Program-made: the position numbers and the translations under genes
Source: Halobacteriales archaeon SW_5_70_135
GTDB lineage: Archaea; Halobacteriota; Halobacteria; Halobacteriales; SW-7-71-33
Direction: 5' to 3'
Length of the DNA: 45,764 nt
Assembly: GCA_003022865.1 (NCBI GenBank)
Contig: PXSK01000038.1
Span: 1 to 45,764 of the forward strand
The notes under the pieces: generated by a model
What the model was told of the DNA's origin: nothing
Database searches by the model: none
The model's input: the letters and a program-made list of their open reading frames with translations, nothing else
In this document: piece by piece, positions 1-45,764 of the stretch
Layout: each line of letters starts with the position of its first letter
Numbering within the stretch: the first letter of the stretch is position 1

Positions 1-9
1 CCAAGGAAA

Positions 10-606
10 GTGACCGACGGCGTCCGTCCCTCCCGCCGGCAAGTAATGGCAGCCATAGCCGGTGTCCTGCCGGGTGGCTACGTTCTCGGTGTCTTCCCCG
101 ACCCCCTTACCGTGACCGACAACGAAAACGTTCGCCGTGACCCCGTCAGAGGACGCGGCACGCCGATCTCTGTCGAGCGAACGATCCGAGACCCCCAGGT
201 CGACTACCGAGAAGAGCAGGACACCGTTCGGTACGTCAGAGCGTACATCAGAGACGGACCCACAGCCGACGAGCGAGAACCCGTCTACGAAACGGCCCCG
301 TTCACCGAGTGGGTGACGTCGAAAGCGGCGTCCGTCGGATCGGGTGGCGTCGACGACGCGATCGACACTCGAGCCGACGGCAGTGCGGGCGCCACCGCGG
401 GGATGACCCACCGCGACGGCGAGCAAGTCGTCATCGTCGACCGGAACCGTCGACCCGACAGCCAGCAAGACACCGATCGACCGAGCTTCGACGAATTGGT
501 CGACATCACCCCCGAGTCCGCCACTGTGACTGTCACATTGGAGGGGCGAACACGGACAGAAACCTTCGGTGTCTGGGTGGAAGAATCGAACGAGGTTCCG
601 GTCTGA
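10..606 (+). CDS. hypothetical protein, possible Tat-type N-terminus (SRRQVMAAIAG)
   Basis: ORF with GTG start, acidic haloarchaeal composition, twin-Arg-like N-terminus followed by a hydrophobic stretch. Confidence 0.55.
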   Translation: MTDGVRPSRRQVMAAIAGVLPGGYVLGVFPDPLTVTDNENVRRDPVRGRGTPISVERTIRDPQVDYREEQDTVRYVRAYIRDGPTADEREPVYETAPFTEWVTSKAASVGSGGVDDAIDTRADGSAGATAGMTHRDGEQVVIVDRNRRPDSQQDTDRPSFDELVDITPESATVTVTLEGRTRTETFGVWVEESNEVPV

Positions 607-834
607 ACCTCCGTCGGCCGCTGACGCGGCGGCGGATCCCCAGTTCTGACCTCCCAAACGTCTACCTGATTGCTCGTGTGCGGCCTGGACGTCGTTCGGG
701 ACGAATGTATCCGGGTTGGTATCCGTGGTCTTGTCGGCCCGAACTCGTATCGACGGTGGAATCTGGTGACACCGCGGCGCAATCACAGATTCAACGCGAC
801 GGGACCGTCGCCGGTCGCTGTCGGCGAGCGGCAC

Positions 835-2037
835 TCAGGCACGGTCGGCGAGCACGTCGTCGTAGACGTCCAGGTACAGCGTCTCGATCTCCTGGCGGGT
901 GGGTACTCGAGGGTTGTTCTCCGGCGACCCGGAGGCGATCGCGTCCGCGGCCATCTCGTCGACGACGCTCGCGTACGAGTCCCGGTCGGGCACGGTCGCG
1001 AACTCCTCGAGGTAGCTGTACAGCGAGACGTCCGCACAGAGGTCGCGGACGGCGGACGCCGCCGCCCGGGCGGCCTCGCGGTCCGGCGTGTCGTCGTCGG
1101 CGGCGCCCAGCAGGCGAGCGATCTCGGCGTATCGTTCCGGTGCGCCCTGGGCCGAGAACTCCGTCACGTACGGCAGGAGGACGCCGTTCGCGAGCCCGTG
1201 GGGGACGTGCAGCTGCGCGCCGAACGGGCGGGCCATGCCGTGTACCAGTGCGACGGACGAGTTCGTGAACGCCTGGCCGGCCTGGAGTTGCCCCACGAGA
1301 GTCTCCTGGCGGGCGTCGAGGTCGTCCCCGTTCGCCCACGCGACGGGCAGCGCCCGCCGGACGCGCTCGATCGCTGCCCGCGCCAGCGTGTCCGGCATCG
1401 ACCACGCGTGGACGGAGACGAAGGCCTCGATCGCGTGTGTGAGCGCGTCGATCCCGGTGAACGCGGTGTGGCTCGGCGGCAGCGTCCGCACGAGGTCGGG
1501 GTCCTCGACCGCGACCGTCGGCATCGCCGCCGTCGCGACGACGAGAAACTTCGTCGCCGTGGATTCGTCGGTGATCACGACGGAGCGAGTGGCCTCGCTG
1601 CCCGTGCCCGCCGTCGTGTTCGTCGCACACAGCGGCGGTATCGGCGACGGGACCCCCTCGTAGCCGGCACGGTCGACGGCGTACTCCCGGATCGCGCCGC
1701 CGTTGGCCGCGACGACGCCGATCGCCTTCCCCGCGTCGATGGGTGAGCCGCCGCCCAGTGTGACGATGCAGTCACAGTCGCCCGCCCGGTAGCGGGCGAG
1801 TCCACGCTCGACGTTCTCGACAGTGGGGTCGGGCCGGACCTCGTCGAAGACCGTCGTCGCCAGACCGGCCCCGTGTAGGCTGTCGAGCAGGCGATCGCCG
1901 TAGCGCTCGAAGACGCCCGGTGTCGCGACGACCAGCGCCCGCGAGCCCCGGGGCGCCATGCGTTCGCCGACCTCCGTCACGGCGCCACGGCCGACGACGA
2001 CTTCCGCGGGCGAGACGAAGCGGTCGGTCCCCGACAT
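835..2037 (-). CDS. iron-containing alcohol dehydrogenase
   Basis: 400 aa; GGGSPIDAGKAIGV, TTAGTGSE and HGMARPFGAQLHVPHGLAN motifs of the Fe-ADH family; start overlaps the upstream ALDH stop (ATGA). Confidence 0.93.
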   Translation of the reverse strand: MSGTDRFVSPAEVVVGRGAVTEVGERMAPRGSRALVVATPGVFERYGDRLLDSLHGAGLATTVFDEVRPDPTVENVERGLARYRAGDCDCIVTLGGGSPIDAGKAIGVVAANGGAIREYAVDRAGYEGVPSPIPPLCATNTTAGTGSEATRSVVITDESTATKFLVVATAAMPTVAVEDPDLVRTLPPSHTAFTGIDALTHAIEAFVSVHAWSMPDTLARAAIERVRRALPVAWANGDDLDARQETLVGQLQAGQAFTNSSVALVHGMARPFGAQLHVPHGLANGVLLPYVTEFSAQGAPERYAEIARLLGAADDDTPDREAARAAASAVRDLCADVSLYSYLEEFATVPDRDSYASVVDEMAADAIASGSPENNPRVPTRQEIETLYLDVYDDVLADRA

Positions 2038-3473
2038 CAGTCCGCGAGGTATGGCGCGAACAGTTCTTCGGGGTCCGGCTCCGTGGCGTCCTCGATCGGC
2101 CGCGCGACGGTCGTCGTCTGGTAGAACTTCTCGAAGCTGACGTTCTCGTCGAGCTGGTTGCCGCCCCAGGTGCCGGCACCCTCCGACAGCGTCGCGCCGA
2201 GCCCGTTGGCGTAGTGGCCGCCGTTGCTGAACGAGTGAACCTGGTTTACGAGCAGTCGCGCGACGTCTATCTCCCGGCCGGCACGGCGGGCACGCGCCTC
2301 GCTGTCGGTGTGGACGCCCGCCGAGTGGCCCGCCCCCTCGTAGGACAGGATCGAGCGGGTGAGCGACAGCGCCGCCTCGAAGTCCTCGGCGCGGTAGACG
2401 GTCAGCACGGGCGCTATCTTCTCGCCGGACATGGGGTGCTCGGGGCCGACACCGCGGCCCTCGACCATGAGAAAGTCCGCCTCACGGGCGCCGCGGTCCT
2501 CGATGCCGGCCAGTTCGGCGATCTCGGCGGGCGAGCGGGCGATCGCCTCGGGGTTCAGCGAGTCGCCGTCGTGTGGAAACAGCGTCTCCCGCAGTCGGCG
2601 GCGGTCGCCGTCGCCGAGCAGGTGCCCGCCCGCCCGACCGAGGGCGGCGACGGTCGGTTCGTACACGTCGTCGACGATCGCGGCGTTGCCCTCGCTGGAG
2701 CAGGAGGTGCCGTTGTCGAAGCGCTTGCTCGTGGCGATGCGCTCCGCCGTCGCGTCGACGTCGGCGGTCTCGTCGACGACCGCGACGGGGTTGCCCTCGC
2801 CCACACAGTAGTTGGGCGTGCCCGACTCCTGGCCGGCGCGGACGTTGTCGCTCGAGCCGGTCACCTGCAGGAGGTCGACCTGCTCCATCAACGCGTAGGT
2901 CTTCGCCTTGCTCACCGGCGGCGGCAGCATCTGCACCAGGTCACGCGGCGCGCCGACCGCGTCGAGTTCCTCGCGCACCCACTCGACGACCTGCTCGCAG
3001 GTCGCCCGCCCCCGCGGCGAGGGCGAGAGCAGGATCGCGTTCCGGCTCTTGACGGCCATCATCGAAAGCAGTGTCGGCGTCGCGCCCGGGTTCGTCGAGG
3101 GGACGACTGCGCCTACGACGCCGACGGGCTTTGCGATCTCGACGAGTTCGTTCTCGGGGTCGCGCTCGACGACACCGACGGTCGGCTCGCCGAGCATTTC
3201 CGCCAGCGCGCCGGTGATCTTCCGGCGCTTCTTCCGGTACTTGTCCTCGACGACACCCAGCCCGGTCGTCTCGACGGCCAGCTCGGACAGTTCACGACAG
3301 CGGTCCGCCTCGTACACGGCCCAGCCGACCGCCCGCGCGAGTTCGTCCACCTGCGCCTGGTCGTACTCTTCGACGGCCGCCATCGCGGCACGGGCGTCCT
3401 CGATCGCGCTCTCTACGGTCCGCTCAGGGTCGGCCGACTCCGCCCGCGCCGAACGGGTCGTCTCCGGGCTCAT
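2037..3473 (-). CDS. CoA-acylating aldehyde dehydrogenase (EutE/SauS-like)
   Basis: Start taken at MSPETTRS; VPSTNPGATP, FDNGTSCSSEG (catalytic Cys context) and SNGGHYANGLGATLSEGAGTWGGN resemble acylating aldehyde dehydrogenases; the ORF extends to 3506 with an alternative start. Confidence 0.88.
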   Translation of the reverse strand: MSPETTRSARAESADPERTVESAIEDARAAMAAVEEYDQAQVDELARAVGWAVYEADRCRELSELAVETTGLGVVEDKYRKKRRKITGALAEMLGEPTVGVVERDPENELVEIAKPVGVVGAVVPSTNPGATPTLLSMMAVKSRNAILLSPSPRGRATCEQVVEWVREELDAVGAPRDLVQMLPPPVSKAKTYALMEQVDLLQVTGSSDNVRAGQESGTPNYCVGEGNPVAVVDETADVDATAERIATSKRFDNGTSCSSEGNAAIVDDVYEPTVAALGRAGGHLLGDGDRRRLRETLFPHDGDSLNPEAIARSPAEIAELAGIEDRGAREADFLMVEGRGVGPEHPMSGEKIAPVLTVYRAEDFEAALSLTRSILSYEGAGHSAGVHTDSEARARRAGREIDVARLLVNQVHSFSNGGHYANGLGATLSEGAGTWGGNQLDENVSFEKFYQTTTVARPIEDATEPDPEELFAPYLAD

Positions 3474-3603
3474 ACGCGCTCCATGGTGTGTATCACTGAT
3501 AAACATAATGATCGTTCAGGACAGAGCCAAGTGTCCGACGAGACGATCACGAACGACGATTACTTTTTTGTGGGGACGGGGCGGAGTCGCAGCCGAGCGA
3601 CGG

Positions 3604-6600
3604 ATGTCAGAGCAGCAGGACCTCGTACGACCGCCCACGACGGTAGACGCGAACCCGATCAGGACCCGGGCCGACTGGGAGCGCCAGCGCGAGCGGGCCC
3701 GCGAGGACCCGGGCGCGTTCCACGGCGAGATCGCGACGGAGCGACTCCACTGGCACGAAGACGGCGTCTGGGCAACCCGTGACGGCGACGAGTGGACCGG
3801 CTTCGCGGACTGCGACCCGGTCGAACTCGACTGGGACGCCGACCACGAGCCGTGGGACGTCGCCCTCGACGACGACGACCCGCCGCTGTACCGCTGGTTC
3901 GTCGGCGGCGAGACGAACGCCTGCTTCAACGAGGTCGACCGCCACGTGCTCGCGGGCCACGGCGACGAGACCGCGTTCCACTTCGAGGGCGACCGCTGGG
4001 ACCAGTCGAAAAACGACGGTCGCGGCGGTCCGGTCGTCTCCGAGTCCGTCTCCCGACGGGAGTTGCTCCACCGGGTCGTCGTGGCGACCGAGGTGCTGCG
4101 AGACCTGGGCGTCGAGCGCGGCGACCGGGTGGCGCTGAACACCCCGAACGTACTGGAGCAGATCTACTACACTGAGGCCTGTAAGCGCCTGGGCGCGGTC
4201 TACACGCCGGTGTTCGGCGGCTTCTCCTCGAAGACACTGTCGGACCGGATCGCCGCGCTGGACGCCGAGGTGCTGATTACCGCCGACGGCGGCTACCGCA
4301 ACGCCGAAATCGTCCCGTACAAGGAGCAGTACGGCGACCCCGCCCTGGACGACTACCTGCCCGTCGAGACCGTCCGTGAGACCGTCAGGGACGCCCTCGC
4401 CGACCTCGACGTGAGCGAGACACACGCGACCGCGATCGGGGCGGCCGTCGAGGACGCCGTCGAGGGCGCCGTCACCGTCGACCGGGCCGACGCCATGCGT
4501 GGCGTGGGCCACGCACTCGACGCCCTGTCGGTCGACGCCGAGCGCGCGACGGAGGTCCGCACCGCGATCGCCGCGGCGCTGGTCGACGCCGAGCACGTCG
4601 TCGAGGACGTGGTCGTGATCGAACACACCGGACAGGAGACGAACGTTCGCGACCGCGACCACTGGGCGCAGGACCTGGAGGCCGACGCCCGCGAGACCGT
4701 TCTGGCGAACGCCCGCGAGGCCGGCTTCGACGTCGACAGCGAGGCCGACCTCCGCTCGCTTCCGGACCGGGACCTCGTCGAGGCGCTGTGGGCCACGAGC
4801 GAGCCCGAACCCGTCGACGCCGAGTACCCGCTCTTTGTCATCTTCACGAGCGGGTCGACGGGACAGCCGAAGGGCGTCGTCCACGTCCACGGAGGCTACA
4901 CGGCGGGGATCGCTCACACGATGCGGGTCTCCTTCGACGCGCGACCCGGAGACACCGCCTTTGTCGTCGCCGACCCGGGCTGGATCACCGGACAGTCCTA
5001 CCTCATCAGCGCCTGCCTGACGACGCGCACGACGAGTGTCGTCGCCGAGGGGTCGCCGCTGTACCCGGACGCCGGCCGCGTCTCCTCTATCATCGAGCGC
5101 TACGACGTGGACGTCTTCAAAGCAGGGGTGACGTTCCTGAAGACGGTCATGGAGGACGAGGACAACGTCGCGGACGTGCGGGCGTGGTCGACGGACTCCC
5201 TGCGGGTCGCGACGTTCTGTGCGGAGCCGGTCAACGAGGCCGTCCAGGCGTTCGGCATGCGCGAGGTCTGTTCTTGGTACAGCAACTCCTACTGGGCGAC
5301 CGAGCACGGCGGTATCGTCTTCACGCACTTCTACGGCAACGAGGACATGGCGCTGCGTCCGGACGCTCACACCTACCCCTGTCCCTGGGTGTTCGACGAC
5401 GTCTGGCAGCGGACCGAGACGGCAGCCGGCACGGAGTGGGCCGCCGCCGACCGCGGCGAGCGCGGCGAGATCGTGGTCCGCGAACCGTACCCGTACCTCA
5501 TGCGGACAGTGTGGGGGGCGAGCGAGTCGTTCGACCCCGACGACCCCACCGCCTGGGAGGGTGACCGCGAGCGGTTCGAGGACGTCTACTGGATCGAGCG
5601 CGACGACGAGTACGCCTACCGGCAGGGTGACGTGGCCAAAAAGTACGACGACGAATCCGTCAGCCTCCACGGCCGCGCGGACGAGGTGATCAACGTCTCC
5701 GGACACCGAACGGGCACCGAGGAGCTCGAAGGTGCGATGCTACGGGACAAGCAACTGAACCCGGAGACGCCCGTCGCGAACGTCGTCGTCGTGGGTGCGC
5801 CCCACCACGAGAAGGGACTCGTCCCGGTCGCGTTCGTCCAGACCCGCGAGGGAACGTCGCTGACGGCCGAGGTGGAGGACCGCCTCGCCGACTTGGTGCG
5901 CGAGGCGAAGGGCGTCGTCGCGGTGCCGGACGCCTTCATCGAGGTCGAGGCGTTCCCGGAGACCCGCTCGGGGAAGTACATGCGCCGGATGCTGACGGCG
6001 ATGCTCGCCGGCGACGAGGTGGGCGACACCACCACCCTGCGGAACCCGGAGGCTGTCGACCGCGTCCGGCCGAAGGCCGAGCGCTGGCGGCGCCGCCAGC
6101 GCGTCGCCCGGCAGCAGGACCGCCTCGAGGAGCACCGCTTCTTCCGCGTCCAGTACACGCCCGTGGTCGGCACCGACCGAGAGATCGCCACGGTCGTCAT
6201 CGACAACCCGCCCGTCAACGCGCTCACCGAGCGCGCCCTCGACGAACTCACGACCGTCGTCGGGCACCTCGACGACCGCGACGCCGTCGGTGCAGTCGTC
6301 GTCGCCAGCGAGGGCGAGCCGTTCGTCGCCGGCGCCGACGTCGAACAGCTGCTGGAGGAGGTCCACGAGCCGGCCGAGGCCCGCGCGCTCGCGGCCACCG
6401 CACACGAAGCCTTCGAGCGCCTGGAGACGCTGTCGGTGCCGGTCGTCGCCGCCGTCGACGGCGCCGCCCTCGGCGGCGGCAACGAGCTCCAGCTGGCGAC
6501 GCACTACACCGTCGCCGAGGAGCACGTGACCGTCGGCCAGCCGGAACTGCGGCTGAACATCCTCCCCGGCTACGGCGGCACGCAACGACTCCCGCGAGTG

Positions 6601-8991
6601 CTCGAGGAGCACCGCGGGCGGGCGGGACTCTCCGACGCTCTCGTCGCCATCACGAACGGCCGGGAGAGGGACGCTGCGGACGCTTGCGAGACGGGACTCG
6701 TAGACGAGGTGACCGAGGCGCCCGCCCGGGTCCGGGCCGCCGAACTCGCCCGCGCACACGTCCGCGACGAGAACGACACCCTACGGGACGCCCGCGAGGA
6801 CCGCCGGGCGGCCCGCGAGCGGTGGCAGGAGCCGGAGGCGTTCCCCGAGGACGTGCTGGAGCACGAGGACCTCAGGCGCAACCGCCGGTCGTGTGAGCGG
6901 GCCGGCGTCGGTCGCGAGCGGGCGTTCGAACGAGCCGTCGAGGCCGTCCGGACCGGCTTCGAGGAGGGGCTCTCGGCCGGCATGGAGCGGGAGGCGGAGC
7001 TGTTCGCCGAGGCCGTCGTCGACCCGGTGGGCGGCAAGCGCGGCATCGAACAGTTCCTCGACGGCCGGGCACCGCCGCTCCCGACGCGGCCACGCGAGGC
7101 GCCGCCGCTGGAGCGTGCCCCGGAACTGGAGCGGCGGGGGGACCTGCTGCCGGTCGGTGCGCCGTTCTACCCGGGCGCCGACGAAGTGCCGGACTGGCAG
7201 TACGGCTTCGCCGTCGAGCGCGATCCCGAGACCGGCGAGCCGGCACACGGCGACCCGATCGAGGCGGAGATCGAGGGGATCCACCCCGTCGAGGAGCCCG
7301 GTCCGAACGAGGTACTGCTGTACGTGCTGGCCAGTGAGGTGAACTTCAACGACGTCTGGGCGATCACGGGCGTGCCGGTGAGTCAGTTCGAGAACCACGA
7401 CCGTGACCGCCACGTCACCGGCAGCGGCGGCGTCGCCCTCGTCGTCGACGCCGGTGGCGCCGTCCAGGCCGAGGGTCGGGTCGGGGTCGGCGACCTCGTG
7501 ACCGTCTACTCGGGGCAGAGTGACGTCCTCTCGCCGCGGATGGGGCTGGACCCGATGTTCGCGGACTTCTCCATTCAGGGGTACGAGGAACCGGACGGCA
7601 GCCACCAGCAGTTCATGCTCGCCCAGGCGCCGCAGGTTCACCCCGTGCCGGAGGGCGTCACTCTCGAGGAGGCCGGCTCGTACCTGCTCGACTCGGGCAC
7701 CGTCTACCGGGCGCTGTTCACGACCCTCGACGTCGAGTCGGACCGACGGATGTTCGTCGAGGGCGGCGCGACCGGAACCGGTTACGAGACGCTACGAATG
7801 GGGCTGCGCTCGGGGCTCTCGGTGACGGGACTGTGCTCCAGCGACGACCGCGTCGAGCGCATCGAACGCGCCGGCGGTCACGCCATCGACCGCACCGACG
7901 ACGGTGTCGCCGACGTCTGGGGGCCGATCCCGGAGGACCCCGAGAAGTGGGACGAGTGGCGGGCGGCCGGCGAGCCCCTCCTGGAGCGATTCCGCGAGGC
8001 CCACGGCGGGCTCGCGGACTACGCCACCAGTCACGCCGGCGAGCAGTCGTTCCCCCGCACCGTCCAGTTGCTCGCCGAGGGCGGCGAACTCACCTTCTGG
8101 GGGGCCTCTACGGGGTACGAGCTCACCTTCCTCGGCAAGCCGGGCGAGCGTACGCCGGAGGCTGCCCTCGACGACGCCGACCTCGGCGCCGGCGAGGGAC
8201 TACTGGTGTACTACGGTGTCGACGGCGACGGCAGCGGGGCTGACGTGCTCGACCGCACCGGTCTCCAGGCGATCGAGGCCGGTCGCGAGGCCGGCGCCCG
8301 CGTGGTCGTCGTCGCCGACACCGACGAGCAGGCGGAGTTCGTCGAGTCACTCGGCTACGGCGACAGCGTGGAAGCGGTCGTCTCCGTCGAGGGGCTAGAG
8401 CGACGGGAGGAGGCGTTCGCGTGGCCGGATTCGCTGCCGTCGTTTCCGGACCCACAGGCCGCTCCCGAGGCGTTCAGTCGGGCCGTCCAGGAGTACACCG
8501 ACACGGCGTTCAAGCCGCTCGGCTCGGCCGTCGGCAAGCACCTCAGCACCGCGGAGAACCCCCGCGGCTATCCGGACGTCGTCTTCGAGCGCGCCGGACA
8601 CGACGCACTCGGGGTCTCGACGATGCTCGTCCGCCCGCACACCGGCCGCGTGGTGTACAGCGAGTCGATGGCGGGCCGCCGTTACTCGTTCTACGCGCCG
8701 CAGGTGTGGATGCGCCAGCGCGACATCCTGATGCCCGCCGCCGCCGTCCGGGGCACCCACCTCTCGAACGCTCACGAGGTGCAGCAACTCAACGCGGAGA
8801 TCGACGCCGGCGAGTACGACCTCGCGACGCCGGCCGTCGTCGACTGGGACGAGCTGCCGACGACACACCAGGCGCTGTGGGACAACGAGCACGACGCCGA
8901 ACTGTACGTCGCCGACCACGCCCTCCCCGCCGAGGGACTGCGCGACCGCTCGGAACTGTACGAGGCTTGGGCCGCCGGACACGACGGCTAA
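3604..8991 (+). CDS. pcs: propionyl-CoA synthase-like trifunctional protein (acyl-CoA synthetase / enoyl-CoA hydratase / acrylyl-CoA reductase-like MDR)
   Basis: 1,795 aa from MSEQQDLVRPP; IFTSGSTGQPKGVVH and ETRSGKYMRRML (AMP-binding), AALGGGNELQLA and GQPELRLNILPGYGGTQRLPR (crotonase), then an MDR domain resembling crotonyl-CoA reductase; same domain order as known Pcs. Confidence 0.9.
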   Translation: MSEQQDLVRPPTTVDANPIRTRADWERQRERAREDPGAFHGEIATERLHWHEDGVWATRDGDEWTGFADCDPVELDWDADHEPWDVALDDDDPPLYRWFVGGETNACFNEVDRHVLAGHGDETAFHFEGDRWDQSKNDGRGGPVVSESVSRRELLHRVVVATEVLRDLGVERGDRVALNTPNVLEQIYYTEACKRLGAVYTPVFGGFSSKTLSDRIAALDAEVLITADGGYRNAEIVPYKEQYGDPALDDYLPVETVRETVRDALADLDVSETHATAIGAAVEDAVEGAVTVDRADAMRGVGHALDALSVDAERATEVRTAIAAALVDAEHVVEDVVVIEHTGQETNVRDRDHWAQDLEADARETVLANAREAGFDVDSEADLRSLPDRDLVEALWATSEPEPVDAEYPLFVIFTSGSTGQPKGVVHVHGGYTAGIAHTMRVSFDARPGDTAFVVADPGWITGQSYLISACLTTRTTSVVAEGSPLYPDAGRVSSIIERYDVDVFKAGVTFLKTVMEDEDNVADVRAWSTDSLRVATFCAEPVNEAVQAFGMREVCSWYSNSYWATEHGGIVFTHFYGNEDMALRPDAHTYPCPWVFDDVWQRTETAAGTEWAAADRGERGEIVVREPYPYLMRTVWGASESFDPDDPTAWEGDRERFEDVYWIERDDEYAYRQGDVAKKYDDESVSLHGRADEVINVSGHRTGTEELEGAMLRDKQLNPETPVANVVVVGAPHHEKGLVPVAFVQTREGTSLTAEVEDRLADLVREAKGVVAVPDAFIEVEAFPETRSGKYMRRMLTAMLAGDEVGDTTTLRNPEAVDRVRPKAERWRRRQRVARQQDRLEEHRFFRVQYTPVVGTDREIATVVIDNPPVNALTERALDELTTVVGHLDDRDAVGAVVVASEGEPFVAGADVEQLLEEVHEPAEARALAATAHEAFERLETLSVPVVAAVDGAALGGGNELQLATHYTVAEEHVTVGQPELRLNILPGYGGTQRLPRVLEEHRGRAGLSDALVAITNGRERDAADACETGLVDEVTEAPARVRAAELARAHVRDENDTLRDAREDRRAARERWQEPEAFPEDVLEHEDLRRNRRSCERAGVGRERAFERAVEAVRTGFEEGLSAGMEREAELFAEAVVDPVGGKRGIEQFLDGRAPPLPTRPREAPPLERAPELERRGDLLPVGAPFYPGADEVPDWQYGFAVERDPETGEPAHGDPIEAEIEGIHPVEEPGPNEVLLYVLASEVNFNDVWAITGVPVSQFENHDRDRHVTGSGGVALVVDAGGAVQAEGRVGVGDLVTVYSGQSDVLSPRMGLDPMFADFSIQGYEEPDGSHQQFMLAQAPQVHPVPEGVTLEEAGSYLLDSGTVYRALFTTLDVESDRRMFVEGGATGTGYETLRMGLRSGLSVTGLCSSDDRVERIERAGGHAIDRTDDGVADVWGPIPEDPEKWDEWRAAGEPLLERFREAHGGLADYATSHAGEQSFPRTVQLLAEGGELTFWGASTGYELTFLGKPGERTPEAALDDADLGAGEGLLVYYGVDGDGSGADVLDRTGLQAIEAGREAGARVVVVADTDEQAEFVESLGYGDSVEAVVSVEGLERREEAFAWPDSLPSFPDPQAAPEAFSRAVQEYTDTAFKPLGSAVGKHLSTAENPRGYPDVVFERAGHDALGVSTMLVRPHTGRVVYSESMAGRRYSFYAPQVWMRQRDILMPAAAVRGTHLSNAHEVQQLNAEIDAGEYDLATPAVVDWDELPTTHQALWDNEHDAELYVADHALPAEGLRDRSELYEAWAAGHDG

Positions 8992-9124
8992 GGCGCGCCC
9001 GGTGGACCCGATCCGACCGGTCGCAGACGACTCGCGGACGGGCGACACCGAACCGCGTCACCGGGCGCGGTCGTCCGGCCGATCGCCGACGGCGCCGCTG
9101 TTCGGAGTCGAATTGCGGGTGGGG

Positions 9125-9146
9125 TGGGCCGGCACGAACTCGAGTC
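9125..9146 (-). repeat. partial second copy of the tRNA-Pro 3' end (tgggccggcacgaactcgagtc)
   Basis: 20 of 22 nt identical to 9236-9257 of the tRNA; direct repeat 111 bp apart. Confidence 0.75.
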
Positions 9147-9235
9147 ACGCCGACTCGCTCGCCGCGCTCACTCGTCGTCTCGTTCAAATTGACTGCTCGT
9201 GCACTCACGACTCACGGACTGTTCGTCGTGGGTGA

Positions 9236-9308
9236 TGGGCCGGCACGAATTCGAATCGTGGTTACGGCCACCCGAAGGCCGAAGGATACCAAGCTACCCC
9301 ACCGGCCC
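9236..9308 (-). tRNA. tRNA-Pro (anticodon CGG)
   Basis: Reverse complement GGGCCGGTGGGGTAGCTTGGTATCCTTCGGCCTTCGGGTGGCCGTAACCACGATTCGAATTCGTGCCGGCCCA folds as a cloverleaf: 7-bp acceptor, CGGCC-TTCGGGT-GGCCG anticodon arm, CACGA-TTCGAAT-TCGTG T arm; no encoded CCA. Confidence 0.95.
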
Positions 9309-9357
9309 AAGCGCACCGAGATCGGGTCGGTTCGGTCAAAAGCGTTCCGGACCGCAG

Positions 9358-9966
9358 TCACACCTGCTCGTGACCGCGGGTGTCGAGGAGGTGGTGTGCG
9401 ACGACGATCGCCTGGTCGGCGTGCAGCGGCTCGGGACCCAGTCGCAGTCGTCGGTCGGCGACCTCGCCGAGCAGGTCACGCTCCTCGCGGGTGAACTCGC
9501 GGTGGTCCGAGAGGACGAACCCGGCGTCCGGGGGGTCGTCGCGGTCGAACGGTGCCGACTCCGTGGCCGGCGTGCCGTCCTCGCACAGCGCGACGAGGCC
9601 CGCGCGCTCGGCGACCGCGTCGAGGGTGTCGGCGAGGCCGCGCCGGCGGAGTTCGACGCCCGGGTGGGGCTCGACGGACATCGCGCCGACGGCCTCGTCG
9701 CGCCGTTCGAGCGCCCCACGCACGACGGCGGCGGTCGAGCGCTCGTCGGGGTTGAGCCGGCGAACCGCGCCGCCGTCGACGCCGACGGTGAACTCGTCGG
9801 CGAGGACGAGCTGGACCCGCGTGTCCTCGCGGACGCCGTGCGAGCGCAACAGCCCGGCCGTCAGACAGCGACAGAGCACGTCCAGTCGGCCGGCACCGGG
9901 CAGGTCGTCGAGTGAGAACTCCGCGCTGGTGGGGGCGTCGTGGCCGACGACGACGAACTCGCGCAC
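9358..9966 (-). CDS. trmY: tRNA (pseudouridine(54)-N(1))-methyltransferase TrmY
   Basis: MREFVVVGHDAPTS...FSLDDLPGAGRLDVLCRC...RLNPDERSTAA is characteristic of TrmY. Confidence 0.95.
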   Translation of the reverse strand: MREFVVVGHDAPTSAEFSLDDLPGAGRLDVLCRCLTAGLLRSHGVREDTRVQLVLADEFTVGVDGGAVRRLNPDERSTAAVVRGALERRDEAVGAMSVEPHPGVELRRRGLADTLDAVAERAGLVALCEDGTPATESAPFDRDDPPDAGFVLSDHREFTREERDLLGEVADRRLRLGPEPLHADQAIVVAHHLLDTRGHEQV

Positions 9967-10044
9967 GACGAGGGTTCGGCAGCGGTCGAATTGAGTCTGT
10001 CGCCGACGGTTGAATTAAGAGGGTCGCCCCCCTCGTCTCGCGGG

Positions 10045-10476
10045 ATGCCAGAGATCGATCTCTCGCCGGAGCAGTACGCCTACGTCGAGGCGCTCCGGGA
10101 CGAACTCGCGGAGGAGGTCACCTACGGCACCGTCCGCCTGGCCGACGCCGTCCAGTACCTCGTCGACCACCACCGCGAGGACGGCGACCTCGACGTCGAG
10201 GTGGACGACCTGGACGTCGACGACGCCGCCGCCGACGGCGGGCAGGCCGTCGCCGCGGACGACGAGCGAGAGCCGACCGGCGACGGGGGCGACGGGGGCG
10301 ACCCCCTCGACTCGGACAACGAGACGGTCTCGGAGATGCTGAGCCTCCTGGAGGACCACGACGACGTCTGGAGCGAGGTCGAAGAGGGCTACGCGGTGGA
10401 GCTGCCCGACGGCGGCACCGAGCAGGCCCGAACGAAGGACGACGTGCGGGCGCTGCTGTTCCAGCACTACCGCTGA
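10045..10476 (+). CDS. acidic haloarchaeal protein of unknown function
   Basis: ATG start MPEIDLSPEQYAYVEALRDEL; highly acidic; coding composition. Confidence 0.75.
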   Translation: MPEIDLSPEQYAYVEALRDELAEEVTYGTVRLADAVQYLVDHHREDGDLDVEVDDLDVDDAAADGGQAVAADDEREPTGDGGDGGDPLDSDNETVSEMLSLLEDHDDVWSEVEEGYAVELPDGGTEQARTKDDVRALLFQHYR

Positions 10477-10530
10477 CCGTCTCTCGTGTCGAACCGGTAG
10501 ACTCAGGACGACCGGCGCCGGCGGTCGGAC

Positions 10531-10662
10531 ATGGCCGTCGTCGAGATCCGCTGTCCGGCCTGTGGCGAGTTCGACGCGGTCGTGAAGGTCGACGTCGGGT
10601 CGTACCGGTGTGAGGAGTGTGACGAGTCGTTCGGTCCGGGAGACGTGCACGACGCCGGCTGA
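10531..10662 (+). CDS. 43-aa zinc-ribbon microprotein (MAVVEIRCPACGEFDAVVKVDVGSYRCEECDESFGPGDVHDAG)
   Basis: Complete ATG-TGA frame with CPxCG...CxxC; below the ORF-track size cutoff. Confidence 0.75.
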   Translation: MAVVEIRCPACGEFDAVVKVDVGSYRCEECDESFGPGDVHDAG

Positions 10663-10875
10663 GAGAGGCGAGCCGACGAGCCGTCGGTCACTGCCGGCGG
10701 GCACGGCCGAGCTGGGAGTGCCCTCGGACGGGGACGTGGTCGTGCTGCTCGACCTCGGGTCGCTACTGCCGTTGGCCGACACCCTCCGCGCTCGACGGGA
10801 CGGGGGCGTCGAGCGACCCGAGCGGCCGCACTTCCCGGTCGGCATCGACCGTCGAGCCGGCGGCGGCGACGCTGG

Positions 10876-13071
10876 TTACCCGTCCATCGCCCGCTCGATC
10901 GTCGACCGAAGGTTTCGGAGCGTCTCGTGGTCGTACCGGAGCCGCGTCGACCCGGCGGTGACAGAGAGCGTCGCGTCGGCGGTCGTCTCGCCGATCCGGG
11001 TGACCGGCGTCCCGTCGGCGGCAGCGCGGACCGCGTCCGGGTCAGTCGTGCCGACGACGACGCGCCCGGGGGCCTCGGCGAACAGCGCGCGGTGGGGGTC
11101 GTCGCCGGGCAGCGACGCCGTCAGCCCCGTGCCGTCGGCGGCGGTCACCGTCTCCGCGAGCGTCGTCGCCAGTCCGCCCTGACTCACGTCGTGGACGAAC
11201 GCCGTCGACGACAGGTCGGCGACGTCGGCGACCGCCTCGACGCGGGCGGCGGGCGGGTCCGGCAGCGACGGGAAGCGGTCGTCGCCGTCGAACGCCGCCA
11301 GGTACGCCGAGCCGCCCAGCGCCGGCTCGGTCGCGCCGACGAGCACCACCTCGGCGTCGGGGACGGCGGCGATCCCGGGCGCGTCCCACCCGTCGCGAGC
11401 GCCGAGCATCAGCAGCGTCGGCGTGGGCACCACCGGACCGCTCTCGCTGTCGTTGTACAGCGAGACGTTGCCCCCGACGACCGGCACGCCGAGGTCGCGG
11501 CAGGCCGCCGCCAGCCCCTCGACGACGGCCGCGAAGCCGCCGTACGTCTCCGCACGCTCCGGGTTGCCGCCGTTCAGGCAGTCGACGGCCGCCAGCGGGC
11601 GAGCGCCGACGCTCGCCAGGTTCGTCGCGTTCTCGATCGCCACCGCGCGGGCGCCCTGTCGCGGGGCCGCGGCGGTCCAGTCGGGGGCGGCCCCCGACGA
11701 CAGCGCGATGCCCGTACCCGACTCGGCGTCGCCGGTCTCCCGGACCGCCAGCACGGCCGCGTCACCGCCCGGCGGGGCGGTCGTCCGCAGACCGACCTCG
11801 TGGTCGTACTGTCGGTACACCCACTCCTCGCTCGCCGTCGACGGGTTCCCGACGACGGCCTCGAACGCCGCCTCCAGGTCGGCACCGGGACGGTCGACGG
11901 TCGACTCGGGCGGGGCCGTGCGGTCGTGGTCGTCGAGCGGCGCGCCGTCGGCCAGCAGCTCCGCGGGCGCGTCGACGACCCGCTCGTCGTCGAACCGACA
12001 GACGTACCGGCCGTCGTCGGTCACGCTGCCGACGACGGAGCAGCCCACCTCGAAGCGCTCGACCACCGACCGGACGGCCGCGACGTCCTCGGGACGGACC
12101 TCGTAGCACATCCGCTCCTGTGACTCCGCGAGCAGCACCTCCGTGGCGGTCATCCCCGGTTCTCGGCGGTGGACGGCGTCGAGGTCGACGTCGGCCCCGA
12201 GGTCGCCCTTCGCGACCATCTCGCAGGTCGCCCCGCCGAGACCGGCGGCCCCCAGGTCGCGGGCCGCCACCACGAGGTCGCGCTCGGTCAGCGTCTCGCT
12301 GGTCTCGATCAGCAGCTTCTCCGTGTACGGGTCGCCGACCTGCACGGCGGGGCGGTCCTCGGTCTCGCTGTCGTCGTCCAAGTCCTCGCTGGCGAAGGCC
12401 GCGCCGCCGAGGCCGTCCCGGCCGGTGGCGTTGCCGACGAGCACCAGCCGGTTGCCGGGCTCGCGTGCCCGGGCGGTCACCAGTCGCTCCTCGTCGAGCA
12501 GTCCGACACAGCCGACGTTCACCAGCGGGTTGCCGACGTAGGAGTCGTGGAAGTCGACACTGCCACCGACGGTGGGCACGCCGACGGCGTTGCCGTAGTC
12601 TGCGATCCCCTCGACGACGCCGTCCATGAGATACCGCGAGCGCTCCCGCTCCAGCGGTCCGAAGTACAGCGAGTCCGTCAGCGCCACCGGATAGGCGCCC
12701 ATCGAGATCACGTCGCGGACGATGCCGCCGACGCCCGTCGCCGCCCCGTCGTACGGGTCGACGAAGGAGGGGTGGTTGTGGCTTTCGACCCCGAGCGCCA
12801 GGTACGTCTCGTCCCCGTCGCACTCGCCGTCGCCGACTCCGGTCGTCGCGTCGAGGTCGTCCGGCGCAGGGACCGCGACGACGGCGGCGTCGTCACCGGG
12901 ACCGAGGACGATGTGCTCGCCGTCGCTCTCGAACGCCGACAGCAGCGCCCGCGAGGAACGGTACGCACAGTGTTCACTCCAGAGGTTCTCGAACAGCGCC
13001 GCCTCCGCCCGCGTCGGCTCGCGCCCCAGTGCCCTCTCGATCCGTCGCCGGTCACCCTCGCGGAGGGTCAT
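10876..13071 (-). CDS. purL: phosphoribosylformylglycinamidine synthase subunit PurL
   Basis: [59 protein letters not shown]-like motif. Confidence 0.95.
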
Positions 13072-13182
13072 CGCCTGGTCACATCCGCCGCCGGCGCAAG
13101 TGTGTTTCCATCGCGCCGGACGCCGGCAGGCGAGCGACGGCTGACCGGGGCGCTTTTTTGTGATGCCACGCAACGCCGGGGC

Positions 13183-13872
13183 GTGCTCTCGGTCGAGTTG
13201 CACTGTCACTCGTCGCTGTCGTACGACGGCCGCGACCCGGTCACGGCGCTGCTGGAGCGGGCGGCGGCCGTCGGCCTCGACGCGATCGCCGTCACCGACC
13301 ACGACGAGATCGAGGCCAGTCTCGATGCGGTCGACCTCGCCCCCGACTACGGGCTGGTCGGCATCCCCGGCACGGAAGTCACCAGCGCCGCCGGACACGT
13401 TCTCGCGCTGGGCGTTCGGGAGACCGTACCCGCCGGTCTCGACTTCGAGACGACACTCGACCGTATCCGCGCCCTCGGCGGTATCGCCGTCGTTCCCCAT
13501 CCGTTTCACCGCTCGCGCAGCGGCGTCACGGCGAACGTCTCCCGCGACCGGCTGGCCGCCGCCGACGCCGTCGAAGTGTTCAACTCCCGCCTGCTCACGG
13601 GCCGGGGCAACCGCAAGGCCGAGCGGTTCGCCCGCGAGCGCGGCCTGCCGATGACCGCCGGCAGCGACGCCCACATCGCCGACATGGTCGGCCGCGCGGT
13701 CACCGCCGTCGACGTCGACGGTGACCGCGACGTCGGGGCGATCCTCGACGCCGTCCGCGCCGGCCGGACGAGCGTGGAGGGACGGCGCACTCCCTGGCGG
13801 ATCTCATTCCGCCAGGCCGCCGACGGAGCCAAGCGACGTGTGCAGAACCGTATCGCCGGCTTCCTCCGATGA
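13183..13872 (+). CDS. PHP domain metal-dependent phosphoesterase
   Basis: GTG start; [21 protein letters not shown] and [14 protein letters not shown] motifs. Confidence 0.9.
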
Positions 13873-14972
13873 CCCCAGAGTTGCGGGGTGGCGACCCCGT
13901 CGCCGTCGAGCGTGCGCTCCGGTCGGGCGAGTCGCTGTCCGGGATCGACGGCTTCGCCGGCCGCCTCGACGACCGTCTGGTGCGGGACCTGCTCGGTCGC
14001 GAGCCGCTGTTCGTCGACGGTGACGACTGGGCGTTCGCGCCCGGCGAACTCGACGACCCGTCTCCGTTCCCCGCGGGACACGCCGCGGACCGAGCGACTC
14101 TCGACGGGGCGGCGCCGCTCGCGGAGGCCGAGACCGAACGGGTGCTGTCACTGCCCGACCCGGAGCCGGTCGGCCGTGGCGACGGCGTCGACCGGGTGGG
14201 TTCGGCACTCGCCGAGGCCGAGAGCGACGTCCCGGACGACTGTCCGGTCGCCTTCTCCGGCGGCGTCGATTCCGGGACGGTCGCGGCGATGACCGGCGGC
14301 CCGTTGTACGCGGTCGGCTTCCCCGGAAGTCACGACCTGGAGGCGGCACGCGAGGCCGTCGAGGCGATGGACCGCCGACTGCACGTCGTCGAGTTGACTC
14401 ACGACCGCTTGCGCGAGGCAGTCCCGCGGGTCGTCGCGGCCACCGGTCGGACGAACCCGATGGACGTCTCGATCGCGGTGCCGCTGTACGTGGCCGCCGA
14501 ACGGGCGGCCGCCGACGGCCACGACCGTCTCGCCGTGGGGCAGGGTGCCGACGAGCTGTTCGGCGGCTACGAGAAGGTGGCGACCGCGCCGACGGACCCC
14601 CGGGTGTCGGCCGGCACCGTCCGGGAGGCCACCCGCGAGGTCGTCCGCGGGCTGCCGGACCAACTGGCGCGTGACGTGCCACTCCTGCGAGCGGCAGGCG
14701 TCGAGCCGGTCGCGCCGTTCCTGCGGGACAAGGTGATCGAGGCGGCGCTGCGGCTGCCGACGGGAGCGCTGGTCGCCGACGACCAGCGGAAGGTCGCGTT
14801 ACGAGCGGCGGCCCGACCGTTCGTGCCGGCGTCGGTCGTCGAGCGCGAGAAGAAGGCCGTCCAGTACGGCAGCTACGTCGCCCGGGAGCTCGACCGCATG
14901 GCCCGACAGGAGGGGTTCAAGCGCCGGATGGACAACCACGTCGGCCAGTACGTCCGGTCGCTCGTGGAATGA
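13869..14972 (+). CDS. asparagine synthase C-terminal domain-containing protein
   Basis: VAFSGGVDSGTVAAM PP-loop; GQGADELFGGYEKV; ATGA overlap with the PHP gene. Confidence 0.9.
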   Translation: MTPELRGGDPVAVERALRSGESLSGIDGFAGRLDDRLVRDLLGREPLFVDGDDWAFAPGELDDPSPFPAGHAADRATLDGAAPLAEAETERVLSLPDPEPVGRGDGVDRVGSALAEAESDVPDDCPVAFSGGVDSGTVAAMTGGPLYAVGFPGSHDLEAAREAVEAMDRRLHVVELTHDRLREAVPRVVAATGRTNPMDVSIAVPLYVAAERAAADGHDRLAVGQGADELFGGYEKVATAPTDPRVSAGTVREATREVVRGLPDQLARDVPLLRAAGVEPVAPFLRDKVIEAALRLPTGALVADDQRKVALRAAARPFVPASVVEREKKAVQYGSYVARELDRMARQEGFKRRMDNHVGQYVRSLVE

Positions 14973-15079
14973 CGAACAGGCGGCGCCTCGGACGTCGCGG
15001 GGCGGCGCGCCGCACGCCCGCTCGACCGGCCCCGCGTTCGCGGTCAGGTCACGGGACGCTCTGGTCCCGTTATCGCACT

Positions 15080-15559
15080 TCAACCGTCAGCTCGGCCGTC
15101 GACGGTCTCGATGGCTCGCAGCCCTATCTCGACGGTGTCCGGCTCCAGGAAGTCGGCGTCGCGGAGTTCGTCGGCGGTGAACCAGCGCCAGTCCTCGGCG
15201 GGCACCTCGCCGTCGGCGGGGTCGACCGCGCGGCTCGTCGTGCGACCGTAGTAGACGAGGTCGACGTGCTGGTGACCGACGGCGCCGTCGTGGCGGTTGA
15301 TGTCGGCTAATTGCACGTGCTCGGGCCGGGGGAGCGACTCGACCGTCGCCGAGGTGACCGATTCTCGGTCGGCGACGAGCTCGGGGTCGAGACCGGTCTC
15401 CTCGCGAGTCTCGCGGAGGGCGGTGCGGTGGGGGAGTTCGTCGCGGTCGACGTGGCCGCCGGGCGGGAGCCACATGTCCAGTCGCTTGTGGTCGTGCAGG
15501 GCGGTGGCGCCGTCGCTGACGAGGTAGAGCGTGGCGGTGAAGTGCCGGGTCAGCTCCAT
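15080..15559 (-). CDS. NUDIX hydrolase
   Basis: GGHVDRDELPHRTALRETREETGLD Nudix box. Confidence 0.93.
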   Translation of the reverse strand: MELTRHFTATLYLVSDGATALHDHKRLDMWLPPGGHVDRDELPHRTALRETREETGLDPELVADRESVTSATVESLPRPEHVQLADINRHDGAVGHQHVDLVYYGRTTSRAVDPADGEVPAEDWRWFTADELRDADFLEPDTVEIGLRAIETVDGRADG

Positions 15560-15619
15560 GCGACGGGGCGAACCCTCGCGGGTTTCAACGCGTCGAAAGG
15601 GGGAGTGGGGGCGGAGCGG

Positions 15620-16597
15620 TCAGACGGCGCCGAGACCGTCCTCGGCCTCCAGCAGCTCGTGGTAGCGGTTGCGGATGGTCACCTCGGAGATGTTGGCGAC
15701 CTGGCTGACCTCGTTCTGGGTGACCTTCTCGTTGGTGAGCAGGGCGGCGGCGTAGACGGCGGCTGCGGCGAGGCCGACGGGGGACTTGCCCGAGTGGATA
15801 CCCTCGCCCTTTGCGGTTTCGAGCAGCGAGCGGGCGCGGCGCTCGGCCTCGTCGCTCAGGCCCAACTCGGAGGCGAAGCGGGGCACGTAGCTCACGGGGT
15901 CGGCGGGCTTGATCTCCAGGTTGAGCTCGCGGACCACGTAGCGGTAGGTGCGGGCGATCTCGTCCTTGTCGACGCGGGAGACGGTGGTGATCTCGTCGAG
16001 GCTGCGCGGGGTGCCGGCCTGGCGGGCAGCGGCGTACAGCGACGCCGTCGCGACCCCCTCGATCGAGCGCCCCGGCAGGAGGTCCTCGTCCAGCGCCCGG
16101 CGGTAGATGACCGACGCGGTCTCGCGGACGTTGTTCGGCAGGCCGAGCGCCGAGGCCATCCGGTCGATCTCGCCGAGCGCCTGCTTCAGGTTGCGCTCCT
16201 TCGAGTCGCGGGTGCGGAACCGCTCGTTCCAGGTGCGGAGACGCTGCATCTTCTGGCGCTGGCGCGAGGACAGCGCCTGCCCGTAGGCGTCCTTGTCCTG
16301 CCAGCCGATGTTCGTCGAGAGGCCCTCGTCGTGCATCATCTTCGTCGTCGGCGCGCCGACGCGGGACTTCTCGTCTTTCTCCTTCGCGTCGAAGGCACGC
16401 CACTCCGGCCCGCGGTCGATCTCGTCCTCCTCGACGACGAGACCACAGTCGGAGCAGACCGTCTCCGCTCGCTCCTCGTCCGAGACGAGGTTTCCCCCGC
16501 ACTCGGGACATGCCAGTTCCTCTGACTGCTCTTCTTCCTCGCGCTCTCGTTCTCGTTCTCGTTCGCGCGTGCTGTCTCGGATGCTCGTGTCTGTCAT
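15620..16597 (-). CDS. tfb: transcription initiation factor IIB (TFB)
   Basis: CPECGGNLVSDEERAETVCSDCGLV zinc ribbon plus two cyclin-like repeats; start at MTDTSIRD. Confidence 0.96.
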   Translation of the reverse strand: MTDTSIRDSTREREREREREEEEQSEELACPECGGNLVSDEERAETVCSDCGLVVEEDEIDRGPEWRAFDAKEKDEKSRVGAPTTKMMHDEGLSTNIGWQDKDAYGQALSSRQRQKMQRLRTWNERFRTRDSKERNLKQALGEIDRMASALGLPNNVRETASVIYRRALDEDLLPGRSIEGVATASLYAAARQAGTPRSLDEITTVSRVDKDEIARTYRYVVRELNLEIKPADPVSYVPRFASELGLSDEAERRARSLLETAKGEGIHSGKSPVGLAAAAVYAAALLTNEKVTQNEVSQVANISEVTIRNRYHELLEAEDGLGAV

Positions 16598-16838
16598 TGT
16601 GTCGTCCGGAGGGTCGTCTCGGACGGTCAGTGCTCGGTGCACGGCCCCGCCGAGAGAACTCCCTATGTAGTTATAACTGGTGGGCGTACGCATTTAAATC
16701 TTTTGGCGACCTATACCGCCGAAAACGGCCGCGAGACGCCTTGAAACGGCCGATACGCGGGGGCTGTGGCGAGACCTCTCAGGGCGGGCGAGTCCGGGGA
16801 CCGAAACGCCTTACAGCGGCCACCGCGTCCGACACCGT

Positions 16839-17111
16839 ATGGACCGCGTGGATCCGGAGGCGGTCGACCACGTCGCCGACCTCGCCCGGATCGACATCGA
16901 CGACGACGAGCGCGAGGCGTTCGCGGCACAGTTCGCCGAGGTACTCGAACAGTTCGAGACGCTCGAAGAGGTGCCCGAGGTCGACGCCGACCCCGACCTG
17001 GTGAACGTGCTCAGAGCCGACGAGGTGCGCGAGGGGCTCAGCCAGGCGGAGGCACTCGCCAACGCCTCCGAGAGCGAGGAGGGGCGATTCAGAGGTCCGA
17101 AGGTGTCCTGA
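16839..17111 (+). CDS. gatC: Asp-tRNA(Asn)/Glu-tRNA(Gln) amidotransferase subunit GatC
   Basis: VDHVADLARIDIDDDERE... GatC pattern, immediately upstream of gatA. Confidence 0.93.
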   Translation: MDRVDPEAVDHVADLARIDIDDDEREAFAAQFAEVLEQFETLEEVPEVDADPDLVNVLRADEVREGLSQAEALANASESEEGRFRGPKVS

Positions 17112-18440
17112 ATGGCCGCCGGAATAAACGCCTTCGTCACCCGCGAGCGGATCGAGGGCGGAACGGGGCCGCTCTCGGGCACGACCGTCGCCGTGAAGGA
17201 CAACATCTCCACCGAGGGCGTCCGCACCACCTGTGGCTCGGAGATGCTCGAAGAGTACGTGCCGCCGTACGACGCCACCGTCGTCGAGCGCCTGCTCGAA
17301 GCCGGGGCGACGATCCCCGGCAAGACGAACATGGACGAGTTCGGCATGGGCACCACGACCGAGACCAGCCACTTCGGACCGACACGTAACCCGGTCGACA
17401 CCGACCGGGTGCCGGGCGGCTCCTCCGGCGGCTCCGCCGCGGCGGTGGCCGCCGGCGAAGTCGACGCCGCGCTCGGCTCCGACACCGGCGGGTCGATCCG
17501 CTGTCCCGCCGCCTTCTGTGGCGTCGTCGGGGTCAAACCCACCTACGGGCTCGTCTCGCGGTACGGCCTCGTCGCCTACGCCAACTCCCTCGAACAGATC
17601 GGCCCGATCGCCTCGGACGTCGGAACCGCCGCCGAGTTGCTCGACGTCGTCGCCGGCCCGGACCCCCGGGACGCCACCACGCGGTTCGGCGCCGGCGAGC
17701 GGCCCGACGACGTGAGCGACGGTCCGGACGGACACCCCGCCGAGACGACGACCTACGCCGACGCCGCCGACGGCGACGTCGACGGGCTCACCGTCGGCGT
17801 CCCGACCGAACTCGTCGAAGGCGCCGTCGAGGGCGTCGTCGAGAACTTCGAGACCGCCCTCGACGACCTCCGGGCGCGGGGTGCCGAAGTCGAGGCGGTG
17901 TCGCTGCCGAGCGTCGAGTACGCCGTCGCCGCCTACTACGTCATCGCGATGAGCGAGGCCTCATCGAACCTCGCCCGCTTCGACGGCGTTCGCTACGGTC
18001 ACTCCGCCGACGCTGGCGCCGACGCCGGCGACTGGAACGAGGCCTTCGCGCGAACCCGAGAGGAGGGGTTCGGCCCGGAGGTGAAGCGTCGCGTCCTGCT
18101 CGGTACCTACGCCCTCTCGGCCGGCTACCACGACAAATACTACGAGCAGGCCCAGAACGCCCGCGCCTGGGTGAAGCGTGACTTCGACGAGACCTTCGAG
18201 ACGGTAGACGTCGTCGCCTCGCCGACGATGCCGGTGCTGCCGTTCGAGACGGGCGAGGGCCTCGACGACCCCGTGAAGATGTATCTCGCGGACGCCAACA
18301 CCACGCCCGTCAACCTCGCCGACCTGCCCGCGATTTCCGTGCCCGCCGGTCGCGCCGAGGGCCTCCCCGTTGGCGTGCAGTTCGTCGGGCCCGCCTTCGG
18401 CGAACGACGGGTGATCCGCGCCGGCAGCGCGCTCGCCTGA
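17112..18440 (+). CDS. gatA: Asp-tRNA(Asn)/Glu-tRNA(Gln) amidotransferase subunit GatA
   Basis: AVKDNISTEG, GGSSGGSAAAVAAGEVDAALGSDTGGSIRCPAAFCGVVGVKPTYG amidase signature. Confidence 0.96.
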   Translation: MAAGINAFVTRERIEGGTGPLSGTTVAVKDNISTEGVRTTCGSEMLEEYVPPYDATVVERLLEAGATIPGKTNMDEFGMGTTTETSHFGPTRNPVDTDRVPGGSSGGSAAAVAAGEVDAALGSDTGGSIRCPAAFCGVVGVKPTYGLVSRYGLVAYANSLEQIGPIASDVGTAAELLDVVAGPDPRDATTRFGAGERPDDVSDGPDGHPAETTTYADAADGDVDGLTVGVPTELVEGAVEGVVENFETALDDLRARGAEVEAVSLPSVEYAVAAYYVIAMSEASSNLARFDGVRYGHSADAGADAGDWNEAFARTREEGFGPEVKRRVLLGTYALSAGYHDKYYEQAQNARAWVKRDFDETFETVDVVASPTMPVLPFETGEGLDDPVKMYLADANTTPVNLADLPAISVPAGRAEGLPVGVQFVGPAFGERRVIRAGSALA

Positions 18441-18566
18441 CGCCGATGGGCCGCGACACGCCGTCGACGCGCTCGACTCGCGGGCGCCACGGTCGGCCAG
18501 GGCACCGACCGGGCCGGTCGCCCCGGCGGCCGTCGCCCGGACGGCGGCGAGGTCGGTCGAGCCACG

Positions 18567-18950
18567 TCAGTCGCGGGCGTCGGGGTACTCCTCGAAGGCG
18601 AGGCTCATGATGAACTGCGAGAACTCGTCGCTGCGGTGGTTGGCCTCCTCCTCGCCGATGAACGGCGACAGCTGGTCGCCGGCCATCAGCAGGGAGAACG
18701 CGAGATCGCGGGTGCGCGGCGTCAGGTAGTAGGTGTTGTGTCCCTTGTAGACGGTCTCCTCGCGCTGGATGAGCTCGTGTCCGACCAGCGTCTCGACGAT
18801 GCGACTCCCCTTCCGCGAGGAGACGTCGAGTTCCTTCCAGAAGTCGCTCTGGTGGATGCCACCGGACTCCCGGACCAGTTCGAGCCCGGCGAGTTCGGCC
18901 TCGGACAGCGTCTCGATCGCCTCCGACCCGGTCACACTCACCGAGACCAC
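18567..18950 (-). CDS. helix-turn-helix transcriptional regulator (MarR/Lrp-like winged helix)
   Basis: IHQSDFWKELDVSSRKGSRIVETLVGHELIQREETVYKGHNTYYLTP wHTH pattern. Confidence 0.82.
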   Translation of the reverse strand: MVSVSVTGSEAIETLSEAELAGLELVRESGGIHQSDFWKELDVSSRKGSRIVETLVGHELIQREETVYKGHNTYYLTPRTRDLAFSLLMAGDQLSPFIGEEEANHRSDEFSQFIMSLAFEEYPDARD

Positions 18951-19076
18951 CTCCGCGTTCCGGCGTCGGTAGCGTGCATGTGAGGGGATCGGCCTCCGGC
19001 CCGTTTAAATCCCGTGGGGACCGTCCACGCCGCCAGTTTCGACGGAGCTGACTGCCGTCGCGCCACGCGGCGTCAC

Positions 19077-19460
19077 GTGAGCGACGACTCCGGGGACGGT
19101 CACGGCCGCGACTGCGACCACGGTCACGACCACGATCGCGACCACGACCACGGCCACGCGACGGGAGCGACGACGGACGAGCGGACCACGGCATCGACGA
19201 GCGAGTTCACGGCCCGCGAGGCGGGGACCGGCGTGGCGGTCGCCGCCGTCGGCCTGGTCGTCGCCGTCGTCGTGCCGCTGGTGCTCGCTCGAGTCAGGCG
19301 AGACCGAGCAGCTCCAGCCCGTCGAAGCGGAAGAGAAACAGATAGACCTGGACGACGCCGGCGGTCGCGAGGACGAGACCGGCGACCCGGCTCAGCAGTC
19401 CGGAGCGCCGCGAGACGGTCCGGAGAACGCTGTCACGGCCGACGGCGGCGAGGCCGGTGA
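19077..19460 (+). CDS. His/Asp-rich small single-TM protein (VSDDSGDGHGRDCDHGHDHDRDHDHGH...TAREAGTGVAVAAVGLVVAVVVPLVLA)
   Basis: GTG start, DHGH repeats, one predicted TM helix typical of small haloarchaeal membrane proteins; the 3' end runs antisense into the neighbouring gene so the true C-terminus is uncertain. Confidence 0.45.
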   Translation: MSDDSGDGHGRDCDHGHDHDRDHDHGHATGATTDERTTASTSEFTAREAGTGVAVAAVGLVVAVVVPLVLARVRRDRAAPARRSGRETDRPGRRRRSRGRDRRPGSAVRSAARRSGERCHGRRRRGR

Positions 19461-20124
19461 CCAGAAACATCAGCAGCACCGTCCCGAGGGCGTAGGCGAC
19501 GAACATCGCGGCGGCCAGCGCCGGCGGCGCGCCGGAGACCGCGAAGCCGGCGACGCCGACGAACACCGGCGCCGCACAGCCCGCCGCCGCCGCGGCGTAG
19601 ACGACGCCGAAGGCGAAGTAGCCGCCGACCGACCGCCGTCGCTCCGGCAGCGCGACGTGTAACTGGCCCATGCCGACCCGTCCGAGCGCCATCGCGGTTC
19701 CGAGGAGGATCAGGCCCGTGCCGACGAGGAGTTCGAGTACACTGATCCGCTCCAGCGGGAGCGCACTCGCCCCCAGAGCGGCGACCGCCCCGGCGAGGAC
19801 GGCGTAGACCAGAAAGAAGCCCGCGCTCGTGACGACGGCGACGACCGCGGCACGGCGGAGTCGCGCCCGCAGCGGCGGCGTCTCGTCGGTCGCCTCGCTG
19901 CCGAGGAAGTAGGCCACGTACCCCGGCAGCAGCGGGTACGCACACGGCGCGAAAAACGTCGCCACCCCGGCCGAGAACGCGAGTGCGACACGCGGGTCGA
20001 CCGGCAGGTCGGCGACACCGGGCACCTGCAGCGGCCACACCGGCGGACCGGCGGTCACGAGCGAGTCCGCGAGACTGGCGAAGAGCGCGAGCGCGGCGAC
20101 CGTCGCCTGTGGGCTGTCGGTCAT
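19294..20124 (-). CDS. CcdA-like cytochrome c biogenesis / thiol-disulfide transmembrane protein
   Basis: Polytopic; FSAGVATFFAPCAYPLLPGYVAYFLG and AAAAGCAAPVFVGV Cys-Pro motifs. Confidence 0.9.
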   Translation of the reverse strand: MTDSPQATVAALALFASLADSLVTAGPPVWPLQVPGVADLPVDPRVALAFSAGVATFFAPCAYPLLPGYVAYFLGSEATDETPPLRARLRRAAVVAVVTSAGFFLVYAVLAGAVAALGASALPLERISVLELLVGTGLILLGTAMALGRVGMGQLHVALPERRRSVGGYFAFGVVYAAAAAGCAAPVFVGVAGFAVSGAPPALAAAMFVAYALGTVLLMFLVTGLAAVGRDSVLRTVSRRSGLLSRVAGLVLATAGVVQVYLFLFRFDGLELLGLA

Positions 20125-20128
20125 CGGG

Positions 20129-20659
20129 TCACGCGTCGCGGGCGGCGCCGGCGGCCTCCAGTTCGGCGGCGATGCTGTCGGCGGCCGCGAGCCCGGAGTG
20201 GCGCCACCGCTGCTCGCCCGCGGGGTCGAGGACGACCATCGTCGGTACGCTGCCGGCCCGATACTCCGAGGACACGTCGAGGTCGGGGTCGACCCCGACC
20301 GGCCAGGTGCCCTCGTACTCCTGCCAGAACGAGCGGACGGCGTCCTCGTCGCGCTCGTTGGTGACCGACAGCAGGTGAACGTCGGGAAACTGCCGGTCGA
20401 CCGCACGCAGCTCCGCCATCTGTGGCTTGCAGGGCGCACACCAGGTGGCGAAGAAGTCGAGCAGCGTCACCCGCTCCGGCGCCACCGGGACGGCGTCGCC
20501 GGGCGACCCCGCGACCGAGAGCGTGTCCACGGTGAGACCGTCGTAGTCCGAGCGGTCGTCGTCACCGCCGTCGCCGTCGTCGGTCACCGCACCCAGACAG
20601 CCGGCGAGGCCACCGACGGCCGCGGCGCCCACCCCGGCGAGCAGCCGTCGTCGGTTCAT
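20129..20659 (-). CDS. TlpA-like thioredoxin-fold lipoprotein
   Basis: Tat/lipobox N-terminus MNRRRLLAGVGAAAVGGLAGCLG; FFATWCAPCKPQM. Confidence 0.92.
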   Translation of the reverse strand: MNRRRLLAGVGAAAVGGLAGCLGAVTDDGDGGDDDRSDYDGLTVDTLSVAGSPGDAVPVAPERVTLLDFFATWCAPCKPQMAELRAVDRQFPDVHLLSVTNERDEDAVRSFWQEYEGTWPVGVDPDLDVSSEYRAGSVPTMVVLDPAGEQRWRHSGLAAADSIAAELEAAGAARDA

Positions 20660-20760
20660 ACCGCCTCGTAGGAGCCGACCCCAATAAAGCGGTAAGGTGT
20701 TCGTGGGCGTCGCTCGCACAACCCCCTCGCAACTAAGTCACGAGACGCCGGTGCGCGGAC

Positions 20761-21921
20761 GTGAACCGACGGCGACTCCTCGAGGCGCTCGGAGCGGCGA
20801 CCGCGGTCGGACTCGCGGGCTGTACCCAGTCCCAGTCCACGGACGGGGGGAGCGACGACTCCGGGGACGACGCCGGTGCTGGGGGAGAGGGGGCGTCGCC
20901 CGACGAGTCGGGCGAAGTGGTCCGCGGGCCTCGCGGCGAGGTCGAACTGCCGGTGCCCGCCGAGGAGATCGACGAAGTCGTCGGCAAGAACGACATTCCG
21001 GCGGTCACACGGCCGGTCTTCGGGCCGGACTGGAGCGACGCGGAGTACGACCTCGCCGACGAGGACCGCGTCGTCGGCGTCGTCCGCGCCGGCGAGGCGC
21101 GGGCGTATCCGCTGCCGATCCTCGACTGGCACGAGGTCGTCAACGACACGCTCGGAGGGCCGCTGCTCGTGACCTACTGCCCGCTGTGTGGCAGCGGCGT
21201 CACCGCCGAGCGCCGCGTCGACGGCGAGGAAACGACCTTCGGCGTCTCGGGCAAGCTGTGGCGCTCCGACCTCATGATGTACGACGAGGCGACGGAGTCG
21301 CTGTGGAGTCAGATCCTCGGCACGGCGGTCCGCGGGCCGCGGACGGGCGACCAACTGTCGCTGGTCCCCTCGACGATCACCACCTGGGGCCAGTGGCGCA
21401 CCGACCACCCGGAGACGCGGGTGCTCCTGCCGCCGCCGGACTCCAGCACGATCGTCCCATCGGCGCCGCAGAACTACGGGATCGACCCCTACGCGGGCTA
21501 CGACGACAGCGACGACATCGGCGTCTCGCCCACCAACGAGTTCGACGACGACCGCCTCCACCCCAAGACCCGCGTCGTCGGCGTCGCCACCGAGGACGCC
21601 GCGAAGGCGTACCCCTTTGGACGCGTAGCCGAGGTAGGCGTGGTCGACGACCGCGTCGGCGACCTGCCCGTCGTCGTCGCCGCCGGCGCGGGCGAGACGC
21701 TGTCGGCGTTCGACCGCCGCGTCGGTGGCGAGGCCCTCGACTTCGAGCCGGCCGGCGAGGACCGCATGCGCGCCGGGGGGTCGACGTGGACTCGCAGCAG
21801 CGGCGTCGCCGTCGACGGGCCGTACGAGGGCAGCCGACTGGACGACGCCGCCCGCGTCAGCACGGAGTTCTGGTTCGCGTGGCTGAACTTCCACCCCAAC
21901 ACGACCGTCTACGGCGAGTGA
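20761..21921 (+). CDS. DUF3179 domain-containing lipoprotein
   Basis: Lipobox GLAGCT; AYPLPILDWHEVVNDTLGGPLLVTYCPLCGSG typical of DUF3179. Confidence 0.9.
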   Translation: MNRRRLLEALGAATAVGLAGCTQSQSTDGGSDDSGDDAGAGGEGASPDESGEVVRGPRGEVELPVPAEEIDEVVGKNDIPAVTRPVFGPDWSDAEYDLADEDRVVGVVRAGEARAYPLPILDWHEVVNDTLGGPLLVTYCPLCGSGVTAERRVDGEETTFGVSGKLWRSDLMMYDEATESLWSQILGTAVRGPRTGDQLSLVPSTITTWGQWRTDHPETRVLLPPPDSSTIVPSAPQNYGIDPYAGYDDSDDIGVSPTNEFDDDRLHPKTRVVGVATEDAAKAYPFGRVAEVGVVDDRVGDLPVVVAAGAGETLSAFDRRVGGEALDFEPAGEDRMRAGGSTWTRSSGVAVDGPYEGSRLDDAARVSTEFWFAWLNFHPNTTVYGE

Positions 21922-21925
21922 CCCC

Positions 21926-22741
21926 ATGGACGAACACACCCCACCCCGGGAATCCCGGGGACGGACCCGACGAGCCCTGCTTCGCGCGATGGCGGGCGCG
22001 ACCGCGACCGCGACCGCGGGCGCGCTCGCCGGCTGTCTCGGGGCGTCGACGGCCGACGAGGGCCAGGACCCGAACACGGGACGGGAGACGACCGCGACGC
22101 CCGACCCCGGGAGCCTCGCTTCCTACGGCGTCCCTCAAACGGTCTGCGAGGAGGAGATCAGGTCGAACCCGGGCATCCCCGCGGTCGTCGACCCCGCGTT
22201 CGCGGCGGACTGGTCCGGGATCGGCGCCGGGACCTACGGACCGCTCGACGCCGAGACGCCGGTCGTCGGCATCGAGCGCGCCGGCGTGACGCGGGCGTAC
22301 CCGGTGTCCGTGCTGACCCGTCACGAGGTCGTCAACGACACACTCGGGGGGCCGTTGCTCGTGACCTACTGTCCGCTGTGCGACAGCGGGCTGGTCGCCG
22401 AGCGCCGGGTGAACGGCGAGCCGACGACGTTTCACGTCACGGGACTGCTGTGAAAGGCGCCGCGTGTCCGGTCGGCCGCCGCGGAGGAGCGCGGCGACGT
22501 CTTCGGCGTGAACGGGACCGATCCGGACGCTGAGGTGCGAAGCAGCGGCAACCTCGTCATGTACGACGACCGGACCGAGAGCTACTGGAGTCAGGTCCTG
22601 GCGCGGGCGATCTGCGGGCCGCGAACCGAGGAGGAACTGACGCCGCTGCCGGCACGGACGACGACCTGGGGCGAGTGGCACAGAGAGCGCGAGACAGAGG
22701 TGCTGTTGCCGCCGCCACACTCCGCGACCGACGGCCGCTAG
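21926..22741 (+). pseudogene. DUF3179 paralogue interrupted by one in-frame TGA and truncated at the C-terminus
   Basis: Two ORFs (21926-22453, 22508-22741) are in the same frame; ...TFHVTGLL*KAPRVRSAAAEERGDVFGVNGTDP...NLVMYDDRTESYWSQ; TGA (22451-22453) sits where the paralogue has Trp (SGKLW). Confidence 0.85.
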
Positions 22742-22950
22742 AAGACGTACTCGTCCTCGTGGCCCATCATGCCGTCCTCCTCGTAGCCCGGTTCGCCGTC
22801 GTCGATCCCGCCTCCGGTTTTGAACGCCTTGATCCCCGTCGAGAGCAGTTCCTCGACCGCCTCCTTGCGGTCGACGAACTCCCCTTGTTCTATCATCTGG
22901 GTGATCCGCGTCTCCAGGTGTTCGGGCACCTCGATCTCGACCCGTGGCAT
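22738..22950 (-). CDS. ribbon-helix-helix (CopG-like) regulator
   Basis: MPRVEIEVPEHLETRITQMIEQGEFVDRKEAVEELLSTGI RHH pattern. Confidence 0.85.
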   Translation of the reverse strand: MPRVEIEVPEHLETRITQMIEQGEFVDRKEAVEELLSTGIKAFKTGGGIDDGEPGYEEDGMMGHEDEYVF

Positions 22951-23066
22951 CGGTGATCGGCGGTTCACGAGTCGTGGGCTTAAGCCTGGCGGGGATCCCG
23001 ACGGCGGTGGACTCCCACCCGGCGGGAAGGACAGGCTTACGGGCCGGCCACCCCTACCGGTCGGCG

Positions 23067-24449
23067 ATGGGATCAGTGGGCGGCGACGGTCCGGCCGCCG
23101 CCGAGAGCACGTGCGTGACGGTCGGCGCCGGAGCCGTCCCGCGGGGGGTGCGGGCCGACTGCCGCGAGGTCGGCGACGTCTCCTACCGCGCCCTCCTGGA
23201 GGCGTTCAACCCGCCACACACCTACTGGTCGACGCCCGACGGCCTGGAGGTCGCCGGCGTCGGCAGTGTCGCCACGCTCGTCGCCGACGGGCCGGACCGC
23301 TTCGACCGCCTCCGCGCGGCGGCCGACCGCCTGTTCGAGACCGTCGCCTTCGACGGCCCGGCGGTCGCGCGCCCCCGGGCGATCGGCGGACTGGCCTTCC
23401 ACGCCGACCACCGCCCCGAGCCGCCCTGGGAGTCGTTTCCCGCCGCCGGCTTCGTCCTCCCGGAGACGCTGCTCGTCCGCGGCGACGACCGCACGCTGCT
23501 GACGGCCGTCACTCCCGCCGACGGCGACGCGCTCGGAGACACCGCGGTGCCGACCGAGCCCGCGACGGCGCTCTCCCGGGCGGTCGAGCGGGTCGCGGAC
23601 CTGCCCTCGATGCGCCCGACCGGGGCGCCGCCGGGGGTACGCTCGCGGCGCACGGTGACGGGCCGCGAGGCCTGGACCGCCGGCGTCGAGCGCCTGCGCG
23701 GCCGGATCGACGCCGGCGACCTCCGGAAGGCCGTCCTCGCGACCGCACTGGAGGTCGACACCGAGGCGCCGGTCGTGCCGGCCGACACGCTGGAGCGGCT
23801 GCGGCGCACGCATCCGGACTGCTTTCGCTTCCTCGTCCGGCCGGACGGTCGGGCCTTCTTCGGCGCGCCGCCGGAGCGACTGGTCGCGCTCGACGGCCGC
23901 GACGTGCGCGCGGAGGCGCTCGCGGGGACGGTCCCCCGCGGCGACGACCCCGCCGAGGACGAGGAACTCGCCGCCCGGCTGCTGGCGGACGAGAAGATCG
24001 CCCACGAGCAACGTCTCGTCGTCGAGGCCGTCCGCGAGCGGCTCGCGCCCCTCGGCGAACTGTGGACCGACGACCGTCGCGTCCGGCGACTCGCCGGCGT
24101 CCAACATCTGGAGACGCCGATCGGGGCCCGGCTGGCGACGGACCGTCACGTGCTCGACCTGGTCGAGTCGCTGCATCCGACGCCGGCGGTCGGCGGTCTG
24201 CCGGCCGACCTCGCCGCCGGGGTCGTCCGGGAGACCGAGCCGTTCGAGCGCGGCTGGTACGCCGGTCCCGTGGGCTGGTTCGACGCCGCCGGCGACGGCG
24301 AGTTCGCGGTCGCCATCCGCTCCGGCGTCGCCGCCGACCGTCGCGTGACGCTGTTTGCCGGCAACGGTATCGTCGCCGACAGCGACCCCGGCGACGAGTG
24401 GGACGAGGTCAACCTCAAGTGGCCCGTACTCGACGAACTCCGCAGATGA
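23067..24449 (+). CDS. menF: isochorismate synthase
   Basis: Chorismate-binding domain (LAGTVPRGDDPAEDEELAARLLADEKIAHEQRLVVEAV; GWYAGPVGWFDAAGDGEFAVAIRS), first gene of the men cluster. Confidence 0.93.
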   Translation: MGSVGGDGPAAAESTCVTVGAGAVPRGVRADCREVGDVSYRALLEAFNPPHTYWSTPDGLEVAGVGSVATLVADGPDRFDRLRAAADRLFETVAFDGPAVARPRAIGGLAFHADHRPEPPWESFPAAGFVLPETLLVRGDDRTLLTAVTPADGDALGDTAVPTEPATALSRAVERVADLPSMRPTGAPPGVRSRRTVTGREAWTAGVERLRGRIDAGDLRKAVLATALEVDTEAPVVPADTLERLRRTHPDCFRFLVRPDGRAFFGAPPERLVALDGRDVRAEALAGTVPRGDDPAEDEELAARLLADEKIAHEQRLVVEAVRERLAPLGELWTDDRRVRRLAGVQHLETPIGARLATDRHVLDLVESLHPTPAVGGLPADLAAGVVRETEPFERGWYAGPVGWFDAAGDGEFAVAIRSGVAADRRVTLFAGNGIVADSDPGDEWDEVNLKWPVLDELRR

Positions 24450-26350
24450 GCGAGGACCGTTCCCCGGACGCCGCGCCCGATCCCGACCTCGACCCCGACC
24501 CCGGCGACAGTCCCAACCTCGCGACGCTGTGGGGGCGGTCCGTCGTCGACGAGCTCGCCCGGCTGGACGTGCCGGTGGTGTACGCGCCCGGCAGCCGGTC
24601 GACGCCGCTCGTGGTCGCCGCCTGCCGGCACCCGGACGTGCGGACGTACCGTCATCTCGACGAGCGCTCGGCCGGCTTCTTCGCGCTCGGCCGGGGACGA
24701 CACGCCGGGCGGCCGGCGGCGGTCGTCACCACCTCCGGGACGGCGACGGCGAACCTCCATCCGGCGGTGATGGAGGCCGACCGCGCCCGCGTGCCGCTGC
24801 TGCTGCTGACGGCCGACCGTCCCGCCGACCTGCGGGACTCCGGGGCGAACCAGACCGCCGACCAGGAGAAGCTGTACGGCGACGCCGTCCGGTGGTACCG
24901 CGACCTGCCGGGGCCGGCGCCGCACGAGCGGGCGCTGCGACGCCTACGCACCGACGCCGCCCGCGCCGTCGGGACGGCCGCCGGCGACGGGAACCCCCCC
25001 GGACCGGTCCAGCTCAACGTCCCGTTCCGAAAGCCGCTCGAACCGCTGCCGCCGGCGGAGATACCCGAGGGCGCACCCCACGACGCGGTGCCGGAGGCGC
25101 TGCTCGCGGGCGCTGAGGCGGCCGTCGCGGGACGGGCGGAGGGCGCGCCGTTCGTCCGCTGGTGGTCGGGCGAGCCCAGCCCGGGCGAGCGGGCGGTCGC
25201 GGACCTCGCGAGCGCCGTCGAGGCGACCGATCGGGGGCTGATCGTCGTCGGGCCGGCCGACGCGCCGCCGCTCTCCGGCGAGCGGGTCGCGGCGCTGTCG
25301 GCCGCGACGGGCTTTCCGCTGCTGGCGGACCCGCTGTCGAACCTGCGGTACTCCGAGTGCGTGGAGCGGGCGCCGGTCTGTGGCGGCTACGACGCGTACC
25401 TCGACCCGCGGGTGACGGCGGCGTGGCCCGACCCCGACCTGGTGGTCGGCGTCGGCGCCTCGCCCACCTCGAAGCCGCTCCGGAGGTACCTCGCCCGCGT
25501 CGACGCCCGGCGCGTACAGGTCGACCCCGCCGGCGGCTGGCGCGAGGCCACGTTCACGAGCACCGACCAGGTCGTCGCCACACCCTTGGCGCTGGCCGAC
25601 GCCGTTCTCGACCGGCTCTCCGTCGACGAGACGCGGACCGAGTGGACGGAGCGCTGGCTGGCCGCCGAGACCGCCCACCGCGAGACGCTGGCGGCCGCCC
25701 GCGACGGCGAGATCGCCGTCAAGGTCGACGGCGAGCGGGTCACGCCGGCGGGAGACGACGTGGAGGGAGTGGCTCTGGCGACCGCGGTCGAGAGCGCGCC
25801 GGCGGGGACGACCCTGTTCGTCTCGAACAGCACGCCGGTCCGCGACCTCGACCGGTTCGTCCCGCCGGACGAGCGACCGCTGGCCGTCCACGGCAACCGC
25901 GGCGTCTCCGGCATCGACGGGATCACCTCGACGGCCGCCGGCGCGACGGCGGCCGGCGACGCGCCCGGTCTGCTCGTCACGGGCGATCTGGCGTGGCTGC
26001 ACGACACGAACGGCCAGCTCGCCCTGCGCGACTACGACGTCGACCTGACGGCAATCGTCATCGAGAACGACGGCGGCGGCATCTTCCACGGGCTGCCCGT
26101 CGAGCAGGTCGAGCCGCCGTTCACCGAGGCCTTTCGCACGCCCCACGGGCTCGACTTCTCGGGGACGGCAGAGACCTTCGAGCTCGACTACCGCGCCGTC
26201 GAGCCGGCCGCGCTCGGCGAAACTTGCCGCGAGGCGGTGGGCAACGGCGAGCCGACGGTGCTCACCGTCGAGTTCGACGCCCGCCGGAGCCACCGGGTGC
26301 GGGAGGCCGTCGTCGACCGCACCGTGACGCGGGTCAGGTCGGACGGGTGA
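24446..26350 (+). CDS. menD: 2-succinyl-5-enolpyruvyl-6-hydroxy-3-cyclohexene-1-carboxylate synthase
   Basis: PVVYAPGSRSTPLVVAA, HLDERSAGFFALG, TSGTATANLHPAVMEA, LLTADRPADLRDSGANQTADQ; ATGA overlap with menF. Confidence 0.96.
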   Translation: MSEDRSPDAAPDPDLDPDPGDSPNLATLWGRSVVDELARLDVPVVYAPGSRSTPLVVAACRHPDVRTYRHLDERSAGFFALGRGRHAGRPAAVVTTSGTATANLHPAVMEADRARVPLLLLTADRPADLRDSGANQTADQEKLYGDAVRWYRDLPGPAPHERALRRLRTDAARAVGTAAGDGNPPGPVQLNVPFRKPLEPLPPAEIPEGAPHDAVPEALLAGAEAAVAGRAEGAPFVRWWSGEPSPGERAVADLASAVEATDRGLIVVGPADAPPLSGERVAALSAATGFPLLADPLSNLRYSECVERAPVCGGYDAYLDPRVTAAWPDPDLVVGVGASPTSKPLRRYLARVDARRVQVDPAGGWREATFTSTDQVVATPLALADAVLDRLSVDETRTEWTERWLAAETAHRETLAAARDGEIAVKVDGERVTPAGDDVEGVALATAVESAPAGTTLFVSNSTPVRDLDRFVPPDERPLAVHGNRGVSGIDGITSTAAGATAAGDAPGLLVTGDLAWLHDTNGQLALRDYDVDLTAIVIENDGGGIFHGLPVEQVEPPFTEAFRTPHGLDFSGTAETFELDYRAVEPAALGETCREAVGNGEPTVLTVEFDARRSHRVREAVVDRTVTRVRSDG

Positions 26351-26461
26351 AGCAGGCGACGACGACGGCATAGCCGAGCGGCGTCCGGCAGGTGAGCAGG
26401 GCCAGCAGCTCGATCCACGGCGACCGGAGGGGCTTTGCCCCGCGGCGTCCACGTCGGCGAC

Positions 26462-27298
26462 GTGACCGAGGACGAACCGGGGGTGTCGGCGCTGTTCGAC
26501 GCCGACCGCTGGCGGCCGACGGACCTGAACGCCGAGTTCCGGGACGTCACCTACCACCGCGGGACCGACGTGGGCGCGGTGCGGATCGCCCTCGACCGGC
26601 CCGGCGTTCGCAACGCCTTCCGTCCGGGGACAGTCGACGAGCTGTACGTCGCGCTGGACGACGCCCGCGTGCGGGGCGGCTCCGGCTACGAGTACCGCGA
26701 CGACGACGCGGGGGCCGGCGAGGACCGCGAGACGCCCGAGAACGTCGGTCGCCTGCACGTCCTGGAGGTGCAGCGGGCGATCCGCCACCTGCCGAAGCCG
26801 GTCGTGGCGGTCGTGCCGGGGTGGGCCGTCGGCGGCGGCCACAGCCTGCACGTCGTCTGCGACCTCACGGTCGCCAGTCGGGAGCACGCCCGGTTCCTCC
26901 AGACCGACCCCGACGTGGCCAGCTTCGACGGCGGCTTCGGCTCCGCGTACCTCGCCCGCCAGGTGGGTCAGAAGCGTGCCCGCGAGATATTCTTTCTCGG
27001 AGACACGTACGACGCTGAGGAGGCGGTGGCGATGGGAATGGCCAACGCCGCGGTGCCCCACGAGCACCTAGAGGAGCGCGCCCTGGAGTGGGCCGCCGAG
27101 ATCGAAACGAAGAGTCCCACCGCCGTCCGGATGCTGAAGTACGCTTTCAACCTCGCCGACGACGGCATGGTCGGCCAGCAGGTGTTCGCCGGCGAGGCCA
27201 CCCGACTCGCCTACACCACCGACGAGGCACGGGAGGGGCGGGACGCCTTCGTCGAGGACCGCGACCCCGACTTCTCCGAGTTTCCCTGGCACTACTGA
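26462..27298 (+). CDS. menB: 1,4-dihydroxy-2-naphthoyl-CoA synthase, apparently with an internal deletion
   Basis: VRNAFRPGTVDEL, PKPVVAVVPGWAVGGGHSLHVVCDLT, TDPDVASFDGGFGSAYLARQVGQKRAREIFFLG; CSGGDQ segment absent. Confidence 0.9.
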   Translation: MTEDEPGVSALFDADRWRPTDLNAEFRDVTYHRGTDVGAVRIALDRPGVRNAFRPGTVDELYVALDDARVRGGSGYEYRDDDAGAGEDRETPENVGRLHVLEVQRAIRHLPKPVVAVVPGWAVGGGHSLHVVCDLTVASREHARFLQTDPDVASFDGGFGSAYLARQVGQKRAREIFFLGDTYDAEEAVAMGMANAAVPHEHLEERALEWAAEIETKSPTAVRMLKYAFNLADDGMVGQQVFAGEATRLAYTTDEAREGRDAFVEDRDPDFSEFPWHY

Positions 27299-27354
27299 CC
27301 GGCGACCGCGGCGGGCACCGACAGCGGGAAGTCCGCGCCCGACCGTCAGGAGGT

Positions 27355-27588
27355 ATGGACCTGCGAGCGCCGCTCGGCCTCGGCGGCGACCACTACCTGA
27401 CCGGCGTGAGCGTCGGGCCGGTGGAGGACGGCCGCGTCCACGACTGTGCCGGCTGTGACGGGCGCGTCCGCCGCGACCGCGTGCACCTGAGCGCGACGGT
27501 CCGCAGTGACGCCGGCGACCGGACGGCGGTGTACCACTACTGTTCGGACGACTGCCTGCGGGCGTGGCTGGCCGTCGCCGCGGACTGA
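27355..27588 (+). CDS. small zinc-finger-like protein (CxxC...CxxxC) inside the men cluster
   Basis: ATG preceded by AGGAGG; MDLRAPLGLGG...CAGCDGRVRRDRVHLSATV...YHYCSDDCLRAWL. Confidence 0.8.
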   Translation: MDLRAPLGLGGDHYLTGVSVGPVEDGRVHDCAGCDGRVRRDRVHLSATVRSDAGDRTAVYHYCSDDCLRAWLAVAAD

Positions 27589-27658
27589 CGCCGGACCGCG
27601 GCCGGAGGGGTGGCCGATCCGCGTTGCTTACCAGCCTCGGGAGGCAAGTACGGGCGAG

Positions 27659-28588
27659 ATGGCCGCGGAGGTGTCGCGCACACGCGCCTGGCTGATGGCC
27701 GCCCGCCCGCAGACGCTGCCGGCGGCCGCCGCGCCGGTCGTCGTCGGCACCGGTCTCGCCGTCCACGACGGCGTCGTTGCCCCGCTGCCGGCGGTGGCGG
27801 CACTACTGGGTGCGCTGCTCATTCAGGTGGGGACGAACCTCGCCAACGACTACTTCGACGCCGTCAAGGGCGCCGACACCGACGACAGTGAGGGGTTCAC
27901 GCGGGTCACGCAGGCCGGACTGATCCGGCCCGGGCGGGTGCGTACCGCGACCGCCGCCGTCTTCGGCCTGGCGGTGCTCGTCGGCTCCTATCTGGTGTAC
28001 GTCGGCGGCGTGCCAATCCTCGTCGTCGGTCTCGCGTCGATCGCCAGCGGCGTCGCCTACACCGGCGGGCCCTACCCGCTCGGCTACCACGGTCTGGGCG
28101 ACCTGTTCGTGTTCGTCTTCTTCGGTCTCGTCGCCGTCACCGGCACCTACTACGTCCAGGCGGTGACTGCCGTCGCCGGACCGCTGCCGCTCGGACCGCC
28201 GACCGGGACGGTGACGGCGACGGCGGTGGTCACCTCGCTGCCGATGGCGACGCTGTCGACGGCGATCCTCGTCGTCAACAACGTCCGCGACCTCGAAACC
28301 GACCGCGAGGCCGGCAAGCGCACGCTGGCGGTGCGGTTCGGCTACCGAGTCAGCCGCGCCGAGTATCTCGCCTGCCTGCTCGTCGCCTACGCCGTGCCGG
28401 TCGCGCTCTCTCTCTCCGGGTTCGACCCGACCGTGCTCCTGCCGCTCGCCACCGCGCCGTACGCCGCCGTCGTCGCCCGGACCGTCCGGGTCGAGCGCGG
28501 CGGCGAGGCGCTGAACACCGCACTGGAGCGGACGGGACGACTGCTCGCGGCCTTCGCCGCCCTGTTCGCGCTGGGGCTGGTGGTCTGA
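27659..28588 (+). CDS. menA: 1,4-dihydroxy-2-naphthoate polyprenyltransferase
   Basis: RPQTLPAAAAPVVVGTG, NLANDYFDAVKGADTDD, NNVRDLETDREAGKRTLAVRFG; polytopic UbiA family. Confidence 0.95.
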   Translation: MAAEVSRTRAWLMAARPQTLPAAAAPVVVGTGLAVHDGVVAPLPAVAALLGALLIQVGTNLANDYFDAVKGADTDDSEGFTRVTQAGLIRPGRVRTATAAVFGLAVLVGSYLVYVGGVPILVVGLASIASGVAYTGGPYPLGYHGLGDLFVFVFFGLVAVTGTYYVQAVTAVAGPLPLGPPTGTVTATAVVTSLPMATLSTAILVVNNVRDLETDREAGKRTLAVRFGYRVSRAEYLACLLVAYAVPVALSLSGFDPTVLLPLATAPYAAVVARTVRVERGGEALNTALERTGRLLAAFAALFALGLVV

Positions 28589-29715
28589 TGGCCCCGTACC
28601 GCGTCGACCGCCGTCCGTTCGCCGTCGACCTGGCGCGGCCGCTGTCGACCGCCGCCGGAACGATCGACCGCCGCGAGGGCTGGCTCGTCCGCGTGCGGAC
28701 GACGGGCGCGGAGGACGACCCGACCGGCGTGGGCGAGGCGACGCCGCTGCCGGGGTGGACGGAGTCGACGGCGACCTGTCGCGAGACGCTGCGTGCCCGC
28801 GCCGGAGACGCGCTCGCCGAGTCGAGGCGGGACCTCCTCACCGGCGTCGACGGCCCGGCGGCCCGACACGGACTGGCGCTCGCACTCGCGGACCTGGCGG
28901 CACGCCGCGACGGCCGACCGCTGTGGGCGCAGATACTCGACTGCGACGACGGCGGCGACGGTGATGACCGCGGCGAGCGGACGGTCCGGGCCAACGCGAC
29001 CGTCGGCGACGCTCCGCCCGGGGCGACAGTCGACCGGGCGCGCGAGGCGGTCGAGCGGGGCTTCGACTGCCTGAAGCTGAAGGTCGGCGCCCGGTCGGTC
29101 GAGGCAGACCTGGAGCGGCTGGCGGCGGTCCGCGACGCCGTGGGCGACGGCGTGCGGCTGCGGGCCGACGCCAACGCCGCCTGGGACTGCCCGGTCGCGG
29201 AGCGGGCGTTCGACGGCGTCGCGGAGCGGGCACTCGACCTGGAGTACGTCGAACAGCCGCTCGACGCCACGGCCCTGGCGGGACACGCGGCACTGCGCGA
29301 GCGGGAGCGACGGCGAGCGGGCGGCGGAACGGACGTCGCGCTCGACGAGTCCCTCGCCGAGGTCGCCGTCGACCGGGTGCTGGCGGCGGACGCGGCCGAC
29401 GCGGTCGTGCTGAAGCCGATGGCGCTGGGCGGCCCGGACCGGGCGCTGGCGGCCGCGCGGGCCGCTCACGAGACCGGCGTCCGGGCGGTCGTGACGACGA
29501 CGGTCGACGCCGTCGTCGCGCGGACGGCCGCGACACACGTCGCCGCGGCCGTCGACGCCGTCGACCCGCGTTCGGGGGCGAGCGCTCACGGGCTGGCGAC
29601 CGCCGACGCGCTCGCCGCCGACCTCGGCCCCGACCCCGCGCCGGTCGAGACCGGGCGGGTCCGTCTCGCGACGGCGTCGGGCACCGGCGTCGACCCGGAG
29701 GTGTTCGAGGAGTGA
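28588..29715 (+). CDS. menC: o-succinylbenzoate synthase (enolase superfamily)
   Basis: KLKVGA, LRADANAAWD, LEYVEQPL, ALDESLAE; position in men cluster. Confidence 0.92.
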   Translation: MAPYRVDRRPFAVDLARPLSTAAGTIDRREGWLVRVRTTGAEDDPTGVGEATPLPGWTESTATCRETLRARAGDALAESRRDLLTGVDGPAARHGLALALADLAARRDGRPLWAQILDCDDGGDGDDRGERTVRANATVGDAPPGATVDRAREAVERGFDCLKLKVGARSVEADLERLAAVRDAVGDGVRLRADANAAWDCPVAERAFDGVAERALDLEYVEQPLDATALAGHAALRERERRRAGGGTDVALDESLAEVAVDRVLAADAADAVVLKPMALGGPDRALAAARAAHETGVRAVVTTTVDAVVARTAATHVAAAVDAVDPRSGASAHGLATADALAADLGPDPAPVETGRVRLATASGTGVDPEVFEE

Positions 29716-31400
29716 GCGACGAGCGCGACGAGCGGGGAGGACACCGCGGGGACGTCGACGCCTGGCGGTTCGTCGACTGGGTGGCCCGCCGGGGGCGTCG
29801 CTCGCCGGAGACGACGGCGGTGGTCGACGCCCGGAGCGGAGGGCGACTGACCTACGCGGCTCTCGACCGCGCCGTCGAGCGCACGGCGGGTCGACTCGCC
29901 GCGCTCGGGGTCGGCGAGGGCGACCACCTGGGGGCGGTCGTCGGGACGCGGCTCGCGGCCGCCCGGGTCGTCCACGCGGCGGCCCGACTGGGGGCGACGC
30001 TCGTGCCGGTCGACCCGCGCGGCGGGGCGGCGGCGGTCCGTGAGCGGCTGGACCGCGCCGACGCGACCGCCGTCGTCTGCGAACGCCCCACCGAGCCGGT
30101 CGCCGTCGACGCCCTCGGCGACGGCCGCCCGCCGCTCGTATCGGTGGACGAGACCGGGGAGTCGGTGCGGGCACTCTCGGGCGTCGAGCCGGCGCCGGTG
30201 ACGCCCGCGACGTGGGGGCTCGACGACCGGCTGCTGGTGCTGTACACCTCCGGAACGACCGGCGACCCGAAGCCCGTGACCCTCACTGCCGGCAACGTCC
30301 TCGCCAGCGCGACGGGGTCGGCGCTGCGGCTCGGGGTCGTCCCCGGCGACCGCTGGCTCTGCGAACTGCCCGCCTACCACACGGGCGGGGTCGCGCCGTT
30401 CTACCGCACCGCGATCTACGGGACGACGGCGGTGGTCGTCGAGCGCGAGCGGGCGACGGCGCCGGCCGGGGAGCCGACCGGTCGCGCCGGCTTCGACGCC
30501 GAGCGGACGCTCCGGGCGGCCCACGAGCACGGGGCGACGGGCGTCTCGCTGGTGCCGACGCAGCTACGGCGGCTGCTCGACGCTGCCGACGGCGACGACG
30601 GGCCGGACGCGCTGCCGGAGTCGCTGCGGTTCGTCCTGCTCGGGGGCGGGCCGGTGCCGGACGCCCTGGTGGAGCGCTGCGGGCGACGGGACCTGCCGGT
30701 CCGTCCCACCTACGGGCTGACCGAGACCGCCTCGCAGGTGACGACCGCCCGCCCGGACGAGGCGACGGCCCACGTCGGCACCGTCGGGCGACCGCTCGCG
30801 GTCACCGACGTGCTGGTGGCCCGCGAGGTCGAGGCCGGCGACGAGTCGGCGGGCGAAGGACCGCCGGGCTACCGGCCGTGTGAGCCCGGCACGGAGGGCG
30901 AGATACTCGTCCGGGGGCCGACGGTGACGCCGGGCTACTACGGCAACGCCGAGCGGACGGCGGCGGCGTTCGCGGGCGAGTGGCTCCGGACGGGCGACCG
31001 CGGCCGGCTGGTCGACGGGCGACTGTACGTCGCCGGCCGCCGCGGGGACCGCATCGTCACCGGCGGCGAGAACGTCGACCCCGAGACGGTCGCCGACGCG
31101 GTCCGGGCCGCCGACGGCGCCCGGTCGGTCGCGGTCGTCGGCGTCCCCGACGGGGAGTGGGGCGAGCGCGTCGCCGCCCTGGTCGTCCGTGACGGCGACG
31201 ACGCGATGACCCACGAGGACGCCCTCGCCGCGTGTCGTGCCCGCCTGCCCGACCACGCGGTGCCGCGGACGGTCCGGTTCGTGGACGGCCTCCCGCGGAC
31301 GACCTCGGGGACCGTCGACCGCGAGGCGGCGCGGGCGTTGCTGGCCGGCGACGGTGACGACGCGGACGACGACTCGGCCGCCGAGCGACCGGACGGGTGA
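29712..31400 (+). CDS. menE: o-succinylbenzoate--CoA ligase
   Basis: LYTSGTTGDPKPVTLTAGN, PTYGLTETASQVTTARP, TGDRGRLVDGRLYVAGRRGDRIVTGGENVDP. Confidence 0.93.
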   Translation: MSDERDERGGHRGDVDAWRFVDWVARRGRRSPETTAVVDARSGGRLTYAALDRAVERTAGRLAALGVGEGDHLGAVVGTRLAAARVVHAAARLGATLVPVDPRGGAAAVRERLDRADATAVVCERPTEPVAVDALGDGRPPLVSVDETGESVRALSGVEPAPVTPATWGLDDRLLVLYTSGTTGDPKPVTLTAGNVLASATGSALRLGVVPGDRWLCELPAYHTGGVAPFYRTAIYGTTAVVVERERATAPAGEPTGRAGFDAERTLRAAHEHGATGVSLVPTQLRRLLDAADGDDGPDALPESLRFVLLGGGPVPDALVERCGRRDLPVRPTYGLTETASQVTTARPDEATAHVGTVGRPLAVTDVLVAREVEAGDESAGEGPPGYRPCEPGTEGEILVRGPTVTPGYYGNAERTAAAFAGEWLRTGDRGRLVDGRLYVAGRRGDRIVTGGENVDPETVADAVRAADGARSVAVVGVPDGEWGERVAALVVRDGDDAMTHEDALAACRARLPDHAVPRTVRFVDGLPRTTSGTVDREAARALLAGDGDDADDDSAAERPDG

Positions 31401-31435
31401 GGAGGTTTTAATCGGTCGACCGCGTACCGGCGGGC

Positions 31436-32377
31436 ATGTGCACGCTGACGGTTGCCTGGGGCGTCTTCGAGGACGAGCCGCTGGTGGTCGCGGCCAACCG
31501 CGACGAGGTCCTCGCCCGGCCCTCCACGGGACCGGGGCGCAGCGAGGGCGAACTGACCGCGGTCGCGCCACGGGACGGGGAGGCCGGCGGCACCTGGATC
31601 GGCTACAACGAGCGCGGCCTGTTCGCCGGAGTCACGAACCGCTGGACGGACAGCGAGGACGAACGCAGTGAGCCCTCGGACAGAGCGAGCGGGGCCGGAG
31701 AACCCGCGAGTCGCGAGAGCGAGCACAGCGAGCTCTCGGACGGAGCGAGCGGCGACGACGGAGCCGCGAGCCGCGAGGGCGGGCGCTCCCGCGGCCTGCT
31801 GGTGCGGGACGTCCTCGACCAACCGACGACGAGGCGGGCGGCCGCCCTCGTCGAGCGCGAGGTCGAGCGCCGCGAGTACGCGGGGTTCAACATGCTCGTC
31901 GCGGACGGCTTCGCGGGCGACCCACCCGAGGGGTTCGGCTCGTCGAAGACCGGGAGCGTCGGGACGCTCGACGCCGCCGGAGACCCCGCGGCGGTCTACC
32001 TCGAGTACGACGGCGCTCTGCGCACCCGCACGCTCGAATCCGGCGTCCACGTCGTCGTCAACGTCGGCGCCGACGGCGAGTACGTCTCCCCGCCGGGCCG
32101 GGCGGACGCCGCCCGCCGACAGGCCGCGAACGCCGACCGCCTGCGCGCCCACCTCCGGCCCGAGCCCGGCGAGTCCGCACGGGAGTGGCGCGAGCGGGCT
32201 CGTGCCGCGCTCCGGGACCACGAGTTCGGCGTCTGCGTCCACGACGACGGCTTCGGCACTCGCTCGTCGTCGGTGCTGTCCTTCGGCGAGGATGGCGTCT
32301 CCTACGAGTACGCCGACGGTCCGCCCTGCGAGACCGACTTCGAGCGGGTCGAGACGTCCGTCCGCGGCCGACCGTGA
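31436..32377 (+). CDS. NRDE family protein (TANGO2-like)
   Basis: MCTLTVAWGVF...LVVAANRDEVLARPS...GGTWIGYNERGLFAGVTNR. Confidence 0.92.
   Translation: MCTLTVAWGVFEDEPLVVAANRDEVLARPSTGPGRSEGELTAVAPRDGEAGGTWIGYNERGLFAGVTNRWTDSEDERSEPSDRASGAGEPASRESEHSELSDGASGDDGAASREGGRSRGLLVRDVLDQPTTRRAAALVEREVERREYAGFNMLVADGFAGDPPEGFGSSKTGSVGTLDAAGDPAAVYLEYDGALRTRTLESGVHVVVNVGADGEYVSPPGRADAARRQAANADRLRAHLRPEPGESAREWRERARAALRDHEFGVCVHDDGFGTRSSSVLSFGEDGVSYEYADGPPCETDFERVETSVRGRP
31661..31780 (+). repeat. two imperfect 60-bp tandem repeats in frame within the NRDE gene
   Basis: gaacgcagtgagccctcggacagagcgagc...cgcgagtcgcgagagc and gagcacagcgagctctcggacggagcgagc...cgcgagccgcgagggc, period exactly 60. Confidence 0.8.
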
Positions 32378-32501
32378 GTTCAGTCCGGTTTCGCCGCCCG
32401 ACCCGAGCGCGAGCGGACGCGGGTGCTCGGGTCGACCTTCCGACCATGGAGTCGGAGTACGTCCGACGACACGGAAGTTTCCCCAGTATGGATACGTGTG
32501 G

Positions 32502-32633
32502 ATGACGCGAGACGGCGAGGACGCGAGCCCGCGGACCTGTTGCGGCACGCGAGCGGACGACACGACGGGCCGCGGCGGCGGGTACCGGTGTCCGGACGAC
32601 TGTCGGTATGACTGCTGTGACTGCTCGGCGTGA
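32502..32633 (+). CDS. 43-aa Cys-rich microprotein (MTRDGEDASPRTCCGTRADDTTGRGGGYRCPDDCRYDCCDCSA)
   Basis: ATG-TGA frame; 7 Cys in 43 aa arranged CC...CPxxCxxxCCxC. Confidence 0.5.
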   Translation: MTRDGEDASPRTCCGTRADDTTGRGGGYRCPDDCRYDCCDCSA

Positions 32634-32749
32634 CGGCGCACGGCCGGTAGCGGGGAGACTCGACGCAGCGAGTCATCGACCGCACAAGCTCCGCTCGACG
32701 GATACGTAAGTGCGGGTACGGACGTCCCGTGTGTGGAGGGACCACGGGA

Positions 32750-33151
32750 ATGACCGGAGCGGTCACCGGACTCGTCCTCGGGAGTATCGTCGGCGCAGTC
32801 GCGACCGTCACGGGGTCGTACTTCCTGTTCCTGCGCCGTCGCAGGGCGGCGGTCACCCGCCTCCGTCGCGCGTTCACGACGGAACTGTCCGCGCTCTCGT
32901 ACGTCGACGAGATGGCCGAGCGGGGCGAGTACGAGCCCCTCACACAGTCCGTCGAGTCGCCGGTCGTCTACGAGAGCAACGCCGACGACGTCGGCCTGCT
33001 CTCCGGAGAGGAAGTCGAGGCACTCGTGGCGTTCTACACCGACCTGTACTGGCTGCGCGACCAGCAGGACATCGAGGACAAGAAGGACCACGTCCACGAG
33101 ATCGTCGAGAAACGTCAGCGTGCGGTCGAGACGCTCCGTGACGCCGGGTGA
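32750..33151 (+). CDS. small membrane-anchored protein of unknown function
   Basis: One N-terminal TM segment (GAVTGLVLGSIVGAVATVTGSYFLFL) then acidic helical domain. Confidence 0.7.
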   Translation: MTGAVTGLVLGSIVGAVATVTGSYFLFLRRRRAAVTRLRRAFTTELSALSYVDEMAERGEYEPLTQSVESPVVYESNADDVGLLSGEEVEALVAFYTDLYWLRDQQDIEDKKDHVHEIVEKRQRAVETLRDAG

Positions 33152-33237
33152 CGCTCCCGCCTCCGCTCTCGTGTCGAGGTCCTCGGTCGGACGGAACCGA
33201 ACCCATTTGACCGGCGGCGGCGAACGCCGACCACCGA

Positions 33238-34050
33238 ATGACGCTCACGAAGCGGATCGTCCCCTGTATCGACGTCGACCTCGACGACGAGGGCGAGCCG
33301 GCCGTCTACACGGGGGTGAACTTCCAGGACCTCGAACACACCGGCGACCCCGTCGAGATGGCCCGCCGGTACAACGAGGCCGGCGCCGACGAGTTCGTCT
33401 TCCTCGACATCACGGCCTCGGCCGACGGCCGCGAGACGATGCTCGACGTCGTCGAGTCGATCGCCGACGAGGTGTTCATCCCCCTCACTGTCGGCGGCGG
33501 GATCCGCACCCGCGAGGACGTGAAGGAGACCCTGCGAGCGGGGGCGGACAAGGTATCGATCAACACCGCCGCCCTCCAGCGGCCCGCGCTGATCGAGGCG
33601 GGCGCGGAGGCCTTCGGCAGCCAGTCTGTGGTGATAAGCGTCGACGCGAAGCGCCGCTTCGACGAGCGCGGCGAGCAGTACGCCCGCGTCGACGGCGAGT
33701 CCTGCTGGTTCGAGTGCACGGTCAAGGGCGGCCGCGAGGGCACCGGCCGTGACGTGATCGAGTGGGTGCGGGCGGCCGAGGCCCGGGGCGCCGGCGAGCT
33801 GTTCGTCAACTCCATCGACGCCGACGGCACGAAGGAGGGGTACGACCTCCCGCTGACGCGGGCGGTCTGTGACGCCGTCTCGACGCCGGTGATAGCGTCC
33901 TCGGGCTGTGGCGGCCCCGAGCACGCCCTGGAGGCCTTCGAAGCCGGCGCCGACGCCGCCCTGGCGGCCTCGATCTTCCACTTCGGCACCTACTCCGTGC
34001 GCGAGGTGAAGGAGTACCTCCACGAGCGGGGCGTCCCCGTCCGGCTCTGA
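33238..34050 (+). CDS. hisF: imidazole glycerol phosphate synthase subunit HisF
   Basis: MTLTKRIVPCIDVDLDDEG, VEMARRYNEAGADEFVFLDITAS, PVIASSGCGGPEHALEAF. Confidence 0.97.
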   Translation: MTLTKRIVPCIDVDLDDEGEPAVYTGVNFQDLEHTGDPVEMARRYNEAGADEFVFLDITASADGRETMLDVVESIADEVFIPLTVGGGIRTREDVKETLRAGADKVSINTAALQRPALIEAGAEAFGSQSVVISVDAKRRFDERGEQYARVDGESCWFECTVKGGREGTGRDVIEWVRAAEARGAGELFVNSIDADGTKEGYDLPLTRAVCDAVSTPVIASSGCGGPEHALEAFEAGADAALAASIFHFGTYSVREVKEYLHERGVPVRL

Positions 34051-34070
34051 CCGGGCGACGGGACTCAGCC

Positions 34071-34403
34071 TTAGCGGGTCCCCTCGACGCGGTACACCCG
34101 GCCGTATCGGCCCACCAGCCCGAAGGTGTCGAGCACGTCGGGCGTCTCGCCCACCTGTGCGGCCGTGTAGCGGTCGTCCAGGCCGGCGTGTTCGGCGACG
34201 GTGCCCTGCTGCCGGCCGCGACCGTCGGTGCACTCGGTGGCGACCCGTGCGCTCTCGTGGACCTGCCATAACACCTCGGTCACCTCCCGCCACTCCTCGT
34301 CGGGCCGGTCGATAACGCCCAACTCCTCCAGTGCGGCGGCGATACCCTCCAGCGAGTCCGCCTCGACGGCGTGTCGCGCCGTGCGCGGGAGCGTGGCCGC
34401 CAC
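34071..34403 (-). CDS. hypothetical protein (possible upstream start at 34571)
   Basis: ARHAVEADSLEGIAAALEELGVIDRPDEEWREVTEVLWQVHESA...FGLVGRYGRVYRVEGTR looks protein-like; start codon ambiguous. Confidence 0.5.
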   Translation of the reverse strand: MAATLPRTARHAVEADSLEGIAAALEELGVIDRPDEEWREVTEVLWQVHESARVATECTDGRGRQQGTVAEHAGLDDRYTAAQVGETPDVLDTFGLVGRYGRVYRVEGTR

Positions 34404-34450
34404 CCACCTCGACGTTCCGCTCGCCGGGGGGCGTAGCGTCGCAACCCGAC

Positions 34451-34550
34451 CGGGTTGCACGCGAAACTCGCCTGTCCTCGCGGGTTGTGAGCGAGAGCCG
34501 CCCGCGACGGCGGGTTTGTGCGTGAAATCGCGGATTTGCACGCGAACAGT
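34451..34550 (+). repeat. degenerate ~20-bp direct repeats with 30-bp spacing (cgggttGcacGcGaaactcg type), preceded by hairpin gcaaccc-gacc-gggttgc
   Basis: Units begin at 34451, 34481, 34511 and 34531; perfect 7-bp inverted repeat 34441-34458. Confidence 0.6.
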
Positions 34551-34567
34551 GGGTCCCGTCAGGGCGG

Positions 34568-35239
34568 TCACAGTCGGTCGCGCCAGTCGGTGTGGTGGTC
34601 GACCCGCTCGAAGGCGGTCCGCTCGCGCTCGCCGCCGGCGGTCTCGACCACGCTCGCCAGAAACTCCAGCCGGGAGAGCAGTTCCGCCTCGTCGTACGAG
34701 GGCACGTCCAGCCGGGAGGCGTGGACGGTGGCCTCAACGGCGGCGGCGAAGCCGCGGCGGACCGTCGGCACGACACGGCGCCGGACGACCGCCTCGCGGG
34801 GCCGGAGCAGCCAGTCGACCCACTCCGTGCCGCCGCGCTCGCCGGCGTCGAGTCGCTCTGCGTCGACGCGGACGTGTGCCGCCGCGGCCGGGTGGACGGG
34901 CGTCTCGCGCTCGACGACCCCCAGTGCGGCGTCGACGAAGGCGACGGGGTCGTCGACGAACTGGACGACGCCGCCGCCCCGGCGCTCGAAGTTGCCCCGC
35001 GTACGGGTGCGCCCCCAGGTCCGGGCGGTCACCACGGCGGGACCGTTCTCCCCCGTCGGCTCGCCGGCTCCGGTCTCGCCCCCGGCGTCTCCGTCGTCGC
35101 CCTCGGCGGCCCGGTCGCCGGTCTGCAGGCCGAGGGCGGCGAAGTTCCACAGGTCGTTCGGACCGCACGTGGCGACCAGCGACTCAGTGACGCCGTCCTC
35201 GGGGAGGGGCCACTCGACGGCGGGCGGGGCGTCGCTCAC
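34568..35239 (-). CDS. DUF447 family protein
   Basis: GVTESLVATCGPNDLWNFAALGL...RTWGRTRTRGNFERRGGGVVQFVDDPVAFVDAAL DUF447 pattern; GTGA overlap with the CitG-like gene. Confidence 0.88.
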   Translation of the reverse strand: MSDAPPAVEWPLPEDGVTESLVATCGPNDLWNFAALGLQTGDRAAEGDDGDAGGETGAGEPTGENGPAVVTARTWGRTRTRGNFERRGGGVVQFVDDPVAFVDAALGVVERETPVHPAAAAHVRVDAERLDAGERGGTEWVDWLLRPREAVVRRRVVPTVRRGFAAAVEATVHASRLDVPSYDEAELLSRLEFLASVVETAGGERERTAFERVDHHTDWRDRL

Positions 35240-36105
35240 GGCGTGACCCCGTCGCGTTCCATGGCGACGAACAGCGCGCCGGCGACCAGGTCGGCGGTCG
35301 TCCCGGGGTTGACCCCCTCGGCGACCAGCGACTCGGCGAAGGCCCGCACCAGTTCGGGCCCTCCCTCGCGAGCCTCCTGGGCGCGGACCATCACGCTGTG
35401 GGCGGTCCCGGTGCCGTGCGTGTCCGCGACGAAGGTGTCCGGCTCGCGGGAGAGCAGTTCGAGAAAGACCTCCGCGGCGCGGTCGGGGACGGGTCCGTCG
35501 AGGTCGGCGATCGCCCGGGCGGCCCGGAAGACCCGCTCGTGGCCGTCGACCCACTCGCGGGCGACGCCGTCCCGGTCGGCGGAGCGTTCCATCACCTCCG
35601 AGAGCGTCAGCTCGCGCTCGCGCAGTGCCGGGACGGCGTCGGCGCCGCGGCGCACGTCGAGCGGCTCCATTCCCTCCGGCGGATCGCGCACCGCGACGTC
35701 GACGTGCTCGAAGGCGCGGTAGAAGCCGGCGGCGTCCGCAACGGTAGTGTCGGCGACGACCCGCTCGACGCCGTCGCCGTCACCGTCACCGTCACCGTCG
35801 CCGTCGAGCGTGCAGTCCTCGCGGGCGGCGGCTCGCACGAGCGGCGCCAGCACGAGCAGCGCGCCGAACTGCGTGTTGCGCTCGGCCCGCTCGCCCATGC
35901 CGGCGACGGCGCGCTCGAAGGCCTCGCCCACGCCGATCGAGGGGTCGGTCATCGCCACGAGGCCGTCGCGGGCGCCGACCGCGCCGGCCATGAACTGCTC
36001 GAAGCGCAGGTCGTCGTGGTCGCGCTCGCGGTCGACGTTGCCCGGCTTCGGAGTCGCCGTCACCTCCAGCAGCAGCGCCAACTGTGCCGTCGCCGCCGTC
36101 TGCAT
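35236..36105 (-). CDS. triphosphoribosyl-dephospho-CoA synthase (CitG-like)
   Basis: LLLEVTATPKPGNVDRERDHDDLRFEQFMAGAVG; HGTGTAHSVMVRAQEA; PGTTADLVAGALF. Confidence 0.9.
   Translation of the reverse strand: MQTAATAQLALLLEVTATPKPGNVDRERDHDDLRFEQFMAGAVGARDGLVAMTDPSIGVGEAFERAVAGMGERAERNTQFGALLVLAPLVRAAAREDCTLDGDGDGDGDGDGVERVVADTTVADAAGFYRAFEHVDVAVRDPPEGMEPLDVRRGADAVPALRERELTLSEVMERSADRDGVAREWVDGHERVFRAARAIADLDGPVPDRAAEVFLELLSREPDTFVADTHGTGTAHSVMVRAQEAREGGPELVRAFAESLVAEGVNPGTTADLVAGALFVAMERDGVTP
35771..35807 (+). repeat. hexanucleotide microsatellite (ccgtcA/G)n encoding (Asp-Gly)n in the CitG-like protein
   Basis: ccgtcgccgtcaccgtcaccgtcaccgtcgccgtcg. Confidence 0.85.
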
Positions 36106-36244
36106 ACCTCCGCCTGCGCCGCCCGACACTTAAACTCGGGCGTCGCCGAGGGCGGAACTCCCGTCTCGTCAAACGACGCCTCCGGCCGGGCAACTCGTGC
36201 CCGCCGACCGCCCGCCCGTCGCGGGCGGGTCGCCCGGAGTCGAC

Positions 36245-37090
36245 TCACTCCGACGGCGGTGCCGGCCCCCTGGGCGGCCGACCGCGTCGGTCCGGAGCGT
36301 CGGCCCATTCGTCGACGGCACGGCGGACACGGGCGAGCGTCTCGGGGTCGGTGCTCGGGCGGCCGACGCTGACGGCGTCGGCGCCGCAGGCGAGGTACTC
36401 CCGGACGGTGCGGCGGCCGCGGACGCCGTTGTTGGCGATCACGACCGGGCGGCGGTCCGTGCCGTCGACCGCCTCGCCGGCCCGGCGGACGACCCGTGCG
36501 ATCACCCCCTCGGAGTCCATCGCGTCGACGTGCAGGCAGTCGGCGCCCGCCTGCGTCAGGCGGCCGGCCAGTGCGGGCAGGTCGACGCCGTCGACCTCCG
36601 TGCGGAGCTTCACCGACACCGTCGCGCCCGCCTCGCTCGCGACCCGCACCTGCGTCGCCAGTCGGTCCGGGTCGCGCAGCAGCGCCTGGCCGGCGCCGGC
36701 GGCGGTCGTCTCCGCCTGCCGACAGTGGGCGTTCACCTCCAGGACGGCGCCGCGGGCGGCACAGACGCGGGCGACGGGAGCGACGGCGGCGGAGTCGACG
36801 GCGCGGACGTTGACGCCGGCACGGACCGGGGCGTCGGCGAGACGGTCGAGCTGGTCGGCGACGAACGCGACGGGGTCGGGCGGGAGGAACTCGGTCCGGT
36901 CGCGGAGGACGGCCCCCCGGGCGGCCGCCCGCGTCGGCCCGTCGAGGGCGACGCCGCCGAGGAGGGCGAGGTCGGCGTGGTCGGCGCCGGCGCGAGCCCA
37001 GGCGGCGTCGGAGCGGCCGCTGAGGCTGGCGAGCGCGAGGCGGACGCTGTCGAGGGACGCGGGCGGCGCGCCGGCGTCGGCGGGAGTCAC
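36245..37090 (-). CDS. tRNA-dihydrouridine synthase-like / TIM-barrel oxidoreductase
   Basis: [83 protein letters not shown] overlap with cofD. Confidence 0.82.
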
Positions 37091-38091
37091 GGGTCGGGTC
37101 GACGGACCTCCTCGACGGCCCGTGTCACGGCCTCGACGACGCGGGCGGCGTCCTCGCGGCCGTCGATCGAGATGTCGGTGCGGACGGTAGGGGCGTCGAG
37201 TGCGCTGTCGTCGGTCTCGTCGATCACGAAGGCGTCGGCGAAGGGATAGGCGTCCGGCAGGCCGGGCGTACCGGGGACGGCGTCGACGGCTACCATCATC
37301 TCCACCGCCGGGCCGGAGAAGGCCTCGTCGCCGACGAACGGCGAGACGACGACGACGGTCGTCTCCCGCAGCGCCTCGGGCACGCCCGGGAGCGCGAGGG
37401 TCGGCCCGACCCCGGCGACGGGGTTGGAGGGACCGACGACGACGGTGTCCGCGAGCGCCTCCAGGACGCCGGGGGTGGGCTCGGCGCGGTCGGCGCCGCG
37501 GAACTCGACGTCCTCGACGGCGGGCTCGCCGTCGTGGTGGACCCAGAACTCCTGGAAGTGCATCGGCCCCTCGGGCGTGTGGACGACCGTCGCCACGGGG
37601 TCGTCGCTCATCGGAACGACGTCGAGGTCGACGTCGAGCGCGTCCGCGAGGATCGCCGTCGCCTCGGAGAGGCTGTACCCCTGGTCGAGCAGGCTGGTGC
37701 GGGTGACGTGGACGGCGCGGTCGCGGTCGCCGATCAGCATGAACTCGCCGACGCCGGAGAAGCGCCGCCAGGCGGCGATCTCGCGGCCGGCGGTCTGTCG
37801 CTCGTCGTCGAGATACTGCGGGTCGGTCGGCAGGTCGGCGGCGTCGGCGAGCTCCTGTAGGGCAGTGTGGGTGTGGTCGGTGTCGTCGCCGACGCCCCAG
37901 AACGTCTCCCGGTCGAGGATCCCGCCGCCCTGATACAGCAGCGTGTCCACGTCGGGACAGACGAGCAGCCCACCGATCTCGACGTCGTCGCCGGTGTTGG
38001 CGACCACCGTCGTCTCCGCCGGCGAGAAGGCCGTCGCCGCGCCGTCGAGCAGCTTCGGCGTGCCCGTGCCGCCGGAGAGGAACGTGACCAT
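37087..38091 (-). CDS. cofD: 2-phospho-L-lactate transferase (coenzyme F420 biosynthesis)
   Basis: [43 protein letters not shown]. Confidence 0.96.
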
Positions 38092-38174
38092 ACCCGCCGT
38101 ACACCCGTTCCCGTTCTAATGGGTTTCGAACGGCCGGTCGAGCGGGACCGCGCCGACCCCAGTGGGACGGGTAC

Positions 38175-38551
38175 TGTTCAGATTAGCGATCGGAACAGGG
38201 TTGAACAGCCAGAAATCCCCCGACGTGCTACGGTTGCGCGGCTCGCTGCGCTCCTCGCTTACTGTGTTCGCTGTAGTGCTTGCCTCACCGTGCTTCCCGC
38301 AGCATGTCGGCCCCTTTCAGTCTCGTCCTGGGGAACTTTGACGGGGCGGGACTGAAAGGGGCCGGCGGCTCGCCGAGCGAGACGTTCGAAAATCGAAGAT
38401 TTTCGAGCCAGCCAGAACCCGCAGGGTTCTGGCGACGACGCAAGCACCGCAACGCAGTGAGGAGCGCAGCGAATCGCAGCCGGCGAGCCGTCGGGGGCTT
38501 TCTGGCTCTCCACACCACCAATATCTCCATCAGCAGCTGCTGATCTGAACA
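38175..38551. mobile_element. foldback / MITE-like non-coding element
   Basis: Terminal inverted repeats TGTTCAGATTAGC (38175-38187) and GCTGATCTGAACA (38539-38551); nested arms agccagaaatcccccgac (38207-38224)/gtcgggggctttctggct (38490-38507) and cggcccctttcagtc (38308-38322)/gactgaaaggggccg (38350-38364); hairpins cgaaaatc-gaa-gattttcg (38387-38405) and ccagaaccc-gca-gggttctgg (38412-38432). Confidence 0.7.
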
Positions 38552-38603
38552 CTGACGACGGGACGACCACCACCGCTTTTGTCGCCGGGGCCGTACGCCG
38601 TCC

Positions 38604-39311
38604 ATGACAGTCACACACGAGGGGCTACGCGTCGACTGGCTCGGCTACGCGACCGTCCGGATCGAAGGCAGCGACGCCGTCGTCTACCTCGACCCCGGGC
38701 GGTACGGCGTGCTCGACGGCCACCGACCACGGGACGGCGACCTCGTCTGTGTCACCCACGACCACCACTACGACTCCGAGGGGATCGACCGCGTCGCGGG
38801 CGAGGACGCCACGCTCGTCGTCTACGAGGGCGTCGACCCCGAGGGGATCGACCGCGACGTGGCACCGCTGGACGAACTCGGCCGTCGCGTCGACCGCGTC
38901 GGCGAGCGCGTCTCCGTCCGCGCCGGCGGCGTCCGCGTCGAGACCGTCCCCGCACACAACACGCCCGACGGCCACCTCCGCGAGGACGGGACCCCCTACC
39001 ATCCCGAAGGGTTCGGCGTCGGCTACCGCGTGGTCGTCAACGGCGTCTCGCTGTTCTGGCCCGGCGACACGGACGTCCTCGACGTCCACGACGAGGTGGC
39101 GGCCTCCGTGCTCTGTCCACCGATCGGCGGGAGCTTCACGATGGACCGCCACGAGGCCGCCGCCCTCGCCGACGACCTCGGGCCGGGGCTGGTCGTCCCC
39201 GTCCACTACGACACCTTCGAGGCCCTGGAGACCGACCGGCGTGCCTTCGCCGCCGACGTCGCCGAGCGAGGGGTGCCCGTCGCACTGGAGGACCCCGAAC
39301 AGACCCCCTGA
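38604..39311 (+). CDS. MBL-fold metallo-hydrolase
   Basis: VDWLGYATVRIEG, VCVTHDHHYDSEGID, PAHNTPDGHL, WPGDTDVLD, VVPVHYDTF. Confidence 0.93.
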   Translation: MTVTHEGLRVDWLGYATVRIEGSDAVVYLDPGRYGVLDGHRPRDGDLVCVTHDHHYDSEGIDRVAGEDATLVVYEGVDPEGIDRDVAPLDELGRRVDRVGERVSVRAGGVRVETVPAHNTPDGHLREDGTPYHPEGFGVGYRVVVNGVSLFWPGDTDVLDVHDEVAASVLCPPIGGSFTMDRHEAAALADDLGPGLVVPVHYDTFEALETDRRAFAADVAERGVPVALEDPEQTP

Positions 39312-39382
39312 CCGCCGTCGCCGTCGGCGTCGGCGTCGCTCCGGGTCGACCGGATTGACCCGCGCCCGTCGTCGCTCACGGG

Positions 39383-40501
39383 CTATAGCAGCCCCATCTC
39401 GCTGAGTCGGTCCGGGAGGTAGGTGTCGGTGACGAAGTCGAGCCCGCGGGAGGCGAGTGACTGCTGTTCGGCCTTCTTCTCGATCTCGAGCTGGAGCTCG
39501 ATCTGCTCGCGCCAGAACTCCGTGTCGAAGCGCGGATCTTCGAGTTCGGACTCCAGGGCGTTCACGTCGGAGTCGCTGAGCGGGTCCGTCGGCAGGTCGT
39601 ACTCGACGATATCCCGGGGCCGGATGCCGACGTACTCCGCCTCGGGGGTGGCGAGATACTGCGAGAGGTGGGCTGACTTGATCGAGCCGTACGCCACCGA
39701 GCCGTAGATGCGGTACGACCACGGGTCGGCGTCGGTGAAGACGGTCACCGGCAGGTCCAACTCGTCGTGCAGCCGCTTGGTCAGTCGCCGGGTGGCGCGG
39801 GCGGGCTGGCCCTTCAGGTGGACGATCAGCGCGTCGTACGCCTCGTCGAAGCCGTTCTCGACGAGCCGGTCGCGCATCCCGCCGGTCTCCACCGCGAGGA
39901 CGAACTCCGCGTCGCACTCCAGAAAGTCGATCGTGTCGGGGTCGTTGGGGATCTGGTAACCCCCCTCGCCGACGTCGGCCTGACAGTGGATCTCCCGCTC
40001 GCCGCGGCGGGTCTGCTCGCGGATGCGCAGCGGGCCCATCACCGTCGCGCCCGACTCCTCCGGGCGCATGTGGAAGTCCTCGCGGCGCACGTCGCTGACG
40101 ATCTCCAGGTCCTCGACGAGCTGGTTGGAGTCGTCCTGGTCGTTGAACTGGGCCTCCTCGTTGTCCCACGACTCCGAGAGGTAGTAGAGCTCCCGCAGCG
40201 TCGACGAGCGGCCCTCCTCCAGCTGCCGGACGAGAAACTCCAGGGTGTAGATGGCCTTCAGCAGCTTGCGGGCGCCCCTGACGCTCTTCGCCGAGCGCGT
40301 CGAGGTGCGGTCACCGTACACCCACACGTCGTCGTCCTCGTCGTACTCGATGTTCGATTTGGTGCGGGTCGGCAGGGTCATCCGAGGGACGTCGCCGTCC
40401 TCGATCTGCTCGTGGAACTCCTCGGCGAGCTCGATCAGCTTCTCGCGGGCGATCCCGTCCTTCGGGTCGGAGTCGGCGTCGGCTGGCGTGTCGGTGCTCA
40501 T
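39383..40501 (-). CDS. top6A: DNA topoisomerase VI subunit A
   Basis: Spo11/Topo[55 protein letters not shown]. Confidence 0.97.
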
Positions 40502-42990
40502 CGGTCACCCCTGTCGCCGCCGACGGTTAGCTTCGCCGGTTCGACGCTGTCGACGGTGAGCTCGCCGTCGGCACCGGTCGGCAGCTCGTAGCTGAGCCGG
40601 GCGGTCTCGCCGGCGCCGACCTCGACGTCCCAGCGGACGAAGTGCTCGTCGTCCATCGCCACCGCCGTCGCGCCGTTCAACTCGCGCGGCTCGGCGTCGA
40701 CGATGTCCGTGACCTCCAGGGACTCGGCGGTCTCCGAGTGGTTCTCGACGGCGATCTCGACGCGGTCGACCTCGTCGCCGGCGTCGACGGAGCGGTCGAC
40801 GAGGACGTTGCCCATGATGCGAGCCATCGCGTCCTCGACGGCGGGCCGGTCGCGGCCGGTCACCTCGGCGACCTTGTCGGCCATCTCCGGCAGGATCTCC
40901 GTGAGCACGTCCTGCTTGCGCTGTCGCTTCTGCATCGACTGACGCTGCTTCAGGAACGACTTCAGCTCGCGGGCCGCCTCCCGCACCGCGAGCTCGATCT
41001 CGGACTCGATCTCCGGCACGTTGGCGACGGCGTCCTTCGACTCGCTGGTGAACGGGACGTTCGTCGAGGCGACGTGGACCATGACCACGGCGGGCCCGTT
41101 CGGCACGCCGGAGCCGCCGGGCTGGTCGAGCTTGTAGTTGCGCCAGCCGATCGACTTCAGGACGTCGGTGACCGCACAGGCGCCGCGCTGGTAGACCAGC
41201 GGGACGCGGTTGGCGAAGCGCAGTACGTCGGCGGAGCCGTCCTCGATCTCGCCGCCGTAGGCGATACCCGCCTCGACGACGAACGGGTCGCCGCCACTGA
41301 CCTCGGCGTCCCGCGAGGCGGCCGCGTAGAAGTCGGCGTCGTACCCCTTGCGGAGGCCGGCCTCGATGTCGTCGGCGCCGATCGGCGCCAGACAGTCCGT
41401 CGGCGGCGCGATGATGTCCGTCGCCCGCATCGCGTCGACCAGGTCCGAGACGGCGTCGCGGTCGTCCGCGAGGTGGCGCACCTTCGGCGGGTCGTCGGGC
41501 ACCGCCCGGGCGACCGTCCACACCGTCTCGACGACGTTCTCCCGGGCGGTGTCGCCGACGGCGACGTCCGCGCCGTCCTCGACGCCGTCGGCCGCCCAGT
41601 CGACGTACTCCCGCAGGTCCGTACGGGTGACGCGGTCGCGGTCGTCGTCCTGGCCGGCGACCCGCGTGGCGAGACGCTCCGCCAGTCGCTCGACCGTGGC
41701 GTCGGCCTTCCGGTCCGTCGTCGCGGCGTCGACCAGACGGTAGAACTCCGCGACGCGGCGGTCCTCTGCGTCGTCGTCGTTGGACTTCGCCCGGCTGTCA
41801 GAACGTCGTCCCTCGCCGCCGACCAGCGTGTGCCACGCCGCCGCGGTGGCCTTCTCGCGGACGGTGTCGCCGAAGCGGGTGTCGAAGTCGCCCTCGACCT
41901 CGTCGGCGGCGGCGGCGACTGTCTCCCGCAGCTGGTGGTGGACGACGCGCTCGCGGTCGTCGACCCGCTCGGCGACGTCGCGGGCGAACGCCGCCGTCGC
42001 CTCCCGGCGCTTGTTCGAGACCGCCGCCCGCACGGCGGGTTCGAGGTCGGCGACCTCCGTCTTCAGCGGCGGCCGGTAGGCGAGCTCGCGGCCGTACCGG
42101 CGGTCGCGGAACGCGTCGATCACCGTGTCGGCGGTCTTGCGGCCGACGCGGGTGAACTCCTCCTGGAGGAACCCCGAAACGGAGTGTGAGGCGGTGGCCT
42201 CGAGCATCTTCCGGACGGTGCCGAGCTCGACGCCGTGGGGGTGCGGTCGGATCTCGCTGGTCTCGGCCGGCAGCGAGGCCTCCTCCACCCGCTCGTACTT
42301 CAGCGGCTCGTCGAGGCCGGGCTCGACGAGTTCGATGCGGGCGTGAGGGTTGACGACGGCAGTGCCCTCGATGTAGTCGTGCAGCTGCGAGCGCGCCCGC
42401 ATGTTCGCCTCCATCTCCATCTCGATGCGGGTGCCGTGCTGGCCCGCGAGGTCCGACTCACCCGGGGACAGCTCCGCCTCGCGCTTTATCTCGGGCTCGT
42501 TCTCGTCGGTGTCGACGACCAACTCGTAGTAGTTCGCCGTCTGCGAGCCGTTCGTGCGACTCGTGACCCTCGCGGGCTTGCCGCTGGTGAGCTGGGAGTA
42601 CAGCACCGCGGCGGAGATGCCGATCCCCTGCTGACCGCGGGCCATCTCGCGCTTGTGAAAGCGGGAGCCGTACAGTAACTTTCCGAACACCTTCGGAATC
42701 TGCCCGCGGGTGATGCCTGGGCCGTTGTCCTCGACCACGAGGGTGTAGTAGTCACCCGTGTCCCGTATTTCTACGTAGATGTCCGGATAAATATCAGATT
42801 CTTCACACGCGTCGAGTGCGTTGTCGACGGCCTCCTTGACGGCGGTGACCAGCCCTCGGGCGCCGGAGTCGAACCCGAGCATGTGCTTGTTCTTCTCGAA
42901 GAACTCGGCGATGGAGATGGCGCGCTGGCTCTCGGCGAGCTCCTCGGCGATGCCGCCACTCTCGCCGAGTTCCGACTGGAACGATGTCAT
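40498..42990 (-). CDS. top6B: DNA topoisomerase VI subunit B
   Basis: [85 protein letters not shown] overlap with top6A. Confidence 0.97.
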
Positions 42991-43149
42991 ATCCCCACTC
43001 GGGCGCTACAGGGTAAAAACCCCCACGGGAGCGCGGTGAAAGTGGTACCGCGACACACGCCGTCGTCCGCGTCGGCGTCGGACTCGGACGCCCGGCGTCG
43101 GTGCCGTCGGCCTGCCGCCGCGAGAGTCCGGTCTGCCCGTCTCCGTTTA

Positions 43150-43213
43150 CTGCCGTGTCCTCCGTCTGCCGTCGTGTCCTCTTCCTGCCGTCGTGTCCTC
43201 TTCCTGCCGTCAT
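43150..43213 (+). repeat. ~3 copies of a 19-bp tandem repeat (ctgccgtcgtgtcctcttc) in the top6B/gyrB divergent intergenic region
   Basis: Exact copies at 43166-43184 and 43185-43203, flanked by partial copies. Confidence 0.85.
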
Positions 43214-43248
43214 GGGAGTCCTAGCGCACGCGCTTGCGCACGCACACG

Positions 43249-45764
<2,516 letters not shown>

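Follow-up and report, generated by a model that had tools for sequence, protein, structure and literature searches.

Layout and conservation of a divergent three-gene locus

The stretch of DNA analysed here, referred to as the window, is the whole 45,764-nt contig PXSK01000038.1 of Halobacteriales archaeon SW_5_70_135, part of a metagenome-assembled genome (MAG) estimated to be 63% complete. Two minus-strand genes, encoding an iron alcohol dehydrogenase (Fe-ADH) and a CoA-acylating aldehyde dehydrogenase (ALDH), lie divergent from a large plus-strand gene for propionyl-CoA synthase (Pcs):

835..2037, minus strand: group-III iron alcohol dehydrogenase of 400 aa, a candidate malonate semialdehyde reductase; Pfam Fe-ADH, ADH_Fe_C
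2037..3473, minus strand: CoA-acylating ALDH of 478 aa (counted from the better-supported start), a candidate malonyl-CoA reductase; Pfam Aldedh
3474..3603: divergent ALDH/Pcs intergenic region, 130 bp
3604..8991, plus strand: Pcs, trifunctional propionyl-CoA synthase, 1795 aa; phmmer against PDB 6eqo_A
3826..5976, plus strand: Pcs acyl-CoA synthetase domain, predicted to activate 3-hydroxypropionate (3-HP); Pfam ACAS_N, AMP-binding, AMP-binding_C
6178..6819, plus strand: Pcs crotonase domain, predicted to dehydrate 3-HP-CoA; Pfam ECH_1
7132..8973, plus strand: Pcs MDR acryloyl-CoA reductase domain, about 615 aa; similarity to the 6eqo C-terminus

The longest ALDH ORF spans 2037-3506(-) and encodes 489 aa, but a start at 3473 is better supported, as relatives begin at MSS.T..., and it gives the intergenic region the length of roughly 130 bp first ascribed to it in the initial annotation. 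Likewise, the Pcs start at 3604 is supported by an N-terminus (MSE..DLVR.P) that is conserved in relatives. The ALDH and Fe-ADH genes do overlap, as had been claimed, albeit by a single nucleotide within TGATG rather than through ATGA. The intergenic region is A+T-rich and partly conserved in sequence, while the divergent layout is kept in 8 loci: the window and 7 other haloarchaeal loci, in which the trio recurs with 65-79% protein identity. This recurrence places the arrangement far beyond chance. A rearranged linkage of the three genes occurs in Natribaculum and in genome G076. The ALDH and Fe-ADH pair is present in 10 of the 16 Pcs-bearing haloarchaeal genomes. It is not obligatory for Pcs use, because six of the 16 (G033, G034, G036, G038, G039 and G044) have neither this ALDH clade nor the bifunctional malonyl-CoA reductase (Mcr) of bacteria, for which searches of the Pcs genomes without a Pcs-linked ALDH returned nothing.

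A full-length propionyl-CoA synthase homologue

Pfam places acyl-CoA synthetase, crotonase and MDR domains in this order within one fused protein, just as the initial annotation had read the ORF of about 1,795 aa, and the best solved relative is itself a full-length Pcs (6eqo_A, 1943 bits over residues 20-1792 by phmmer) rather than any standalone family. The active sites are not degraded either. The acyl-CoA synthetase motif TSGSTGQPKG (residues 415-424) and the catalytic-type (A10) Lys791 are unchanged across 68 full-length homologues, both of the crotonase glutamates pointed out earlier (E961 in GGGNEL and E981 in GQPEL) are invariant (68/68), and so is the GATGTG nucleotide-binding motif of the MDR domain. 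The latter domain scores 713 bits against the 6eqo C-terminus, with crotonyl-CoA reductase a distant runner-up at 155 bits. Its sequence confirms the product of 3604-8991(+) as a full-length Pcs homologue with intact catalytic residues and a clear fold, and its predicted activity is the conversion of 3-HP, ATP, CoA and NADPH to propionyl-CoA.

The protein shares its three domains, their order and all of the checked catalytic residues with the Pcs of the 3-HP bicycle (Chloroflexus; Erythrobacter sp. NAP1, PDB 6eqo). It is 65-77% identical to 17 other haloarchaeal Pcs, whereas identity to most bacterial Pcs is about 53-56%, and the haloarchaeal proteins form a clade of their own (100/99). They also differ in their surroundings: of 66 bacterial pcs loci, 47 have a bifunctional mcr gene as neighbour, whereas the haloarchaeal genes have no Mcr neighbour. 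None of the 16 Pcs-bearing haloarchaeal genomes contains a full-length Mcr, and two have SDR matches of about 200 residues, with nothing longer.

The aldehyde dehydrogenase is close to SauS, but distinct from it

The ALDH carries its catalytic cysteine, Cys269 (489-aa numbering, as for all ALDH residues below), in the NGTSCSSEG motif where it had been expected. Its closest PDB relative is the succinyl-CoA reductase SucD (8cei, 286 bits). In CkSucD, Lys70 and Ser243 bind the distal carboxylate, while Cys242 and His364 are catalytic (PMC10249356); K96, S270, C269 and H394 of the window ALDH align with these four residues, respectively. The positions of Lys70 and Ser243 are occupied by Ala in AdhE and acetaldehyde dehydrogenase and by Leu/Val in PduP. 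The window ALDH therefore has the SucD-like residues predicted to suit acyl-CoAs with a distal anionic group, and a PduP-like propanediol enzyme is disfavoured by Lys96/Ser270. The similarity to SucD might also suggest that the ALDH/ADH pair makes another hydroxyacid, such as 4-hydroxybutyrate from succinyl-CoA, with Pcs obtaining its 3-HP from elsewhere. However, Pcs itself acts on 3-HP, the ALDH is linked to it clade-wide, and an untargeted look at the clusters brought up no 4-HB-specific gene. We regard such a scenario as very improbable.

Among NCBIfam models, the ALDH scores best with SauS (NF047625), the CoA-acylating sulfoacetaldehyde dehydrogenase, at 587.6 bits, which is under the curated cut-off of 600 bits. 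SauS is the closest sequence family, and it acts on sulfoacetyl-CoA, which corresponds to malonyl-CoA with a sulfonate in place of the carboxylate. Since Lys96 and Ser270 are common to SauS, malonyl-CoA and other anionic acyl-CoAs are inseparable by sequence alone. Together with a SarD score of 208.5 bits for the Fe-ADH, these similarities would be compatible with the sulfonate alternative raised in the initial annotation, in which the ALDH would be a sulfoacetaldehyde dehydrogenase of the SauS type, the Fe-ADH would reduce sulfoacetaldehyde, and both would neighbour Pcs by chance. Several lines of evidence argue against it. The Pcs-linked ALDHs form a separate clade (97/94), all 11 members of which lie beside Pcs, as opposed to none seen there among 8 ALDHs of the haloarchaeal SauS clade (Fisher p = 1.3e-5; dereplicated 3e-4); this subfamily was found only beside Pcs. 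In the sister clade, some members adjoin Xsc, CoA-transferase or TctA, as in sulfoacetate use, whereas no TctA or CoA-transferase gene was found beside the Pcs-linked ALDHs, where a carboxyltransferase gene adjoins the module instead. The Pcs-linked ALDHs score 568-588 bits with the SauS model, all below 600, whereas haloarchaeal ALDHs in sulfoacetate clusters pass with 676-677 bits, and the two are set apart by further fixed differences, among them Met442 to Glu. Xsc above cut-off was found in none of 15 Pcs-bearing haloarchaeal genomes, while the Halomarina Xsc, a positive control, passes at 700.8 bits. By its sequence, the window ALDH is near SauS but outside it. Given the score below the SauS threshold, the missing Xsc and the separate clade, we rejected sulfonate metabolism as the main explanation and consider it quite improbable.

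The iron alcohol dehydrogenase and a possible catabolic role

The product of 835-2037(-) has both the fold profile and the predicted metal site of a group-III Fe-ADH. By homology, its metal ligands would be D197, H201, H266 and H280 (Asp/His/His/His), which we take to have the roles of their FucO counterparts. Arg270 occupies the position of a His in FucO, and all 11 Pcs-linked copies have it. The PDB relatives of the enzyme include methanol dehydrogenase, 1,3-PDO dehydrogenase and FucO.

The resemblance of the Fe-ADH to 1,3-propanediol dehydrogenases is one of several features that would fit a catabolic module, in which an external C3 compound (1,3-propanediol, 3-HP, malonate semialdehyde derived from beta-alanine, or acrylate) is metabolized by Fe-ADH and ALDH working oxidatively and the propionyl-CoA made by Pcs enters the methylmalonyl-CoA route. 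Aldehyde oxidation is common among acylating ALDHs that use NAD, and 3-HP may come from outside in the six Pcs genomes without the pair, as no malonyl-CoA reductase is recognised there. Conversely, the ALDH has the Lys/Ser of SucD for a distal carboxylate and not the Leu/Val of PduP, the partner of bacterial pcs is the reductive Mcr, a carboxyltransferase gene is a neighbour, and no transporter or diol dehydratase gene was noticed beside the divergent trio in an unsystematic look. A catabolic role thus seems unlikely.

A proposed route from malonyl-CoA to propionyl-CoA

We favour, with a probability of roughly 0.7, the reading that the three genes constitute a 3-HP module. The ALDH would reduce malonyl-CoA to malonate semialdehyde, the Fe-ADH would reduce the latter to 3-HP, and Pcs would convert 3-HP via 3-HP-CoA and acryloyl-CoA, inside the fused protein, to propionyl-CoA. 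Malonyl-CoA would be supplied by an acyl-CoA carboxylase; that of 3-HP/4-HB-cycle archaea also carboxylates propionyl-CoA. Propionyl-CoA could then proceed via methylmalonyl-CoA to succinyl-CoA or enter 3-hydroxyvalerate polymers. Synteny, ALDH phylogeny, carboxylate-binding residues, the carboxyltransferase genes next to the module and the lack of both Mcr and Xsc make this route without Mcr the best fit, and they lend support to its original proposal in the initial annotation. The substrates of the two reductases, their reductive direction, their cofactors (NAD(P)H for the ALDH) and the physiological role are what we infer from these data.

A carboxyltransferase gene (PF01039) lies directly downstream of the Fe-ADH gene in six genomes (G031, G035 and G040-G043) and near the module in G037 and G076, all of which have further copies elsewhere. 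The window has none next to its Fe-ADH gene, where the contig ends 834 bp away, and two occur elsewhere in its genome. Methylmalonyl-CoA mutase is encoded in all 16 Pcs-bearing haloarchaeal genomes, adjoining the module in Salinirussus (with the epimerase) and Natribaculum. Carboxyltransferase and mutase were the bicycle genes checked beyond the module, and a complete autotrophic bicycle, which would also need the malyl-CoA lyase, mesaconyl-CoA transferase and hydratase of its second cycle, is not claimed. A scan of viral contigs yielded nothing.

The module is best read as a known pathway built partly from different enzymes. The ALDH and Fe-ADH together probably do the job of the bacterial Mcr, sharing its proposed net reaction (malonyl-CoA to 3-HP) and its slot beside pcs. 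However, Mcr (about 1230 aa) is a tandem SDR in one protein, whereas the haloarchaeal pair would stand in for it with two proteins of unrelated folds. Clostridial SucD and 4-hydroxybutyrate dehydrogenase follow the same logic, with an acylating ALDH and a dehydrogenase taking a dicarboxylyl-CoA via the semialdehyde to the hydroxyacid and with Lys70/Ser243 kept, although they are distant in sequence and act on another chain length than the one proposed here. By described reaction and enzyme type, as distinct from sequence, the Fe-ADH can be likened to the Fe-ADH-type malonic semialdehyde reductase of Nitrosopumilus, which Otte and colleagues reportedly described in 2015 as converting malonate semialdehyde to 3-HP.

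As the initial annotation had cautioned, a 3-HP pathway supplying propionyl-CoA for PHBV was already proposed for Haloferax mediterranei (Han et al. 2013, cited through PMC7137286 and PMC6631277); the likeness is one of pathway logic, and no Haloferax locus is among the best 80 Pcs-type loci. In the literature on Pcs or malonyl-CoA reductase in haloarchaea, we found no account of this arrangement within a coverage that excluded most subscription journals.

Implications for haloarchaeal carbon metabolism

If the proposed route is correct, it could explain the supply of odd-chain precursors for the bioplastic PHBV and would name specific ALDHs as candidates for reducing malonyl-CoA, a reaction that matters to the engineering of 3-HP production and CO2 fixation. 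It would also be a likely case of sulfonate-type and carboxylate-type acyl-CoA reductases being close relatives. The carriers include the cultured Haloglomus irregulare and Natribaculum.

According to Borjian et al. 2017 (PMC5592240), acetyl-CoA feeds two anaplerotic pathways in haloarchaea, namely the glyoxylate cycle and the methylaspartate cycle. If several genera also have a 3-HP route that fixes carbon, it would be a further one. We advance more tentatively, at a little under even odds, that a SauS-related malonyl-CoA reductase of the ALDH superfamily, Fe-ADH and Pcs serve some haloarchaea in converting acetyl-CoA and 2 CO2 to succinyl-CoA, the first half of the 3-HP bicycle, as an additional anaplerotic route. 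The window genome probably does not depend on it for acetate, since it is among the six of 16 Pcs genomes encoding methylaspartate mutase. Weak and split ICL-family matches occur in 10 of the 16, with Natribaculum G037 having methylaspartate mutase as well, and the Halovenus MAG G035 is the only one with neither.

A trifunctional Pcs beside an ALDH-Fe-ADH pair

The three genes recognized in the initial annotation, encoding a propionyl-CoA synthase (Pcs), a CoA-acylating aldehyde dehydrogenase (ALDH) and an iron-dependent alcohol dehydrogenase (Fe-ADH), are real, and their ORFs were located in the window:

835-2037, minus strand, Fe-ADH ORF
2037-3473, minus strand, ALDH (start backed by relatives; the ORF reaches 3506)
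3604-8991, plus strand, Pcs, 1795 aa

The ALDH stop and ADH start meet in TGATG with one base common to both, so that the previously described ATGA overlap was slightly off. The window is a single contig from a haloarchaeal MAG of 1.77 Mb (estimated completeness 63%), and the contig end coincides with its left end. Elsewhere in the window we encountered a gyrB ORF (43292-45764) apparently split by an intein after GDSAGG and truncated at the contig end, apparent menaquinone biosynthesis genes ordinary for haloarchaea (22944-31400; MenF-, MenD-, MenA-, MenC- and MenE-like), and a tRNA predicted by ARAGORN within coding sequence (24212-24299) that has an anticodon of four bases and is probably a false positive.

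Pcs itself is an already known enzyme. The summaries in PMC7137286 and PMC6631277 describe a 3-hydroxypropionate (3-HP) pathway in Haloferax mediterranei that Han et al. (2013) put forward with supporting evidence. No description of the module gene arrangement was found in the open-access literature, and we class the module as a new form of the route from 3-HP to propionyl-CoA.

Pcs residues 20-1792 matched PDB 6eqo at 1943 bits (phmmer), and the next matches were single-domain relatives; we take 6eqo to be the Erythrobacter NAP1 propionyl-CoA synthase, despite its label as acetyl-CoA synthetase. The C-terminal reductase alone scored 713 bits against 6eqo vs 155 bits against the next family. 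The residues examined (in the ACS P-loop, the A10 Lys791, the crotonase Glu961 and Glu981 and the reductase GATGTG motif) do not vary across 68 full-length haloarchaeal and bacterial homologues, and their catalytic roles are well established for the family. In the reductase-domain tree, the trifunctional Pcs of haloarchaea group in a single clade (100/99) next to bacterial Pcs (100/98), with short haloarchaeal homologues as a third group. We class the protein as Pcs by membership. In other haloarchaea the Pcs reductase region occurs as an independent ~625-aa protein or is fused to a crotonase alone (L020:9916-11793, L026:11932-13830, L021:1481-4351), a separate and fully supported clade; the Haladaptatus copy (L026) neighbors enoyl-CoA hydratases, an acetate-CoA ligase family protein and a BCCT transporter.

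Conservation of the module and comparison with Mcr

Among the best 80 of 323 relatives in the genome scan, the divergent trio recurs in Haloarculaceae (L028), Halorientalis (L029), Halovenus (L032), Haloglomus irregulare (L037), two Halobacteriales MAGs (L039, L040) and Salinirussus (L045), with 66-73% (ALDH) and 75-79% (Fe-ADH) identity to the window. Natribaculum (L022, L034) and genome G076 (L135) encode a reordered cluster of Pcs, Fe-ADH, a 3-hydroxyisobutyrate-dehydrogenase-like gene and ALDH. The pair occurs in 0/66 bacterial Pcs loci, whereas 47 of these have a ~1230-aa bifunctional malonyl-CoA reductase (Mcr) near pcs. That Mcr is found in none of 16 haloarchaeal Pcs genomes. The pair thus occupies the position of bacterial Mcr, and we class it as probably working like Mcr, but not belonging to it. 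One record titled Klebsiella pneumoniae (L079, a MAG) has a Pcs/Mcr locus resembling those in Gammaproteobacteria MAGs, and its title is probably wrong.

A probable substrate type for the ALDH

SauS, the sulfoacetaldehyde dehydrogenase, is the closest model for the window ALDH, yet its 587.6 bits, like the 568-584 bits of three Pcs-linked relatives, fall under the 600-bit cut-off, whereas scores of 676-677 are reached by haloarchaeal ALDHs adjoining Tct transporters, CoA-transferase and Xsc. The ALDH tree likewise separates a Pcs-linked clade (97/94; 11/11 rows Pcs-linked) from a SauS clade (96/88; 8 rows), each row of which adjoins at least one of TctA, CoA-transferase and Xsc (all three in Halomarina). 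No Pcs neighbor was seen for any SauS-clade row (0/8), although for most of these loci the flank covered was just ~1.5 kb. The association of clade with Pcs linkage (Fisher p = 1.3e-5; 3e-4 dereplicated) is indicative only, since the rows are related. Xsc exceeded its cut-off in none of 15 Pcs genomes tested; the Halomarina Xsc, a positive control, passed. Apparent haloarchaeal sulfoacetate degradation clusters (L027:1-19000; L025; L122-L127, L130) encode SauS, Xsc, Pta, CoA-transferase and Tct transporters, and Halomarina has an aminotransferase and a TRAP-type transporter as well.

Because malonyl-CoA and sulfoacetyl-CoA are closely analogous in chemical terms, one can readily picture a switch from one substrate to the other. 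The fixed changes that distinguish the two clades include Met442 to Glu. In succinyl-CoA reductase (SucD), Lys70 and Ser243 bind the distal carboxylate of mesaconyl-C1-CoA (PMC10249356). By alignment, their equivalents in the window ALDH are Lys96 and Ser270; the pair is kept in all Pcs-linked and SauS rows, while Ala occupies both sites in AdhE and acetaldehyde dehydrogenase, which points to an acyl-CoA whose tail is anionic as the likely substrate. We class the enzyme, on sequence grounds, as SucD/SauS-like, not SauS. The Fe-ADH keeps its metal site in alignment with FucO (D197, H201, H266, H280), and a FucO His is replaced by Arg270 in 11/11 Pcs-linked copies; speculatively, Arg270 may bind the malonate semialdehyde carboxylate.

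Neighboring steps and poorly fitting genomes

A PF01039 carboxyltransferase gene lies directly downstream of Fe-ADH in G031, G035 and G040-G043 and near the module in G037 and G076. Because these genomes encode further copies elsewhere, the copy linked to the module seems to be a dedicated paralogue, a candidate for acyl-CoA carboxylation. Methylmalonyl-CoA mutase is present in 16/16 haloarchaeal Pcs genomes; in Natribaculum and, together with an epimerase, in Salinirussus, it adjoins the module. The neighbors therefore include the kinds of enzyme that make the proposed substrate and consume the product. In the window genome, two carboxyltransferases and one mutase are encoded away from the module.

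Six of the 16 genomes fit poorly, lacking both the module ALDH clade and Mcr: Natronomonas G033, G034 and G036, Natronococcus G038 and G039, and Natrialbaceae G044. G033 and G038 have only ALDHs with 41-44% identity. In these six, 3-HP may be imported or produced by other reductases. No match to the isocitrate lyase family or to methylaspartate mutase was found in the module-bearing Halovenus MAG G035; its acetate use might depend on the 3-HP route, or the MAG might be incomplete. The window genome does encode methylaspartate mutase, so the 3-HP route is probably not its sole path of acetate use.
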